Assembly (NCBI RefSeq): GCF_014651915.1
Contig: NZ_BMXU01000002.1
Location: 997,507 to 1,061,506 of the forward strand
Reading direction: 5' to 3'
From: Parvularcula lutaonensis
GTDB taxonomy: Bacteria; Pseudomonadota; Alphaproteobacteria; Caulobacterales; Parvularculaceae
DNA: 64,000 nt
Shown here in pieces: positions 1 to 64,000 of the stretch. The translations under genes and the position numbers were made by a program. Numbering within the stretch: position 1 is the first letter of the stretch; each line of letters opens with the position of its first letter. The notes beneath the pieces were generated by a model that worked only from the letters and a program-made list of their open reading frames with translations, ran no database searches and was not told the DNA's origin.

Positions 1-1016
1 CCCCGGTCTTGCTTGCAGCCCGCCGGCACGAGGAACATCGCGATGGCACCCGCTATGGCGATGACGTGGTCCGTGAGCCCCGCGAAAGGTGCGACACCAA
101 AGAGCGTCAGGTCCTGGATGAATGCCCGCCGGAAGATCCAGAAGAATGCGATCACGCTGAAGACGATCAGCGTGCGGATCTCTGGCCTGGTCCAGTCACC
201 GAGGGCTTCGAGCCGTTCGCGGACGACCTTCTGGGGGTTGCCGGCAGGCGTGCCGATCGGACCTGACAGCTTCGTCAGGACGAACCACGCCGCCGGGATC
301 ATCAGGAGGACCGTGGGGACACCGAAGCTCATCCAGGTGGCAAAGTCGAGGCGGTCATCACCGACCTGCTCCAGCGCGCCGATGACGATCAGGTTCGTAG
401 GCGTGCCCACTGGCGTGGCCAGTCCGCCGATCGACGCTCCATAGGCGACAGAGAGGCAGAGAGCCACCGCGAGCGGTGCGCCCTCACCCTTCTTCGCGCC
501 AAGGCTCTGGGCCACGGAGAGCGCCACGGGCATCAGCATGATCGTCGTGGCGGTGTTGGAAATCCACGCGGACAGCACCGCCGAAGCGATCAGGAAGCCG
601 AGGCACAGCCCGGCTGGCTTCGCGCCCGCTTGGCTGACCGTAAGCAATGCGAGGCGCTCATGAAGCCCCCAGCGCTCGACGGACTTTGCGATGATGAAGC
701 CGCCAAGCAGCAGGATGATAATCCTGTCGGCATAAGGCGCAGCGGCCTCTTGAATGTTCCGCACGCCGAACATGGGCAGGACCACGAGCGGTAACAGCGA
801 GGTGATCGGGATGGGGATCGCCTCGGTGACCCACCAGATCGCCATCAGCGAAAGGAGAGCGACGACCACCCAACCGGAGAAGCCAAGCTCCGCCGGAGCG
901 CCGATGAGCATGAGGACGACAAAGACTGCAGGCCCGAGGAACAGGCCGATGAGCTGCGCCTTCGACTTCGCAGCCGCCTCGCGCGCGGAGATCCGGGGTT
1001 CTGCCATGACCGGCAT
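1..1016 (-). CDS. DASS/SLC13-family anion:Na+ symporter (partial, C-terminus outside window)
   Basis: Inner-membrane transporter of the divalent anion:sodium symporter family, which carries dicarboxylates, phosphate or sulfate; the substrate cannot be told. The minus-strand frame is open from an ATG at 1016 (or 1007) to the window edge. After a cytoplasmic N-terminus come alternating hydrophobic segments. A WWVTEAIPIPITSLLP stretch at about residues 58-73 matches the family's conserved TEA-I-P region, and SNTATT and GTPTN segments follow further on, resembling the two conserved substrate/sodium-binding loops. The gene diverges from the acetyltransferase that starts at 1111. The C-terminal part lies outside the window, so integrity cannot be judged. 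Confidence 0.85.
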   Translation of the reverse strand, partial: MPVMAEPRISAREAAAKSKAQLIGLFLGPAVFVVLMLIGAPAELGFSGWVVVALLSLMAIWWVTEAIPIPITSLLPLVVLPMFGVRNIQEAAAPYADRIIILLLGGFIIAKSVERWGLHERLALLTVSQAGAKPAGLCLGFLIASAVLSAWISNTATTIMLMPVALSVAQSLGAKKGEGAPLAVALCLSVAYGASIGGLATPVGTPTNLIVIGALEQVGDDRLDFATWMSFGVPTVLLMIPAAWFVLTKLSGPIGTPAGNPQKVVRERLEALGDWTRPEIRTLIVFSVIAFFWIFRRAFIQDLTLFGVAPFAGLTDHVIAIAGAIAMFLVPAGCKQDR

Positions 1017-1110
1017 ACCGGACCCTGCATCGCCCGGACTGTCAACCGCGGCTGCCGGTGATGGTTGATCCTCGGCGCTGGATCATGACCTTTCAGGGAG
1101 GAGGTGCGCC

Positions 1111-1557
1111 ATGGCTGAAATCAAACGGCTTGGCCCGGACGATGTTTCTCTCTTCCGGAAGATGATGAGGATGTTTGGGGAGGCGTTCGTGGAGCCTGGG
1201 AACTATTCGGCGGAGGGAGTGAGCGCTGCCTACCAGCGTGAGCGGCTCGGGGATCCGACGTTCTTCGCGCTCGCGGCGCTGGCGAAGGGCAAGGTGGTCG
1301 GCGGCCTCTGCGCCTATGAGCTGCTAAAGTTCGAACAGCAGCGCAGTGAGATCTATATCTACGATCTCGCCGTTGATGCGCGGCACAGGCGCAAGGGCAT
1401 CGCAACTGCGCTGATCGATGAGCTGCGCCTGATTGCGCAGGCTTGTGGTGCCTGGACGATTTTCGTGCAGGCTGACCACGGCGACGATGAGGCGATCGCG
1501 CTCTACACGAAGCTGGGGACGCGCGAGGACGTCCTCCACTTCGATATCAAGCCCTGA
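1111..1557 (+). CDS. GNAT acetyltransferase, AAC(3)-I-like
   Basis: 148-aa single-domain GNAT acetyltransferase that would transfer acetyl from acetyl-CoA to an amine. It looks specifically like aminoglycoside 3-N-acetyltransferase type I. From memory, AAC(3)-I shares the run KFEQ-RSEIYIYDLAV, then HRR-GIATALI, VQAD-GDD-A, ALYTKLG-RE and a C-terminal HFDI-P, all present here at about residues 70-148. The HRRKGIATAL segment is the acetyl-CoA pyrophosphate loop (motif A). A strong GGAGGAGG ribosome-binding site precedes the ATG. The gene is convergent with guaA and shows no integron, cassette or mobile signature, so it looks like a native chromosomal gene. Whether it modifies aminoglycosides is unknown. 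Confidence 0.87.
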   Translation: MAEIKRLGPDDVSLFRKMMRMFGEAFVEPGNYSAEGVSAAYQRERLGDPTFFALAALAKGKVVGGLCAYELLKFEQQRSEIYIYDLAVDARHRRKGIATALIDELRLIAQACGAWTIFVQADHGDDEAIALYTKLGTREDVLHFDIKP

Positions 1558-1560
1558 GGC

Positions 1561-3132
1561 TCACTCCCACTCGATCGTGCCTGGCGGCTTCGACGTGATG
1601 TCGTAGACCACGCGGCCAATGCCGACGCAGTTGTTGATGATCTTTGTCGAGACCCGGCTCAGGAAATCATGCGTGAACGGATAGGTGTCCGCCGTCATGC
1701 CATCAGTCGAGGTCACGGCGCGCAGGCCGAGGACACGGTCATAGGTCCGCGCATCGCCCATCACGCCGACTGTCCGCACGGGAAGCAGCACGGCGAAGGC
1801 CTGCCAGATCTCGTCGTAAAGTCCCTCCTCGCGGATGGCGTCGAGATAGATCTTGTCGGCCTTGCGCAAGAGGTCAGCACTTTCCTTGTCGACCTCGCCA
1901 GGGATGCGGATCGCAAGGCCGGGCCCAGGGAACGGATGGCGCTTTACGAAGGCGTCAGGAAGGCCAAGCTCCCGGCCGAGCGCCCGCACCTCGTCCTTGA
2001 ACAGCTCGCGCAGCGGCTCGACGAGGTCGAGGCCCATGCGCTCGGGCAGTCCACCGACATTGTGGTGCGACTTGATCGTGACCGAGGGGCCGCCGGTCGC
2101 GGAGACCGACTCGATCACGTCCGGGTAAAGTGTGCCTTGGGCAAGGAACTTCGCGCCCTCGACCTTGCCGGCTTCCTTCTCGAAGATCTCCACGAAAAGA
2201 CGGCCGATGATCTTGCGCTTCTGCTCCGGGTCGTCGACGCCCTTCAGCTCACTGAGGAACAGGCCCTCGGCTTCGACGTGGATCAGCGGGATGTTGTAGC
2301 TGTTGCGGAACAGCTCGACGACTTGCTTGCCCTCGTCCATCCGCATCAGGCCCGTATCGACGAAGACGCAGGTCAGCTGGTCGCCGATCGCTTCGTGGAT
2401 CAGGACGGCCGCCACCGCGCTGTCGACGCCGCCGGAGAGGCCACAGATGACCTTGCCGTCGCCGACCTGCTCGCGGATCTTCGCGATCATCTCATCCCGG
2501 AAGGCGGCCATGGTCCAGTCGCCGGAAAGACCGCAGATATTGCGCGTGAAGTTCGACAGCAGCCGCGCGCCGTCGAGGGTGTGGACCACCTCTGGGTGGA
2601 ACTGCACGCCGTAGAACTGGCGCACCTCGTCGGCGATCACCGCATAAGGGGCGTTTTCGCTCGTTCCGACGACGGAAAAGCCCTCCGGCAGGCTGATGAC
2701 CCGGTCGCCGTGGCTCATCCAGACGGGGTAGCTGCCGCCCTTTGTCCAGACGGTCTGGAACAGGGAGCAGTGGTCGGTCGCTTTCACCTCGGCACGACCG
2801 AATTCGCGCTCGCCGGAGACTTCGACCTCGCCACCGAGTTCCTTCACCATCACCTGCTGGCCGTAGCAGATGCCGAGCACAGGCACGCCATAGCCAAGCA
2901 GATTGGAAACGTTCGGGCGATCGGCGCTTGTCACCGATTTCGGGCCACCGGAGAGGATGATCCCCTTCGGCGCATAGTCTTTCAGGAAAGCGTCATCCGT
3001 CTTCGTGTACGGATGGATCTCGCAGTAAATGCCGTCTTCGCGCAGGCGGCGGGCGATGAGCTGCGTCACCTGAGAGCCGAAATCGACGATCAGGATGCGC
3101 TCATGATGCTGGGCAGCGTGCTGTTGGTCCAT
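1561..3132 (-). CDS. guaA: GMP synthase (glutamine-hydrolysing)
   Basis: 523-aa bifunctional enzyme converting XMP to GMP with ATP and glutamine, the last step of guanylate synthesis. The N-terminal class-I glutamine amidotransferase domain (about 12-200) has the nucleophile Cys89 in GICYGQQ and a downstream FHPEV containing the catalytic His/Glu. The ATP-pyrophosphatase domain follows with the SGGVDS P-loop near residue 232. A C-terminal dimerisation domain ends in KPPGTIEWE, as is usual for GuaA. Length is normal for the family. It lies downstream of mscL on the same strand with a hairpin between them, and is convergent with the GNAT gene. Confidence 0.98.
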
Positions 3133-3152
3133 GCGGGCGCATAGCGGGGTCC

Positions 3153-3176
3153 GGCGGGGGTTTCAATCGCCCCGCC
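3153..3176 (-). terminator. Hairpin between mscL and guaA
   Basis: A 7-bp GGCGGGG/CCCCGCC stem with a 10-nt loop lies in the 63-bp gap between the mscL stop and the guaA start. No T-run follows on the minus strand, so it may be a weak or factor-dependent terminator, or just a stable mRNA hairpin. Confidence 0.4.
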
Positions 3177-3195
3177 AGCCTCATTTTGCACCTGC

Positions 3196-3627
3196 TCAGT
3201 TGGACTGCGATTTCAACGCGTCGCGGATCTCGGTGAGGAGTTGGATCTCTTTCGGAGGCTCGGCCGGCGTTGCCTCCGGCTCTTCCTCCGCCTTGCGCTG
3301 CAGGCTGTTCATGCCCTTGACCAGCAGGAACACGGCCCAAGCGACGATCAGGAAGGAGATGACGTTGTTGATGAAGAGGCCATAAGCGATGACCGGCGCG
3401 CCGGCCTCCCGCGCCGCCTCAAGGGATTCATACCGCTCGCCCAACGGGTTCCAGTAGAGATCCGCGAAGTCGATACCGCCAGCGATATACCCGATCGGCG
3501 GCATGATGACGTCATTGACCAGAGATTTCACGATCGTCGAGAACGCACCGCCGAGAATGATGCCGACCGCAAGGTCAACCGCGTTGCCCTTGACCGCGAA
3601 CTCCTTGAACTCATCGATAATGCCCAT
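3196..3627 (-). CDS. mscL: Large-conductance mechanosensitive channel
   Basis: 143-aa inner-membrane channel that opens under membrane tension to release solutes on osmotic downshock. The N-terminal [15 protein letters not shown] amphipathic helix is followed by TM1 (about 16-42, with the gating stretch [17 protein letters not shown]). A periplasmic loop and TM2 (about 85-108) come next, then a charged cytoplasmic C-terminal helix ending near KSQSN. Family length is 130-150 aa, so this is full size. It is transcribed toward guaA. A GGAGGGAC ribosome-binding site precedes the ATG. Confidence 0.97.
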
Positions 3628-3735
3628 GCTGGTGTCCCTCCTGCAAACCTAGGCTTCGCAGGCATCAGTGGATGCTTCTTAGCATTTGACAAGTTCGCGC
3701 AGCAGCCCGCCGCGGAAACAGTCCTGCGCGACCGC

Positions 3736-4158
3736 TCAGGCGAGGACGCCTTTTTTCTTCTGGCGACGGGCGTACCACCAAAAAAAGACGATGATCGCGA
3801 GGACCACCATGCTGGCGACGTAATAGGATGCTCCCATGACCTCGGGGCCGCCATCGAACAGCGTGGCAAGGAGGTTGAGGACGAACACCACCGGCCCGAT
3901 GGCAAAGAGCAGAACCGCGAAAGCCTTGCGCATCAGGAACAGGATGGCCGCGAGAAGCCCGGAGAAAACACCGATCGCCCAGAGCGCGACGCGCCATGCA
4001 GGCATGGCTTCCCAATAGGCGATCTGTTCCTGGGACCAGCCCTGGGAGGCGAGGTAGTCGGTCCCCGCCGAGACGGTCATGAAGTAATCGAAGCAGCCAT
4101 ACCCGTTGAACAGGAGCGCCAGCACGCCGACGATCCAGAAGAGAATACCCGGTTTCAT
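3736..4158 (-). CDS. Hypothetical four-helix membrane protein
   Basis: 140-aa protein with four predicted membrane helices (about 4-22, 56-78, 80-104 and 111-130) and a basic C-terminal tail (RRQKKKG). I do not recognise an enzymatic family; the composition is that of a small integral inner-membrane protein. The start at 4158 was chosen because a strong GGGAGGA ribosome-binding site sits 6-7 bases upstream; an upstream in-frame ATG at 4179 would add seven residues that include the RBS itself. It lies upstream of mscL on the same strand and diverges from the phosphoribosyltransferase gene at 4320. Confidence 0.72.
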   Translation of the reverse strand: MKPGILFWIVGVLALLFNGYGCFDYFMTVSAGTDYLASQGWSQEQIAYWEAMPAWRVALWAIGVFSGLLAAILFLMRKAFAVLLFAIGPVVFVLNLLATLFDGGPEVMGASYYVASMVVLAIIVFFWWYARRQKKKGVLA

Positions 4159-4319
4159 GGTCGTTCCTCCCTGCATCACAAGGAAGGCACCCTACTCTGC
4201 GTCCGAATGTCCCTCCTAGCGGAAATCTCACATCGCGATCTCCGCCTCCGAGATCGGCTCTGGAACGACAGGGCGCGGCGTGGCATGGCTTCGCTTTCGC
4301 CACGAAGGACCCATTTCCC

Positions 4320-4838
4320 ATGCGCACCCTGTTCACCGAAGCGGACATCCGTGCACGGGCTGACGAGCTGGCCGCAAGCATCGTCGCCGATCTGGGCAAG
4401 CGGTTCGTCCTCGCGCCGGTCCTGACAGGCGGGTTCATCTTCGGAGCCGACCTCGCGCGGGCGCTGGTGAAGGCCGGCGCCGATCCGGAGATCGATTTCG
4501 TGCAGCTCGCCTCCTACGGCCACGGCCGCGAAAGTTCGGGCCTCGTCCGCGTGGTGAAGGATTTCACCCTGGATCTGGCCGGCCGCACGGTCCTCCTCGT
4601 CGACGACGTCCTCGATTCAGGGCGCAGCCTCGCCCATGGCCAGACCATGCTGCGGGAGCGCAAGGCCGCCCGCGTGGCGATCGCGGTCGCTGTCCGCAAG
4701 GACAAGGAACGCGCGGTCCCGGTCGATGCTGACTACGCCCTCTTCGAAGCACCGGCCGACGCGTTTCTCGTGGGCTACGGCATGGACGACAAGGGCCTGC
4801 AGCGCGGGGTACCGACGATCGGCGCCCTGAACGGTTAG
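4320..4838 (+). CDS. hpt: Hypoxanthine-type phosphoribosyltransferase
   Basis: 172-aa type I phosphoribosyltransferase of purine salvage, expected to make IMP or GMP from PRPP and hypoxanthine or guanine in the cytoplasm. The PRPP-binding loop VLLVDDVLDSGRSL occupies residues 91-104 and is preceded by the LTGGFIFGADL segment typical of HPRTs. A C-terminal FLVGYGMD segment contributes to base binding in the family. It is a stand-alone salvage gene; guaA lies 1.2 kb away on the opposite strand. Exact base preference (hypoxanthine, guanine or both) cannot be read from the sequence. Confidence 0.9.
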   Translation: MRTLFTEADIRARADELAASIVADLGKRFVLAPVLTGGFIFGADLARALVKAGADPEIDFVQLASYGHGRESSGLVRVVKDFTLDLAGRTVLLVDDVLDSGRSLAHGQTMLRERKAARVAIAVAVRKDKERAVPVDADYALFEAPADAFLVGYGMDDKGLQRGVPTIGALNG

Positions 4839-4915
4839 CCGCTCCGGCTGGCCTGCCGACGGGACTATCGTGCCTCATCTGCACCAGGCGGGGATGGTTC
4901 GGCGAAACCGCGATT

Positions 4916-5191
4916 TCAATTTTGTCGATCGAGCGCCGTTGGTGGGTCGTCGGGGCGGACCCTCAAGGCATCGAGAAGCTCCTGCGCCGAGGCAGGCGGT
5001 TCGAGGCCGCGCTCCCTCACCCGGCGGAGGAGCTCCTCCCGGCCGAGGGTGCGGGCGTGGTGCGCGAGCTTGGCGATCAGGTGCGCCTTCAGGGCCTCGG
5101 TGTCGCCGTTGAAGGGGTCGTCGAGATTGGCGCGCTTGATGCGTTCGTCGCGTTTCTTGCGGGAGGCTTTTTGGCGGTGGTTGCGGGGCAT
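4916..5191 (-). CDS. Small basic hypothetical protein
   Basis: 91-aa protein with a strongly basic N-terminus (PRNHRQKASRKKRDERIKR) followed by a helix-rich region with LKAHLIAKLAHHARTLGREELLRRV. The basic tail would suit nucleic-acid or ribosome contact, but I recognise no family and assign no function. A GGGAGACC sequence 6-8 bases upstream of the ATG could serve as ribosome-binding site. It sits convergent with hpt and is the last gene before the IS66 remnant. Codon bias matches its neighbours, so it is probably a real gene. Confidence 0.55.
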   Translation of the reverse strand: MPRNHRQKASRKKRDERIKRANLDDPFNGDTEALKAHLIAKLAHHARTLGREELLRRVRERGLEPPASAQELLDALRVRPDDPPTALDRQN

Positions 5192-5565
5192 TTTCTGGTC
5201 TCCCGGCGGGCGGGCTGGCCGCCTAGGGTTTGTTGTGTCTCACGGCGCGCGGCGCCTCCGACGGGGCGGGCTGGCCGCCCGGCGTCCGGTCGGACGCTTG
5301 GTTTCTCCGCGGCGCTGTAGGGCGGATAGCTTTAGGACGCACGCGGATGGCCGCTTGCGGGGTGCGGGGACGAGGCGCGCCGCCTGACCACGGCACTTGC
5401 TGATTCTCATTCTAGGGGTCCGCCGTGGTCTGAAGGAGCTCAAACCACGAGCGACGCGCCTCACCGGTGGCAGACGATCCCTCGCACGGCCGAACATCAG
5501 CTCACGCACGAAGGCAGCCGTCACGGACAGCTGACCACCGGCCCGTATCCGTCCGGTGATGACCG
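5192..5565. other. Gene-free stretch beside the IS66 remnant
   Basis: About 370 bases with no convincing gene. It contains a 16-bp direct repeat (GGGCGGGCTGGCCGCC) at 5208-5223 and 5264-5279. A 9-bp inverted repeat (GACCACGGC/GCCGTGGTC) lies at 5386-5394 and 5422-5430, and a near-perfect inverted repeat (GGACAGCTGAC/GTCAACTGTCC) at 5525-5535 and 5565-5575 overlaps the tnpC stop. It probably holds the right end of the insertion sequence, but I could not define terminal inverted repeats or a target duplication. Confidence 0.5.
5208..5279. repeat. 16-bp direct repeat pair
   Basis: GGGCGGGCTGGCCGCC occurs at 5208-5223 and again at 5264-5279, 56 bp apart start to start, just upstream of the small basic protein gene. 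Each copy has internal dyad symmetry (GGC-TGGCC-GCC). Function is unknown. Confidence 0.6.
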
Positions 5566-7065
5566 TCAACTGTCCGACGCGAGGTGCCAGGGCAGCAGCT
5601 CGTGGACCTTGTTCACCGGGTGGTCGGCGATGCGAGTGAGGACATCGGTGAGCCAGGCTTGCGGATTGACGCGATTGAGCTTGGCGGTCTCGGTGAGGGT
5701 ATAGATCGCAGCAGCACGGTCACCTCCGACGTCGGACCCGGCGAAGGTCCAGTTTTTCCGTCCGACGGCTATACCGCGCAGAGAGCGTTCTGCGGTGTTG
5801 TTATCCAACTCGCATTCTCCGTGCTCAAGATAGCTCCGCATGCGCTTCATCCGTCCGAGGGTGTAGCGGATGGCCTTGGCCAGCTCACCCTTTCCGGGCA
5901 GCTGCGGAAGGGTTTGGTGCAGCCAGGCCTCGAGGTCATCGAAGATCGGCTCGGCCTTCTCCTTGCGGATGGCGACACGGGTGGCAGGGCTCTTGCCGCG
6001 AGCCTCTTTTTCGACCGCGTAGAGCTCTGCAATACGCTCCACCGCCTCCTTCGCGATAGGTGAGCCCGTGCTCTTGGCGATGTCGAACAACTTTCTGCGG
6101 GCGTGCGCCATGCACGCCACCTCGACGATCTCCTTGCCGTAGATCTTGTCGTACCCGCCGTACCCATCGGCGTGCATAAAGCCTTCGAAGCTGCGAAGGT
6201 GATCCTTCGGCCTCTCGCCCTTCCGGTCCGGTGAGTAGCGGTAGAAGGCAGCAGGTGGTGCCGGTCCCGCCCAAGGTCGTTCGTCTCTAACATAGGTCCA
6301 CAGCCGCCCGGTCTTGGTGCGCCCCCGGCCAGGGTCGAGGACCGGCACCGGCGTGTCATCAGTGAAGAGCGCCTCGCCGCCCAGTGCGTGCTTCCCGATA
6401 GTATCGACCAGGGGGCGAAGCAAGCGCGAACACTGGCCTACCCAGTCCGCCATCGTTGAGCGATCGAGATCGATGCCCTCCCGGCCGTAGATCTGCGACT
6501 GGCGATGGAGGGGAAGGTGATCTGCGTACTTTGAGACCAGCACGTGAGCCAGGAGGCCGGGACCCGGCATGCCGCGCACGATGGGCAGGCTCGGCATCGG
6601 CTTCTGGGCGATCGTCCCGCAGTCGCGGCACGACAGCTTGGGTCGCACGTGCCGGTGCACCACAAAGCGTCCGGGGACATAGTCCAGAACCTCGCGGATG
6701 TCCTCACCGAGGTGCCTCATCGGCTTGCCGCAGTCCGAACAGGCGCTCTGCGGCTCATGGACCACATCCTGGCGCGGCAGGTGCTCGGGCAAGGGTTTGC
6801 GCCTTGGCTTCTTCTTCGGATCGGCACTCTCTGAAGAGGCAGGGTCGTCCGAAGAGGCTGATGCGCCAGCTTCTGCAGCTGTCTCTTCAAGATCCTCGAT
6901 GCCGAGTTCGAGCTGATCCAGTCCTTCGCTCTTCGTTCCGAACCTGTGCCGCCGAAGGATGGCGAGCTGGTGCTTGAGCTTCTCGATCTCGAGCGCCTGG
7001 TGGACGACCAGACCCTGCAGGGCCCCGACGTCTTCGGGGAGATCGGAGGGAGGCTTCGTCGGCAT
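5566..7065 (-). CDS. tnpC: IS66-family transposase TnpC
   Basis: 499-aa DDE transposase. In order: an N-terminal coiled-coil region (LVVHQALEIEKLKHQLAILRR) ending in RHRFGTKSE; a zinc-finger-like region with CSDCGKPM and later CRDC; then the catalytic core with FTDDTPVPVLDPGRGRTKTGRLW, HADGYGGYDKIY and the C-terminal GECELDNNTAERSLRGIAVGRKNW segment carrying the last acidic residue. All segments typical of IS66 transposases are present without frameshift. An in-frame TTG at 7113 gives an alternative 515-aa start, but the ATG at 7065 fits the family N-terminus better. No clear Shine-Dalgarno is seen. Confidence 0.93.
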   Translation of the reverse strand: MPTKPPSDLPEDVGALQGLVVHQALEIEKLKHQLAILRRHRFGTKSEGLDQLELGIEDLEETAAEAGASASSDDPASSESADPKKKPRRKPLPEHLPRQDVVHEPQSACSDCGKPMRHLGEDIREVLDYVPGRFVVHRHVRPKLSCRDCGTIAQKPMPSLPIVRGMPGPGLLAHVLVSKYADHLPLHRQSQIYGREGIDLDRSTMADWVGQCSRLLRPLVDTIGKHALGGEALFTDDTPVPVLDPGRGRTKTGRLWTYVRDERPWAGPAPPAAFYRYSPDRKGERPKDHLRSFEGFMHADGYGGYDKIYGKEIVEVACMAHARRKLFDIAKSTGSPIAKEAVERIAELYAVEKEARGKSPATRVAIRKEKAEPIFDDLEAWLHQTLPQLPGKGELAKAIRYTLGRMKRMRSYLEHGECELDNNTAERSLRGIAVGRKNWTFAGSDVGGDRAAAIYTLTETAKLNRVNPQAWLTDVLTRIADHPVNKVHELLPWHLASDS

Positions 7066-7138
7066 ACGCAACACTTGAAGCGCTTCGCCGCCCGATGGAA
7101 TCAACGATGTCAAAGAGCAAGGTGACGAAGCGGTGAGG

Positions 7139-7498
7139 CTACACCACCCGGGTGGGCTGGCGAACCGCGGGCGGCACTCGCGTCAGCCGCCAGTCGATAC
7201 CGTCGAGAAGCGTTGCGAGCTGGGAGCCCGAGATCGAGATCTTCCCCTCCTTCGCCCTCGGCCACACGAAGCTGCCCTTCTCGAGCCGCTTGTAGAAGAG
7301 ACACATCCCCTGACCGTCCCAGAAGAGCACCTTCACCCGATCGCCCGACCTTCCCCTGAAGACGAAGACGTGCCCGGAAAGAGGGTTCTCCTTCAAGACC
7401 GTCGCGGCCTGAGCGCTCAGCCCGTCGAAGCCGCGGCGCATGTCCGTCACTCCAGCAGCAAGCCACACCTTCGTTCCCGACGGAAAGCTCAGGCTCAC
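7139..7498 (-). CDS. tnpB: IS66-family accessory protein TnpB
   Basis: 119-aa IS66 Orf2 protein, required with TnpA and TnpC for transposition of this family. Family hallmarks are visible: [16 protein letters not shown] near the N-terminus, [33 protein letters not shown] in the middle and a downstream FVWPRA segment. The start is a GTG whose last bases form GTGA with the stop codon of the tnpA remnant, the translational coupling usual in IS66. The reading frame is complete. Confidence 0.93.
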
Positions 7499-7635
7499 GA
7501 GCGCATTGCCTTCATCAGGGCCGCGAGTCTTTTCACCGGCGTCTCCGCAGGCAGGGACAACCGGCAGCCATCGGGGAAGCTGACCTCAATGCGTTCGGCG
7601 ATCGACGGCTCCGTCACTGGCTTAGGCTTTACTTG
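7495..7635 (-). pseudogene. Truncated IS66 tnpA (C-terminal remnant)
   Basis: About 46 codons remain open in the frame that ends in TGA overlapping the tnpB start (GTGA). The remnant reads [30 protein letters not shown], which resembles the C-terminal end of IS66 TnpA proteins. Upstream the frame hits TAG at 7636-7638 and TGA at 7663-7665. The N-terminal helix-turn-helix is absent, so the element probably cannot supply its own TnpA. Confidence 0.75.
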
Positions 7636-7784
7636 CTATCTGGTGCGCCATTTCGCCGACAGTCACTGCGCCTGACTGCAGATCAACGATGCAAGATTGA
7701 CCACACCCCGGGTTGGAGCAGTGACCTGCCGCCTTTCCCCATAGTATTTTTGCGTCGCGCTCTGAAATACCCACAGATCAACTA

Positions 7785-10112
<2,328 letters not shown>

Positions 10113-10115
10113 GGG

Positions 10116-10439
10116 CTACTCCTTTTCCATCGTGCACTGAAGAGGGTGTTCGTTGCGCCGGGCCAGTTCAAGGACCTGCGCCACTTTTGTTTCGGCAACC
10201 TCGAAGGTGTAGATGCCGCAGATGCCGACGCCCGTCTGATGGACGTGCAGCATGATCCTGGTCGCGCTCTCACGGTCCTTGTTGAAGACCGCCTCGAGCA
10301 GCCACACCACAAATTCCTGCGGCGTGTAGTCGTCATTCAGCAGCAGAACCTTGTAGAGGTTCGGCTTTTTCGTCTTTGGCTCGGCTTTGGTGATCGTGCC
10401 CGTGCCGTAGCCGCGTTCGTCGTCGCGTTCTTCGCTCAT
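10116..10439 (-). CDS. clpS: ClpS adaptor (N-end rule recognition)
   Basis: 107-aa adaptor that binds the ClpA N-domain and delivers N-degron substrates. After a flexible acidic N-terminus the core reads [23 protein letters not shown], with the NDD-TP motif and the hydrophobic N-degron pocket residues in the LL-A-F-K region. The following [23 protein letters not shown] segment is also characteristic of ClpS. It is the first gene of the clpS-clpA pair. The promoter must lie in 10440-10640, the interval shared divergently with the membrane protein at 10644. Confidence 0.96.
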
Positions 10440-10643
10440 GCCGCCCTGAGAATATCGATGTCCGTCGGAGGATAGTATCTGGTTCTTCGCCGCATCATCG
10501 CAACCCGTTGGTTAACGGATGCGGGAACGGCCAGTGGATTGTGATGGGGTTCGTTGTCCAAGAGATAGGGACGGCCAGCACGTCTTTGAAGGGCTGGGCG
10601 AAACTGTGCTAGCGCTAGCGGTTCCTAAGAGGAGGCCCGGCCG

Positions 10644-11414
10644 ATGCTGCTGCGCCGCATGTTCAAGCATGTCAAAGGCCAGAACTGGCTGGCAGTGGCT
10701 ATCGATTTCGGCATCGTGGTCTTCGGGGTCTTCGCGGGCATCCAGCTCGGCAACTGGAACACGGCGCGGCAGGACCGGGCAGAGGAAGCGGCTTTCCTGA
10801 GCGAGCTGCATGGAGAGCTCTCGACCGGAGCGAGTGTCTACAGGGACAAGCTGGCGGCGCGCCTTGCCGTTCAGGAGGCGATGGGATCGGCGCTCGAACT
10901 GCTGAGCGGAGAGACGCCTCCACGCACACTCACCGATGAGGAGTGCATGGCCATAGGCGGCAGCTTCATCTTCAGCCTCGGCAACGCGGCACTGCCCAGC
11001 CTTGACCGTCTGCAGGCAAATAATCGTGTCGGGATCATCCGCGACGAAGAGCTGGCCGAGGCGATCGCGCGCCTGAGCCAGGTCCTGAAGACGATGAGGG
11101 AGCGGACGGACCTCCTGCCCAAGCCAGTCGTTCTATCAGACCGCTATCCCGAAGCGGTGCAGGTCATCGCCTATATCAGGCCGGCGCCGGAGCAGGTGGA
11201 CGGAACCGAGGTCACCGTCCACTACGCCTGTGACCTCGAAGCTATGCGGGCGGCGCCCGGCTTCTTCAGCGCGACGTCGATCAATTTCGACCTTTACGAC
11301 GGTTTCCTGCGCGACGTGGTGCAGCCCTACTCCGCCGCGTTCGAGAAACTGCACGAGGTTCTCGATCAGGAACTGGGGACGGAGCATGAGCGCCCCGCGG
11401 GCCGGACGCCCTGA
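10644..11414 (+). CDS. DUF6090-like single-pass membrane protein
   Basis: 256-aa protein with one N-terminal membrane helix (about 15-35) in the context GQNWLAVAIDFGIVVFGVFAGIQLGNWN. The helix ending in QLGNWN followed by an acidic/charged helix resembles DUF6090-type proteins, which have unknown function. The rest is predicted helical (RDEELAEAIARLSQVLKTMRERTDLL) and would lie on one side of the membrane. An AGGAGG ribosome-binding site 9 bases before the ATG supports the start. The gene is divergent from clpS and convergent with the peptidase at 11424. Family placement is from memory of the helix motif only. Confidence 0.68.
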   Translation: MLLRRMFKHVKGQNWLAVAIDFGIVVFGVFAGIQLGNWNTARQDRAEEAAFLSELHGELSTGASVYRDKLAARLAVQEAMGSALELLSGETPPRTLTDEECMAIGGSFIFSLGNAALPSLDRLQANNRVGIIRDEELAEAIARLSQVLKTMRERTDLLPKPVVLSDRYPEAVQVIAYIRPAPEQVDGTEVTVHYACDLEAMRAAPGFFSATSINFDLYDGFLRDVVQPYSAAFEKLHEVLDQELGTEHERPAGRTP

Positions 11415-11423
11415 TCTCTCGGC

Positions 11424-13325
11424 TTATTCGTCGCCGTAGAGGTGCCTGTCGAGGAAGCGGACATAGGCCTTCGACGCCGTGATGCGGTTGTCCCGCTTCT
11501 GGAATCCGTGGCCTTCGTCGGGAAAGAGAACGTATTCGACCGGCACGCCGTTCTTGCGCAGCTCCTCGACCATCTCGTCGCTCTCGACCTGCAGGACGCG
11601 GGGGTCATTGGCACCTTGAACGATCAGGACCGGCTTGGTGACCTGGTCCGCGAAGAAGAGCGGCGAGATGCGGCGGTGACGCTCCCGATCCGTGGCCGGA
11701 TCACCCATCTCGTCGTAAAGGCGCGTGCGAAAGCTGCCCCACCATGGCGGGATCGAGCTGAGCGTGCGTTCCCAATTGGTGACGCCGAAGATGTTGATGC
11801 CGGCATCGAACACCTCCGGGTGGAAGGCCAGAGCGGCCATGGTCATGTATCCGCCATAGCTGCCGCCCATGACGACGATCTTGTCCGGATCGACCCAGTC
11901 GAGATCTTCGAGATAGCCGCGTGCCGCGACGATGTCCTTGAGATCGACGTCGCCGTGGCGCCTGTCATCGAGGTGGTAGAAAGTCTTCCCGTAGCCGGAC
12001 GAGCCGCGGTTGTTGGCCGCAAGGACGCCATACCCGTTGTTGACGAGGTGTTGCACCATCGGGTTGTAGCTGGCGCGGCTCTGCCCGCCGGGGCCACCGT
12101 GGACGAGGACGATGGCAGGGACCTTGTTCTTCGCACTGGCCGCATGTGGCTTGTATTGGATCGCGGGGATCTCGAGCCCGTCATAGCTCGGATAGCGGAT
12201 GACCTCTGCCTCGACCAGGTGATCGGGGTCGATCCGGTCTCGGAGGGCGTCGGTCAATTGTTCCGCCCGGCCGCCAGCGCCCATATCCATGGTCATGATA
12301 TTGGCAGGCGTGGCGCTGGTGCTGCTGAGGAGTGCGACCTTGCGCTCGTTTGGCGTGAAGCGGACCTGGCTGAGGTTCGAGCGACGGATATTGCCGGGGA
12401 TGCGGACTTCCCTGTTCCGCATACGGTCGAAGATCGTCGCCTTCGTCGTGCCGTCCTCGTTGATCGCGCTGACGCGGTAGCGGCCGCTGGGCGAATAGCT
12501 GACATAGGAAACGTCCCACGGCTCCGCGATCAGGGTCGAGCTGGCGCCCCGCCGCAGGTCGATGGCGACGGCCTGCTCGAACTCCGAACCTGCATTGGTG
12601 CCGATGATGAGACGCTCGCTGCGCGGATCGAAGGCGTTGATCGAATGGCTGATATCGCCCTCGTGCTCGGTCAAGAGGCGCGGCGCGTCGTTGCCGTCGA
12701 GATCGATGAGATAGACGTCATTGTCTGCCGCGCCCTTCTCGAGGACGCCAGCGGCCATGGTGCCATCCGGGCTGACCGTCAGCTGGCCCAGCTTCATGTC
12801 GTTCTCGAACAACCTCTCGCTATCGAGGCTGAAGGCATCGTAGCGGTAGATGTCGAAGGCGGAGCTGTCGCGGCGATTGGTCGAGACGAAGAAGCCGCGC
12901 TTGCCGCGCTCCCAGCCGAGAAAGTCGGCTTTGACGTCCTTGCCGGGGGTGAGGTCGATAACGAGACCGTCGGGACGCTGGAGATAGAGGTGGTTGAGCT
13001 CGTCCCCGCCATTGTCGGCTGAATAGATGAAGCTCTGGTCGTCGGGCATCCAGCTGACCACGAAGATCGAGCGGTCGCGCGAACGGGTGAGCGGTTGCTT
13101 CTCACCGGTCTCGGTATCGAAGCGGTAGGCGTTGAAGATACCCGTCTCGTCCGAGCTCATCAGGAGGTAGCGGCCATCTGTGGTCCAGGCACCGCCCGGC
13201 CCTGCGAGGCGGTAGCGCGCGGTCTCGAAAAACGCCTCAGCCGGATAGATCGGCACTTCCTGCGCTTCGGCGATCGCGGAGAGCGACAGAACGGCGGCAG
13301 CGATGCCGGAAAGCATGGATCTCAC
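11424..13325 (-). CDS. S9 family (prolyl oligopeptidase/acylaminoacyl-peptidase-like) peptidase
   Basis: 633-aa exported serine peptidase. A signal peptide (MLSGIAAAVLSLSAIAEAQ) is followed by a beta-propeller-like region (about 25-370) and a C-terminal alpha/beta-hydrolase domain with the nucleophile in GGSYGGY, the Asp in VQGANDPRV and the His in PDEGHGF. The oxyanion segment VLVHGGPGGQSR is also present. It is expected to cleave oligopeptides in the periplasm. The GTG at 13325 was chosen because GGGAGGG lies 7-8 bases upstream; an ATG at 13316 is the alternative. Longer upstream frames would place the RBS inside the gene. It is downstream of the phasin gene but separated from it by a good terminator. 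Confidence 0.9.
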   Translation of the reverse strand: MRSMLSGIAAAVLSLSAIAEAQEVPIYPAEAFFETARYRLAGPGGAWTTDGRYLLMSSDETGIFNAYRFDTETGEKQPLTRSRDRSIFVVSWMPDDQSFIYSADNGGDELNHLYLQRPDGLVIDLTPGKDVKADFLGWERGKRGFFVSTNRRDSSAFDIYRYDAFSLDSERLFENDMKLGQLTVSPDGTMAAGVLEKGAADNDVYLIDLDGNDAPRLLTEHEGDISHSINAFDPRSERLIIGTNAGSEFEQAVAIDLRRGASSTLIAEPWDVSYVSYSPSGRYRVSAINEDGTTKATIFDRMRNREVRIPGNIRRSNLSQVRFTPNERKVALLSSTSATPANIMTMDMGAGGRAEQLTDALRDRIDPDHLVEAEVIRYPSYDGLEIPAIQYKPHAASAKNKVPAIVLVHGGPGGQSRASYNPMVQHLVNNGYGVLAANNRGSSGYGKTFYHLDDRRHGDVDLKDIVAARGYLEDLDWVDPDKIVVMGGSYGGYMTMAALAFHPEVFDAGINIFGVTNWERTLSSIPPWWGSFRTRLYDEMGDPATDRERHRRISPLFFADQVTKPVLIVQGANDPRVLQVESDEMVEELRKNGVPVEYVLFPDEGHGFQKRDNRITASKAYVRFLDRHLYGDE

Positions 13326-13421
13326 GGAAGGACCCTCCCTAGACGTTGCCGCCTTTATGGAGGGTTCGGGCAAATTCGCAAAGCTTCCCCGCCCGGCCTT
13401 TCGCATTGGCCCCAAAAAGAA

Positions 13422-13447
13422 AACCCCGCCGGCGGGGCCGACGGGGT
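13422..13447 (-). terminator. Rho-independent terminator of the phasin gene
   Basis: Read on the minus strand, AACCCCGTCGGC, a CCC loop and GCCGGCGGGGTT form a roughly 12-bp stem with one G-U pair, followed by TTTTCTTTTT. It lies 35 bp after the phasin stop and 96 bp before the S9 peptidase start. Confidence 0.9.
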
Positions 13448-13481
13448 TCGACGCAACTTGGTGCGCTGATGCGGCAGGCGC

Positions 13482-13925
13482 TTAGCGCTGCTGCATCAGC
13501 TCCACGAGGGCGCTGTAGCGCTTGGAAAGCGGCTGGGCAGCGTCCTTCGCGGTGGCAATCATCATGTCGCTGACCTTGTTGGCCTGCGAGATCTGGGCTT
13601 CCATCGAAGCGCGGAAGAGCTCCGCCTGAGCTTCGAAGAACTCTTGCGGGGTTTTCGCTTTCGTCAGCGACTGGAACTTCTCCGAAGCAGTCTCGAACTG
13701 CGACTTGGCGTAGTCGACGTTCTCTTGAGCCACTTTCTCGAAGCCTTTCGCAACGGTCGAAGCGGCCTGCATGACAGCTTCGGTGTTCTCTTGGGCGAAG
13801 GTGCCCATCTGGCTCAGGCCTTTGGTCATGCGCTCGACGCCTTCATTGATGGTCGTCTGGGCTTGGTTGGCAGCGGTGAAGACCGTTTCTTCAGCTGCCG
13901 CTTTGGTTTTGCGCGTGGCGCTCAT
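13482..13925 (-). CDS. Phasin family protein
   Basis: 147-aa all-helical, alanine/glutamine-rich protein matching the Phasin_2 type: amphipathic helices at about 20-75 and 80-140 with AQENVDYAKSQFETASEKFQSLTKAKTPQEFFEAQAELF, the TP-E-F--Q-E-- segment being the most recognisable. Phasins coat polyhydroxyalkanoate granules; several alphaproteobacterial members do other surface or stress work, so granule binding is probable but not proven. It is monocistronic with its own terminator. TGC-rich repeats lie upstream at 14034-14092. Confidence 0.88.
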   Translation of the reverse strand: MSATRKTKAAAEETVFTAANQAQTTINEGVERMTKGLSQMGTFAQENTEAVMQAASTVAKGFEKVAQENVDYAKSQFETASEKFQSLTKAKTPQEFFEAQAELFRASMEAQISQANKVSDMMIATAKDAAQPLSKRYSALVELMQQR

Positions 13926-14284
13926 GGTGTCACTCCAGTGAATTCGTTCGTTTGGTTCACCGACCCCCGCCCCTTGAAAGGTTCCCTGACGGCGGCCAGC
14001 GGCATGAACGCTGAATGAACTCCATTCGCCTCATGCTGCGCTGCAACATATGCAGTGTTTCGCGCTTCGTCAAGGGGTCTTGCTGCGCTGCACAAACACG
14101 TTTTGCGTGTTTTCTGGACCCGCTCACAAGTCCGCATTTGGCCTGCTCTGTGCAGGGCTCATTAAGACTTTGATTAGGACGTTTCGCATAGGCTGGAAAC
14201 CGTGATCGTGTCGCTTTTGCAAGGTGCAATCACAGCGTGGTGAGCTTAGCTTAACTCTCGGGTTTTCGGGGCGGATTTGGATTG
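13926..14284. promoter_or_regulatory. Divergent intergenic region phasin/dacA with TGC-rich repeats
   Basis: This 359-base gap holds the promoters of the phasin gene (leftward) and the carboxypeptidase (rightward). A 12-bp direct repeat TGCTGCGCTGCA occurs at 14034-14045 and 14081-14092, and CTGCA-ACATA-TGCAG forms an inverted repeat at 14041-14055. TGC-rich or CTGC/GCAG sites are what PhaR repressors bind upstream of phasin genes in Paracoccus and Rhodobacter. Binding here is inference. No gene is seen in the gap. Confidence 0.45.
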
Positions 14285-15556
14285 ATGCGCAGTCTTCTTG
14301 GCGTTGTCGGAGCATTTTGTATCGCGGTGGCCGGTCTTGGCCTCGGGGGCGTCGCTCAGGCGAACCCGAAATACGCGGCCTTCGTCATGCATGAAGGGAC
14401 CGGCGATGTCCTTTTTTCACGCTACGCGGACTCGCGCCGCTACCCTGCGTCCCTGACCAAGATGATGACGCTTTATGTCCTGTTCGAGGACATCGAAGCG
14501 GGGCGCATCAAGCTCGACGACAAGATCAAGGTTTCATCCTACGCCGCACGCCAGCCCGCCTCGAAGCTGGGCCTGCGGGCTGGCACCACGATCGACGTCG
14601 AGACGGCGATCGAAGCCCTCATCATCAAGTCGGCCAATGACGTCGCCTCGGCCGTGGCCGAGCATGTCTCCGGCAGCGAGGTGGCGTTTGCCCGCCGCAT
14701 GACACGGACGGCACGGGATCTCGGCATGCGCTCGACCAGCTTTCGCAACGCCTCCGGCCTCCCCAACAGCCGCCAGGTCACGACAGCACGCGACATGGCC
14801 AAGCTGGCCCAGCGTCTGCGCCAGGATTTCCCGCAGTACCAACCGTATTTCCAGAAGAAGAGCTTCACCTGGAACGGACGGACCTACCGCTCGCACAACA
14901 AGGTGGCGCTCTATTACGAAGGCGCGACCGGGCTGAAGACGGGTTATACCCGTGCCTCGGGCTACAATCTCGCCACTACCGCCGAGCGCGACGGGCACAA
15001 GCTGATTGGCGTGGTCCTCGGCGGACGGTCAGGCGCGACCCGTGACCGGCACATGCGTGATATCCTGACCCGCAGTTTCGCCGCCATCAAATCGCGCCCC
15101 TCCCGGATCAAGACGGCCTATCTGCGCACGCCGGTCCCCGCGCTCAAGCCGGGCCTGACCAATGTGACGCTGGCCAGCGCGAGCCTCGACCCCGACTTCG
15201 TGACGGCGGATGATCTCAACTTCCAGGTCCTCGCCCAGGCTGTGTCCAACATCGACGTGACTGCGGAGGCCGAGATCGGCCAGGGCGATACCGATGCCGA
15301 CGATCCTCGGGACTGGTCGGTGCAGGTCGGCGCCTACCGCAAGCAGGACCAAGCCCTCGCCCGCCTTGCGGAAATGGCGAACCAGATCTCCGGCATTGCG
15401 CCGAACGCCGACCGTGTCGTCGTTCCCAATGTCAGCCGCGGCCGCACCCTCTACCGCGCCCGCTACGCCAGGGTGACGGCCGGAGAAGCCGAAGCGGTCT
15501 GCGACCAGCTCAAGCGCCAGCGCCAGGACTGTCTCGCGCTCCCGCCGGGCCGCTGA
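14285..15556 (+). CDS. D-alanyl-D-alanine carboxypeptidase with SPOR domain
   Basis: 423-aa periplasmic class-C penicillin-binding protein (PBP5/DacA type) that trims the terminal D-Ala of peptidoglycan pentapeptides. A signal peptide (cleavage near GGVAQA-NP, residue 26) precedes the S11 domain with SLTK (Ser56, Lys59), SAN (116-118) and KTG (218-220). A C-terminal SPOR domain (about 340-415, WSVQVGAYRKQDQA) binds denuded septal glycan and should direct the enzyme to the division site. The ATG at 14285 was chosen over an immediately preceding TTG. A strong bidirectional terminator follows. Confidence 0.95.
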   Translation: MRSLLGVVGAFCIAVAGLGLGGVAQANPKYAAFVMHEGTGDVLFSRYADSRRYPASLTKMMTLYVLFEDIEAGRIKLDDKIKVSSYAARQPASKLGLRAGTTIDVETAIEALIIKSANDVASAVAEHVSGSEVAFARRMTRTARDLGMRSTSFRNASGLPNSRQVTTARDMAKLAQRLRQDFPQYQPYFQKKSFTWNGRTYRSHNKVALYYEGATGLKTGYTRASGYNLATTAERDGHKLIGVVLGGRSGATRDRHMRDILTRSFAAIKSRPSRIKTAYLRTPVPALKPGLTNVTLASASLDPDFVTADDLNFQVLAQAVSNIDVTAEAEIGQGDTDADDPRDWSVQVGAYRKQDQALARLAEMANQISGIAPNADRVVVPNVSRGRTLYRARYARVTAGEAEAVCDQLKRQRQDCLALPPGR

Positions 15557-15571
15557 AGCCAGGAAACAGAC

Positions 15572-15603
15572 AAAAAAAGCCCGGCTCGCGCCGGGCTTTT
15601 TTT
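15572..15603. terminator. Bidirectional rho-independent terminator
   Basis: AAAAAAAGCCCGG-CTCGCG-CCGGGCTTTTTTT is a 7-bp GC-rich stem flanked by an A-run and a T-run. It can terminate both the carboxypeptidase gene (+) and the convergent GapR gene (-). Confidence 0.93.
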
Positions 15604-15621
15604 CATAAGAAGTTCGCCTGA

Positions 15622-15894
15622 TCAGGCTTCGCCGATGGCCGAAAGGTAGAGATCGAGGAGCGCCTCCTGCTCCTGCCGGTCGGCGCGGTCCATCTTGCGG
15701 AGGCGAACGATCTGGCGAACGACCTTGGTATCGTAGCCCTCGCCTTTCATCTCGGCATAGACCTCCTTGACCTGGTCCATGATCTCTTTCTTCTCTTCCT
15801 CGAGGTTCTCGACCCGTTCGATGAAGAGGCGCAGGCGTTCGCCCGCGACGGTTTGGGTGCCTTGCGGCTCAAAGCCTGCGCTGCCGTCAGCCAT
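15622..15894 (-). CDS. gapR: GapR family (DUF2312) DNA-binding protein
   Basis: 90-aa protein matching the GapR/DUF2312 family. The segments [45 protein letters not shown] and the C-terminal [11 protein letters not shown] are near-identical to what I recall of Caulobacter GapR. GapR is a nucleoid-associated protein that clamps overtwisted DNA ahead of replication forks and transcription and stimulates type II topoisomerases. The N-terminal coiled coil and basic segment are intact, and the length is normal. The gene is monocistronic, sharing a bidirectional terminator with the convergent carboxypeptidase. Confidence 0.92.
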
Positions 15895-16062
15895 GCCGGT
15901 TCTCCTGAAACACTGCGGATAAATCCTGAGCCCCGAGGTTTCCCGGTCGAAGCGGGTTCCGGCAAGCGCGGGTTATCAACATGGTTATGTCTCGGGAGCG
16001 CGGCCGGGACTTCGGGAGCTTCGCGCCTCCTCCGGTGTTCCCTTCAAAAAAGGAGAGCACCT

Positions 16063-16326
16063 ATGGCTGACAAGAACCGACCGAGCATCAAGGACGAAGA
16101 AACCTACGAAGCCCTGCGCGAGGACGGTGCCAGCAAGGAGAAGGCGGCGCGCATCGCGAACGCACAAGCAAGTGACGACATGAACCCGTCAGAGAAGGGC
16201 GGCAAGGCGTCGAACCTCGAGGACCGGACGAAGGACGAGCTCTATGCACGGGCCCAGGAACTGGACATCGATGGCCGTTCCAAGATGGACAAGGACGTAC
16301 TGATCGACGCGATCAGGAACCACTGA
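16063..16326 (+). CDS. Rho N-terminal-domain-like small protein
   Basis: 87-aa soluble, very charged protein. Its C-terminal half (LEDRTKDELYARAQELDIDGRSKMDKDVLIDAIRN) has the LysXaaGluLeu--A--L-I-G-S-M-K--LI-AI pattern of the Rho termination factor N-terminal (SAP-like helix-extended-helix) fold. The N-terminal half (DEETYEALREDGASKEKAARIANAQ) resembles small stress-induced proteins of the KGG/DUF7218 sort. Nucleic-acid binding is likely; the role is unknown. AGGAG lies 7 bases before the ATG. Its last 14 bases overlap the convergent glycosyltransferase gene. Confidence 0.75.
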   Translation: MADKNRPSIKDEETYEALREDGASKEKAARIANAQASDDMNPSEKGGKASNLEDRTKDELYARAQELDIDGRSKMDKDVLIDAIRNH

Positions 16327-17377
16327 CCGGCGGCACGGTCGGCTCATCGAAGCCGAGGGCCGCGTCAATGACGTAGAGCGGCCTTCGCTTGGTCTCCGTG
16401 TAGAGCCTGCCGAGATACTCGCCGATGACCCCGAGGATCACGAGCTGCAGGCCACCGAGGGCAAGGACGGCGACCATGATCGAGGTGTAACCCGGCACGT
16501 CCGCGCCGAAGATGGCATGGCGGGCGATCAGGATGACGCCGTAGACCATTGCCAGCGTCGCGATGACCCCGCCGAGATAGCCCGAGATCCTGAGCGGCAG
16601 GGTGGTGAAGCTGGTAATCCCGTCGAGGGAGAAATTCCACAGCCGCCAGAAGTTGAACTTGCTCTTGCCCGCCGCGCGCTGGGGGCGGGCATATTCGATA
16701 ATCGCCTGCTCGAAACCGACCCAGGCGAAAAGGCCCTTCATGAAGCGGTTGCGCTCGGGCAGCCGGTTGATCGCAGCGACGACACGGCGATCCATGAGGC
16801 GGAAATCACCGGCGTTCGGTGTCATGTGAATGTTCGTGACCCGGCCCATGATACGGTAGAACAGGCTCGCCGAAGTCTTTTTCAACCAAGTGTCCTCATC
16901 CCTCCGCCTGCGGACGGCACAGACGACGTCGTAACCCTCCCGCCACTTCTCGAGCATCTCGGCGATCAGCTCCGGCGGGTCTTGGAGGTCGGCGTCGATC
17001 GGGATGACCGCCGCGCCGCGGGCGTGTTTGATCCCGGCGGAGAGAGCGATCTCCTTGCCGAAATTGCGCGAGAAGCGGATCGTCTTCCAGCGCCGGTCGC
17101 GGGCGTGGATGGCCGCAAGCGCCTCGAAAGTGCCGTCGCTGGAGCCGTCGTCTATGCAGATGACCTCATAGGTCTCTCCGATACCCTCGAGGACATCGGA
17201 CAGCCTTTCATGGAAGACGGGGACCATCTCTTCTTCATTCAGCATGGGGACAATCAGGGAAAGGACAGGCTCTTCGCGAAGCATTGACCGGGCACGCTCC
17301 TCGGCAATGTCCCGGACCTTGGCACCCGGCGTTTTCGCAGGACGCGCAAGCCGATCGATGCGTTCGGGCCTGCTCAC
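16313..17377 (-). CDS. GT2 polyprenyl-phosphate-type glycosyltransferase (GtrB/DPM-like)
   Basis: 354-aa membrane-bound family-2 glycosyltransferase, expected to load a sugar from a nucleotide donor onto undecaprenyl phosphate. The N-terminal GT-A domain has LSLIVPMLNEEEMVP, CIDDGSSDGT and the metal-binding IDADLQDPPE. Two C-terminal membrane helices (ISGYLGGVIATLAMVYGVILI and MVAVLALGGLQLVILGVIGEYLGRLY) follow, as in GtrB and dolichol-phosphate-mannose-type enzymes. The GTG at 17377 has a GAGGGGG ribosome-binding site 5 bases upstream; ATG 17284 is an alternative that starts right at the domain. It is divergent from the polytopic membrane protein at 17816, its likely functional partner. Confidence 0.88.
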   Translation of the reverse strand: MSRPERIDRLARPAKTPGAKVRDIAEERARSMLREEPVLSLIVPMLNEEEMVPVFHERLSDVLEGIGETYEVICIDDGSSDGTFEALAAIHARDRRWKTIRFSRNFGKEIALSAGIKHARGAAVIPIDADLQDPPELIAEMLEKWREGYDVVCAVRRRRDEDTWLKKTSASLFYRIMGRVTNIHMTPNAGDFRLMDRRVVAAINRLPERNRFMKGLFAWVGFEQAIIEYARPQRAAGKSKFNFWRLWNFSLDGITSFTTLPLRISGYLGGVIATLAMVYGVILIARHAIFGADVPGYTSIMVAVLALGGLQLVILGVIGEYLGRLYTETKRRPLYVIDAALGFDEPTVPPVSGS

Positions 17378-17815
17378 ACGCTCCCCCTCAATTCGCCCGC
17401 TGGCCGCAAGGCGATAGCGCAGTTCTGGCGAACCAGTGCCGCCGCCCTGCGATCGCCCGTCCTCTCGGGTTGACCGGTTCCGGGACCCCATATGCTCCGG
17501 CCGCCGATCACCAGCGGGTCCACGCCATCTGCGAGAGGCGCCTTGTGCGCGCTGCCTGTGACCACTAGCACGCTGCAAGTTGCAGCCTGCTGCATGACAT
17601 CCCCCTGTCTTCCTTCCCAGTGCCTGACGCTACAAAGAAGTGGGAAGCCTGACGAGGGTCTTCGGCAGCTATGACTTCATCTGCATGAAGCCGTTATTGG
17701 AGCAGGTCATGCTCTTCCTCTGTGGCGAGCTTGAACATTGGCACAGGAGAGGCTTGCCTTTTGCTCTCTCGCCGGGTTCCCTGCCTTTCGGGCACGGGGC
17801 GTTCTGGAGGGGATT
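17378..17815. promoter_or_regulatory. Divergent intergenic region with 15-bp palindrome
   Basis: About 440 bases between the glycosyltransferase and the polytopic protein without a convincing gene. The most notable element is the perfect 7-bp-arm palindrome GCTGCAA-G-TTGCAGC at 17572-17586, an operator-like sequence placed where it could act on either promoter. Nothing else is recognised. Confidence 0.4.
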
Positions 17816-19762
17816 GTGCGTGAAATTCTCGGGGTCGCGGCGTTTCTGGCTATCGTCACGCTTCCGGGCGCGTGGATCGGCTTCTCCCCCCTGACCAAGG
17901 GGTTCTCCGGTTGGGTGCGGCTGGGAATGTCCGTCGCGCTCTCGCCCGTGGTGGTCGCGGCCATTTTCATCGCGGCGAGACTGGCGGGGGTCGCTCCCGG
18001 CGACGCGCTTTGGGTTGTTCTCCTGCTCTCCCTTCCAGCCTTGGCCATCCTGTGGCGGCAAAGGAGCGCTTTCGTCTGGCCGCGCGGGAAGGCGCTGGCC
18101 CTTTACGCGCTGGGGACCGGGGTGCCGTTGGCCGTGCTGATGGTCGGCATCCTCGACGAGAACACCCGCGCCCTTCGGTCCCACAATTTCCTGCACTCGG
18201 ATATCGTCAACGGGTTTCTCAACGGTGCGCTCATCCCCGAGGAGATGGCGTTGGCCGGGATCATCAACGGCTACCCGTGGGCGGCCCATGCCTTCCAGGC
18301 GGTGGCGAGCCTTGCGCTCGACCTCGCTCCGGCCAGCGCCTTCGTCTGGTCGAATGTCGCCTTCCTGCTCGCGCTCTCGCTGCTGTCCGTTTCTGTGGTG
18401 AAGGCGCTGGGCGGCGACCTGCTCGCGCGGGCTTCGGCGCCGTTGTTCATGGCCTTCGCGGTCAACCCGGTCGGAACGGGCCTCAGGCTTCTCACGCCGG
18501 AGACAGCGTTCAGCCCACTGACGGGCGATCCGCGCTATTCCTCGTTCCTGCGCAAATTCTACCTCTTCAACCAGATGTCGCTGTCCTATGTCCTCCTGAC
18601 GGCGATGCTGCTCGGCGTGCTCCTGCCCGATGACAGGATCGGGAGCCGGGCTCGGGCGGGGCTCCTCGCCACCTTGCTTCTCGCGCTGGCCGTGGTGTAT
18701 CCGCTCTTCCTGCCGGTGGGCCTTGGCGTCATTGGGGCGAGGATCGTCGCGGGGCTCCTCGCCAAGCCCGCGGTGCCGTTGAAGGAGTTCCGCACGGACA
18801 TTCTGTGGACGTTACTGTTCGTAGGCGGCGCGCTCGGTCTCTTCGTGATCTATTACGCCATCGTGACAGGCGACCGGGTCTCAGGAACAGGCGTCAGTCT
18901 CGACATCTCCTACTACGTCCTGCGCAAGGTGCCCCATACGCTGTTCAGCCTCGCCCTCCCCCTCGCCGCTCTCGGCTGGCTCGTCGTCAATCAGTGGCCA
19001 GAGCGACGGCGCGAGACGATGCTCTTTGTGCTGATTGCCCTCGGCCTCGGCGCGCTCCACGTCGTGGTGACGATCCCGCACTGGCGGAACGAGTACAAGT
19101 TCATCCTCGCGGCAAGCGTCCTGCTGTCCCCGCTGGTCCCGGTGGCGCTCGGCAGCATCACCGCTTCGCTCAACCCCCGGCGCAGGGGGATGCTGTTCGC
19201 AGCCGTCTCGGCCTTATGCATCCTGCCCGCGCTCCCCAAAGCCTTCGACTTCGGCTCCCGACCGGAGGGGCTGCTGTCGGTTACGGCGGACGGGACGGAC
19301 CTCCGCCTCCTGCATCCGCATCCGCTTGCAGGAGTAACAGATTCCATCCGTACAGGGACAGATACCAAGGCGGTCATCGTGGCCCCGGTCCAGGATGTCC
19401 ACCTTCCCGGCTTCACCCGTCGCGCCGTCTATGCCCCCTATAAGCCCAGCGGCATCCCGCAGGGCATCGGGCTCGAGCTTCGTTACCTATTGCTCTCGGT
19501 GAAGGGCCACGACCGGGCGGAGTTCAGGCAGCGCGTCGGAACCCTCGAAGCCTTTTTCAGCACTGACACGGCCCAGTGGTCGCCCGCCCTCCAGCGCATG
19601 GAGCGTCTTGGGCGTCCCCTGGCCATCGTGATCGAACAAAGCCAGCCCTACCCCAGCCGCACATGGCTTGAAGCCAATGGCTTCGCACGCCTCTACGCCG
19701 ATCAGGATTACGCGCTCTTCTACCGCCCAGAAGTGCCAGATGACCGCCGCAGGCGAAACTAA
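17816..19762 (+). CDS. Large polytopic membrane protein, GT-C-like
   Basis: 648-aa integral membrane protein with about 11-13 predicted helices over residues 1-480 and a soluble C-terminal domain of about 150 residues. A loop with RSHNFLHSDIVNGFLNG-LIPEE and YPWAAHAFQA follows the early helices; acidic residues in an early extracytoplasmic loop are typical of GT-C glycosyltransferases, but no specific family is recognised. The GTG at 17816 was chosen because GGAGGGG lies 5 bases upstream and the protein then starts directly before TM1. Paired divergently with a GtrB-like enzyme, it could use the lipid-linked sugar to modify a surface glycan. That role is inference. Confidence 0.7.
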   Translation: MREILGVAAFLAIVTLPGAWIGFSPLTKGFSGWVRLGMSVALSPVVVAAIFIAARLAGVAPGDALWVVLLLSLPALAILWRQRSAFVWPRGKALALYALGTGVPLAVLMVGILDENTRALRSHNFLHSDIVNGFLNGALIPEEMALAGIINGYPWAAHAFQAVASLALDLAPASAFVWSNVAFLLALSLLSVSVVKALGGDLLARASAPLFMAFAVNPVGTGLRLLTPETAFSPLTGDPRYSSFLRKFYLFNQMSLSYVLLTAMLLGVLLPDDRIGSRARAGLLATLLLALAVVYPLFLPVGLGVIGARIVAGLLAKPAVPLKEFRTDILWTLLFVGGALGLFVIYYAIVTGDRVSGTGVSLDISYYVLRKVPHTLFSLALPLAALGWLVVNQWPERRRETMLFVLIALGLGALHVVVTIPHWRNEYKFILAASVLLSPLVPVALGSITASLNPRRRGMLFAAVSALCILPALPKAFDFGSRPEGLLSVTADGTDLRLLHPHPLAGVTDSIRTGTDTKAVIVAPVQDVHLPGFTRRAVYAPYKPSGIPQGIGLELRYLLLSVKGHDRAEFRQRVGTLEAFFSTDTAQWSPALQRMERLGRPLAIVIEQSQPYPSRTWLEANGFARLYADQDYALFYRPEVPDDRRRRN

Positions 19763-19810
19763 CCCCGATGAGACGGACCCAAGCAGAGCGAAACACCAAA
19801 AGAGGGGAAA

Positions 19811-19887
19811 TGGCGCACCGGGGAAGATTCGAACTCCCGACCCCGTGATTCGTAGTCACGTGCTCTATCCAGCTGAGCTACCGGTGC
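19811..19887 (-). tRNA. tRNA-Arg (anticodon ACG)
   Basis: A complete cloverleaf folds on the minus strand: acceptor GCACCGG/CCGGTGC, D-arm GCTC-AGCTGGATA-GAGC, anticodon arm CGTGA-CTACGAA-TCACG with anticodon ACG, T-arm GGGAG-TTCGAAT-CTTCC, discriminator G and an encoded CCA at 19811-19813. Length is 77 nt. ACG is normally deaminated to ICG and reads CGU/CGC/CGA codons. Confidence 0.97.
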
Positions 19888-20043
19888 TGAGCGCTCGCCT
19901 ATGCCGCATGGGATCGAGGGATGCAAGCGGGTCGGGCGCTAAAATTCGCGTCTTTCTTGGAATGTTGTGCCCGGCGGGGTGGAAATCGTTCCTGGCCGGG
20001 CCTCGGCAGGTAGGGAGGCTCCGCCGGTTGGCGGGCGGCAGGG

Positions 20044-20463
20044 TTATCGAACCCGCCTGCCGTCGGCGTCTATGATGAGCTCGCCTTCCTTGTTCTCGTA
20101 GGGCCCGGCCGGCCATCGATCGAGGAGGTCGAGCACCGTCTCCGACGGACGGCAGAGCTTTACGCCCTTCGGCGAGCAGACGATCGGCCGGTTCACCAGC
20201 ACCGGATGCTCGACCATCGCATCGAGGATCGTCTCGTCCGAGACGCCCTCTTCGAGGAGGCCCAGCTCCTCAGCAGGGGAACGTTTCTCCCGCAACGCCT
20301 GACGCAGGGTCAGGTCCGCGGCGGCGAAGAGGCCGAGGAGCTGCGGGCGGGTCCAGCCGGTCTTGAGATACTCGATGATGACGGGATCGTAGCCTGCATC
20401 CCGCACGATCTGCACGACATTGCGCGAGGTGCCGCAGTCGGGGTTGTGGTGGATCACGATCAT
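20044..20463 (-). CDS. arsC: Glutaredoxin-coupled arsenate reductase
   Basis: 139-aa ArsC of the thioredoxin-fold, glutaredoxin-linked type that reduces arsenate to arsenite for export. The catalytic Cys10 sits in [11 protein letters not shown], and downstream segments EYLKTGWTR, the REK region and [18 protein letters not shown] carry the arginines and the P-I-V fold signature seen in E. coli ArsC. Length is normal. Its ATG overlaps the stop of the arsenite exporter gene (ATGA), so the two are translationally coupled, and arsR is divergent upstream. Confidence 0.96.
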
Positions 20464-21512
20464 TCTGCGGGCTGCTCCCTCCGGGCCTTGGCTTCATTGA
20501 TCTCGAAGCGGTGCCGGGTTCTGTTGGCGAAGGCAACGAGGCTCAGCATGACAGGCACTTCGACGAGGACGCCAACCACCGTGGCGAGGGCCGCCGGGCT
20601 ACCCAGCCCGTAGAGGCTGATCGCAACGGCCACCGCAAGCTCGAAGAAATTCGACGTCCCGATAAGCGCGCAGGGCGCGGCAACCCTGTGAGGCACACGG
20701 AGCGCGAAGGCCGCACCGTAGGCAATGGCGAAGATGCCGTAGGACTGGATCAGGATGGGCGCGGCGATGAGCGCGATCACGAGTGGGCGTTCGAGGATCA
20801 CGCTTCCCTGGAAGCCGAACAGAAGGACCACGGTGAGGATGAGCCCTGCTGGGCCAACATGCCTGAGCCTCGCCTGGAAGGCTTGGACGGCCCCCTCGCC
20901 TTTCCTGAGAAGGACACGCCGGGTCACGGCCCCCGCCGTCAGCGGCAGGACGACATAGAGGACGACGGACAGGAGGAGCGTCGTCCATGGAACGGCAATC
21001 TCCGTCACGCCAAGAAGGAAAGCCACGATCGGCGCGAACAGCACCACCATGATCGCATCGTTCACGCTGACCTGGGCGAGAGTATAATTCGGATCACCCT
21101 TGGTCAGTTGCGACCAGACAAATACCATCGCCGTACACGGAGCAGCGCCGAGCAGAATGAGGCCCGCAATATAGCCTTCGGCGTCGGCAGGCGGGATGAG
21201 TCCGGCAAAGACATGACGGAAGAACAGGACGCCGAGCGCGGCCATGGTGAAGGGCTTCACGACCCAGTTGACGGCGAGCGTGACGAAGATGCCCTTGGGC
21301 TCCTTCGCGACCTGCCTGAGCCCGGCCCAGTCGACCGCGATCATCATCGGATAGATCATCGCCCAGATCAGCAGCGCCACTGCGAGATTGACATTGGCGA
21401 CCTCGAGACCCGCAAGGCCCGCGAAGAGACCGGGGAAAAGCTGGCCGAGGAGGATGCCAAGCGCGATCGCGGATGCGACCCAGAGGCTGAGACAACGCTC
21501 GAAGATACCCAT
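20460..21512 (-). CDS. acr3: Arsenite efflux transporter, ACR3 family
   Basis: 350-aa inner-membrane arsenite/antimonite:proton antiporter with ten predicted helices. The segment [18 protein letters not shown] includes the conserved cysteine that is essential in characterised ACR3 proteins, and the N-terminal [14 protein letters not shown] and [15 protein letters not shown] segments are typical. It belongs to ACR3 (bile acid/arsenite/riboflavin superfamily), not to the 12-helix ArsB family. It is the first gene of the acr3-arsC operon and diverges from arsR across a 129-bp control region. Confidence 0.95.
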
Positions 21513-21565
21513 GAAGTGCGTGCCTTCCTTGTCGACCAGCGCCAGCTAGTCCACAGACGCCATTA

Positions 21566-21622
21566 TTTCAATGCTTCCTGAATTGTCGCAGAATCGTCAC
21601 GGGTTCTTGCAACCTTTTGCAA
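21566..21622. promoter_or_regulatory. Candidate ArsR operator region
   Basis: Between divergent acr3 and arsR, two TTGCAA palindromes sit at 21607-21612 and 21617-21622, exactly one helical turn apart and 20 bp before the arsR start. A weaker TTTCAAT/AATTG dyad lies at 21566-21585. Either would let one ArsR dimer control both transcripts. Assignment rests on position and symmetry only. Confidence 0.45.
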
Positions 21623-21641
21623 CCCCGCGCAATTCTGCCGC

Positions 21642-22007
21642 ATGGTCCAGTCGGAAGCAGACACGGTTGCCCAGCTCAACGCCCTCGCCCAGCCGACCCG
21701 GCTCGGCGTGTTCAAGGCGCTGATGCAAGCCGGTCCCGACGGGGTCAGCGCCGGTGAACTCGCCCGCAGCCTCGACGTCGCGCCCAACACGCTGAGCGCG
21801 CATCTCACCGTATTGTGCCGGGCCGGGCTGACCAGCCAGCGGCGCGATGGCCGCAGCATCATCTACACGGTCGAAATCCCGGTGGTGACGAGCATGATCG
21901 ACGCGCTGGTCAATGATTGCTGCGCCGGCCATCCCGAGGCTTGCGCCCCGCTCCGGCGTGCTCAGGAGACGGGCTGCGGTGACGCTGGCACCGGTCGCGC
22001 ATCCTGA
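21642..22007 (+). CDS. arsR: ArsR/SmtB-family arsenic-responsive repressor
   Basis: 121-aa winged-helix repressor. The HTH spans about residues 36-60 (SAGELARSLDVAPNTLSAHLTVL) and the wing is RRDGRSIIY. The classical ELCVCDL arsenic site in helix 3 is missing. Instead a Cys-Cys-X6-Cys cluster (Cys93, Cys94, Cys101 in DCCAGHPEAC) lies near the C-terminus, similar to the alternative As(III) site described for Acidithiobacillus-type ArsR. It should repress acr3-arsC and itself until arsenite binds. It starts 130 bp from acr3 on the opposite strand. Confidence 0.93.
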   Translation: MVQSEADTVAQLNALAQPTRLGVFKALMQAGPDGVSAGELARSLDVAPNTLSAHLTVLCRAGLTSQRRDGRSIIYTVEIPVVTSMIDALVNDCCAGHPEACAPLRRAQETGCGDAGTGRAS

Positions 22008-22045
22008 CCCTTGGCGCGGCGCCTTAACAGGTCTACCGGGCGGTC

Positions 22046-22711
22046 ATGACCGTTCTCATCAGCCCCTCCATCCTCGCTTCGGATTTCTCCCGCCTCGGTG
22101 ACGAGGTGAAAGCCGTCGATGAAGCCGGCGCCGACATGATCCATCTCGACATCATGGACGGCCACTTCGTCCCGAACATCACGGTAGGCCCCGACGTGGT
22201 GAAGGCTCTTCGCCCGTTGTCGAAGAAGACTTTCGACACGCACCTCATGATCGCGCCGAACCCGGCCTATATCGAAGCCTTCGCCGAGGCGGGTTCGGAC
22301 ATCATCTCCGTTCACCCCGAACCCGATCCCCACATTCACAGAACGCTGCAGTCGATCCGCAATCTGGGCAAGAGGGCCGGTCTGGCGATCAACCCCGGCA
22401 CACCCCTCGAGGTCATCGAGCCCCTTTACGAGCTGTGCGATCTCATTCTCGTGATGTCGGTCAATCCCGGCTTCGGTGGCCAAAAGTTCATCAGCGCGTC
22501 CCTCCCCCGGATCGAGCATATCCGTAGGCGGATTGACGACCTTGGGTTGCAGACCATCCTCGAGGTCGACGGTGGCATCAACGCAGAGACCGCGCCCAAG
22601 GTCCTTGCGGCCGGCGCACATGCACTGGTGGCCGGCACGGCCGTCTTCCGCTCGGGCCTTGGCAGCTATCGCGAGGCCATCGACACGCTCAGGGTGTCGG
22701 CGTCGGCATGA
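22046..22711 (+). CDS. rpe: Ribulose-phosphate 3-epimerase
   Basis: 221-aa TIM-barrel enzyme that interconverts D-ribulose 5-phosphate and D-xylulose 5-phosphate in the pentose phosphate pathway. Family signatures are clear: ISPSILASDFSRLGDEV at the N-terminus, HLDIMDGHFVPNITVGP with metal-binding His and Asp, THLMI, VMSVNPGFGGQKFI and the phosphate-binding EVDGGIN and AGTAVF near the end. Length is normal. It begins 38 bp after arsR on the same strand; the spacing permits read-through, but a functional link to arsenic is unlikely. Confidence 0.97.
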   Translation: MTVLISPSILASDFSRLGDEVKAVDEAGADMIHLDIMDGHFVPNITVGPDVVKALRPLSKKTFDTHLMIAPNPAYIEAFAEAGSDIISVHPEPDPHIHRTLQSIRNLGKRAGLAINPGTPLEVIEPLYELCDLILVMSVNPGFGGQKFISASLPRIEHIRRRIDDLGLQTILEVDGGINAETAPKVLAAGAHALVAGTAVFRSGLGSYREAIDTLRVSASA

Positions 22712-22827
22712 TCACGAATCGGAAACCATACCGAAAGGCATGTGTCTGAAACTGTAACTACCGCTATCAATGCTTTCGGATTGTGACCGACTCTGATAGG
22801 GCACGGTTGTGAATGGGGAAGGCCAGC

Positions 22828-24042
22828 ATGTTCTGGAATAGAAGGAAAAATGCTGGCCAACCTGCGGAAAAGCATGAAGATCCGGTCTGTCGCGAAATCG
22901 ATCTTGACTGTGAACACCTGCTGGGACGCAGACCCCGCTCGGTGAACCTCGCCATGACCCGCCAGATGATCGAGGGTGAGAGCGTCCTCGTCACAGGCGC
23001 GGGCGGGACGATCGGCTCCGAGCTCTGCCGACAGATCGCGCGCCTCGGGCCAAGGCAACTTATCCTTGCCGATAATGGCGAGTTCAATCTCTACTCCATC
23101 GAACGGGAACTGACCGAGGACGGCTTCGGCGAGGTGCTGGTCCCGCAGCTGGTGGATGTGTGCCAGCGCGACCACGTGATGGGCCTTTTCAAGGCCTCGA
23201 AGCCTTCGGTGGTCCTTCACGCTGCGGCGCTGAAACACGTGCCGATCGTCGAGATGAACCCCTGTGCGGCGGCGCTGGTCAACGTTCTCGGGGCGAAGAA
23301 CGTCTTCGATGCTGCGACCGAGTTCGGTGCACGGACGGTTGTCTTCATCTCGACCGACAAGGCCGTGAACCCCTCCTCTTTCATGGGCGCGACCAAGCGG
23401 CTGGCCGAACTCTACGCCCAGGCTCTCGATGTCGCCCAGACCGATACGCGGTTTGTCACCGTGCGCTTCGGCAATGTTCTCGGCTCGACTGGCTCCGTGG
23501 CCCCCCTCTTCATCCGCCAGATCAAGAATGGCGGCCCGGTGACGGTCACGCACCCCGACGTCCAGCGCTACTTCATGACGACCCAGGAGGCGGCGAAGCT
23601 CGTCCTCAAGGCAGCGTCGCTTGAGAGCGAGAACGGCGTTCTCAGCAATGACGGCCGTATCTTCGTCCTCGACATGGGCGATCCTATCAAGATCGTGACG
23701 CTGGCCGAGCGCATGATCGAGGCCGCGGGCCTGCGTCCCTACAAGGACATCGACATCACCTTCACCAAGCTGCGGCCGGGTGAGAAGCTGTTCGAGGAAA
23801 TCTTCCACTCGCTCGAGAAGCTTCTCGAGACAGGTACGGATGGCGTGCTGCTGGCCAGCCCGACGATGATCGACCTACCGCTCCTCGTGCCCCGGTTCTC
23901 CGACGTCATCCGCTACGCCCGCTCTGGCAAGGCTGACGCGCTGCTCGAAGCGGTGCATCACTTGGTGCCGGAATTCAAAGCCGATGCTGCCGGTGTCGGC
24001 GCGGCAGAGGCAGCAAACGACGCCATCAAAAAGGCGGTCTGA
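22828..24042 (+). CDS. CapD/WbpM-type nucleotide-sugar 4,6-dehydratase, soluble form
   Basis: 404-aa extended-SDR enzyme that would dehydrate a UDP-HexNAc for surface polysaccharide synthesis. NAD-binding [10 protein letters not shown] is at about residues 56-65, and [19 protein letters not shown] precedes it as in polysaccharide biosynthesis protein CapD. The catalytic region [19 protein letters not shown] gives a Ser-Met-Lys triad (Ser175, Met186, Lys190) instead of Ser-Tyr-Lys. The N-terminal membrane domain of WbpM/CapD is absent. The ATG at 22828 has GGGGAAGG 5 bases upstream; an ATG at 22813 would add five residues. No other polysaccharide genes are adjacent; an epimerase lies at 47 kb. 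Confidence 0.88.
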
Positions 24043-24170
24043 GCCGCTTCGGCCAAGCCGGACCCCTCCTTGCACTAGATCATGCCGAAGTGCGGCAGCG
24101 CCCTTGCGAAGCAGCGAAACGGCGAGCACAAGCGCGGAAACTCGACCGCCCAAGGAGCTTGCTGCCCCCG

Positions 24171-25733
24171 ATGTCCGCCCGCCACATGCCGCGCCGCGCC
24201 CTTCTCTCCGTTTCCGACAAGAACGGACTCATCCCTTTCGCTCAGAAGCTCTCAAGCCACGGCGTGGTGCTGCTGTCGACCGGCGGTACGGCGAAGGCAC
24301 TGCGCGAGGCGGGGCTCGATGTGACCGACGTTTCCGACGTCACCGGCTTCCCAGAGATCATGGATGGCCGGGTCAAGACCCTGCACCCTTCCGTTCACGG
24401 AGGCTTGCTTGGCCGCGAGGGAATCGACGACGCGGCGATGAAGGAACACGGCATCGCGCCGATCGACCTTCTGGTGGTCAATCTCTATCCCTTCGAAGAG
24501 AGCGTCCGCAAGGGCGCTGACGAGGCCGGGCTGGTCGAGACCATCGATATCGGCGGCCCGGCGATGATCCGTGCCGCTGCGAAGAACTTCGAGCGGGTCT
24601 GCGTCATCACCGATCCCGAAGACTACGTCCCGCTTCTCGCCCAGCTTGATGAAGGCGGCACGACCAGGTCCTTCCGCAAGCAACAGTCTTCGATCGCCTA
24701 CGGACGAACTGCCCAGTACGACCTCCTCATCTCCCAGCAGCTCCATGAAGGCGAAGAACCGCCGCGCCGCACGGGGTCCGTCGGTCGCCTTGCCAGCACC
24801 CTGCGCTATGGCGAAAACCCGCACCAGAAGAGCGCTTCCTACACGACTGCGGAGGAGCGCATCGGCGTTCTCTCCGCCGAACAGCTCCAGGGCAAGGAGC
24901 TCAGCTACAACAACCTCAACGACACGGATGCCGCGCTGGAGCTGGCAGCGGAGTTCCGCGACCGGCCAGCAGTCGTGATCGTCAAACATGCCAATCCCTG
25001 CGGCGTCGCGACGGGCGACAGCATCGCCGAGGCTTATACCCGCGCGCTCCGTTGCGATCCGGTGTCGGCCTTTGGCGGCATCATCGCATCGACCCGGAGG
25101 ATCGACCGTCAGGCTGCGGAAGAGATCACGAAGATCTTCACCGAAGTCGTGATCGCCCCCGGCATCGATGAGGATGCGAAAGAGCTCTTCGCGAAGAAGA
25201 AAAACCTCCGCCTCCTGATGATTCCGGAACTCCCCGATCCGGCCCAGCCGAGAAAGATCCTTCGCCCGATCGCCGGCGGCTTCCTGATGCAGGACCATGA
25301 CACGATCGTTTTCGCAGACGAGCTGAAAGTCGTCACGAAACGCGCGCCTTCCGAGAAGGAGATGGCGGATCTCCGCTTCGCCTTCACGGTGGCGAAGCAC
25401 GTCAAATCGAACGCGATCGTCTACGCCAAGGACGGCGCCACCGTCGGTGTGGGCGCAGGGCAGATGAGCCGCCTCGACTCATCGCGCATCGCCGCTCGCA
25501 AGTCACAGGACGCCGCCGAGGCTGCGGGTCTCAAGGAGCCGCTGGTCAAAGGCTCGGTGGTCGCCTCCGACGCCTTCTTCCCCTTCGCCGACGGCCTTCT
25601 GGCTGCGGCGGATGCCGGCGCCACGGCCGTGATCCAGCCGGGAGGCTCCATGCGGGATGATGAAGTGATTGCTGCTGCCGACGATGCAGGTCTCGCCATG
25701 GTGTTTACTGGCCTGCGACACTTCCGGCACTAA
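24171..25733 (+). CDS. purH: Bifunctional AICAR transformylase/IMP cyclohydrolase
   Basis: 520-aa enzyme for the last two steps of IMP synthesis. The N-terminal MGS-like cyclohydrolase domain (about 6-150) starts [17 protein letters not shown] and includes [13 protein letters not shown] and GRVKTLHP. The C-terminal AICAR transformylase domain has [28 protein letters not shown] and the end [32 protein letters not shown]. The start at 24171 leaves six residues before the conserved core; 24186 is also possible. Upstream in-frame codons to 24090 lack family similarity. Length fits PurH. Confidence 0.97.
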
Positions 25734-25791
25734 GACCGGACAAAGACCAACAAACCAAAGAAGAAACCAAAAGAAGAAGTGAGGAAGCCCG

Positions 25792-27216
25792 ATGGCACTG
25801 GATGAACTGGAACGCGAAACAACGTTCCGCGAGAGCGTCGACATCATGTTCGACCGTGCCGCGGCGCACCTCGATATCTCCGAGGGCCTGAAGCACAAGA
25901 TCAAGGTCTGCAATTCGGTCTACGCCGTGCGCTTCGGTGTCCGCCTTCGCGGGGACATCCACACCTTCACCGGGTACCGCGCCGTCCACTCCGAGCATAA
26001 GGAACCCGTCAAGGGCGGTATCCGCTACGCCCTGTCCGTGGACCAGGACGAGGTCGAGGCGCTGGCGGCGCTAATGACCTATAAATGTGCCCTGGTCCAG
26101 GTGCCTTTCGGCGGCTCGAAAGGCGGCCTGAACATCAATCCCAAGGACTGGGACGAGGAAGAACTCGAGCGGATCACGCGCCGGTTCACCTCAGAACTCG
26201 CCAAGCGTGACCTGATCCACCCCTCGCAAAACGTGCCGGCACCGGACATGGGCACGGGCGAGCGCGAGATGGCATGGATGGCTGACCAGTACCGCCGCCT
26301 GCACCCGACCGACATCGACAGCCTGGCCTGCGTCACGGGCAAGCCCCTGAGCGCTGGCGGTATCGCCGGTCGTGTCGAAGCGACGGGGCGCGGTGTCCAG
26401 TTCGCGCTGCACGAGTTCTTCCGCCACGACGAGGACGTCCGCGAAGCGCGGATGCAGGGCGATCTCGAGGGCAAGCGGGTGATCGTCCAAGGCCTCGGCA
26501 ATGTGGGCTATCACGCTGCGAAATTCCTGTCCGAAGAAGATGGTGCACTGATCATTGGCGTCGCCGAGCGTGACGGCGGCATTTACGACGAAAAGGGCAT
26601 CGATGTCGAAGCTCTCAGGCAGTTCATCAACAAGACCGGCGGCGTCCGTGGGTACCCCCATGGTACCTGTATCACCGATGGCACCAAGCTGCTGGAAGAG
26701 GATTGCGACATCCTCATCCCGGCTGCGGTCGAGGGCTCGATCTGGCGCGGCAACGCGCCCAACGTGCAAGCGAAGCTTATCATCGAGGCCGCGAACGGCC
26801 CGATCACAGCGAATGCCGACACCATCCTCCGCGAGAAGGGCGTGGTCATCATTCCCGACATGTACGCCAACGCCGGCGGCGTGACGGTTTCCTATTTCGA
26901 ATGGGTCAAGAACCTCAGCCATATCCGCTTCGGTCGCATGCAGCGCCGGGAGGACGAGAAGCAGAAGATGCTTCTTCTCCAGGAGCTCGAGAAGATGACC
27001 GGACAGAAGTTTTCGCCGGAATTCGTCGCGAAGTTCGGTCGGGGTGCGGATGAGATTGACCTCGTCCGGTCAGGTCTCGATGACACCATGCGCCTTGCTT
27101 ACCAAACCATGCGGGAAGCGTGGCGCTCGGTCGATGCGATCGAAGACATGCGTACCGCGGCCTATTATGTCTCGCTGAAGGACATTGCCGAAAGCTATCG
27201 CTCGCTCGGCCTCTGA
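25792..27216 (+). CDS. Glutamate dehydrogenase (Glu/Leu/Phe/Val dehydrogenase family)
   Basis: 474-aa amino-acid dehydrogenase, most likely NAD-dependent glutamate dehydrogenase, linking 2-oxoglutarate and ammonia to glutamate. The substrate domain has KGGIRY and the catalytic lysine region VPFGGSKGGLN. ERE-AWM-D-Y and TGKPLSAGGI-GR follow. The Rossmann domain carries VQGLGNVGYHAAKFL. The C-terminus has PDMYANAGGVTVSYFEWVKNLSH, a strong match to the longer (about 470 aa) GDH form found in alphaproteobacteria and archaea. Start: ATG with GAGGAAG 7 bases upstream after a purine-rich leader. Cofactor preference is inferred. Confidence 0.93.
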   Translation: MALDELERETTFRESVDIMFDRAAAHLDISEGLKHKIKVCNSVYAVRFGVRLRGDIHTFTGYRAVHSEHKEPVKGGIRYALSVDQDEVEALAALMTYKCALVQVPFGGSKGGLNINPKDWDEEELERITRRFTSELAKRDLIHPSQNVPAPDMGTGEREMAWMADQYRRLHPTDIDSLACVTGKPLSAGGIAGRVEATGRGVQFALHEFFRHDEDVREARMQGDLEGKRVIVQGLGNVGYHAAKFLSEEDGALIIGVAERDGGIYDEKGIDVEALRQFINKTGGVRGYPHGTCITDGTKLLEEDCDILIPAAVEGSIWRGNAPNVQAKLIIEAANGPITANADTILREKGVVIIPDMYANAGGVTVSYFEWVKNLSHIRFGRMQRREDEKQKMLLLQELEKMTGQKFSPEFVAKFGRGADEIDLVRSGLDDTMRLAYQTMREAWRSVDAIEDMRTAAYYVSLKDIAESYRSLGL

Positions 27217-27228
27217 AACTGCGCATAG

Positions 27229-27248
27229 GGCGGGCCTTCGGGCTCGCC
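27229..27248 (+). terminator. UUCG-capped hairpin after glutamate dehydrogenase
   Basis: GGCGGGCC-TTCG-GGCTCGCC is an 8-bp stem (one G-U) closed by a UUCG tetraloop, 12 bp after the dehydrogenase stop and 50 bp before the transporter start. No T-run follows, so it may attenuate or stabilise the 3' end instead of being a canonical terminator. Confidence 0.6.
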
Positions 27249-27297
27249 GCTGCACGCTCGCCTGGTGGGGACCAGCCCGACACGAACGGATCCTGCC

Positions 27298-28218
27298 TTG
27301 AGTCCCATTCTCTCCGGTCTTGTTCCCATCGCCGCGGCGATTGGCCTTGGTTGGGCGGCGCGCCGATCGGGCCTGATGCGGGCCGAGTTCTGGCCCGGAG
27401 TGAACAAGCTCGCCTACCTCGTCCTGCTCCCGGCGCTCCTCTACGCGACGATCGCGCGCGCAGGCTTCAGCGGTATGGGCACGGGGACATTCCTTGCCGC
27501 GGCGACGGTCGCTTTCCTCGCGATGGCTCTCATTGCCGTAGCGCTCAAACCGCTGCTGCGTGCTTCCGGGCCGGACTTCACCAGTGTCTTCCAGGGCGCG
27601 GTGCGGTGGAACGGTTTCGTCATCCTCGCGCTGGCGCAGGCCAGCCTCTCAGCGGAGCAGGCCGCGCTGGTCGCCATCGTGTTCGCGCCCACCGTCCCGC
27701 TCATCAATGTCCTCTGTGTCGCGGCACTCTCCGTATGGGGAGCGAATGAGGGTCAGGTCAGCGCGGGCCGCGTCGGCTTCAGGATCGTCACCAATCCGCT
27801 GATCGTCGGTTGCGCGCTGGGTGCCCTCGCCAGCGTCGTCCCGGTCCTGCGCGCTCCACTGCTGCTCGAAACGGCGGAGCTGGTCGGAAGAGGCGCCCTT
27901 CCCCTCATCCTGCTGACCATCGGCGCGGGGCTCGATTTCTCCGCCATCGGAGCGAAGCCGCGCCTTCTCGCGGTCGCCGTCGCCCTGAAGCTGATTGTCG
28001 CCCCGGCAGTCTTCATCGCCATCGGGCACATGTTCGCCGCGCCGCGCGAGGTGATCGTCGTGCTGGCCGCCATCGGTGCGGCCCCTGGCGCGGCGTCGAG
28101 CTACGTCCTAGCCAAGGAACTGGGCGGCAACGCAGAGCTGACCGCCGGCCATGTGACTGTCACGACGGTGCTAACGTTTCTCAGCTTGCCACTCTGGATC
28201 CCGCTGGCCGGCGCATGA
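27298..28218 (+). CDS. AEC-family transporter
   Basis: 306-aa auxin-efflux-carrier family permease with about ten membrane helices; characterised bacterial members move malonate, malate or other organic acids. The N-terminus (SPILSGLVPIAAAIGLGWAARRSG) and the central DFTSVFQGAVRWNGFVILALA and C-terminal AAPGAASSYVLAKELGGNAELTAGHVT segments are typical. A TTG at 27298 gives the expected family N-terminus; a GTG at 27265 is the alternative. Neither has a good ribosome-binding site, so translation may depend on the dehydrogenase gene upstream. Substrate unknown. Confidence 0.87.
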   Translation: MSPILSGLVPIAAAIGLGWAARRSGLMRAEFWPGVNKLAYLVLLPALLYATIARAGFSGMGTGTFLAAATVAFLAMALIAVALKPLLRASGPDFTSVFQGAVRWNGFVILALAQASLSAEQAALVAIVFAPTVPLINVLCVAALSVWGANEGQVSAGRVGFRIVTNPLIVGCALGALASVVPVLRAPLLLETAELVGRGALPLILLTIGAGLDFSAIGAKPRLLAVAVALKLIVAPAVFIAIGHMFAAPREVIVVLAAIGAAPGAASSYVLAKELGGNAELTAGHVTVTTVLTFLSLPLWIPLAGA

Positions 28219-28341
28219 CACCAAAGATAAGAAACCCTGCCGTTTCTGAGAACTTCACTGCAGAAGGATCTATCTGCATTGATATGTCCGGTTGAAGTAT
28301 TCGAGCCATTCAGTTAACATCTTTCCGTTGGAAGGCGGGAT

Positions 28342-28359
28342 TCCCGAGATGACTCGGGA
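28342..28359 (+). promoter_or_regulatory. Leader hairpin upstream of PEP-CTERM-like gene
   Basis: TCCCGA-GATGAC-TCGGGA forms a 6-bp stem 19 bp before the start codon. The loop region includes a GACTC (GANTC) methylation site at 28351-28355. It could influence translation of the secreted protein gene or be an operator. Confidence 0.35.
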
Positions 28360-28377
28360 CAGTCCCTCCGGGGGAAA

Positions 28378-28974
28378 ATGATGAAAAAGCTTATCTATTC
28401 TACAGTAGCGGTCGTCGGCATGGTCGGCTCTGCAAACGCTGCAATCGTAAACGCCACCGCGGACTGCGAAATCGGCCTTACGCCGCCAGCGGGCGTCACC
28501 TGCGCCACGGATAACGCCCGGCGCAACCTCGGCAATGTCGAGTTCTCGACGGCTGGTGACGGCGACTTCTTCTCCCTCGGCCTTGGCGGCTCGGCGACGT
28601 TCGAGATCAATCCTCAGTTTACCGGCAACGGCGTCGTGGTCGAGGTGACCTTCGGCGGCGCCAGCAGCTCACACAATGAAGCAGCAGAGATCTACGTCTC
28701 TTCCGACGGCGTCAACTTCAGCTTCGTGACAACGGTCGATAACCAAGGCAGCACCTCAAGCCTGCAAGCTTCGATGTTCAATGTCGGTGCTGGTCCGTTT
28801 TCGTTCATCCGCTTCATCGACGTTTCGCAGACGACCTTCTCGAACACGCGGAGCTCTGACGGCTTCGACATCGACGCCTTCTCGGTCCAGGCCGTCCCGA
28901 TTCCGGCAGGTGCGCTTCTCCTGCCGACGGGCCTGATTGCCCTCCAGATCGCACGGAGAAAGCGTCGCGCCTGA
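28378..28974 (+). CDS. PEP-CTERM/VPxPA-type exosortase-sorted protein
   Basis: 198-aa secreted protein. A signal peptide (KKLIYSTVAVVGMVGSANAA) is followed by a beta-rich, Ser/Thr/Asn-rich domain with a discoidin-like or jelly-roll look (FEINPQFTGNGVVVEVTFGG, AEIYVSSDGVNFSFV, IRFIDVS). The C-terminus is VPIPAGALLLPTGLIALQ followed by a basic ARRKRRA, which is the tripartite motif-helix-basic cluster recognised by exosortases. It should be processed at the membrane and exported to the surface or matrix. A second ATG at 28381 is an equally good start. A strong terminator follows. The exosortase is not in this window. Confidence 0.85.
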   Translation: MMKKLIYSTVAVVGMVGSANAAIVNATADCEIGLTPPAGVTCATDNARRNLGNVEFSTAGDGDFFSLGLGGSATFEINPQFTGNGVVVEVTFGGASSSHNEAAEIYVSSDGVNFSFVTTVDNQGSTSSLQASMFNVGAGPFSFIRFIDVSQTTFSNTRSSDGFDIDAFSVQAVPIPAGALLLPTGLIALQIARRKRRA

Positions 28975-28992
28975 ACGGCCTGCCCATTCACA

Positions 28993-29022
28993 AAAAAGGC
29001 GACGCCGCGGCGTCGCCTTTTT
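28993..29022 (+). terminator. Rho-independent terminator
   Basis: AAAAGGCGACGCCGCGGCGTCGCCTTTTT, with a GGCGACGCCGCGGCGTCGCC perfect palindrome followed by TTTTTCTTTT. It ends the PEP-CTERM-like gene and may also serve the convergent hslO. Confidence 0.93.
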
Positions 29023-29045
29023 CTTTTCCCAGGCTGGGTTCGGCC

Positions 29046-30005
29046 CTAGCTGTCTTTGAACTGCTCGCCGGTTTCATCGAGCTCGAAGCGGTACACCTCA
29101 CGGCAGAAGTCGCAGGTGACCTCGATTGCCTCATCCTCGATCATGTCATCGATGTCCGCCCGTGAGTACTGCGCCAGGACGGCCGCAATCTTTTCCCGGT
29201 TGCAGGTGCATCCGAAGTGCACCGTCGACGGATCGAAGACCCGCACGCCGTCTTCGTGGTAGAGGCGGAAGAGAAGTTGCTCCGGTGAGACCGTTGGATC
29301 GAGCAGTTCGTCCGCGTTCACCGTGTCGAGGAGGATCGCCGCTCGGTTCCATGCGTCGTGGTCCTCCGCCTCCATCAACACTTCCTCGCCGCGCTCGCGG
29401 GTACCGCCCTCGCCCGGCATGAACTGGGCCATGATCCCGCCAGCACGCCAGGTCGTGTTGCCGTCAGCATCCGTGATCTGGCCGACGGCCAGCTCGATCG
29501 CCGTCGGGATCTGCTCCGACTGCGCGAAGTATTTCACCGTCGCCTTGGCGAGGTTCGGGCCTTCGAGCGGAACGACGCCCTGGTAGCGTTCCATGTCCGC
29601 GCCTTGGTCAATGGTCATGGCCATGTGACCCTTGCGCAGCAGGAAGTGAAGTTCCGGTCCCTGGGCCTGGGCCGCCACATCCTCATGGCCAGACTGCAGC
29701 GTTGCCGTCGCGCGGAGGGCTCCGCCGACGGTGTAATCGGCGACCACCATCGAGACGGGACCGTCGCCATGGGCCTGCAGGATCAGCTTGCCGTCGAACT
29801 TCAGCGAAGCGCCGAGCATCGCGACCAGGGCCGCGGCCTCGCCCACCAGCTGCTGCACAGGCAGGGGGAAATCATGACGCTTCAGGAGGTCGTCGATGGC
29901 CGGACCCAGGCGCACGAGGCGTCCGCGCACCGCAGATTCGCCGACCTGGAAGGGAAGGATGATATCATCGGAGCTGCCGCCTCGCCGGGGCGCTTCGTCG
30001 AACAT
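29046..30005 (-). CDS. hslO: Hsp33 redox-regulated chaperone
   Basis: 319-aa Hsp33, a cytoplasmic holdase switched on by oxidation of a zinc-bound cysteine cluster. The N-terminal core has the YTVGGALRATATLQSG and HMAMTIDQGADMERYQGVVPLEG segments. The C-terminal redox switch is CTC near residue 265 and CDFC near residue 301, giving the CXC-X(27-32)-CXXC pattern. Length is slightly above the E. coli protein (292). It follows the ABC-2 permease gene by 3 bp on the same strand, so the two are probably co-transcribed, although no functional tie is known. Confidence 0.95.
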   Translation of the reverse strand: MFDEAPRRGGSSDDIILPFQVGESAVRGRLVRLGPAIDDLLKRHDFPLPVQQLVGEAAALVAMLGASLKFDGKLILQAHGDGPVSMVVADYTVGGALRATATLQSGHEDVAAQAQGPELHFLLRKGHMAMTIDQGADMERYQGVVPLEGPNLAKATVKYFAQSEQIPTAIELAVGQITDADGNTTWRAGGIMAQFMPGEGGTRERGEEVLMEAEDHDAWNRAAILLDTVNADELLDPTVSPEQLLFRLYHEDGVRVFDPSTVHFGCTCNREKIAAVLAQYSRADIDDMIEDEAIEVTCDFCREVYRFELDETGEQFKDS

Positions 30006-30008
30006 GGT

Positions 30009-30869
30009 CTATGCTTTCAGTTTGTAGCCGCGCTTGAAGAGGATGTAGGTGATGGCGCAGGCTAGGAATGACAACCCCAGCGAGATGACAGCTCCTCTAG
30101 CTACGGGCGCGTCGCTGACGCCGATGAAGCCATAGCGGAAACCATCGATCAGGTAGAACAGCGGGTTGAAGGACGAAACGTCCTCGACCCAGCCGGGCAG
30201 GCCCTCTTTCTTCACCGAGTAGAACGTTCCCGACAGGAAGGTCAGGGGCGTGATGACGAAGTTGGTGATGAGCGCCAGCTGGTCGAACTTCTCAGCCCAC
30301 ATCCCGGCGATCGCGCCAACCGCCCCCAGCATGATGGATGCCGTCAGCGAGAAATAGATGACCGCAGCGGCGTTGTGGATGCCAAAAGGCCCACCCGTCG
30401 CGACCATGAACAGCGCGATGGTCACGGCCGTGACGAAGCCGACCATCAGGCCGCGCGTGGCGGCGCCCATGACGAAAGCGATGGTCAGCTCTGCGGCGGA
30501 GAGCGGCGGCATCAGGATATCGACCACCGACCCCTGAACCTTGCCGATGATCAGGGAGCTCGATGCGTTCTGGAACGCGTTGTTCAGCACCGCCATCATG
30601 ATGAGGCCGGGCGGCAGGAAGGCGGCGAAGGGAATGACCTGCCCTTCCATCGTCACGTCGCGATCCGCGCCGAAGGCCACGAGAAAAACCGTGAGGTACA
30701 GCATCGTCGTGATGATCGGCGCAAGGACGGTTTGCGCGGCGACCTTCAGATAACGCATCACTTCCTTTTTGTAGAGGGTCCACAGACCCAGCCAGTTCAT
30801 ACGGCCGAATCGTCTCTCGCCGAAGGCAGGAGCCTCAACGGCCTCTGGTGATGCAGTGTCACGCGCCAT
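30009..30869 (-). CDS. ABC-2 type transporter permease
   Basis: 286-aa inner-membrane permease with six predicted helices in the ABC-2 fold. The segment PLTFLSGTFYSVKKEGLPGWVEDVSSFNPLFYLIDGFRYGFIG is the characteristic ABC-2 signature near the C-terminus, and the protein resembles YadH. Such permeases need a partner ATPase to export lipids, polysaccharides or drugs, but none is adjacent: upstream is the divergent gcrA and downstream is hslO. The partner must be elsewhere. The natAB-like pair at 53 kb has its own permease. Substrate unknown. Confidence 0.88.
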   Translation of the reverse strand: MARDTASPEAVEAPAFGERRFGRMNWLGLWTLYKKEVMRYLKVAAQTVLAPIITTMLYLTVFLVAFGADRDVTMEGQVIPFAAFLPPGLIMMAVLNNAFQNASSSLIIGKVQGSVVDILMPPLSAAELTIAFVMGAATRGLMVGFVTAVTIALFMVATGGPFGIHNAAAVIYFSLTASIMLGAVGAIAGMWAEKFDQLALITNFVITPLTFLSGTFYSVKKEGLPGWVEDVSSFNPLFYLIDGFRYGFIGVSDAPVARGAVISLGLSFLACAITYILFKRGYKLKA

Positions 30870-31096
30870 GGGGAAACCTTTCCGTCGCGGTCCAGCCCCT
30901 TACCGCTATGGGAGGCAGGATACAGCCTCATCTGTGGAGAAAAACGACGCGGACAAGATCTGGACCTTAATAACTCGGTGACCATTCATCTTGTGCTGAG
31001 CTTCGCGAAAGGTCACAACATATGGGGACACAGATTGCGGCCTTACCAGATATAGGGTCACGGTCTGGGACCCCAGGAGGACCAGGAGGAAGACCG

Positions 31097-31597
31097 ATGG
31101 CGTGGACGGAAGAGCGTGTTGAGGAGCTGAAGAAACTCTGGGCAGAGGGGCATTCAGCCAGTCAAATTGCTGCGCGTATGGGCGGCGTCACGAGAAACGC
31201 GGTGATCGGCAAGGTGCACCGGCTCGGCCTCTCCGGTCGAGCGGCACCTGCAAAGCCGAAAGCCGTGCACCATGAACCGAGGGTTTCCGCGGCCGTGGCG
31301 ACCGCATCGGAAGCGCCGGAGCGCCCTGCGGTCCGAAGCGTGCTGCGCGACCTCCCTCCGCTCACGGATCTTGGGTCGAGTCGGCTGACCGTGAGCTCGA
31401 TCGGCACAGACCAATGCAAATGGCCGATTGGTGATCCGGCGTCGGAGGACTTCCACTTCTGTGGCCAAGGCGCGACCGGCGGCAAACCCTACTGCGCCTA
31501 TCACTCGCAGCTGGCATTCCAGCCCTCGACTTCAAGAAAAGAACGCAAGAGCCGCGAAGCCCCGGCCCTTCCCCGCCCGATCCGAGCCGTGAGCTAG
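31097..31597 (+). CDS. gcrA: Cell-cycle regulator GcrA
   Basis: 166-aa alphaproteobacterial transcription co-activator that works with sigma-70 RNA polymerase at CcrM-methylated GANTC promoters. The N-terminal DNA-binding domain is unmistakable: AWTEERVEELKKLWAEGHSASQIAARMG-VTRNAVIGKVHRLGLSGR. A proline/alanine linker leads to the C-terminal sigma-interacting domain with CKWPIGDP, FHFCGQ and YCAYHSQLA. An AGGAGGA ribosome-binding site lies 6 bases before the ATG; in-frame codons further upstream lack family similarity. It diverges from the ABC-2 permease. GTGACC/GGTCAC half-sites at 30978, 31011 and 31056 lie in its promoter region. Confidence 0.96.
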   Translation: MAWTEERVEELKKLWAEGHSASQIAARMGGVTRNAVIGKVHRLGLSGRAAPAKPKAVHHEPRVSAAVATASEAPERPAVRSVLRDLPPLTDLGSSRLTVSSIGTDQCKWPIGDPASEDFHFCGQGATGGKPYCAYHSQLAFQPSTSRKERKSREAPALPRPIRAVS

Positions 31598-32041
31598 GAC
31601 AGACTGGATCGCCTCCCGGAGGGCGCAAACGCCCCGGATGCCAGGCCGTGGGGAGCGCGGGTGGGAAGACTTATCCCCCTCCGCTCCAGCCAGTCTATCC
31701 TCTCTGTCCCTGCTGCTCTTCAGGACAATCCGGGTTCGTCACGGTTTGGCAGCGGGGCGGTGTTCCATCGCCCTGGGATGACAACCCTTGGGCGCTGGCC
31801 GAGGGCTTAAAGTGCTCTGTGAGCCCTCGCAGAAAAACACCGGGAGCGGACGCAAAAGGCCCGCCTACAAATTATACGAGAAGCGAGCCCTAGCGTCCGC
31901 TCCGTTACCTGATTTTCCCACAACCACCCACGGGTGGCTCAACGCGCTGACCCCTCCTCCGTCATCCGTATAAGCCTTCGGCTTTCCGGGATGGCGGACG
32001 ACCGGCCAAGAAAGCGAAACTCCCCAGAGGCCGAAAAACGT
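31598..32041. ncRNA. Candidate structured non-coding RNA region
   Basis: This 444-base gap between gcrA and the convergent acylase needs no promoters, yet it is packed with hairpins, all written here for the plus strand. They are: 31621-31634 (GGGCG/CGCCC); 31705-31727 (TGTCC-TG/CAGGACA, one bulge); a three-way junction closed by 31748-31754 with 31793-31800 and holding an 8-bp stem at 31755-31773 and a small one at 31775-31787; 31800-31829 (CGAGGGCT/AGCCCTCG); 31843-31903 (an 11-bp perfect stem GGAGCGGACGC/GCGTCCGCTCC); and 31924-31937. I could not match it to tmRNA, RNase P or SRP RNA. A 6S-type RNA is possible but unproven. Strand is unknown. Confidence 0.4.
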
Positions 32042-34120
32042 CTACTTGCCCGCGAGCGCAGCGGCTTCCCGCCAGTCGGGAAGTGGCGCAGGCTTCATCC
32101 GCCCTTCTGCGAACAGTGGCGCCTGGTCGGCGTAATGGGGAGAGCCTGGACGCCCCATCGCGGCGCCGAAGGGATAGATGGTCTCGGCGCTCAACCCCCC
32201 GTCTGCGTCCCAGCGCACATAGGCGATATAGCTGTCACCGTTGAGGCCATAGAGCCGGCCATCCTCGTCGAAGCCCCAATAAAGAGCCTTCAGCGCGTCG
32301 GGCCCGCCGGTGAGCGGCAAGTCCTTTTCGCCCCGGCGCAGCCGGGACAGATTCTCGAACGGAGGATCAAGCCTGCCAAACGTCGCGCGCAGGTGATCCG
32401 CCGCCTCGGTGATCGCCTCTTCATGGGTGGGCATGGCGTGCCAGCCGCGCATGCCGAGATAGAGGTCATAGATGACAAGCGCGGCCAGCGAATCTGCCGC
32501 CCCCCGACCGTCGAGGTCATAGTCGAACTGGCGTAGGAGCGCGGCGGCTTCCTCGTCATACTCGGAGAGGTTCTCATCGGAGACGAGATCTACGAACTTA
32601 GCGCCGAGCGGGCTCTCGGGATCATAGGCGGTGTCGTATTTGATGCGGTGAAGGTCCGCATGGGTCAGCGGGCCCTCATGCTTCTCGAGGAGCGTCAGGG
32701 CCCGGACGATGCGGTTCGTCACCTTGTCCTCGATGCCCACGAGTTTGCTGAACCGCTCTTCGCTGAGGTTTTCGTCAGAGGCCGTCGCAAGGAAAGGCGT
32801 GTTGTTCGCATTGACGAGATACCCGCTCTCCGGATTCACATAGGAAGGAATCGCGTCGAACGGCTCATACTCCGTCCACACCAAAGCCGGATCGTCGCCC
32901 GGCAGGACACCCGACCAATCGACGGACGGATCGCGTTTCGGAAATGCCGCGTTGTAGAGATAGGCGATGTTCCCTTCCCTGTCCGCATAGACGAAATTGG
33001 TCGATGGGATTGCCTGCATTTTCATCGCGTCCATCCAGTCGTCAAAGGACTTGGCGTGGTTGAGGCGGTAGTATTGCTCAAAGTGGCGCACTTCGCCCAT
33101 GCCGCCATAACGGAAGGCATAGGCGCCCTTGTCGTTGCGCATGACCGGGCCGTGCACGGAGTGCTCGACCGTCTGGCGAACGGGAACGAGGAACGGGCCG
33201 AACTTCACCTTGATCCAGAAACTCGTTTTCTCGAGGTCCCGCCACTCACCGTCGAACAGGTATCGGTCGCCACTGTCGTCGAGAGTGAGCTTGTAGATAT
33301 CGGTCAGGTCCGGGACGTTGACCGTGTTCGTCCAGGACAGGTGTTCATTATACCCCATCAGGATGAACGGCACGCCGGGGAACAAGGGGCCTGCCATGGA
33401 CCAGCCCTCGCCCGACGCAATGCGCGCCTCGTACCAGGCGAGCGGGCCTTCCCAAGGCTGGTGCGAGTTGGAGATCAGGACGGTGGAGCCATCCGCCATC
33501 TTGGTCGGCGCGATGGCGAAGGCGTTCGAGCCGCGGGCGATTTCCGGTGCCTCTTCCGGGACATTGCCTTCGGCAAGGTCGCCAATGATGTCGTCGAGGC
33601 CGAAGAAGAAGGGGGAGATCAGGACGAAGCCTGCGATCACGTCCTGCTCGGTGACCGGGAAGAGCTGGTGGCGGATGATCTCGTCGGGGTGGTCCGCGGC
33701 ATATCGGTTGAGGCCGTAGGCATAAGCCTTTGCCATGGCGCGCGCTTCTTCGCTCAGCTCACCTATTTTCCGAGCTGCGACTTTCTGGGTCTGGAGGAGC
33801 TCATTGACGTAATCGATCTTCGCGCCCTCCTTCCCGGTGATCGCACCGAGCTGGCCGACGATCGGCGCCATCCGCATCTGGATGGTCTCGAAGTCATCCT
33901 CGGCGTGCGCGTAGGCCAGACCGTAGGCCACCGCCGCATCGGTCGCGCCATAGACCGACGGAACACCAAACGCGTCACGCTCGATCTTGAATGCTGCCGG
34001 AGGGCCATAGCTGCCAAGATGCTCGATCTTCGCCTGGCGGTCGCTGTTCGCCTTGAAGGCAAGGATCGCCCAGAGAACAAGGACGAACGAGGCCAGAGCT
34101 AGGCCGATGCGCTTCAACAT
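32042..34120 (-). CDS. Penicillin acylase family N-terminal-nucleophile hydrolase
   Basis: 692-aa periplasmic acylase of the penicillin G acylase/AHL acylase family, made as a precursor that cuts itself into alpha and beta chains. An N-terminal membrane or signal segment (GLALASFVLVLWAILAF) is followed by the alpha chain and the self-cleavage site ARG-SNAFAIAP. Ser198 should be the new N-terminal nucleophile of the beta chain. Beta-chain signatures include SNSHQPWEGPLAWYEARI, WTNTVNVPDLTDIYKL and TNFVYADREGNIAYLYNAAFPKR. Family members hydrolyse beta-lactams, acyl-homoserine lactones or other N-acyl compounds; the substrate cannot be told. It is downstream of no obvious partner. Confidence 0.92.
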   Translation of the reverse strand: MLKRIGLALASFVLVLWAILAFKANSDRQAKIEHLGSYGPPAAFKIERDAFGVPSVYGATDAAVAYGLAYAHAEDDFETIQMRMAPIVGQLGAITGKEGAKIDYVNELLQTQKVAARKIGELSEEARAMAKAYAYGLNRYAADHPDEIIRHQLFPVTEQDVIAGFVLISPFFFGLDDIIGDLAEGNVPEEAPEIARGSNAFAIAPTKMADGSTVLISNSHQPWEGPLAWYEARIASGEGWSMAGPLFPGVPFILMGYNEHLSWTNTVNVPDLTDIYKLTLDDSGDRYLFDGEWRDLEKTSFWIKVKFGPFLVPVRQTVEHSVHGPVMRNDKGAYAFRYGGMGEVRHFEQYYRLNHAKSFDDWMDAMKMQAIPSTNFVYADREGNIAYLYNAAFPKRDPSVDWSGVLPGDDPALVWTEYEPFDAIPSYVNPESGYLVNANNTPFLATASDENLSEERFSKLVGIEDKVTNRIVRALTLLEKHEGPLTHADLHRIKYDTAYDPESPLGAKFVDLVSDENLSEYDEEAAALLRQFDYDLDGRGAADSLAALVIYDLYLGMRGWHAMPTHEEAITEAADHLRATFGRLDPPFENLSRLRRGEKDLPLTGGPDALKALYWGFDEDGRLYGLNGDSYIAYVRWDADGGLSAETIYPFGAAMGRPGSPHYADQAPLFAEGRMKPAPLPDWREAAALAGK

Positions 34121-34218
34121 GATTTCCTCCCGATCGGCTGGACGTCTGTCGCGCCCTCGCCTCCGGGTGATGTCATAGCGTAATCAGGCAGCTGGCGCAC
34201 GGGCCTGTCGCCGCAGGC

Positions 34219-36798
34219 TCACTCCGCGGCGAGGCTGGCGGTGTCGGGCTGGGGAACCACGCCATCCACCGGCAGGTGGCAGGTCACGGTGGTGCCCTCG
34301 TCCTCGCGGCTCGAGAGCTTCACGAAGCCGCCATGCAGGCTGACGAAGCTGTCGACGAGGGCGAGCCCCACGCCTGCGCCTGCGCCGGGACCAGCCGCCT
34401 CGTAGCGCTCGAACACCTTGGCCTGGTCGGCGGGCGTGACGCCGCGCCCGGTGTCGGAGACCCAGAGCCGGACCATCTCGCCTTCGCGCTCCGCGCCGAG
34501 GGTCACTTCGCCGCCCGGCTCGGTGAACTGGAAGGCATTAGAGAGAAGGTTGAAGATCACCTGCTTGAGGCGGCGCTCGTCGCCACGGATCATGCCGATA
34601 TTGCTGTCGCAGTCGATGACAAGCTTGATCTGGCTGTCCTCGGCTTTCAACGCGGCATAGGTCTTGGCGTTGTCCATCAGCTCACGGAGGTCCACCTCGC
34701 CCATGTCGAGGTCGAGCTGCCCGGCATCCACGGCCGCGAGGTCGATGATGTCATTGACAAGATCGAGCAGCTTCAGGGAGCTGGCGACGATCGCGGCGGT
34801 ATAGTCCTTCTGGCGATCCGTCAGCGGACCGGCGAACTCGTTCTCGAGAACCTCGGCGAAGCCCTTGATGACGTTGAGCGGGTCACGGAGCTGGTAGGAA
34901 ATGTGGTTGGTGAAGCGCGTCTTGATGCGGTCGGCTTCTTCGAGGATCTGGTTGCGGACTTCCAGTTCCTTCTGACGCTCCTGCGCATCCGTCACGTCGA
35001 TGAAGCTGACCAGGGTCGCACCATCGGGAAGCGGCGAGGTGGCATAGGCCATCCAGCGGCCGTCCTTCAGCTTGAACGGCCCACCGGTGCGCGTGGCGCG
35101 GTCCTGGGGCGAAAAGCTGACAATGCGGCGCTTCATGTCGTTGAAATCGTCGGTCGCGCGCGGTGCGAGGGCAATAAACTCCGATGCCAGACTGTCGAAG
35201 TGCGGAGCATCGGCGAGCTGTTCGTCGCTGAGTGCCCACATTTCCTCGAATGCCTTGTTGAACAGCGCAAGGCGCCCATCGGCACCGAACACGGCCACGC
35301 CCTCGGTCAGGTTGTTGAGGGTCGCGGCCTGCACCTTGATCTGCGTCTGATAGAGCGTCTGCAGCTTGACGGTCTTGGTGATGTCCTCGAACACGACAGC
35401 CACACCGCCAAGCGCATGGCGCCCCTGGGCCACGCGGAGGGTTCGGCCCGAGGGGAGGTTCCACGTTTCGTCAGGACGCTGGCCATCATCGTCGGTGTAG
35501 ATCGTCAGCTGCTTGCGTTTCCACTCCGCGAAGTCGGACTGGGCCGGTAGTTTCTCGAGGTGACGCAGGCGGTCGAGAATTTCCGCATGGCTCGGCTTGT
35601 GCAGCAGGTCCGCCTCTTCGAGGCCCCAGAGCTCGACGAAGCTCTGGTTGTAGTATTCGAGCGACTGGTTGGGGCCGAAGACCGCGACAGCGGTGCGCAG
35701 TTGGTCGATGGTCTGGCGGTGCGCTTCCTGGTGGCGACGCAGCTCTTCATTGGCCTTGTCCTCGCGCGTCACGTCGATGGCGATACCAGCCATCGACACC
35801 CGGTCGCCCGAGGCGTGCATCGGCTGCTCGATGATCCTCAGCACACGGCGCTGGCCGCGGATGTTGACGCGGATGAGGTCGTCGGCGGCCTTGCGGCCAG
35901 AGCGGGCATGCTCGGTCTTGGCTTTCTCGGCCACCTTCACGCAGGCGGGGTCGATTTCCTTCTGCTCGGCAATGACCTCTTCCATGTTGATGGCCTCGAC
36001 CATCTCCACATAGGCCTTGTTGACCCATTCGAGCTTGAGGTCGGGCGAGCGGCGCCAGGCGGCAATGGGTGCCTTGTCGAGGGCATTGAACGCGCCGTGG
36101 AGATCCGAGGCGCGGTCACGGGCCTGGCCCATGACGCCAGCTTCCTCGGCGAGGCGCACGGCGGGATCGGTCAGCCACAGGGTGACCTGATCGCCAGCGA
36201 CGCGGCCATCGCACTCGATCGAACGCCCCTCCTCCGTGACGAGCGATCCTGAGAAGCTGAGCCCTTCGGAGCGGAGAAGATGCACCTTCTCGCGCAGGGT
36301 CGCGGTCTTGGTCGAGGAACGGTCATCGGTCAGCGGCAGGTCGCCAAAAGCATCGAGAAGGCTCTCCGCCGGACGGAAGAAGGCTTCGGGGTCCTTGGAG
36401 GCAAAGGTGATGAGACTGGCCAGCGCCGCCGGACCACCGAGGACGCGAGGGTTACCCCAGCCATCATTTACCGCGGCATCGCTCTCGGCCCAGACGAGGA
36501 CAAGGCCGGGATGACTAGCGAGAATCGACTCCGACTTCTCGAGCTGCGCCTCCATCTGCGCGAGGCTCTTCGACCAATCGCGGGTGAGGTGCGACGATGC
36601 GGAGGTCGCGCGCAGGGCCCAGATCAGGGCCCCGATGGCGAAGAACACCGCGCCGAGGGTCACGGCCAGGTTGGGATCAATGGCCAGGGTGCCTTCGCCC
36701 AGCACGTCCGCGCTGCCGTTCTGCATAAGGAACACCGACACACTGACCACGAGGGCAGCAAGTACGGCGATTACGCTTCCTTTGATGGCGGCATTCAT
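34219..36798 (-). CDS. divL: DivL-like multi-PAS sensor (pseudo)kinase with Tyr at the H-box
   Basis: 859-aa membrane-anchored histidine-kinase-like protein. Two N-terminal helices (about 7-25 and 44-62) are followed by PAS-like modules at about 235-345, 362-475 and 490-605. The DHp domain reads RFTNHISYQLRDPLNVIKGF: the phosphoacceptor His is replaced by Tyr635, the hallmark of Caulobacter DivL. The HATPase domain keeps an N-box (NLLSNAFQF), G1 (SDTGRGVT) and G2 (GAGAGVGLALV). DivL senses DivK/PleC input and tunes CckA and hence CtrA. Its promoter has two GANTC sites and a CtrA-like box. Caulobacter DivL is slightly shorter (about 770 aa). Confidence 0.9.
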   Translation of the reverse strand: MNAAIKGSVIAVLAALVVSVSVFLMQNGSADVLGEGTLAIDPNLAVTLGAVFFAIGALIWALRATSASSHLTRDWSKSLAQMEAQLEKSESILASHPGLVLVWAESDAAVNDGWGNPRVLGGPAALASLITFASKDPEAFFRPAESLLDAFGDLPLTDDRSSTKTATLREKVHLLRSEGLSFSGSLVTEEGRSIECDGRVAGDQVTLWLTDPAVRLAEEAGVMGQARDRASDLHGAFNALDKAPIAAWRRSPDLKLEWVNKAYVEMVEAINMEEVIAEQKEIDPACVKVAEKAKTEHARSGRKAADDLIRVNIRGQRRVLRIIEQPMHASGDRVSMAGIAIDVTREDKANEELRRHQEAHRQTIDQLRTAVAVFGPNQSLEYYNQSFVELWGLEEADLLHKPSHAEILDRLRHLEKLPAQSDFAEWKRKQLTIYTDDDGQRPDETWNLPSGRTLRVAQGRHALGGVAVVFEDITKTVKLQTLYQTQIKVQAATLNNLTEGVAVFGADGRLALFNKAFEEMWALSDEQLADAPHFDSLASEFIALAPRATDDFNDMKRRIVSFSPQDRATRTGGPFKLKDGRWMAYATSPLPDGATLVSFIDVTDAQERQKELEVRNQILEEADRIKTRFTNHISYQLRDPLNVIKGFAEVLENEFAGPLTDRQKDYTAAIVASSLKLLDLVNDIIDLAAVDAGQLDLDMGEVDLRELMDNAKTYAALKAEDSQIKLVIDCDSNIGMIRGDERRLKQVIFNLLSNAFQFTEPGGEVTLGAEREGEMVRLWVSDTGRGVTPADQAKVFERYEAAGPGAGAGVGLALVDSFVSLHGGFVKLSSREDEGTTVTCHLPVDGVVPQPDTASLAAE

Positions 36799-36817
36799 GG
36801 CGGGCGTCCCCTGATGC

Positions 36818-36828
36818 GAGTCGGACTC
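36818..36828. promoter_or_regulatory. Paired GANTC (CcrM) sites at the divL promoter
   Basis: GAGTC-G-GACTC is a tight pair of GANTC methylation sites, arranged as an inverted repeat, 20-30 bp upstream of the divL start codon. CcrM methylates GANTC in alphaproteobacteria and GcrA reads the methylation at promoters. gcrA itself is in this window. Confidence 0.6.
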
Positions 36829-36861
36829 GTGGCGTTAACAACTGTCACACCACCGAAATGG

Positions 36862-36876
36862 CTAACAACGCGTTAA
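36862..36876. promoter_or_regulatory. Near-consensus CtrA box upstream of divL
   Basis: CTAA-CAACGCG-TTAA followed by AC matches the CtrA consensus TTAA-N7-TTAA at seven of eight positions. It lies 64-78 bp before the divL start, a sensible distance for direct control. Confidence 0.5.
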
Positions 36877-37014
36877 ACAGTGTGAATGGATTCTTAGGCA
36901 TGTTCGCCCGTCAGGCGAAAGAGCCATCATCAACACGTTTTGCAGGTTGCCGGAGTCGCCGGTTCCCTGCCCTGTCATCCCGGACGGCCCGAGCCGCCCA
37001 AGGATGATCTCCGG

Positions 37015-38358
37015 TCACGCGGCAACTTGTTCCCGCAGTGCACGGAACAGCGCACGCATTGCCAGCACGTCGCCACCCTTGGGCCTGCCGGGCCTCGCAG
37101 CGGGAACCCAGGCGAAGGTGTCGATGTGGGTGTAGGGAATATCGCCGACGAAACGCTTGAGGAACAGCGCCGCAGTGATCGAGCCGGCGAATGGCGTATC
37201 CGCCGCGTGATTCACATCGGCAATGTCGGATTTGAGATAGCTGCCATAGCGGTCCCAGAAGGGCATCGGCCAGAGCGGGTCACTGATCCTCGTTCCGGCG
37301 TCGATGACCCGCTGCTGGAATGCAGGCTCGGTCGAGTAGATCGGCGGCAGGTCCGGGCCGAGGGCGACCCGCGCCGCGCCGGTCAGCGTTGCCAGAGTGA
37401 GTATACGGTCTGGTTTGCCCTCGGTCGCGAGCGCCAGGGCGTCGGCAAGGATCAGGCGGCCTTCCGCATCGGTGTTCGAGATCTCGACGGTCTGGCCCTG
37501 ACGGCTGCGGAACACATCGCCGGGGCGGAAGGCGTTGCCCGAGATCAGGTTCTCCACGGCGGGAACGAGGAGCCGCAGCTTGATCGGCAGGTTCTCCTCC
37601 ATGATCCGCCGGGCCAGCGCGATGGACGTCGCAGCTCCGCCCATGTCCTTTTTCATGAGAGCCATGGCGTTGCCCGGCTTGAGATTCAGGCCACCTGAAT
37701 CAAAGCAGACACCCTTACCGACCAGCGCGAAGCTATGCTCGCCGCCGCCGTCCCATTCGAGCTCGATCAGGCGCGGCTCGATCGCCGCCGCTCGGCCCAC
37801 GGCGTGGATCAGCGGAAACTCCTCCGCGAAGCCCTCGCCCTTGTGGACTTTCACCGTGGCCCCGAACGCGTCGGCGAGCTTGCGCGCTTCATCTTCGAGC
37901 GCATCGGGGCCCATCTCTTCCGCCGGCGTGTTGATAAGGTCGCGGCCGAGCCCCACCGTGGCCGCCTCGCGGGAGACCGCCTCCGCGCGGCCACCATCGT
38001 CGATCAGCAGGACCGGATGCTCCGAAGGCTTGCCATAGCGATCGTAGCGATAGGCACCGAGGGCGAAGCCGAGCGCCGCCAGGGTTTCGTCGAACCCCTT
38101 CGGGAGTGCTGCAACCCTGTAGTCCCCCTCAGGCAACTTCGCGCCTGCCGTGCCGAGCGCCAGCGGTTCGTCGCCGTCCCCTGCGCCGATCAGGACCCCT
38201 GCAGGCGTGATCGCCATCTGGTCGAGCTCGCCCTTGAACTGCGCGAGGGCGGCGGCTTGCTCCGCTCCTTCGGGGAGCTTGTCGTCCCGGTTCAGGAGAA
38301 AGAGCGGCGTCGCGGCTTCGGCACGGTCAGCGGCGGACTGGACGGGAGGTTGGGGCAA
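37015..38358 (-). CDS. Leucyl aminopeptidase family (M17) metallopeptidase
   Basis: 447-aa cytoplasmic M17 aminopeptidase with two catalytic metals. The C-terminal catalytic domain has LVGKGVCFDSGGLNLKP, MKKDMGGAATS and the family signature NTDAEGRL, supplying the metal-binding Lys, Asp and Glu residues, plus the bicarbonate-site arginine in the same NTDAEGRL run. The N-terminal domain is of the shorter type. It would trim N-terminal residues from peptides in protein turnover. It lies 60 bp downstream of the membrane-anchored protein at 38419-38979, possibly in one transcript; no functional link is evident. Confidence 0.95.
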   Translation of the reverse strand: MPQPPVQSAADRAEAATPLFLLNRDDKLPEGAEQAAALAQFKGELDQMAITPAGVLIGAGDGDEPLALGTAGAKLPEGDYRVAALPKGFDETLAALGFALGAYRYDRYGKPSEHPVLLIDDGGRAEAVSREAATVGLGRDLINTPAEEMGPDALEDEARKLADAFGATVKVHKGEGFAEEFPLIHAVGRAAAIEPRLIELEWDGGGEHSFALVGKGVCFDSGGLNLKPGNAMALMKKDMGGAATSIALARRIMEENLPIKLRLLVPAVENLISGNAFRPGDVFRSRQGQTVEISNTDAEGRLILADALALATEGKPDRILTLATLTGAARVALGPDLPPIYSTEPAFQQRVIDAGTRISDPLWPMPFWDRYGSYLKSDIADVNHAADTPFAGSITAALFLKRFVGDIPYTHIDTFAWVPAARPGRPKGGDVLAMRALFRALREQVAA

Positions 38359-38418
38359 GGCGGGCTCCGGCAGCGGCTACGCGCCAAGGGCTAAGCAAAG
38401 CCGCCGCCCGCGGCAAGC

Positions 38419-38979
38419 TCAGTATGCTTCGATGCGGCGTTGCCAACCGGCGTCTTCGAAATGGAGGTTGAGGACCTCGTTCTTGCGCAAGGGCTCGAAG
38501 GAAGCCTGCGCCGGCGCGTTGGTGCCGACTTGCGCGAGGCGCACGAAGAGGAGGCTCACTTCACGCATGTCGCGAAGCCTAGAGGCGTCGGTGGTCTCGA
38601 GCGCGAAGGTGATGTGCAGACGGTCGTCCCCCTCCATCAGGGGCGGCTCGATCGACAGGACCCTCGCATCGGCAAGAACTGCCGGGGCACCCGGGCGCTT
38701 GGCGAGGTCGACGCGGTCGCCCGGCATGATGATATCGCGCGAAGGCTCGGGCACGACGCGGGCGCTCACCTGCACGACGCCGCGCGGCAGGGCTTCGGTC
38801 ACCTCCGTGCTCGCTTGGAGGTGCTTCACCTCGGCTGAGCTCTCCGCAGCCTGCGTCGGTGATGTCTCCAACCGGAACAGGAACGCGCCCACGAGCGCGA
38901 GGCCGGTCAGGACGAATGTATCGATTAAGAGAATGGAAAGACGACGACGCACGAACAGGCTCCCAACACTCTTAGCCAT
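38419..38979 (-). CDS. Membrane-anchored protein with CpaB-like domain (tentative)
   Basis: 186-aa protein with one N-terminal membrane helix (about 13-36, SILLIDTFVLTGLALVGAFLF) and a periplasmic part. The segment IIMPGDRVDLAKRPGAPAVLADARVLSI followed by FALETTDASRLRDM resembles the SAF/RcpC part of Flp-pilus protein CpaB (PGDRVDV...VLENVRVLAI...A-RL). No other pilus genes are next to it, so the resemblance may be structural only. It precedes the M17 aminopeptidase on the same strand. I do not assign a function. Confidence 0.6.
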   Translation of the reverse strand: MAKSVGSLFVRRRLSILLIDTFVLTGLALVGAFLFRLETSPTQAAESSAEVKHLQASTEVTEALPRGVVQVSARVVPEPSRDIIMPGDRVDLAKRPGAPAVLADARVLSIEPPLMEGDDRLHITFALETTDASRLRDMREVSLLFVRLAQVGTNAPAQASFEPLRKNEVLNLHFEDAGWQRRIEAY

Positions 38980-39010
38980 GTGTGCTTAGTCTGAAGCTTC
39001 CAAATTATGG

Positions 39011-39124
39011 TTAAGACGAGAGTATCGCTGCGAGGACAACAATCAATAATACGGTAAGGAACGACCAGTCCATAGCGCTGAACCATCTGCGGCTGCGGGC
39101 GGTCATGGTCGGTCTTTTCGGCAT
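39011..39124 (-). CDS. Possible 37-aa single-pass membrane peptide
   Basis: A short open frame from ATG 39124 to TAA encodes a basic N-terminus (KRPTMTARSRRW) followed by one hydrophobic helix (FLTVLLIVVLAAILSS), a layout typical of real small membrane proteins. It lies alone in the 198-bp gap between the ANL gene and the CpaB-like gene. The ribosome-binding site is poor, and an internal ATG (39106) is an alternative start. Its use of TTA and ATA codons is unlike its neighbours. Confidence 0.35.
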   Translation of the reverse strand: MPKRPTMTARSRRWFSAMDWSFLTVLLIVVLAAILSS

Positions 39125-39177
39125 GGGACGTTGCCTAGCCGAGACGCGCTAAGGATCGGTTGAGAGAGCCGCTCGAC

Positions 39178-40338
39178 TCAAGTGTCGGCGGACGGGATGA
39201 AATGGTAGATCCGTGGCCGTTCGGCCGGACGCAGACGCTCCCGGCACCACTCGTCGATAGCCCATGCCATGTCCTGGTCCGGCTCCAGACCCGGTGCGAC
39301 GACAATGTCGGCGATCAGGCGATCGAGAAATCCGGGCCGACGGCTGAGGCGCACCTCGCATTTCTCGACACCGGGGCTCTCGGCGATGATCTCCGCGATA
39401 TGGGCCGGATAGACGTTCACCGCGCCGATCTGCACGGCGCCGTCACGCCGTGGACCGAGACGGAACGAACGCTTCCCCTCCCATTCGATCTCATCCATCG
39501 GCACGGTCGTCAGGGTGCGCCCGTCCGGACGCTGACGGATCAGGGCATCCCCCTCCCGGTCCCAGTGATCGAACAGGATGAAAGGCTCGGACTGGCTGTC
39601 GCGCCATGCGATGACGCCGGTCTCTGTCGACCCGTAGAGCTCCCGCAGCGCGCCGAGGCCGCGCTGGCGAAGCTTCTGGGCGAGATCCATGGTCAGCGCT
39701 TCACCGAAGCTGAGCGCGAGCACGTTGCCGGGGATTTCCGGCAAGGTATCGGCGAGGTAGCGCCAAAGCGTCGGTGTGGCGACAACGAGATCACCGAAGC
39801 GCAGCATCTCCGACAGCTCGTCCGGGGTCTTGGTCCGCGCGTCGATCACGGGGATGCGCTGGATATTCGGTGCAATGACGACACCGATGAGCCCGAGCAG
39901 CGTGTGCGGCGGAACCATGGAGATCGTCCGCCTGCGTCCGGAAAGCAGCGAAGCCACGGCCGCGCCGTCCTGGAACATGTCGTCGGCGGCGTGGCGGGTC
40001 GCGGCCTCGTTCGTCTGGGTCGAGGGATAGAAGCTGAAACTGATGAGCTCGTCGCGCGCAAGCTTGGAGAGCTCGCGCGCCCAGTCACCGATGGTGGTGC
40101 CGGGCTCTGCGGGCAAGTCGGCATGGTCTCGGCCGAAATACTCGGTGGCGCGGGCGGCGCAGCCTTCGAGCTGTTCCGGGGTCAAGGCGATACCGCCCTT
40201 GCCGAGCTTGGTCTCGGCACCCCAACCCGAATGGACCAGCGTTTCGGTATAGCGCTTGTGCCGTCGCGCCAGCTCATCAGCGATGAGCGATGCGAGGATC
40301 TTGCTGATCTGCTCTTCGGAGAAGGTGAAGCTCTTCAT
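39178..40338 (-). CDS. Atypical ANL-superfamily (AMP-ligase-like) protein in pab operon
   Basis: 386-aa protein with the adenylate-forming (acyl-CoA synthetase) fold. Motif A5 is clear (ELYGSTETG), and a region like A7-A8 follows (FRLGPRRDGAVQIGAVNVYPAHIAEII). However, the A3 P-loop position reads FYPSTQTNEAATRH, lacking the glycines and lysine of SGTTG-PK. The protein also stops at LRPAERPRIYHFIPSADT, before the A10 Gly-Lys that carries the second catalytic lysine. The N-terminal region is short and unusual. It may bind an aromatic acid or its adenylate without normal ligase chemistry. It is coupled to pabC by an ATGA overlap and ends the pab operon. Confidence 0.82.
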   Translation of the reverse strand: MKSFTFSEEQISKILASLIADELARRHKRYTETLVHSGWGAETKLGKGGIALTPEQLEGCAARATEYFGRDHADLPAEPGTTIGDWARELSKLARDELISFSFYPSTQTNEAATRHAADDMFQDGAAVASLLSGRRRTISMVPPHTLLGLIGVVIAPNIQRIPVIDARTKTPDELSEMLRFGDLVVATPTLWRYLADTLPEIPGNVLALSFGEALTMDLAQKLRQRGLGALRELYGSTETGVIAWRDSQSEPFILFDHWDREGDALIRQRPDGRTLTTVPMDEIEWEGKRSFRLGPRRDGAVQIGAVNVYPAHIAEIIAESPGVEKCEVRLSRRPGFLDRLIADIVVAPGLEPDQDMAWAIDEWCRERLRPAERPRIYHFIPSADT

Positions 40339-41141
40339 GACGCCGCTTTCTCGGCAGCCTCGAGGGCCTGCGTCAAGCGCCGGACACCTTCGATGTCGGG
40401 AAGGGCGCCGCCTTGCAGCGCCAGCGGTTCGACGCCGACGAGAGAATTGGTGCGGGCGAGCGGCAGGGATGCGAGGTCCGCCTGCGAGATCGCAGCCTCG
40501 GTGACTTCGCGGGCTTCGAGCAGGACCGCCCGGACGATCCCGGGCAGGATCCCGGCACAGACAGGAGGGGTGACCCAGCCGTTTTTCGTCCGCGCAAGGA
40601 GGTTGGCCATCGACGTGCTCGCCGGCTCGCTGCGCGTGTTGAGCATGACGGCGTCGCTGGCGCCCTTCCCGGCTGCCTCCATCCGCGCGAGAACCTGGTC
40701 CTGGTAGCTGAGGCTTTTCATCCGGCTGAGCGGGGAAAAGTCGTTCCTGCGGTGGGTGCTGACGATCGCGGAAACCGGTTCGCAGCGGCGCGGCCCTGCC
40801 GGAGCGATGGTGATGACGCGGCGCACGGAGGGTCCTGGCGGCGGCAGAAGGCCTCTCGGGCCTGTTCCGCGGCTGAGGGTGATGCGCATGGAGCCAGGCG
40901 CGTCGCCATGGGCCTCGATGGCGGCGGCGATGTCGGCTTCGATGGCGTGGCGGTCCACTGGAAGCTCGAGAATGGCGCCGCTTTGATCCAACCGGTCGAG
41001 GTGCCGGGAAAGCAGGAGCGCGCGGCCACCCTCGACACGGAGCGTGCTGAACAGGCCGTCGCCGAGAAGGAACCCCCGGTCGGTGACGGGTAGCGCAGGC
41101 GCGTCGCCGTCAATCCTTTGGCCGTCGAGAAGCGCAATCAT
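40335..41141 (-). CDS. pabC: Aminodeoxychorismate lyase-like class IV aminotransferase
   Basis: 268-aa PLP enzyme of fold type IV. Next to pabA and pabB it most likely releases pyruvate from 4-amino-4-deoxychorismate to give p-aminobenzoate. The N-terminus has the DRGFLLGDGLFSTLRVEGGRALLLSRHLDRL signature. The expected Schiff-base lysine is in MKSLSYQDQVLAR, with ASDAVMLN and a SMANLL segment after it and a TPP--AGILPGI-R run near residue 195. The ATG at 41141 overlaps the pabA stop (ATGA); a TTG six bases earlier is an alternative. Class IV specificity (ADC lyase versus D-amino-acid or branched-chain transaminase) rests on context. Confidence 0.9.
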   Translation of the reverse strand: MIALLDGQRIDGDAPALPVTDRGFLLGDGLFSTLRVEGGRALLLSRHLDRLDQSGAILELPVDRHAIEADIAAAIEAHGDAPGSMRITLSRGTGPRGLLPPPGPSVRRVITIAPAGPRRCEPVSAIVSTHRRNDFSPLSRMKSLSYQDQVLARMEAAGKGASDAVMLNTRSEPASTSMANLLARTKNGWVTPPVCAGILPGIVRAVLLEAREVTEAAISQADLASLPLARTNSLVGVEPLALQGGALPDIEGVRRLTQALEAAEKAAS

Positions 41142-41698
41142 CGGCAAAGCTCCAGGAAGTTTCCGAGCAGCCTCCGGCCCTCGGGTGTGAGGATCGACTC
41201 CGGGTGGAATTGCACGCCGACATGCGGTCGCGCATTATGGCGGAAGGCCATGAGTTCGTCATCCTCGGACCTTGCAGTCTCGCGAAGATCTGTATCCGCA
41301 ATATCGCTGACCAAGGCGTGGTAGCGACCCGCCTGAAACGGATTGGCGAGACCCGCGAAAAGCGGGTCGCCGGTATGGCTGATGGCCGAGGGTCGTCCGT
41401 GCATCGGCGTTCTGGCGCGCACAGTGCGGCCGCCATAAGCCTCGGCAATGGCAAGATGGCCGAGACAGACACCGAGGATCGGCGTATCGGGAAAGGCTGG
41501 CGGCAGGGCTCGGCAGATGCCGGCTTCCGCAGGGGTGTAGGGTCCGGGGCTGAGGATCATGCCTCCAGGAGCGATCTCCGCCACGTCTTCCACCGTGAGC
41601 TGATCGTTACGGACGACATCGGTCGCGAACCCGGCTTCGCGGACATAGCGCGCGAGGGTTTCAACGAAGCTGTCGTAATTATCGATGATGAGAATCAT
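41138..41698 (-). CDS. pabA: Aminodeoxychorismate synthase glutamine amidotransferase subunit
   Basis: 186-aa class-I glutamine amidotransferase supplying ammonia to PabB (and possibly to TrpE). It starts MILIIDNYDSFVETLARYV. The oxyanion strand is MILSPGPYTPAEAG, the nucleophile Cys is in ILGVCLGHLAIAEAYGG, and the catalytic His/Glu are in GVQFHPESILTP near the C-terminus. Length fits PabA/TrpG. The ATG overlaps the pabB stop and its own stop overlaps the pabC start, so all are translationally coupled. A longer in-frame extension to 41815 lies inside pabB and is not credible. Confidence 0.95.
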   Translation of the reverse strand: MILIIDNYDSFVETLARYVREAGFATDVVRNDQLTVEDVAEIAPGGMILSPGPYTPAEAGICRALPPAFPDTPILGVCLGHLAIAEAYGGRTVRARTPMHGRPSAISHTGDPLFAGLANPFQAGRYHALVSDIADTDLRETARSEDDELMAFRHNARPHVGVQFHPESILTPEGRRLLGNFLELCR

Positions 41699-42852
41699 GA
41701 CCGACCCGCCAGCATGCGGAAGAGATAGCCCTTGTCGAGAGCTTCGATATATTCCTTGTGCGGATCGGAAAGAATCGTGACGCCACCGCCGGAGCGGACA
41801 TCGAGCCTTCGGCATTCCTCATCGATCACCGCGGTGCGGATCGCGACGCTGGCGGCAGCGCGCTTGCCGTCCGTGTAGAAGACCGAGCCGCAATAGGCGC
41901 CCCTGCCCTCGCCTTCGAGTGCGGCGATGGCGTCCATCGCGGCGAGCTTCGGCGCGCCCGTGACCGAGCCGCAAGGAAAGGCTGCGCGGAGGGCGTCGGC
42001 GAAGAGGAGACCTTCGCGCAAGTGTCCCTCAATGCGCGAATAGAGGTGGTGGACGTGATCGAGGCTGCGCGCTCCGCAAATCTCGGGTTCCGCGATCGAA
42101 CCGTCGGCACAGACCTTGGCGAGATCATTGCGCATGAGATCCGCGATCATGATGTTCTCGGCACGGTCTTTCGGATCAGCCAGCAGGTCTTCGAGCAGCC
42201 TTGCGTCCTCGATGGGGTCCTCCGACCTCGGACGGGTGCCCTTGATCGGCTCGGTTGCAAGGCGGCGGCCTTCAAGTGCAAGGAACAGTTCGGGCGATGC
42301 ACTGACGATAGCGTGCTCGCCGAGATCGAGCAGCGCGCCGAAACGGGCGGTCAGGGCTTCGCGCCAGGGCAATTGGTCGATGACACGGCCCTCCCCGCCG
42401 AACTCCGCAGACTGACGATGGGAAACATTGACCTGGAAGACATCGCCCGCCGCGATCCGACGACGAACGTCCTTTGCCTTTTCCGCGTAAGCCTCGGGCG
42501 TGTCGCCCTCATCAAGCCGCAAGGGTGCGGGCATGTGTTCGGGGAGCGGAAGGTCGTCTTGCACCCTCTGCGCCCTGCCGAAGACGCCAAACCAGGCCGC
42601 AGGCGCGCCGAGCGGCGGTGGCGGCAGGTCGAGACCGGGTTCCGGTTCCACCGCGCATTCATAGCCGAAATAACCTGCGAGAACGTCGCCTTCCCGAAGC
42701 GAGGCTTCAGCTTCGCGCAGGGCCTCGAACGGACGGGCTCCGGGCAGCTCATCATGGTCGCAGCTCCAGACGTCACGAACGTCCGAGAGCTCGATCGCTT
42801 CACCGGAAAAACCCGCGGCGAGGATCACCCGCCGCGGCTGTGGCCCGTTCAC
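41695..42852 (-). CDS. pabB: Aminodeoxychorismate synthase component I
   Basis: 385-aa chorismate-utilising enzyme. The lysine in TEPIKGTRPR is the PabB-specific nucleophile; anthranilate synthases have Ala (PIAGTRPR), so this should make 4-amino-4-deoxychorismate. Other signatures are GDVFQVNVSHRQ, SASPELFLALEG, MIADLMRNDLAKVC, FPCGSVTGAPKLAAMD and RSGGGVTILSDP. The GTG at 42852 is a tentative start, 19 bp after the ctpA stop; an upstream ATG (42894) would overlap ctpA. The N-terminal domain is short, but the catalytic core is whole. It heads the four coupled genes pabB-pabA-pabC-ANL. Confidence 0.94.
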   Translation of the reverse strand: MNGPQPRRVILAAGFSGEAIELSDVRDVWSCDHDELPGARPFEALREAEASLREGDVLAGYFGYECAVEPEPGLDLPPPPLGAPAAWFGVFGRAQRVQDDLPLPEHMPAPLRLDEGDTPEAYAEKAKDVRRRIAAGDVFQVNVSHRQSAEFGGEGRVIDQLPWREALTARFGALLDLGEHAIVSASPELFLALEGRRLATEPIKGTRPRSEDPIEDARLLEDLLADPKDRAENIMIADLMRNDLAKVCADGSIAEPEICGARSLDHVHHLYSRIEGHLREGLLFADALRAAFPCGSVTGAPKLAAMDAIAALEGEGRGAYCGSVFYTDGKRAAASVAIRTAVIDEECRRLDVRSGGGVTILSDPHKEYIEALDKGYLFRMLAGRS

Positions 42853-42871
42853 GCTGGTCTTCGCGCCTCTC

Positions 42872-44344
42872 CTAGCGCTGGATCGCACCTGCATCGGCGA
42901 GGAGCTGGCCGAATTGCGCCTGGTCGGCAAGCAGTTCGAGCGCCCGCTCAAGCTGGCAATCCTTGCCTTCCTCGCACTCGACAGGCTCGATGAAGAGCGC
43001 CGTGGCGTTCTCTTCCTCGCGCTCCTTCTCGCGGAGAGCCTCCTGGCCTTCCATCAGGATTTCCTGCACCGAGGCCGACGAGGAGTTCTCGCCCGGCTCG
43101 CCAAGGCCAACGGGTTCGTCCTTGTCCACGTCGAGTGCACCGTCGAGGTCCGCTTCCGAGCGGCGCTTGACTGGCTCGTCCTGACCCGGACGAGTGATCG
43201 GCATGACGATGTCAGGGACAATGCCCTGCGCCTGGATCGAACGGCCGGACGGAGTGTAGTAGCGGGCCGTGGTCAGGCGGAGCGCGCCCGAATCGCCGCG
43301 ATTGAGCGGAAGGATCGTCTGCACCGAGCCCTTGCCAAAGGTCTTGGTCCCAAGGATCAGCGCGCGGTTGCGGTCCTGCAGGGCACCCGCGACGATTTCC
43401 GAGGCCGAGGCCGAGCCGCCATTGACGAGAACAACGATGGGCTTGCCCTCGAGGACGTCGCCCTTCTTGCCGAGCTCGCGCATCGATTCCTTCCCGCTGC
43501 GACCGCGGGTCGAAACGATCTCACCGCCATCGAGGAAGGCATCCGACACGGCCACGGCCTGGTCGAGAAGTCCGCCCGGATTGGAGCGGAGGTCGAGAAC
43601 GATGCCTTCGAGTCCGCCGGTTTCCTTTTCGAGCTCGCGGATCGCGTCGAGCATCTTGCCGTTCGTCTGGGCGGTGAAGCTCGCAAGGCGGATATAGCCG
43701 AAGCGGTCCTGCTCCACCCGCGAAGCGACGGGGTTCACGGTGATGATGTCGCGCGTCAACGAGAATTCGAGGGGTTCGTCGACGCCCTCGCGGGCAACGC
43801 GCAGCGTGACCTCGGTGCCCTTGTCGCCCTTCATCAGGTCGGTCGCTTCGGTCAGCGACATGCCGAACACGGACTTGCCGTCGATTTCGAAGATCAGGTC
43901 GCCGGGCTCGATACCCGCACGCGCGGCCGGGGTATCGTCAATCGGCGAGATGACGCGAACGAGGCCGCGGCCTATGCCTTCACGCTCCTGGGTCACCTGG
44001 ATACCGAGGCCACCGAAGGTGCCACGCGTCTGCTCCTGCATTGTCTCGAGATCACGTGGCGGCAGGTAGCTCGAATGGGGATCGAGGGAATTGAGCATGC
44101 CCTCGATCGCGCCTTCCATCAGTTCGCGGTCGTCAGGCTCTTCAACATAGTTGCGGTGCACTGTCTCGAATGCCTCACCGAAGAGGTCGAGCTGGCGGAA
44201 GGTCTCGGCGTCGAAGGCGGAACGCGCGAAGCCTGCCGTAAGGAGGCCGGCCGTGATCGCGCCGCCGAGGACGGCACCGATCGCCATGGAGGAAACGCTC
44301 CGGCGTCCGTCGCCGAGCTCAATCTTCGATCGCTTCATCATCAC
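42872..44344 (-). CDS. ctpA: S41 family C-terminal processing peptidase
   Basis: 490-aa periplasmic serine protease with an N-terminal signal/anchor (SSMAIGAVLGGAITAGLLTAGFARS). A PDZ domain spans about 105-190 (FGGLGIQVTQ, IEPGDLIFEIDGKSV). The S41 domain has the catalytic Ser in NGGSASASEIVAGAL and the Lys in LGTKTFGKGSVQT. Tail-specific proteases of this type degrade cell-wall hydrolases or mature periplasmic proteins. The C-terminus carries an acidic, Glu-rich tail of about 90 residues with a possible disulphide pair (VECEEGKDCQ). It lies downstream of envC, as usual in alphaproteobacteria, with a 190-bp gap. Confidence 0.94.
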   Translation of the reverse strand: MMMKRSKIELGDGRRSVSSMAIGAVLGGAITAGLLTAGFARSAFDAETFRQLDLFGEAFETVHRNYVEEPDDRELMEGAIEGMLNSLDPHSSYLPPRDLETMQEQTRGTFGGLGIQVTQEREGIGRGLVRVISPIDDTPAARAGIEPGDLIFEIDGKSVFGMSLTEATDLMKGDKGTEVTLRVAREGVDEPLEFSLTRDIITVNPVASRVEQDRFGYIRLASFTAQTNGKMLDAIRELEKETGGLEGIVLDLRSNPGGLLDQAVAVSDAFLDGGEIVSTRGRSGKESMRELGKKGDVLEGKPIVVLVNGGSASASEIVAGALQDRNRALILGTKTFGKGSVQTILPLNRGDSGALRLTTARYYTPSGRSIQAQGIVPDIVMPITRPGQDEPVKRRSEADLDGALDVDKDEPVGLGEPGENSSSASVQEILMEGQEALREKEREEENATALFIEPVECEEGKDCQLERALELLADQAQFGQLLADAGAIQR

Positions 44345-44535
44345 CTAGCCGCTCTTTCTGTCGCTCGGGCACCCGGTATAGGTGCACGGCTACCTTGCTG
44401 CGCTCTTAAATCTGTCATTTGAACCCCCGCTTGTCCAAGCGGAACACCCTCGTCCCGTAAAATATGGACAACTTCTCAGGCGGAATGTCGCGCCCGGAAC
44501 GGAACCAAGGCCGCTTGCGGTCATCTTGACAGCTC

Positions 44536-45672
44536 TCAGGAAGGCTCGAACCAAGGGGTGGGATCCACCGGTTGCCCACGTTTCCTGACCTGGAAGCGGA
44601 GGCTCGGCGCCTGTGCGCCATTGGCCATGACGCCCACCGGCTCACCCGCGCCCACCCGCTGGCCCTTGCGGACGACAAAGCGGTCGAGGCCGATGAAGAT
44701 GTTGGTGTAGCCGTCGCCGACATCGATGATCAGGACGTTGCCGAGGGTGCCGAAATTCGACGCCCACTGGACAATTCCCGAATAGGGAGCCGTGACGACG
44801 GCACCGGGCCGGGTGGTCATCTGCACCGCGTCACGCTGCTCGCCCACTTCGTCGCGCTGGCCGAACTGTCCTGTCACGACCCCGGCGACGGGGCGTTCGA
44901 GCCGGCCACGTGCCTCAGCGAAGGTCCCCGGAAGCTGCCGGTCACGGCGGCTCTGGCGATAGCGCTCGACCACCTCCTCTGCGGACGGCAGGTCGCGCAG
45001 CCTGCGCAGGAGCTCCCGGATGTTCGATGCCTCGGCAGCGAGGCGCCGGGCCTCCGCCTCCACCCGCGCGAGCTCGGCGCGGTCCTGCTGATAGGCGGAC
45101 TGGCGTTCATCAAGGAGACCCTGAAGCAGCCTGCGACGTTCGCCCAGCGAAGCATTGGTGTCATCGAGCGCGCGGCGAGCGGCGCGCTTCTCCGAGCGCA
45201 GCCGTTCGAGATCAATGATCTCCTGCTTGCGAGCCTCGACGATCTCGGCCAGCCGCGGGCTGATCGATGACAGCGTCACGGCTGCCAGCGCCGCCCTCTG
45301 CGCATCATCGGGGGACACCACGAGCGCAGGCGGCCTCGAGCGCTCGAGATTCTGGAGCGCAGCAAGAACGCGGCTCAGCTCCATCGCCCGGGCATCGCGC
45401 TCTTCAAGAGCGATGGCCTCACGCGCTTCGATGTCCTGCAGGTCCTGCTCGAGTTCCGTTGCCCGGCTTTCGGCGGCCTGCAGCGCCGATGCCGTGGACG
45501 CGAGCTGGTCGCGAAGGCGATCGAGGGCGTCCTCCATCTCCTCGGTCCGCTCACGGATCTCTTCGGCGGAGCGCTCGCGCTCCTCGATCTGGCGCTCGAG
45601 ATCCTCGAGCCGCGATTCTTCATCGGGCTGCTGGATCGATGACAAAAGGAAGGCGAGAACGAGAATCATCAT
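44536..45672 (-). CDS. envC: EnvC-like murein hydrolase activator (degenerate LytM domain)
   Basis: 378-aa periplasmic coiled-coil protein. A short signal peptide (MMILVLAFLLSS) is followed by long coiled coils (about 15-110 and 145-235, ERQIEERERSAEEIRERTEEME). The C-terminal M23/LytM fold (about 262-375) lacks the zinc ligands: IIDVGDGYTNIFIGLD replaces the usual DHG-GY-T-YAHL, and APSLRFQVRKRG replaces PHLHFE. It should therefore activate an amidase, not cut peptidoglycan itself, as E. coli EnvC does. Its ATG overlaps the rlmH stop (AATGATG); start at 45672 or 45669. It is part of nadD-rsfS-rlmH-envC. Confidence 0.92.
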   Translation of the reverse strand: MMILVLAFLLSSIQQPDEESRLEDLERQIEERERSAEEIRERTEEMEDALDRLRDQLASTASALQAAESRATELEQDLQDIEAREAIALEERDARAMELSRVLAALQNLERSRPPALVVSPDDAQRAALAAVTLSSISPRLAEIVEARKQEIIDLERLRSEKRAARRALDDTNASLGERRRLLQGLLDERQSAYQQDRAELARVEAEARRLAAEASNIRELLRRLRDLPSAEEVVERYRQSRRDRQLPGTFAEARGRLERPVAGVVTGQFGQRDEVGEQRDAVQMTTRPGAVVTAPYSGIVQWASNFGTLGNVLIIDVGDGYTNIFIGLDRFVVRKGQRVGAGEPVGVMANGAQAPSLRFQVRKRGQPVDPTPWFEPS

Positions 45673-46151
45673 TGTCCGCGATGGTAAGGATGCCCGCCGA
45701 GGATCGCGAGAGCCCGGTAGAGCTGCTCGGCCAGCATAGTTCTGCACAAGGCGTGGGGCCAGACGGCGCGCCCGAAAGCGAGGGCCTGTCCCCCTGCCCT
45801 CAGGATCTCGTCACGGAAGGCCGGATCGAAGCCGTCCGCGCCGCCGATGCAGAAAGCCAGCGCCGGCACGCCCGCATCGCGCTTCGCGGCAATCATCCGG
45901 GCTATTTCAGGGGAGGACATCTGCTTGCCCCGTTCGTCAAGCAGCACGGCCTGGCCCGCGATGGCTTGGCGCAGGGTTTCGGCTTCCCGCGCGGGATCAT
46001 TACCCTTGGCGGGGGCGATGAAGCGCTCTTCCGGGCCTTTCAGCCCGAGCTGGGGCGCGGCACCCGCCGCGCGCTTCAGATATTCCTTCGCCGCCTCGTC
46101 GAGGGGGTCGCGCTTCTGCTCCCGCGCAATCGCGAGGAGCTGGAGACGCAC
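45669..46151 (-). CDS. rlmH: 23S rRNA pseudouridine-1915 N3-methyltransferase
   Basis: 160-aa SPOUT methyltransferase acting on helix 69 of the 70S ribosome. The N-terminal LQLLAIAREQ and the knot segments VLLDERGKQMSSPEIA, FCIGGADGFDPAFRDE and the C-terminal WPHALCRTMLAEQLYRALAILGGHPYH are diagnostic. The GTG at 46151 shares one base with the rsfS stop, and the gene ends overlapping the envC start, so it sits in a tight operon. Length matches the E. coli protein (155). Confidence 0.96.
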   Translation of the reverse strand: MRLQLLAIAREQKRDPLDEAAKEYLKRAAGAAPQLGLKGPEERFIAPAKGNDPAREAETLRQAIAGQAVLLDERGKQMSSPEIARMIAAKRDAGVPALAFCIGGADGFDPAFRDEILRAGGQALAFGRAVWPHALCRTMLAEQLYRALAILGGHPYHRGQ

Positions 46152-46579
46152 TACTGCGCCGCCGGAGCGAACCGCTCGGGCGCCCAGATCCGCTCGAGAT
46201 TGTAGAAGTCGCGAACCTCCGGGCGGAACAGGTGCACGATGACGTCGCCGGCATCGAGGAGCACCCAGTCGGCAGCCGGTAGGCCTTCGCACTTCACGCC
46301 CTGCACACCCATCTCTTTCAGGGCGCGCAGAAGCTTGTCCGCCAGCGCACCGACGTGACGCTGGGAACGGCCCGAAGCTATGACGAGAGTGTCCGCTACA
46401 TCCGATTTGCCCTGAAGATCGATGGTGACGATCTCCTCGGCCTTCTCCTCATCGAGCCGGGTCAGGACCTGGCTGACGATCTCGGCGGCGGTGATATCCA
46501 AGGCGGGGACGTCAGCGTCGCCCATCTCGGCGGGGTTCGGGGCAGCCTTGCCACCCATACTCTGCTGGGAAATCAGCAC
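46151..46579 (-). CDS. rsfS: Ribosome silencing factor
   Basis: 142-aa RsfS/Iojap-family protein that binds uL14 and blocks subunit joining when nutrients are short. The core is intact: EEIVTIDLQGKSDVADTLVIASGRSQRHVGALADKLLRALKEMGV, then EGLPAADWVLLDAGDVIVHLFRPEVRDFYNLERIW. The GTG at 46579 has CGGAG 4-5 bases upstream and is preferred; an ATG at 46558 gives a slightly shorter protein. It is between nadD and rlmH, the conserved order in many bacteria. Confidence 0.95.
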   Translation of the reverse strand: MLISQQSMGGKAAPNPAEMGDADVPALDITAAEIVSQVLTRLDEEKAEEIVTIDLQGKSDVADTLVIASGRSQRHVGALADKLLRALKEMGVQGVKCEGLPAADWVLLDAGDVIVHLFRPEVRDFYNLERIWAPERFAPAAQ

Positions 46580-46617
46580 TTTTCTCCGATTTGCACTCCA
46601 CTCTGCGGGAGCGTTCC

Positions 46618-47220
46618 TTAGGTAGCACTTTCCATGCCGAATTTGGAGGGGTCTTCGCGCGCTCTTATCGCGGTCGAGCTTTCTTCCCGGTCGAGCCCGG
46701 TCAGGAAGCACCAGGCAGGGGCCGTCCGACGATGCAGTGTCAGCGCCAGGCGCTCGGGAACCTGGGCCTTGGCGAATGCGCGTGCAGCCGGGCTTTGCAA
46801 GGCCTCCAGCCGGAAACCGGGGCGCGAGACCACGGCAATCGGGACCATCTCCATCAGCGCCTGCCACCGCCGCCAGCGATGCAGTCCGGCAAAACTATCC
46901 GCCCCCATGACGTAGATGAAATCGGTGTGGGGTTCCCTGAGCACCCGTTTGGCGATCGAATCGACAGCGAATGTCGGCCCTTCGGCGGCCTCGGGTTCGA
47001 CCCTGACATTGGGCAGGCCACGCATCATCTCTCTGGTCGCCGCGATGCGCTCTTCGAGGGGCGCATAATCACCAGCCGATTTCAGCGGGTTTTGCGGCGA
47101 GACGAGAACCCGCATCCCTCGCAGATGGAGCCGCTTCATCGCGTGGCGCACAAGAGCGCGGTGACCGGAATGCGGCGGATTGAACGACCCGCCAAGAAGC
47201 CCTATTGCGGTCCTGCTCAC
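46618..47220 (-). CDS. nadD: Nicotinate-nucleotide adenylyltransferase
   Basis: 200-aa NadD that joins nicotinate mononucleotide and ATP to give deamido-NAD. The nucleotidyltransferase signature GLLGGSFNPPHSGHRAL (with the HXGH pair) starts at about residue 6, and the C-terminal part has FLTGLDREESSTAIRAR, containing the second ISSTxIR-like motif. The GTG at 47220 has GGGGGG 9-10 bases upstream. First gene of nadD-rsfS-rlmH-envC. Its start is 37 bp from the divergent epimerase gene, so both promoters overlap in that gap. Confidence 0.95.
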   Translation of the reverse strand: MSRTAIGLLGGSFNPPHSGHRALVRHAMKRLHLRGMRVLVSPQNPLKSAGDYAPLEERIAATREMMRGLPNVRVEPEAAEGPTFAVDSIAKRVLREPHTDFIYVMGADSFAGLHRWRRWQALMEMVPIAVVSRPGFRLEALQSPAARAFAKAQVPERLALTLHRRTAPAWCFLTGLDREESSTAIRAREDPSKFGMESAT

Positions 47221-47257
47221 GACGAAAGTTCCCCCCTGAAAGCGCGATACGGCGACC

Positions 47258-48220
47258 ATGACGATTCTCATCACCGGTGCCGCCGGGTTCATCGGCTCCC
47301 ACACCGCCACGGCGCTCCTTGCCCGCGGCGAGACCATCATCGGTGTCGATAACCTCAATGATTACTACGACGTCGGCCTGAAGGAAACGCGCCTCAAGCA
47401 GCTTCGGGAGCATGACCGCTTCACCTTCATCAAGGCCGACATCGCCGAGCCCTCCATCCAGGACAAGCTGTCAGGCCTCGGCATCGACCGGATCATCCAC
47501 CTCGCGGCACAGGCCGGGGTGCGGTTTTCGATCGAGAGCCCCCGCTCCTACACCCACTCCAACATCGCAGGGCAGACGGAGATGCTGGAGCTTGCGCGTG
47601 CGCTGAAGCCCCAGCACATGGTCTATGCCTCGTCTTCATCCGTTTACGGTGCGAACACCAAGATCCCCTTCGCGGAAGACGACCGCACGGACAGCCCTGT
47701 CAGTTTTTACGGCGCAACGAAGAAGAGCTGCGAGCTCCTTTCGGAGAGCTATGCCCGGCTCTATGGCCTGAAGCTCACCGGTCTCAGGTTCTTCACGGTG
47801 TACGGCCCCATGGGACGCCCGGACATGGCCTACATGATCTTTGCCCGGAAGATCATGGCGGGCGAGCCGATTGATGTCTTCGGCGAGGGAGAGATGGGCC
47901 GCGACTTCACCTATGTCGATGACTGCGTCGCAGGAATCATCGCTTCGCTCGACAACCCGCCCGACGGCGATCCTGCGCACCGGGTCTTCAACCTCGGCAA
48001 CGACCAACCGGAGAGCCTTGGCGACTTCATCGGCTATCTCGAGGAGCATCTGGGCCGAAAGGCGCAGAAGAACTTCCTCCCGATGCAGCCCGGCGATGTG
48101 CGCCGGACCTGGGCGGATATCAGCCGTGCGCGGGACCTGCTCGGCTATGATCCAAAAACGAGCCTCAAGGATGGCCTTGGCAAGTTTGTCGATTGGTACA
48201 AAGAATATTACGGAAACTGA
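47258..48220 (+). CDS. UDP-glucuronate 4-epimerase-like NAD-dependent epimerase
   Basis: 320-aa extended SDR. NAD-binding [12 protein letters not shown] lies at residues 6-17, and [20 protein letters not shown] immediately after is typical of UDP-glucuronate 4-epimerases (LpsL/CapI type). The catalytic Ser/Tyr/Lys are in YASSSSVYG and [10 protein letters not shown], and [41 protein letters not shown] strengthens the assignment. It should make UDP-galacturonate for a surface polymer. It stands apart from other polysaccharide genes here; the CapD-type gene at 22.8 kb is the nearest. Substrate is inferred from similarity. Confidence 0.92.
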   Translation: [320 protein letters not shown]

Positions 48221-48300
48221 GGCAGGCGGTTGCCCTCGGGGTCCTGCGTGTTAGCCTCTGCCCTTGCGTCGATCCTGGCGTGCAACCGGCCTGTTGACCT

Positions 48301-49224
48301 GTGAACGACGAATTCCTGCGCGACCTGCGTGAAGGGCTGAGCAAGCCCCAGAAATCCATTCCGCCGAAATATCTCTACGATGCGGTGGGTTCGGAGCTTT
48401 TCGAGGCGATCACCAGGACCGAAGACTATTACGTCACCCGGACCGAGGCCGGGATCATGGAAACGGTCTATGGCGAGTTGCCTGAGTTCTGCCCGCCCGG
48501 TGCGGCGATCGCGGAGTTCGGCTCAGGCGCCGGGGTCAAGTCGCAGCGGCTGGTCGACGCCCTCAAGCCTTCCGTATACGTCATGATCGATGTGGCGGAG
48601 GAATTCCTCAAGGCATCGGCCGAAAAGATGCGCTCCCTCTTCCCGGACACCGAAGTGCACGGCGTGGTCGGTGACTTTTCGGGCACGGTGGCGCTGCCGT
48701 CGAGCTTCCTTGAGAATGAATGCCGGATGGGCTTCTTTCCGGGGTCGACGATTGGGAACTTCGAAGCAGGCGGCGCGCAGGATTTTCTCGCGCGCAGCAG
48801 GGAGAGCCTTGGCAAGGGCGCGTTGTTCCTGATCGGCGCGGACCTCGTGAAGGACGAGGATATCCTGCTCGCCGCCTATGACGACAGCGAGGGCATCACC
48901 CGGCAGTTCACCCTCAACGTCCTTGAACGAATGAACAGGGAGCTTGATGCTGGCGTGGACCTGTCGAAATTCGAGGCGGTGGCTCTCTGGAACCCCACTG
49001 AAGCGCGGATGGAACTGGGCGTGGTCGCCCTCGCGCCGCAGGCCATCAATCTCGGTGGGGAGCGCATCAGCATCGAGAAGGGCGAGATGATCCACACGGA
49101 AAATTCGCACAAATACACACGCGAAAGCATGGACCGGATCGCCAGGGCTGCCGGCTGGGAGGTCGAAAGGGTCTGGACCGACCCCCGCGAATGGTTTGGG
49201 GTGTTCCTGCTGAAAGCTGCCTAG
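48301..49224 (+). CDS. EgtD-like L-histidine N-alpha-methyltransferase
   Basis: 307-aa SAM-dependent methyltransferase of the EgtD family, which trimethylates histidine to hercynine in ergothioneine synthesis. Family markers are present: LSKPQKSIPPKYLYDAVGSELFEAIT at the N-terminus, EFGSGAGVKSQRLVDAL (SAM site), the MGFFPGSTIGNF segment, and HTENSHKYTRE near residue 260. The start is GTG with a weak ribosome-binding site, but the N-terminus aligns with the family as I recall it. The usual partner egtB (hercynine sulfoxide synthase) is not adjacent. The stop overlaps the convergent folD stop. Confidence 0.88.
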   Translation: MNDEFLRDLREGLSKPQKSIPPKYLYDAVGSELFEAITRTEDYYVTRTEAGIMETVYGELPEFCPPGAAIAEFGSGAGVKSQRLVDALKPSVYVMIDVAEEFLKASAEKMRSLFPDTEVHGVVGDFSGTVALPSSFLENECRMGFFPGSTIGNFEAGGAQDFLARSRESLGKGALFLIGADLVKDEDILLAAYDDSEGITRQFTLNVLERMNRELDAGVDLSKFEAVALWNPTEARMELGVVALAPQAINLGGERISIEKGEMIHTENSHKYTRESMDRIARAAGWEVERVWTDPREWFGVFLLKAA

Positions 49225-50096
49225 AGCAGCGCCTCGGGCACAGGCACACCCTGCCGCCGCGCCGAGGCGACAACGGTGTTGCGCAGGAGGCAGGCGATGG
49301 TCATCGGGCCGACGCCGCCGGGGACCGGGGTGATGTGGCCAGCGACCTCTCTTGCTCCGTCGAACTCCACATCGCCGACCAGTTTCCTCGTACCGTCACG
49401 CTCGATCCGGTTGATGCCGACATCGATGACGATCGCACCGGGCTTGATCATGTCCGCGGTCACCATCTCGGGCCGCCCGACGGCCACGCACAGGATGTCC
49501 GCCTCACGGCACACGGCGCCGAGATCCTTCGTCCGCGAATGGGCGATCGTCACCGTGGCATTGGCGTCGAGCAGCATCAGTGCGAGCGGCTTGCCGACGA
49601 GGATCGAGCGGCCGACAACCACAGCCTTCTTGCCCGAAAGATCGCTCTCGACGGCCTTGATGAGGCGCATCGATCCCTGGGGCGTGCAAGGGGTGAGGCC
49701 CTCCTGCCCCAGCACCAATGCGCCCGCGCTGGGCGCGGTCAGCCCGTCCACGTCTTTCTCGGCGGGGATGGCGGAGAGGATTTCGTCCGCGTCAAGACCT
49801 TCGGGAAGCGGGAGCTGGACGAGGATGCCGTCGACATGGTCATCCGCGGCGAGTTCCCGGACGACCGAAAGCACCTCTTCCTGGGTCGACGAGCCCGGCA
49901 TCCGGCGCACAGAGCCGACGATATTGGCCTTGCCCGCAGCCTTCTCCTTGGAGCCGACATAGACCTGGCTCGCCGGATCGTCGCCGACCAGCACCACGGC
50001 GAGGCCGGGCTTGCGCGGAAGGGTCAGGGCGGCTTCGCCGACGGCGTGACGGAGGGAAGCCGCCGCGGCTTTCCCGTCGATCAGTTCTGCGGTCAT
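49221..50096 (-). CDS. folD: Methylenetetrahydrofolate dehydrogenase/cyclohydrolase
   Basis: 291-aa bifunctional enzyme converting 5,10-methylene-THF to 10-formyl-THF with NADP. The substrate site PGLAVVLVGDDPASQVYVGSKEKAAGK contains the catalytic Tyr and Lys, and GILVQLPLPEG and the NADP-binding VVGRSILVGKPLALMLL and DVGINR segments follow. The C-terminus PVPGGVGPMTIACLLRNTV is canonical. It follows yggT by a few bases on the same strand, so it is probably in one transcript with yggT and the sterol desaturase gene. It supplies formyl groups for purine synthesis (purH is in this window). Confidence 0.97.
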   Translation of the reverse strand: MTAELIDGKAAAASLRHAVGEAALTLPRKPGLAVVLVGDDPASQVYVGSKEKAAGKANIVGSVRRMPGSSTQEEVLSVVRELAADDHVDGILVQLPLPEGLDADEILSAIPAEKDVDGLTAPSAGALVLGQEGLTPCTPQGSMRLIKAVESDLSGKKAVVVGRSILVGKPLALMLLDANATVTIAHSRTKDLGAVCREADILCVAVGRPEMVTADMIKPGAIVIDVGINRIERDGTRKLVGDVEFDGAREVAGHITPVPGGVGPMTIACLLRNTVVASARRQGVPVPEALL

Positions 50097-50106
50097 GGGC
50101 CTGTCC

Positions 50107-50397
50107 TCAGGTGAGCGCCGGCATCAGGTCGTAGCGGATGAAATTCTGCAGGAAGAGGATCGCGAAAAAGACCACCAAGGGTGACAGGTCGAGCCCGCCC
50201 ATCGATGGCAGGATGTTCCTGATCGGCCGCAGCACCGGTTCGGTCAGCGCCGTGCAGACGTTCCAGACCGCATCGACGACCTGATTGTAGCGGTTGATCA
50301 CCCCGAAGGTGAACAGCCAGCTCATGACGATGGTGATGATCAGGACGAGTTTATAAAGGTCGAGGATCGCAAGGATCAGCAGAAAGATGGCGTTCAA
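50107..50397 (-). CDS. YggT family membrane protein
   Basis: 96-aa membrane protein with two hydrophobic regions (about 3-28 and 70-90) separated by a loop with FGVINRYNQVVDAVWNVCTALTEPVLRPIRNILPS. The LTEP-L-PIR--LP segment is the YggT signature. YggT proteins are linked to osmotic protection and, as in many genomes, to division genes; function is unsettled. The start is a TTG sharing TTGA with the stop of the sterol desaturase gene, so translation is coupled. folD follows. Confidence 0.88.
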   Translation of the reverse strand: MNAIFLLILAILDLYKLVLIITIVMSWLFTFGVINRYNQVVDAVWNVCTALTEPVLRPIRNILPSMGGLDLSPLVVFFAILFLQNFIRYDLMPALT

Positions 50398-51344
50398 TGC
50401 TCTAGCGCTCCGGCTTCGTGATCCTCGGCCATATAAGCACTCTGTCCGCCCGACAACCGGACGCCTGCACGTCTTTTGATCTCAGCCGTGGAAAGCCTCG
50501 ATCCATCATGGCTGTAACCCGGCGGCGCGAAGGCGTAACGGAAGCGCTCGATCGGCGTCAGCCCCTTCTTCGTCACGTCTTTGGCGATGGCGACATATTC
50601 GTGAGTCGCGACCCGGAGCGGGTTTTGCGTCGAGATGTTGGAGACGAGGCCAAACTTGCATGGCTCGGCATCGTCCTCGGGAACGAAGGTCCCGAACAGC
50701 TTGTCCCAGATGATCAGGATGCCGGCGTAGTTGGTATCGAGGTATCTCGGGTTGGTCGCGTGATGGACGCGATGGTGGCTGGGTGTGTTGAAGATCGCTT
50801 CGAACCAGCCCGGTAGTTTCTTCACCGACTGGGTGTGGATGAAGAACTGGTAGAACAGGTTCAAACCGCCGCAGAAGGCCCAGAGCGCCGGGTGGATGCC
50901 GAGGATGATCCACGGCAGGCCCAGAAGATAGGTTCCTGTTGTGACGCTGAACCAGGGTTGGCGCAGCGCCGTGGACAGGTTGTAGCCTTGGCTCGAGTGG
51001 TGGACGACATGGCTGGCCCAGCCCCATCGGATCCTGTGCTGGAAACGGTGGACCCAGTAATAGGTGAAATCCTTCGCCACCATCGCGAACAGGAAGGACC
51101 AAGCGTTGATGCCGAGGTCAGCGATCCTGAACTCCCAGGCGAGGAGGAAAAGCGCCGCCACACCGCCGAAAAGGGTGACACTGGCGATCGCGTTGCCTGT
51201 CCCCATGGCGAGGTTGGTCCAAAGGTCCTTCGTGACCTCTTCCTTTCGCCCGAGGCGGCTCAGCACCCAGATCTCGGTTGCGATCAGGATCAAATAAAGG
51301 GGAGCCGCAAGCACGGAAACATCTGGGAAGGAGAGTTGGTCCAT
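50394..51344 (-). CDS. Sterol desaturase/fatty acid hydroxylase family protein
   Basis: 316-aa integral-membrane di-iron oxygenase-fold protein with four or five helices. The three histidine boxes are present: HRFQH near residue 99, HVVHH near 111 and HHRVHH near 190-195. Bacterial members hydroxylate or desaturate lipids such as ornithine lipids, carotenoids or hopanoids, and many are uncharacterised. The hydrophobic N-terminus gives the first membrane helix. It is co-directional with yggT and folD and coupled to yggT by overlap. The substrate cannot be read from context. Confidence 0.9.
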   Translation of the reverse strand: MDQLSFPDVSVLAAPLYLILIATEIWVLSRLGRKEEVTKDLWTNLAMGTGNAIASVTLFGGVAALFLLAWEFRIADLGINAWSFLFAMVAKDFTYYWVHRFQHRIRWGWASHVVHHSSQGYNLSTALRQPWFSVTTGTYLLGLPWIILGIHPALWAFCGGLNLFYQFFIHTQSVKKLPGWFEAIFNTPSHHRVHHATNPRYLDTNYAGILIIWDKLFGTFVPEDDAEPCKFGLVSNISTQNPLRVATHEYVAIAKDVTKKGLTPIERFRYAFAPPGYSHDGSRLSTAEIKRRAGVRLSGGQSAYMAEDHEAGALEH

Positions 51345-51505
51345 ACTGCACCCTACCCTGCGCCCGCCGTGTCACGCAAAGGCGGGATCGATCGAACGGG
51401 TCGAAAATAATTATGTGATAGTGTAGCCAGCGAACTAGATCGTGGCAGCAGAGTTCTTATCGGTGTCGGGCATTACGACCGACGCAGCCTATTGGAGAGG
51501 AATGA

Positions 51506-51922
51506 ATGTCGACGGCGTCTTCCGTCAGCGATGTCCAGACTCGAAACACCACCCAGCAGGGAAAGCTGTCCGGCAGGCGTATCCTCGTGGTGGAGGATGA
51601 GTTCTTCATTGCCCTTGATATCCAACAGGTTGTCGAAGAGGAAGGGGCCGAGGTCACGACCGCTATGAGCCTCGATGACGGTTTCACGGCGCTTTCTGCA
51701 TCGAGGGACGGTTTCGACGCTGCCATCCTCGACATCCGCCTCGGAGACACGGACGTGTTCCCGCTGGCGCGCGTTTTGATCGAGCGAGGCGTTCCCGTGA
51801 TCTTCCATTCGGCGCATCTCGGTCACCTCAACATTGCCAGGGACTTCCCGACGGCGATGGCATTGGACAAACCAGCACCATCCGAAAGCATTGTCGGAGC
51901 CCTGAGCCAACTGATTGGCTAA
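51506..51922 (+). CDS. Single-domain response regulator
   Basis: 138-aa receiver-only protein. The acidic pair is in ILVVEDEFFIALD, the phosphorylated Asp in DAAILDIRLGD, the switch Ser in VIFHSAH and the lysine in MALDKPAP. A 24-residue disordered N-terminal extension precedes the domain, and there is no output domain. It lies 84 bp before an HWE-type sensor kinase on the same strand; the two are a likely cognate pair of the kind that feeds alphaproteobacterial stress signalling. Confidence 0.9.
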   Translation: MSTASSVSDVQTRNTTQQGKLSGRRILVVEDEFFIALDIQQVVEEEGAEVTTAMSLDDGFTALSASRDGFDAAILDIRLGDTDVFPLARVLIERGVPVIFHSAHLGHLNIARDFPTAMALDKPAPSESIVGALSQLIG

Positions 51923-52006
51923 GGCATCTCGCTCCCGCTAGGCTCCTTCCCATACGCGCGCGCCATCGATCGAGAAAGCGCGTGGTTCTGCCGTGGAGAC
52001 ACCCCC

Positions 52007-53083
52007 TTGGCCGCGTCGCGACGCACACCTTCGAAAGCCGTTCCGGCGCAAAACGATGCTGCGAGCCGCGCGACGCTTGCTCTCGCCGCAGGGAAAATGG
52101 GCAGCTGGGAATGGGACATCGAAGGCGGGACGGTCACCGGCGACCCGATCGTCGGCACCTATTTCGAGCTGGACGACGTGCCCCAGCCCTGGCCCGTGGA
52201 GCGCATCTTCAAGGCGATGCACCCGGACGATGAAGCCGCGGTGCGCAAGGCGGTCGAGGCCGCTCTTGACGATGACGTCGAGTATCACACCGAATTCAGG
52301 ATTGCCCGCGGCGCGAACCAGCCGGAGCTATGGCTTGGTGCGCGGGGGCGCGTGGTCGCCCGCGCCGAGGACGGACGGGCGCTGCGTATGCTCGGGGTCA
52401 ACTGGGACATGTCGGAGGAGAAGGAGCACGAGCGCAAGCTTGGTATGCTGGCCTCCGAAATGGATCACCGGGTAAAGAATGCATTCGCCGTGATGCGCGC
52501 CCTGATCCGCCTCGCGAGCAAGTCCGCCGTTGACGTCCAGAGCCTCGCGAGTACGCTCGAAGCCCAGGCGATCGCCATGGCCGAGGCCCATGCCCTGTCG
52601 GCGAAGCTCAGCCATAGCGAGGGGAGCTCCGGCAATGTTCCGTTGCAGGACATTCTCAACACAGCTCTCAAGCCGTGGATGGAGCGGCCTGCCGATAACG
52701 GCTCGGTCACCGTCTCCATCGACTCGCCTGAAAATATTGTGCTGCCAAGCGCGATGATCTCTCCGGTCGCCATGCTGGTGTACGAGCTCGCGACGAATGC
52801 AGCGAAGCACGGACCGCTGGGAGAGCGCGGCGGCAAGCTCGAAGTCGCCATCACCCAGAAAGACGGCAAGATCACTTTTATATGGAACGAGTACACGGGT
52901 GATGCGCCGGTCGGAGGTCGTGCAATCCCGGCTGACGCGCTGGAGAGCCGACGCTTTGGTTCCGTTCTGGTCCAGCAATGCGCATCGACCCTGGGCGCGG
53001 AGACGGAGCGCGCCTTGACCCCCGACGGGCTCAGGTTCCGCATGGTGATCCCCTACCCGAGCGATGAACAGCGGACGGCCTGA
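52007..53083 (+). CDS. PAS domain HWE/HisKA_2-type sensor histidine kinase
   Basis: 358-aa soluble kinase. An N-terminal PAS fold (about 28-140, GKMGSWEWDIEGGTVTGDP ... MLGVNWDMSEEKEHE) is followed by the HWE/HisKA_2 dimerisation helix with SEMDHRVKNAFAVMRALIRLAS, in which the His is the phosphate acceptor. The HATPase has MLVYELATNAAKHG and a late FRMVIPYP strand. The PAS lacks the flavin-binding NCRFLQ motif, so it is not a LOV photosensor. The start is TTG with GGAG 8 bases upstream; the frame has no better start. It is probably co-transcribed with the receiver protein upstream. Confidence 0.88.
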   Translation: MAASRRTPSKAVPAQNDAASRATLALAAGKMGSWEWDIEGGTVTGDPIVGTYFELDDVPQPWPVERIFKAMHPDDEAAVRKAVEAALDDDVEYHTEFRIARGANQPELWLGARGRVVARAEDGRALRMLGVNWDMSEEKEHERKLGMLASEMDHRVKNAFAVMRALIRLASKSAVDVQSLASTLEAQAIAMAEAHALSAKLSHSEGSSGNVPLQDILNTALKPWMERPADNGSVTVSIDSPENIVLPSAMISPVAMLVYELATNAAKHGPLGERGGKLEVAITQKDGKITFIWNEYTGDAPVGGRAIPADALESRRFGSVLVQQCASTLGAETERALTPDGLRFRMVIPYPSDEQRTA

Positions 53084-53199
53084 GGAAGGCATTTCTCCTT
53101 TCGGGGCTGTAATCCCTTTCCAACATGCTTAGGTCTCAGTTTTACCGATTTGCGGTATCAGGCCGGAAACGGGCGCGTGAATGGACGGGGCGGGGTGAG

Positions 53200-54111
53200 A
53201 TGGTTCTCTCAATCAACAGGGTGACGAAGGAGTTTGGCGATTTCCGCGCTGTCTCCGACCTCTCCTTTTCGGTCGACAAGGGCGAGATCGTAGGCTTCCT
53301 TGGGCAGAACGGCGCGGGGAAGACCACAACCCTCCGTATGGTGATGGATATCCTGCCCGTTACCAGCGGCTCGGTCGAGCTGTTCGGTAGCACCGACCTG
53401 CGCAAGGGCCGGTTGCGGGTCGGCTTCCTTCCCGAAGAGCGGGGCCTCTATCGCAAGATGAAAGCGATCGACATCATCGCCTATTTCGGCAGGCTCAAGG
53501 GCGTTCCCGGCGGGAAGGCGAAGGCCAAGGCCCATGAGCTGCTCGAGCGCTTCGGCATGACTCAGTATGCGAACAACAAGATCGAAACCCTTTCCAAGGG
53601 CAACGCGCAGAAAATCCAGCTGCTGTCGGTGCTGACTCACGAGCCGGAGTTCCTGATCCTCGACGAGCCGTTCTCGGGCCTCGATCCGGTGAACCAGAAG
53701 CTTCTCGAAGACCTGATCGGTGACCTGCGTGACGAGGGGGCAACGGTTCTGTTCTCGACCCACACGATGGAACACGCCGAGCGGCTGTGCGACCGCTTCG
53801 TGATGATCAAGGGCGGCGAGAAAGTTTTCGAGGGGACGATCGACGAGGCGCGGGAGGCGTATGAACAGCGCATCATTCTTGCGACGCCCGACGACCCTTC
53901 ACCCTTGCAGGGACGTGCCGGCGTGACGGCGATCACCCCGATCGGCCGCGACCGCTATGCCCTGACCGTCAGCGAAGGGAGCGACATGCAGGCCGTGCTC
54001 GCCGCCTGTCTTGAACTCGGGATCACCGTCAAAAGCTTCGGCCTGGAGGAGGCCTCCTTGCACGAAATATTCTTCCGCTTTGCGGGCGCTGGCGAGGAGG
54101 ACGCGGCATGA
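53200..54111 (+). CDS. ABC transporter ATP-binding protein, NatA-like
   Basis: 303-aa ATPase. Walker A is GQNGAGKTTT, the signature LSKGNAQKIQLL is a variant of LSGGQ, and Walker B is FLILDEPFSGLDP; the H-loop is FSTHTMEHAERLCD. The C-terminal DUF4162 domain (about 220-300) is typical of NatA/YhaQ-type exporters. The ATG at 53200 sits just before the conserved VLSINRVTKEFGDF; an ORF start at 53125 would add 25 residues with no similarity. Its stop overlaps the permease start (ATGA), so the two genes form an exporter. Confidence 0.93.
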   Translation: MVLSINRVTKEFGDFRAVSDLSFSVDKGEIVGFLGQNGAGKTTTLRMVMDILPVTSGSVELFGSTDLRKGRLRVGFLPEERGLYRKMKAIDIIAYFGRLKGVPGGKAKAKAHELLERFGMTQYANNKIETLSKGNAQKIQLLSVLTHEPEFLILDEPFSGLDPVNQKLLEDLIGDLRDEGATVLFSTHTMEHAERLCDRFVMIKGGEKVFEGTIDEAREAYEQRIILATPDDPSPLQGRAGVTAITPIGRDRYALTVSEGSDMQAVLAACLELGITVKSFGLEEASLHEIFFRFAGAGEEDAA

Positions 54112-55634
54112 GGGGCATTTTCGAGATCGTCAGTCACGAATACCGGCGCTATATCTTCACCCGCGGCTTCCTCCTCTTCCTGCTGATCATTCCGGTCATG
54201 TCGCTCCTTGGCGCGAGCGCATCGTTCCTGCAGGACGCTACCAAGGCCGCGAAGACATTCGTCCTGATTGACCGCGACGGCGGTTGGGCAGACGTGGTCG
54301 ATGAAGCGCTCGAGGAACAACACCAGCGCGCCATTATCGGGCGCTGGGACGACTTCGTCATGGGGCTGACGGCAAGCGGGCTTGTCGATGCCGAAGCCCT
54401 GGAGCCCCCTTTCGCGCCCGGACCCGTGGATGCCGAGCGGCGCGAAGCCTTCTTCGCCGCTGGCGGCTTGGCCGAGGGCCGCAGGCGTCTTGCCGCCCTG
54501 ACCTCGATGGAACTCCCACCCCTCGAGGAACCGCGCCGGGACTTCAGGAGGATCGACCCGCTGGTCGAAATCGCTCCCGATGCGGACGACCAGGCGATCG
54601 GAACGGCTTACCTCCCCTACATGCGCGGCGAAAAAGAGATCCCCGGCGGCGGGAGGTTGACCGCAGTCGTTGTCATTCCCGAAGGCTACGGTGCCGAGGA
54701 TGGTCCGAATGCGGTCTACCTGACGGACAACATGGCAGATGACGAATTGCGGGCCTTCCTGCGCGGGGTGTTCAGGGAGAAGCTGCGCAACGACGCCTTC
54801 GTCGCGCGCGGCCTGAGCGTCGAGGACGTGGCCGCGATCAACGCCCTCAGCCCGGGCCTGAGCAAGGTGAAGGCGGGATCGAGCGCCGAGGACGAGGCCC
54901 AGCGCCTGCGTGATACGATTGAATTCGGCCTTCCGCTCGGCCTGACCTACATCCTTTTCTTCGTGGTCCTTTCGGTGGGCAGCATGATGCTGACCAACAC
55001 GATCGAGGAGAAGTCGAACAAGATCGTCGAGATGCTGCTGTCATCCGTGTCAGCCTCGCAACTGATGATCGGCAAGCTGATCGGCCTTGCCCTGGTCGGG
55101 GTCACGCCGATGGTGATCTTCGCCGGCCTTGGCTTTGCCCTGATCAGCATTTTGGGAGCGGGCAACGAAGTCCTGGCGACACTTAAGGAGGTGATGCTGG
55201 CGAGCCCGCTGGTGCCGCTCTTCTTCTTCTACTTCTTGCTCGGCTACCTGCTCTACGCGTCGATCTATCTCGCGATCGGTGCGCTTTGCTCGTCCATCCA
55301 GGATGCGCAGAGCCTGTCGACGCCGCTGACGATCATCATGCTGCTGCCCGCGCCGTTCATCATGTCGGTGATCGAGGATCCAAATGGGCTGTTCGCAAGG
55401 ATCTTCACGTGGATCCCATTCTACACGCACTATGCGTTGATGCTGCGGCTATCGGGTTCGCCGCCGCTATGGGAGATCCTTGGCGCGACAGCGATGCTGA
55501 TCGTGGTGGTGGCAATGATGCTGACCTTCATGGGCCGGATCTACCGCGCAGGCATCCTGCAGGCCGGCGGCAACGCGAACTGGAAGACGTTCTTCGCCGC
55601 CGCCCGTGCCCCGAAAGGCGAGAAGGTCCGCTAG
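54108..55634 (+). CDS. ABC transporter permease, NatB-like
   Basis: 508-aa ABC-2 permease. TM1 (about 17-38) is followed by a large extracytoplasmic domain of about 240 residues and then five or six helices (from LTYILFFVVLSVGSMMLTNTIEEKSNKIVEMLLSSVSASQLMIGKL onward). The TNTIEEKSNKIVEMLLSS segment is a NatB/YhaP signature. With the preceding ATPase it would export sodium, a drug or a lipid; substrate unknown. Coupled to the ATPase gene by ATGA overlap. Confidence 0.92.
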   Translation: MRGIFEIVSHEYRRYIFTRGFLLFLLIIPVMSLLGASASFLQDATKAAKTFVLIDRDGGWADVVDEALEEQHQRAIIGRWDDFVMGLTASGLVDAEALEPPFAPGPVDAERREAFFAAGGLAEGRRRLAALTSMELPPLEEPRRDFRRIDPLVEIAPDADDQAIGTAYLPYMRGEKEIPGGGRLTAVVVIPEGYGAEDGPNAVYLTDNMADDELRAFLRGVFREKLRNDAFVARGLSVEDVAAINALSPGLSKVKAGSSAEDEAQRLRDTIEFGLPLGLTYILFFVVLSVGSMMLTNTIEEKSNKIVEMLLSSVSASQLMIGKLIGLALVGVTPMVIFAGLGFALISILGAGNEVLATLKEVMLASPLVPLFFFYFLLGYLLYASIYLAIGALCSSIQDAQSLSTPLTIIMLLPAPFIMSVIEDPNGLFARIFTWIPFYTHYALMLRLSGSPPLWEILGATAMLIVVVAMMLTFMGRIYRAGILQAGGNANWKTFFAAARAPKGEKVR

Positions 55635-55711
55635 GCAAAGCGGGAGGAATGCGTCAGCACGTTGCGCACCCGATGCTGGCCAACTGCGCCCGGCTTGGGC
55701 ACAAGGCTGCC

Positions 55712-56914
55712 ATGACCGACGCATTCTACGCCCGCATCCGCGACACCCTGCAGGAGATCGACGACGAGGGTCTGACCAAGCCCGAGCGGCTGATCACGTC
55801 GAAGCAGGGTCCCGAGGTCACGCTCAGCCATGAGGGCCGCGAAATCCGGGTGCTCAATTTCTGCGCCAACAACTATCTCGGCCTCGCCGCCCATCCCGAC
55901 CTCATCGCTGCAGCGCAGGCAGGGGCGGCAGAGCATGGCTATGGCATGGCCTCGGTGCGCTTCATTTGCGGCACTCAGGAGATCCACCGAAAGCTCGAGC
56001 GCGAGATCGCGGAATGGCTGGGCTTTGAGGACTCGATCACCTTCGCGGCGTGTTTCGATGCCAATGGCGCTGTCTTCGAGCCGCTCCTCGGCAAGGAAGA
56101 CGCGATCATCTCTGACAGCCTCAACCATGCCTCGATCATCGATGGGGTTCGTCTGTGTAAGGCGCAGCGCTTCCGCTATGACAACAACGACATGGCCTCG
56201 CTGGAAGAGCAGCTGAAGGCTGCCGACGCAGCGGGCGCGCGGACGAAGCTGATCGTCACCGACGGCGTTTTCTCCATGGACGGCTACATCGCGCAGCTCG
56301 GCCGTATCTGCGAACTGGCGGAGCAGTACGGCGCCCTGGTCATGGTCGATGACTGCCACGCCACCGGCTTCATGGGCGACGGCGGCCGCGGCACCCATGA
56401 GCATTGCGGCGTCATGGGCAAGGTCGACATCATCACCGGAACGCTGGGCAAGGCCCTCGGCGGCGGCATGGGCGGTTTCATCTGTGCACGGCAGGAGGTC
56501 GTGGACCTCCTCCGCCAGCGGGCACGGCCCTATCTCTTCTCCAACGCCCTTGCCCCTGCCCTCGTGGAAGGCGCGCGGAAGGCGCTGCAGCTGGTCCGGG
56601 AAGGAGACGACCTCAGGAAGCGCCTGTTCGCGAATGCCAGGCTTTTCCGCTCGCTTATGACGGAAGCGGGCTTCGATCTTCTCGAAGGCGAGCACCCGAT
56701 CATCCCGGTCATGCTCTACGATGCCAAAAAGGCGCAGACGATGGCGGCACGCCTCCTCGACGAGGGCGTCTTCGTCACAGGCTTCAGCTTCCCGGTCGTT
56801 CCCCGCGGCCAGGCCCGGATCCGGACGCAGATGAACGCTGCGCATACGGAGGAGCAGGTACGCGAGGCCGTGGCGGCCTTCACGAAGGTCGGCAAGGAGC
56901 TCGGTGTCATCTAG
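55712..56914 (+). CDS. kbl: Glycine C-acetyltransferase (2-amino-3-ketobutyrate CoA ligase)
   Basis: 400-aa PLP enzyme of the alpha-oxoamine synthase family that cleaves 2-amino-3-ketobutyrate with CoA to glycine and acetyl-CoA. KBL-type markers are VLNFCANNYLGLAAHPDLI, GMASVRFICGTQEIHRKLE, DSLNHASIIDGVRLCKA, DDCHATGFMGDGGRGTHEH and the Schiff-base lysine in TGTLGKALGGGMGG. The usual partner threonine dehydrogenase (tdh) is not beside it. The start at 55712 gives the normal family length; longer upstream frames overlap the permease. 2-amino-3-ketobutyrate specificity is judged from overall similarity. Confidence 0.94.
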   Translation: MTDAFYARIRDTLQEIDDEGLTKPERLITSKQGPEVTLSHEGREIRVLNFCANNYLGLAAHPDLIAAAQAGAAEHGYGMASVRFICGTQEIHRKLEREIAEWLGFEDSITFAACFDANGAVFEPLLGKEDAIISDSLNHASIIDGVRLCKAQRFRYDNNDMASLEEQLKAADAAGARTKLIVTDGVFSMDGYIAQLGRICELAEQYGALVMVDDCHATGFMGDGGRGTHEHCGVMGKVDIITGTLGKALGGGMGGFICARQEVVDLLRQRARPYLFSNALAPALVEGARKALQLVREGDDLRKRLFANARLFRSLMTEAGFDLLEGEHPIIPVMLYDAKKAQTMAARLLDEGVFVTGFSFPVVPRGQARIRTQMNAAHTEEQVREAVAAFTKVGKELGVI

Positions 56915-56968
56915 ACGCCTGCCATCGCTGCTTTCACGAACCCGCGAACTGGCGTAGCTCGAAGACCC

Positions 56969-57427
56969 ATGAGTGAGACCTATGAAGGCCGCTGCCATTG
57001 CGGTGCCGTGAAGTTCGACGTGACGCTCCTCGGCGGTTTGGAAAGCGCGACGCGTTGCAACTGCTCCTATTGCAGGATGCGCGGTGCCGTGGCGCTGACG
57101 GCCAATGTCGCTGACCTCAAGGTGCGGCAAGGCTTCGAGACCCTCAGGCTCTACAGTTTCGGCACGCATACGGCGAAGCACTATTTCTGCGGCACTTGCG
57201 GGATCTACACGCACCATCAGCGGCGCTCGAACCCGAAGCGGGTGGGCGTGAACGCCGCTTGCCTCGAAGGCCTGAGCCCTTTCGATTTCGAGGTCGTGCC
57301 GGTGATCGACGGTGTGAACCACCCCTCTGACAAGGGCCCCGGCCATGTCGCCGACCAGGTCGGGCTGCTGATCTACAAGGACGAAGAAAAAGAGCGGACC
57401 TACGCCGACCTTCCGCATGAGCGTTAG
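56969..57427 (+). CDS. GFA/CENP-V family zinc protein
   Basis: 152-aa protein of the glutathione-dependent formaldehyde-activating (GFA/CENP-V) family. The zinc cysteines are in CHCGAVKF (residues 9-11), CNCSYC (about 30-35) and CGTCGIY (about 74-77), in the usual spacing. Members may speed the reaction of formaldehyde with glutathione, but most have no proven activity. No formaldehyde dehydrogenase is nearby. It stands between kbl and ppk2 on the same strand. Confidence 0.9.
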   Translation: MSETYEGRCHCGAVKFDVTLLGGLESATRCNCSYCRMRGAVALTANVADLKVRQGFETLRLYSFGTHTAKHYFCGTCGIYTHHQRRSNPKRVGVNAACLEGLSPFDFEVVPVIDGVNHPSDKGPGHVADQVGLLIYKDEEKERTYADLPHER

Positions 57428-57464
57428 GCTGGCCAAGGCTCGCTGCGCGCACTAGCCTCTCTCG

Positions 57465-58298
57465 ATGGCCAAGAACCAGCCCGAGTGCGCCCATGTCCAA
57501 GAAGCTCTGATCGCCCGACCTGGCGAGGCTTTCGCCCTTCAAGACCGTCCGACGAGGGACAAGGATCTCTTCCCCGACAAGGACGATGCCGCGGCCTCCG
57601 TTGCGGCCGACGCCGTCAAGATCGACGAGCTACAAGACCGTCTTTATGCTGAAGGTTCACGTGCGCTGCTCCTGGTTCTCCAGGGCATGGACACGGCAGG
57701 CAAGTCCGGCACGATCAAGTCGGTGTTCCAAGCGACCTCGCCACTGGGCATGACGGTGAAGGCCTTCAAGAAACCCTCCGCCGAAGAGATGGCGCGGGAC
57801 TACCTCTGGCGGGTCCACAACGCCGTGCCGAGAAAAGGCTTCATCGGCATCTTCGACCGCTCTCAATACGAAGATGTTCTCGTGGTGAAGGTCCGCAGCC
57901 TCGCCCCTGCGGAGGAGATCGAGAAGCGCTATGACCAGATCAACGCCTTCGAAGAGCACCTGACCCAGAATGGCGTCACCATCATCAAATGCATGCTGTA
58001 TATCTCGCGGGAGGAACAGGGCGAGCGCCTGCGTGACCGGTTGGAGAAACCGCACAAGCGGTGGAAGTTCAACCCCGGCGATCTTGACGACCGTCAGAAC
58101 TGGGACGATTTCATGGCGGCCTATGAGACCATGGTACAGCGCTGCTCAACCCCTCATGCGCCGTGGTATGTCGTCCCTTCAGAAAGCAAGACCCGCCGCA
58201 ACGCCCTCGTCGGACGTCTCGTGCGCGGTGTTCTCGAAGACATGAATCCGCAACATCCCGATCCGGGACACAGGCTATCGGAATTCGTGATCGACTAG
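57465..58298 (+). CDS. ppk2: PPK2-family polyphosphate kinase
   Basis: 277-aa cytoplasmic nucleotide kinase using polyphosphate as phosphate donor to make nucleoside di- or triphosphates. Walker A GMDTAGKSGTIK lies at about residues 75-86, followed by FKKPSAEEMARDYLWRVHNAVP and the Walker B-like FDRSQYEDVLVVKV. The lid and C-terminal signature FLYIS-EEQ-ERL-DRLE-PHKRWKFNPGDLDDRQNWDDF are typical of PPK2. Single-domain length. Class (I, II or III) and base preference cannot be set from the sequence alone. The stop overlaps the convergent small gene at 58295. Confidence 0.93.
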   Translation: MAKNQPECAHVQEALIARPGEAFALQDRPTRDKDLFPDKDDAAASVAADAVKIDELQDRLYAEGSRALLLVLQGMDTAGKSGTIKSVFQATSPLGMTVKAFKKPSAEEMARDYLWRVHNAVPRKGFIGIFDRSQYEDVLVVKVRSLAPAEEIEKRYDQINAFEEHLTQNGVTIIKCMLYISREEQGERLRDRLEKPHKRWKFNPGDLDDRQNWDDFMAAYETMVQRCSTPHAPWYVVPSESKTRRNALVGRLVRGVLEDMNPQHPDPGHRLSEFVID

Positions 58299-58519
58299 CC
58301 GGCCTGGCGTTGTTCTTTGGTGCTGAAGACGCCGTTTTTCTCGACGATCTTGCCCTCGTTCTTGAGAGAGCCAAGGTGACGGAGCACATCGGACATGGGC
58401 AGCGCGCACCACCGGGTCACGTCTTCGGGCGTGACGATGCGGTTGCGTTTGACGGCTTCGTAGCAAGCCAATCGCTGAAACTTGTCGACTGTACCCTGCG
58501 CTTCTCGACGACCGACCAT
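58295..58519 (-). CDS. Small winged-helix-like hypothetical protein
   Basis: 74-aa protein with AVKRNRIVTPEDVTRWCALPMSDVLRHLGSLKNEGKIVEKNGVF. The helix, recognition helix and GKIVEKNGVF hairpin look like a winged helix, so DNA binding is plausible. The ATG at 58519 has GGGGGAG six bases upstream; an in-frame ATG at 58549 is less likely. It overlaps the ppk2 stop and lies about 120 bp from sdaA on the same strand. No family name is recognised. Confidence 0.65.
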   Translation of the reverse strand: MVGRREAQGTVDKFQRLACYEAVKRNRIVTPEDVTRWCALPMSDVLRHLGSLKNEGKIVEKNGVFSTKEQRQAG

Positions 58520-58638
58520 CTGTCGCTCCCCCGCCCCTTTTCGATTCAACGTGCCACGGATCTAGCCGACGTAGTTTGCTCCGCGGTTCAGCCGTTCACT
58601 CAAAACCGAAGAAATCCGGTCGGGTTTCGCTGACCCTG

Positions 58639-60012
58639 TCAGCACTCGATGACGTTGACGGCGAGGCCGCCCTGGCTCGTCTCTTTGTATTTGTTGGACA
58701 TATCGAGGCCGGTCTGGCGCATGGTCTCGATGACCTGGTCGAGGGAGACCTTGCCGGTCCCGTCCCCTTGCAGCGCAAGGCGGGCGGCGTTGACCGCCTT
58801 CACCGCGCCAATGGCGTTGCGCTCGATGCAGGGGATCTGCACGAGCCCGCCGACCGGGTCGCAGGTGAGGCCGAGATTGTGTTCCATGCCGATCTCCGCC
58901 GCGCAGGCGCACTGCTCCGGCGTCCCTCCCCAGACCGCGGCGAGACCCGCCGCAGCCATCGAGCAGGCCACGCCCACCTCACCCTGGCAGCCCATCTCGG
59001 CACCGGATATGGAAGCGCGCTGCTTGTAGAGGAGACCGATGCCGCCTGCGGTCAGGATAAAGCGCCGGCGCATCTCATCAGTGGCGTCCTCGGGGCCGCA
59101 ATACTTTCGCAAAACCGCGGGAATGATCCCCGCCGCGCCATTCGTCGGTGCCGTGACGACCTTGCCGCCTGCGGCGTTCTCCTCGTTCACCGCCATGGCG
59201 TAGAGGTTGAGGATGTCGAACAGCCGCTCGGGCTCGTTCGCGAGCGGCGTGTCCATGACCTTCCTGTAGAGGCCCGGCGCGCGGCGCTTCACCCCGAGCC
59301 CGCCGGGCAGGACGCCGGTGGTGTTCAGGCCGCGATTGATGCAGTCGAACATGACCTGCGCGATGGCGTCGAGCTTTTGGGCGGTTTCCTGCTGGTCGCG
59401 ATAGGCGTCTTCGTTGGCAAGGACGAGTTCGGCGATCGTCAGCCCTTCACGCTTGCAGAGTTCCAGCAGTTCCTTGCCCGACGCGAAGGGATATGGGACT
59501 TCCTTCCGTGTAGGTATGATGTCATCCTTGGCGGGCGTCCTGAGCTGCGTCTCCGACGCAATGAAGCCGCCGCCGGTGGAGAAGAACTGGCCTTCGGCCA
59601 CCACGTCACCATCCCGGCCAAGCGCGCGGAGCTTCATGCCATTGGGATGCAGGTCGGGAATGATGTGCCCCGCAAGGTCGATATTCCGCTTCCAGACAAA
59701 AGGGACATCATGCTCGCCGAACAGGCGGAGCTTGCCTTCCTCGTCGATGCGCTTGAGGCCCGCTTCGCCCGCCTCCGGGTTATAGGTTTCGGGATCCTGC
59801 CCCATCAGTCCGAGCGCCGTCGCGGTCAGCGTCCCGTGCCCTTCGCCCGTCAGCGCGAGAGAACCTTGAAGCTCTACGAAGACCTCGGCAATCCGCTCGC
59901 GCTCCTCTCTTGAAAGCTGGGCCAAGAACCGGCGCGCGATCCGCATCGGTCCCACGGTGTGGGAACTCGAGGGACCAATACCGACGCGGAAAAGATCGAG
60001 GACGGACAGCAT
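58639..60012 (-). CDS. sdaA: L-serine ammonia-lyase, single-chain iron-sulfur type
   Basis: 457-aa [4Fe-4S] enzyme converting L-serine to pyruvate and ammonia. The beta domain (N-terminal) begins [23 protein letters not shown]. The alpha domain has [38 protein letters not shown] and the cysteine ligands in [34 protein letters not shown]. Length matches E. coli SdaA. The start codon is not preceded by a Shine-Dalgarno; instead a perfect palindrome occupies 60012-60029, so it may be leaderless or operator-controlled. Confidence 0.96.
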
Positions 60013-60029
60013 CGTTTCAAATGAAACGA
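60012..60029. promoter_or_regulatory. Perfect 18-bp palindrome abutting the sdaA start
   Basis: TCGTTTCAAATGAAACGA has 8-bp perfect arms with a 2-base centre. Its left end coincides with the last base of the sdaA start triplet, so it covers the ribosome-binding region. Such symmetry suggests a dimeric repressor site. I cannot name the regulator. Confidence 0.6.
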
Positions 60030-60065
60030 ACTAACGCGGCTCCGCAAGGGATCACGACGATAGGA

Positions 60066-61391
60066 TCAGTGAAATCCGTGCTCTCTCAGGATCGCGCGCA
60101 CGTTCACCTTCGCGCCCAGGCGTCCTGCCAGCAGATACATGCCGCCGATCTTGCGGTGCAGGAAAAGAGCGACCGGATTCGGCGTGTGGGCGAACTTCTC
60201 CTGCCGCAAGCGTATGCCTGCCTCCCGCATCCTTAGCGTCACGTCGCTGTTGGCGAAGTCGAAGGGCGCATCGGTGTTCATCGGCTCGACGGCTGCGAGG
60301 AAAATGTCCTCCAGCGCATCTTCGACCTTGGGCGGCAACTCCCCGGAATAGAGGTTGATACCCCGCGCTGCGCGGTCAATCTCCGTCCAGTCGCCTGTGA
60401 GGTCCGCAGCGACCAGCCTGCGGTAGCCTTGGGACAGCTCCTCGTCGATCTCTCGCGTTGCGCCGAAGTCGAGCAGGACAATCTCCTTGCCCTCGGGCCG
60501 GTAGCGGTAGTTTGCGAAATTCGGATCCGTCTGCATCAGCCTGAAATCGAAAAGCTCGCGGATGACCAGCTCGAAGAGATGCGTGATGACTTCGTTCTTG
60601 GTTTCCTGGTCCGCGTGCTGAAGGTCGTCGATTGGCTGGCCACGCTCGAACGACATGGCAAGCACGTTCTTCGTCGTCAGCTCTTCGTAAAAATCGGGCA
60701 CGATGAAATGCTTCGTATCCGCGAGGAGCTCCTTGAATCGACGCATATATCTGCCTTCGCGCAGGTAGTCGGCCTCTTCGTGGAGCTGGCGTTTCGCCTC
60801 CTCGAAGACTGGCTTCATGTCGGTGTCCTTGGGCAGCTGGCCAGTCATACGGATCAGGGCAACGACATTGTCGATGTCGCTGTCGATCGACTCGCGCACG
60901 CCGGGATACTGGATCTTGATGGCAAGGTCCCTGCCGTCCTTGGTCACGGCGCGGTGCACCTGGCCAATGGAGGCAGCCGCGATCGGACGGGGATCGAACT
61001 TCTGGAGTTTCTTCATCCAGTCACGCCCCCACTCATCGTTCAGCACACGGCGGAGCTGGGATGGTGGCATGTGGTGCGCCTGTTCGCGCAGCTTGCCGAG
61101 GATCTCCGCAAGCTCCGGCGGCAGCATGTCCTCACCGCCCATCGACATGAGCTGGCCGAGCTTCATCGCCGCGCCGCGAAGCTTCGAAAGCTGGTCGGTG
61201 ACCTTTTCGGCGTTGCCCTTGGTATAGAGGAGCTTTTCGAGGTCGAGCCGCTCGCCGCGCGCCATGGTCTTGGCGCCCTCCACCAGCATGTTGCCGGCGA
61301 TCGACGTGCCGAGGCCACCAAAACGCGCCAGCCTTCCCAAGCGCCGCGTGGGCACTGCAAGGCCGCCTGTGTCGCGTTTGTTGTCTGCCAT
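60066..61391 (-). CDS. ABC1/UbiB-family atypical kinase
   Basis: 441-aa protein of the ABC1/COQ8/UbiB family of protein-kinase-like ATPases involved in ubiquinone synthesis and lipid homeostasis. Hallmarks visible: KLGQ in RGAAMKLGQLMSM (KxGQ), the alanine-rich loop in IAAASIGQVHRA and ExD in HEEADYLRE, plus the DFG in LLDFGATR. No C-terminal UbiB-type helix pair is obvious, so it is nearer to the mitochondrial-type COQ8. ATG 61391 has GGGAG seven bases upstream; the long upstream frame has no similarity. It is divergent from acs. Confidence 0.9.
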   Translation of the reverse strand: MADNKRDTGGLAVPTRRLGRLARFGGLGTSIAGNMLVEGAKTMARGERLDLEKLLYTKGNAEKVTDQLSKLRGAAMKLGQLMSMGGEDMLPPELAEILGKLREQAHHMPPSQLRRVLNDEWGRDWMKKLQKFDPRPIAAASIGQVHRAVTKDGRDLAIKIQYPGVRESIDSDIDNVVALIRMTGQLPKDTDMKPVFEEAKRQLHEEADYLREGRYMRRFKELLADTKHFIVPDFYEELTTKNVLAMSFERGQPIDDLQHADQETKNEVITHLFELVIRELFDFRLMQTDPNFANYRYRPEGKEIVLLDFGATREIDEELSQGYRRLVAADLTGDWTEIDRAARGINLYSGELPPKVEDALEDIFLAAVEPMNTDAPFDFANSDVTLRMREAGIRLRQEKFAHTPNPVALFLHRKIGGMYLLAGRLGAKVNVRAILREHGFH

Positions 61392-61546
61392 GGGTACACT
61401 CCCGGAACGTGCGCAGGAGATAAGCCGTGTGGCTCGGGCCGTCACCTCGACGAAACCGCGCGGGTGCACTGCAGCACAGAGTTTACGACAGCGCAGGAGG
61501 GCATAGGTTCCTCCTGTACGAACGACCGAGAGAAAAGGACGCGCCC

Positions 61547-63436
61547 ATGACGACACGCCAACAGCCCCAAGACCGGCAAGCCTTTTGGCTCGAACAGTCA
61601 AAGCGGCTGGAGTGGTTCAAGGAGCCAACGAAGAGCGGTGACGTCAGCTGGGACGCCAAAGACTTCCACATCAAGTGGTTCGAGGACGGCGTGCTCAACG
61701 CCTCCTACCAATGTCTCGACCGGCACCTCCTGCGGCGGGGCGACAAGACGGCGATCATCTGGGAGGGCGATGACCCCTCGGTCAGCGAGAAGATCACCTA
61801 TCGCGAGGTCCACGAAGAAGTCTCGCGGATGGGCAACGTCCTGAAGGCGCGCGGCGTGCGGAAGGGCGACCGGGTCATCATTTACATGCCGATGGTCCCC
61901 GAGGCGGCTTACGCCATGCTCGCCTGCGCAAGGATCGGCGCGGTCCATTCCGTCGTCTTCGGGGGCTTCTCGCCCGAAGCCCTTGCGAGCCGGATCGAGG
62001 ATTGCGGCGCCGTGGCCGTCATCACGGCGGACGAAGCGCGCCGTGGCGGAAAGACCGTGCCGCTCAAGAAAAATGTCGACGCCGCGATCGAGAAGGCCGG
62101 GGCGGCAGGGGAGGCCGTGCGCCTTGTGCTGACGGTTCGTGTCACCGGCGCGAAGGTCAACTTCGAGGATGGCCGCGACCTGTGGTGGCACACGAGCCGG
62201 GACGACGTCACCCGTTACTGCCCGCCCGAGAAGATGGCGGCCGAAGACCCTCTCTTCATCCTCTACACGTCAGGATCGACCGGAAAGCCGAAGGGCGTGG
62301 TCCACACGACCGGCGGCTACATGACCTATGCCAGCTACACCCATGAGCTCGTGTTCCAGGTGGAGGAGCAGGACGTCTACTGGTGCACGGCCGATGTCGG
62401 CTGGATCACGGGGCACAGCTACATCGTCTACGGACCGCTTGCCAATGGCGTGACGACCCTGATGTTCGAAGGCGTGCCGACCTACCCCGACGCCAGCCGC
62501 ATGTGGCAGGTGGTGGACAAGCACCGGGTGGCCCAGCTCTACACAGCGCCAACGGCGATCCGCGCCCTGATGCGCGAGGGCGACGAGTTCGTAAAGAAAA
62601 CTGACCGGGGCTCGCTCAAGCTGCTCGGGACAGTGGGCGAGCCGATCAATCCCGAAGCGTGGCGCTGGTACCATGACGTGGTGGGCGATGGACGCTGCCC
62701 CGTGGTCGATACCTGGTGGCAGACCGAGACGGGCGGCGTGATGATCTCCCCCCTCCCCGGCGACGCCATGGACAAGCCCGGATCCGCGACAAAGCCCCTC
62801 CCGGGCATCGTCCCGGCGCTGGTCGACAATGACGGTCACATTCTCGAAGGGGCGACGGAAGGCAACCTTGTGCTGCTGGAAAGCTGGCCGGGTCAGGCCC
62901 GCGGGGTCTGGGGCGACCAGGAACGCTTCATCCAGACCTATTTCACCACCTATCCGGGCCGCTACTTCACCGGCGACGGCGCGCGGCGGGACGAGGACGG
63001 CGACTACTGGATCACCGGGCGTGTCGATGACGTCCTGAACGTCAGTGGGCACCGTATGGGCACGGCAGAAATTGAAAGTGCCCTCGTCGCCCACCCCGCG
63101 ACTGCCGAGGCAGCCGTCGTTGGCTATCCCCACGACATCAAGGGCCAGGGCGTGCACTGCTACGTCATCCTCAAGCAGGGCGTCGCAGCCACCGAAGAAC
63201 TGGCCGAGGAGCTGAAGCAGGCCGTCCGCACCGAGATTGGTCCGGTCGCCACGCCTGACCGCATGCAAATCGCCCCCGGCCTGCCCAAGACCCGCTCCGG
63301 CAAGATCATGCGCCGTATCCTAAGAAAAATCGCGGAAGGCCACCCTGACCAGCTCGGCGACACCTCGACGCTGGCTGAACCTGCGGTCGTCGATAGCCTG
63401 ATCGAAGGCGCGAAGAAGTTCGAGCCGGGTAAGTGA
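61547..63436 (+). CDS. acs: Acetyl-coenzyme A synthetase
   Basis: 629-aa AMP-forming acetyl-CoA synthetase (acetate + ATP + CoA). N-terminal ACAS_N segment; A3 P-loop [19 protein letters not shown]; acetate-binding and A5 region [17 protein letters not shown]8 [13 protein letters not shown]; catalytic lysine in [13 protein letters not shown] near the C-terminus, the residue acetylated by Pat-type enzymes. Length is close to E. coli Acs (652). The ATG at 61547 has AAGGAC upstream; an earlier in-frame start at 61427 is not credible. Divergent from the ABC1 kinase gene. Confidence 0.97.
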
Positions 63437-63447
63437 TGCCTTGACGG

Positions 63448-63467
63448 GATGAGGGCACGCCCTCATC
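63448..63467 (+). terminator. Hairpin terminator after acs
   Basis: GATGAGGG-CACG-CCCTCATC is a perfect 8-bp stem 11 bp after the acs stop, followed by TCTCAGTT. The T-run is weak, but position and stability suit a terminator. Confidence 0.65.
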
Positions 63468-63551
63468 TCTCAGTTAGCCCAGTGGAGGGGACGATGAACA
63501 AGTCCGCGATCTGACCGCCTTTTCGATCAGAATTCTGCCCAAGGACTTTTC

Positions 63552-64000
63552 ATGTCTGCGAACACACCCGGCTTCCCCAAGCCCGAGACCACGCATCCCC
63601 TGACCCTGCCCGATGGCAGCACCCATCAGGGAACGGTGTTCCTCAACGCCGTCATCGACCATCCACGCATGGAGATCGGCGATTACAGCTACGCCCATGC
63701 CTTCGATCCGCCGGAGGACTGGGCGGCGAGGCTTGCGCCCTACCTCTATGATTTCTCGCCTGAGAAGCTCACGATCGGCAGGTTCTGTCAGATTGCTGAC
63801 AGCGTCAGGATCATCACGTCCTCGGCCAACCACCGCTATGACGGCATATCGTCTTATCCGTTCATGATCTTCACGCCGGGTGACGCCACGGGTCGCCCGT
63901 CCATGCCCGATCCGGGGCCGGACACGGTCATCGGCAATGACGTATGGATCGGATCAGGCGCGACCATCCTGCCCGGTGCGAGGATTGGCGACGGGGTCAT
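63552..64000 (+). CDS. Left-handed beta-helix (xenobiotic-type) acetyltransferase, partial
   Basis: First 149 codons of a hexapeptide-repeat acyltransferase cut off by the window end. The layout follows the Vat/CatB xenobiotic acetyltransferase type: an IGDYSYAH segment near residue 42, a loop, then LTIGRFCQIADSVRIITSSANHRYDGISSYPF, in which NHR-D is the catalytic-histidine region, and the repeat VIGNDVWIGSGATILPGARIGDGV. Homologues acetylate chloramphenicol or streptogramins; chromosomal members often have unknown substrates. An AAGGA ribosome-binding site precedes the ATG. Completeness cannot be judged. Confidence 0.88.
   Translation, partial: MSANTPGFPKPETTHPLTLPDGSTHQGTVFLNAVIDHPRMEIGDYSYAHAFDPPEDWAARLAPYLYDFSPEKLTIGRFCQIADSVRIITSSANHRYDGISSYPFMIFTPGDATGRPSMPDPGPDTVIGNDVWIGSGATILPGARIGDGV

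Follow-up and report, generated by a model that had tools for sequence, protein, structure and literature searches.

The supply and use of p-aminobenzoate (PABA) are a classic drug target, with the sulfonamides acting at the next step. The three PABA genes are found together in canonical folate pab operons. The described proteins closest to the one considered here belong to the adenylate-forming ANL superfamily, and include the p-coumarate (4-coumarate) CoA ligase of photoactive yellow protein (PYP) and the benzoate-, anthranilate- and 4-chlorobenzoate-CoA ligases. Mutants of aryl-CoA ligases in the A3 phosphate loop (P-loop) show losses ranging from 4-fold to total loss of activity, and the A10 lysine is termed the key catalytic residue, according to PMC8388817. 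Here we describe a Parvularcula lutaonensis pab operon that ends in a conserved ANL gene whose product has lost both of these motifs; the window is the whole stretch of DNA analysed, 64,000 nucleotides in length.

The four-gene operon and its spread

The window contains a four-gene operon in the order pabB, pabA, pabC and ANL, with the coordinates and ATGA overlaps given in an earlier note on this DNA, whose gene identities (a PABA trio followed by an adenylate-forming protein) are borne out by profile searches and an AlphaFold2 model. The features, all on the minus strand, are as follows.

42872..44344, minus strand: ctpA-like peptidase gene (named by eye), upstream of pabB
41695..42852, minus strand: pabB, aminodeoxychorismate synthase component I (385 aa, GTG start; PF00425, 248.4 bits)
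41695..41698, minus strand: ATGA overlap of pabB and pabA, seen in the sequence
41138..41698, minus strand: pabA, glutamine amidotransferase (186 aa; TIGR00566, 172.3 bits, above the cut-off of 121.05; PF00117, 161.4 bits)
41138..41141, minus strand: ATGA overlap of pabA and pabC, seen in the sequence
40335..41141, minus strand: pabC, aminodeoxychorismate lyase, divergent (268 aa; PF01063, 144.7 bits)
40335..40338, minus strand: ATGA overlap of pabC and the ANL gene, seen in the sequence; a small gap is kept family-wide
39178..40338, minus strand: carrier-ANL candidate pseudoenzyme (386 aa; TIGR02372, 173.5 bits, with AlphaFold2, Foldseek and motifs)
40045..40338, minus strand: N-terminal carrier-protein-like domain of the ANL protein (residues 1-98), without the phosphopantetheine serine

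PabB and PabC both score below the strict NCBIfam equivalog cut-offs, the best matches being TIGR01824 for pabB (275.8 bits, cut-off 408.55) and NF004761 for pabC (98.4 bits, cut-off 260). Profile searches identify the operon as the sole PABA set (PabB, PabA and PabC together) in the window's genome, where the only other chorismate-binding enzyme found is TrpE and the only other Aminotran_4 protein found is IlvE; a second PABA set serving a secondary product was rejected on these grounds. The ATGA overlaps suggest that translation of the four genes is coupled. The end of ctpA is 19 bases from the pabB start, and in this genome or its subclade more than four genes may share the transcript; the loci with ctpA next to pabB in the first-batch neighbourhood survey are L037, L038 (same contig as L006) and L039 only. 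A promoter and terminator scan gave signals at chance level.

Of the 62 Parvularcula-family genomes, 61 contain the ANL gene, which is absent from all 336 other genomes of the order. It lies directly after pabC in 53 of the 58 assessable genomes (31 from the first batch, including the window, and 22 from the second), so that the homologues, whose frequency after pabC the earlier note had proposed to count, are not mostly found away from pab genes. The association is thus no oddity of one strain, but it is restricted to one family. With start codons picked by script close to the aligned start, the distance from the pabC stop to the ANL start stays between -4 and +13 bases in every one of the 53 adjacent genomes (-4 in G682), and the adjacency is therefore not a matter of chance.

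Among 36 loci surveyed, the next recurring gene after ANL is on the opposite strand in 31, and no further operon gene was found downstream of ANL in any. Pilus-like genes located beyond ANL are missing in the window's subclade, and the aminopeptidase and kinase genes downstream of the window's locus recur in G005 (L115) on the far side of its pilus-like cluster. The window's differing flanks at first resembled a relocation. A mobile four-gene unit was rejected, as the G005 flank fits deletion of the pilus-like cluster in the window's subclade.

Fold, motifs and constraint of the ANL protein

The closest family to the ANL protein is TIGR02372, the PYP p-coumarate ligase, although its 173.5 bits fall short of the cut-off of 334.7, which taken alone is strict, six PYP-type sequences (266 to 323 bits) also lying below it. 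A search of the window's genome for a PYP gene gave a best match of 18.5 bits against a cut-off of 143.05, and no ammonia lyase was found there; a working PYP ligase was rejected on the failure to find either and on the loss of catalytic motifs. The AlphaFold2 model (pLDDT 90.7) has the two-domain adenylate-forming fold, with benzoate-CoA ligase 4rm3 as the best Foldseek match in the PDB (E 9e-17). The best PDB sequence by profile is an anthranilate-CoA ligase, in an alignment that covers mostly the C-terminal 105 residues and not the substrate pocket. In an unrooted tree with long branches the ANL proteins form one clade apart from seven PYP-type sequences (support 100/99); L072, L073 and L006 were left out of alignments and trees. 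The N-terminal domain is modeled with a pLDDT of 88.2, and most of its best 50 Foldseek matches are acyl carrier proteins, but these are weak (E at least 0.12; the first match has a probability of 1.00, and the TM to target reaches 0.78). A Pfam search for a carrier domain in the window's ANL protein gave no match.

The motifs divide sharply into those lost and those kept. The A3 phosphate loop and the carrier serine (DSL, the phosphopantetheine site) are gone in all 35 aligned ANL sequences, and A5, A7 and A8 are kept in all 35. A3 is also absent in each of 26 further sequences, among which L150 has F for Y in A5 and L166 a variant A8. The A10 lysine segment is missing from 61 of 61 ANL sequences, which end no more than 29 residues after the ERPRIY stretch. 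By comparison, DSL is present in seven of seven PYP-type sequences, and the PYP-type references L108-L113 have A10 in 6/6 and A3 in 6/6 (degenerate in L109); L071 has A3 and is missing A10. The combination of A3, A5, A7, A8 and A10 that would mark an active ANL-superfamily enzyme is thus incomplete. With carrier serine, A3 and A10 lysine segment all gone, ATP-driven adenylation and self-loading should fail, and the ANL protein probably cannot adenylate PABA. A plain PABA ligase is likewise unlikely, as neither the P-loop nor the A10 lysine is present.

The ANL gene is nonetheless under strong purifying selection. In one genome pair its dN is 0.054, and the three pab genes have values of 0.151 to 0.247; in a second pair the figures are 0.044 and 0.090 to 0.124, these being the two usable pairs in all. 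The four genes occur together in 28 first-batch genomes, of which 25 were compared (L037 and L038 were left out because no pabC start was found upstream of the match, and L073 for its incomplete ANL gene). Over these 25, 56 of 386 ANL columns are invariant, and ANL is more conserved than PabC in 300/300 pairs and PabB in 262/300, but than PabA in only 59/300. Catalytic motifs lost under purifying selection are the pattern of a pseudoenzyme, and we infer from it that the ANL protein has lost its activity.

Possible roles of the ANL protein

We prefer, as a tentative reading that falls somewhat short of probable, that the ANL protein is a pseudoenzyme that binds or hands off PABA or a similar aryl acid. 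Binding or sequestering of PABA would be the form we favor, gene order being the sole pointer to PABA as the ligand. The protein would descend from, or share an origin with, the p-coumarate ligases arming PYP, in which a small domain resembling a carrier protein apparently precedes a short ANL body; p-coumarate was probably the substrate of the ancestor. A5, A7 and A8 retain their nucleotide-side residues, and new invariant residues have arisen (G134, R135, G212, E213 and C327). In the proposed mechanism the protein would bind AMP or another adenosine ligand along with an aryl acid, for which PABA is the most likely candidate. The pocket and hinge of the former ligase could then hold PABA and pass it towards dihydropteroate synthase (DHPS), or report its level. 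Production in step with PabC would reflect the appearance of PABA at that point, and the protein would still be needed where PABA comes from elsewhere. A family-wide version, in which a twice-dead carrier-ligase acts as a dedicated chaperone or sensor that traps PABA, a small acid able to leak across membranes, and delivers it to folate synthesis, is rather unlikely; if true, folate metabolism would have a previously undescribed layer, important enough to persist after PABA synthesis itself is gone.

Five genomes, representing about five lineages, have an intact ANL gene with no pab genes beside it. In G010 and G019 (100% and 96% complete) the only chorismate-binding enzyme found is TrpE and no PabB was found, with DHPS kept in both and two and three Aminotran_4 matches, respectively; G025 has a single chorismate-binding match, and in G581 the ANL gene is intact next to decayed pab fragments. 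End branches in four of these five genomes (0.42 to 0.69) exceed the median of 0.25 in a tree without L164-L166, and mild relaxation after pab loss could have occurred. G010 and G019 might make PABA by another route, such as the self-sacrificing oxygenase of PMC11965152. Since the gene is kept where neighbouring pab genes are gone, the ANL protein is probably not tied to a nascent intermediate, contrary to the action on one that the earlier note had considered; its view that the protein is not part of known folate synthesis stands.

This survival also fits a function unrelated to PABA throughout the family, which might involve a different aryl acid, the supply of ubiquinone or a partner protein, for example, with the pab position being inherited synteny. 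The restriction to one family is in keeping with it, the association could be partly inherited synteny, and UbiC was not found in the window's genome, which makes a 4-hydroxybenzoate role possible. However, the gap to pabC is near zero in 53/53 loci though the proteins differ by up to 62%, and the absence of the pilus-like genes from the window's subclade argues that this cluster is not simply holding ANL in place; we regard such a function as somewhat unlikely.

An unlikely alternative is that the protein remains catalytic, as an aryl-CoA or aryl-AMP ligase acting on PABA or 4-hydroxybenzoate, in which the P-loop and lysine are replaced elsewhere, for example by the GRRR stretch conserved at 134-137. 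The catalytic residues may have moved within the protein. G134 and R135 are invariant, unlike in the references, R136 is present in 34/35, and positions 212-213 hold a GE pair that is a partial fit to the (G/A)(G/A)(A/E)(P/A)L aryl-CoA ligase motif given in PMC8388817. The intact fold with A5, A7 and A8, and the very strong constraint, are in accord with this, but A3 was lost with no fixed replacement sequence in the 35 sequences, A10 is absent throughout, and no further operon gene follows ANL in the loci surveyed.

It is very improbable that only the thiolation half survives, transferring or hydrolysing a ready aryl-adenylate or thioester from another enzyme. Only the adenylation parts are lost, with A8 and A5 kept, and the predicted model is closer to thiolation-state structures (3cw9, rmsd 4.4; BadA 4rm3, 5.8) than to 1t5d (13.2), BadA resting in the thiolation state according to PMC8388817; but a predicted conformation carries little weight, the carrier serine is gone, and no partner enzyme is known or was found. 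That the protein is a decaying, functionless remnant of a p-coumarate ligase, as three lost catalytic or carrier sites might suggest, is rejected by constraint as scarcely credible, given its retention in 61/62 genomes, the 56/386 invariant columns over 25 genomes, a dN below the pab genes in both usable pairs and its persistence beside decayed pab fragments in G581.

Comparison with known systems

Among the matches listed, and in the portions of them available, a literature search found neither a description of an ANL gene coupled to a pab operon nor an ANL-fold pseudoenzyme linked to the synthesis of folate; the earlier note's remark that no described system has this exact set agrees with those matches. 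A strongly conserved ANL protein without the parts required to adenylate, apparently made in step with PabC and retained even after the loss of PABA synthesis, suggests that a step in which PABA is handled or sensed has gone unrecognised. It would be a clean example of the conversion of an ATP-dependent ligase to another role, for which living relatives that are enzymes allow comparison, and the roughly five lineages that lost the operon around the ANL gene form a natural comparison set.

The ANL protein shares length, domain order, A5, A7 and A8 with the PYP p-coumarate CoA ligase (TIGR02372), but reaches about half of the family cut-off, is without A3, A10 and the DSL serine, and is located in a pab operon in a genome without detectable PYP or ammonia lyase. 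The benzoate-, anthranilate- and 4-chlorobenzoate-CoA ligases (4rm3, 4wv3, 1t5d) share the ANL fold, are among the best PDB matches and have a motif that the GE pair partly fits, whereas the ANL protein is only 14 to 17% identical to them, roughly 115 to 145 residues shorter, and missing the adenylation motifs. As with pseudoenzymes in general, the subject of a review (PMC10211241), it is a conserved protein with catalytic motifs lost. Three PABA genes are common to this operon and canonical folate pab operons, to which the Parvularcula family adds a fourth, apparently coupled and probably non-catalytic ANL gene.

Organization and distribution of the pab operon

The earlier note described four overlapping genes, the first three of them making p-aminobenzoate (PABA). 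Family scans confirm the PABA genes, and the window sequence has an ATGA overlap at each of the three junctions.

Genes of the pab operon in the window, identified by family scans
42852-41695, minus strand, pabB
41698-41138, minus strand, pabA
41141-40335, minus strand, pabC
40338-39178, minus strand, ANL gene, 386 aa (nearest family TIGR02372)

The only other chorismate-binding enzyme and class-IV aminotransferase recovered by genome search are TrpE and IlvE respectively, and the operon is thus the sole PABA set of this genome. The chorismate lyase UbiC was not found in the window's genome (best 10.8 bits), and the Caulobacter control ring is likewise without a UbiC match. Because ctpA ends 19 bases ahead of pabB, the message of the operon in this genome may start further upstream. 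An SAF/CpaB-like ORF (38419-38979, named by eye) is possibly a remnant of a tad pilus cluster; such a cluster, also named by eye, occupies this place in most of 36 surveyed loci.

A named relative, Parvularcula maris, shows 75% identity, and from its taxonomy we take family f1 of the genome draw to be the Parvularculaceae. The ANL gene is present in 61 of 62 f1 genomes and in none of the 336 others in an order draw of 398, with 317 unmatched genomes placed outside f1 by inference from the kin-first order of the table. The sole f1 genome where it was not found, G025, is an assembly of about 460 contigs with 89% completeness and one chorismate-binding match. The four genes are together in 28 genomes of a first batch of 36 that includes the window's, counting one (G016) whose last gene is cut by the contig end. 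Among all 61 carriers, three stop at a contig edge and 58 are assessable; pabC lies directly upstream of the ANL gene in 53 of these, with -4 to +13 bases from pabC stop to ANL start in every case, and pab genes are absent beside it in five. Within f1, the association therefore extends beyond one strain and is mostly beside pab genes. No genome with the operon but without the ANL gene was found among the 62.

Fold and motifs of the ANL protein

The adenylate-forming fold claimed for the fourth protein is borne out by a confident AlphaFold2 model (pLDDT 90.7, pTM 0.87), whose best structural match is benzoate-CoA ligase 4rm3 (E 9e-17), followed by other ANL enzymes, some of them aryl ligases. 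A profile built from 35 family rows and seven PYP-type (photoactive yellow protein) rows finds an anthranilate-CoA ligase as its best PDB sequence, chiefly across the C-terminal 105 residues. Residues 1-98 modelled alone (pLDDT 88.2) have mostly acyl carrier proteins as best Foldseek matches, with TM up to 0.78, yet the best E is just 0.12.

The nearest family is TIGR02372, the PYP 4-coumarate CoA ligases, whose curated cut-off of 334.7 bits exceeds the 173.5 bits scored by the protein; the Pfam AMP-binding score of 27.1 is also under its cut-off (29.9). TIGR02372 matches at E 1e-25 or better occur in 31 genomes of a 385-genome class draw. Besides G000, six of these genomes carry PYP-type ligases and the other 24 have partial matches (92 to 128 bits), two of which were aligned (L122, L123) and keep both A3 and A10. 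Of the six PYP-type ligase genes, at least L110 and L113 have a PYP gene next to them (by eye from translations). One genome of the window's genus, G001, has a second, PYP-type ligase copy (L071:7974-9155, 240.6 bits) with A3 and DSL intact and without A10; an antisense ORF at this locus (6473-6925) resembles by eye the complement of a PYP gene. In the tree, which is unrooted and has long branches to the seven references, the ANL proteins group separately from these as a single clade (support 100/99).

Aligned with the six PYP-type ligases and the G001 copy, all 35 family proteins lack the A3 phosphate loop and the DSL serine site, the latter present in 7/7 references, and all 35 keep the YG[ST]T core of A5, the aspartate of A7 and the R.D of A8. 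A3 is absent from all 26 further family sequences; two of these also vary elsewhere, L150 with F in place of Y in A5 and L166 at the end of A8. In the 61 sequences checked, no more than 29 residues follow the last ERPRIY-like stretch, and a GK pair in two of these tails (L068, L156) lies outside any A10 context. Passages of PMC8388817 report that A3 mutants lose from 4-fold to all of their activity and describe the A10 lysine as the key catalytic residue; with both motifs missing, adenylation has very probably been lost in the family, judging from sequence. Invariant residues of the family's own, absent from PYP ligases, include G134, R135, G212, E213, R224, R232 and C327.

In the PYP-type p-coumarate ligases (L108-L113, L071) the DSL is N-terminal in 7/7, and the degenerate family counterpart of this region models like a carrier protein; these ligases may load their own carrier domain. 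The best Pfam PP-binding match in five of them scanned is just E 0.19 (L113).

Constraint and retention after pab loss

Identities were compared in 25 of the 28 genomes holding all four genes, leaving out L037 and L038 (pabC start missed upstream) and L073 (ANL gene cut). Mean identity is 55% for PabA, 50% for the ANL protein, 44% for PabB and 37% for PabC. The ANL protein is more conserved than PabC in 300/300 pairs and PabB in 262/300, but than PabA in just 59/300. Its dN is 0.044 versus 0.090 to 0.124 for the pab genes in L048/L049 (dS 0.58 to 1.0), and 0.054 versus 0.151 to 0.247 in L045/L047, where dS is near saturation; in the remaining pairs tried most genes were saturated, or the pair fell outside the set.

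Five genomes, several of the pab-less ones being draft assemblies, keep the ANL gene without adjoining pab genes (G005, G010, G019, G028, G581), which requires at least five changes on the tree. PabB is elsewhere in G005 and G028; the G005 locus (L124:5557-6318) has a different PabB and an adjoining Aminotran_4 (PabC-like) gene at another place, as if the original operon had been displaced. In G021, pabC stays with the ANL gene and PabB is elsewhere. In G581 (L152) the pab operon is reduced to fragments directly before the intact ANL gene: one of pabA (E 9.5e-10, with 78% identity over 23 residues) and, weakly, one of pabC (E 1e-4). PabB was not found in G010 (L061, L128; 100% complete) or G019 (L069, L129; 96%), where TrpE is the sole chorismate-binding enzyme found; since both keep dihydropteroate synthase, they should need outside PABA or a non-canonical route. 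End branches of the five pab-less rows are 0.19, 0.42, 0.54, 0.56 and 0.69, against a median of 0.25 and a longest of 1.64 for all 58 rows; because most exceed the median, and that of G005 (0.56) exceeds its sister's (0.31), mild relaxation of the protein after pab loss is possible.

Candidate roles and comparison with known systems

Persistence of the ANL gene after pab loss, in a set that includes draft assemblies, makes a subunit of PABA synthesis, or dependence on a nascent intermediate, unlikely. The earlier suggestion of action on such an intermediate fits poorly with G010 and G019, which keep the gene and where PabB was not found. The protein acts either on PABA of any source or on something else, and is in all likelihood a pseudoenzyme. 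The main rival, a family-wide function unrelated to PABA, we regard as rather improbable. Inherited synteny accounts for part of the pabC-ANL adjacency, and near-zero gaps persisting at identities down to 38% argue for a linked role of the two genes. We tentatively prefer a binding pseudoenzyme, which would hold PABA together with an adenosine ligand and would pass PABA on or report it. The fold can serve in this way, as PMC10590383 describes acid binding that shifts ANL enzyme conformation and ANL enzymes already built into sensors, among them a 4-coumaric acid sensor made from the 4-coumarate ligase Nt4CL2.

Among the open-licence PMC papers listed by literature searches, three of which gave part of their matches, we found no comparable system, in agreement with the earlier note, which knew of none with this gene set. 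The six PYP-type ligases score 266 to 323 bits to TIGR02372; unlike them, the family proteins lack A3, A10 and DSL, and no PYP was found in the window's genome. With its score under the cut-off, A3 and A10 missing and PYP not found, the protein is not a member of TIGR02372, its nearest family. It is very probably an ANL-fold pseudoenzyme, and what is new is its tie to PABA synthesis.
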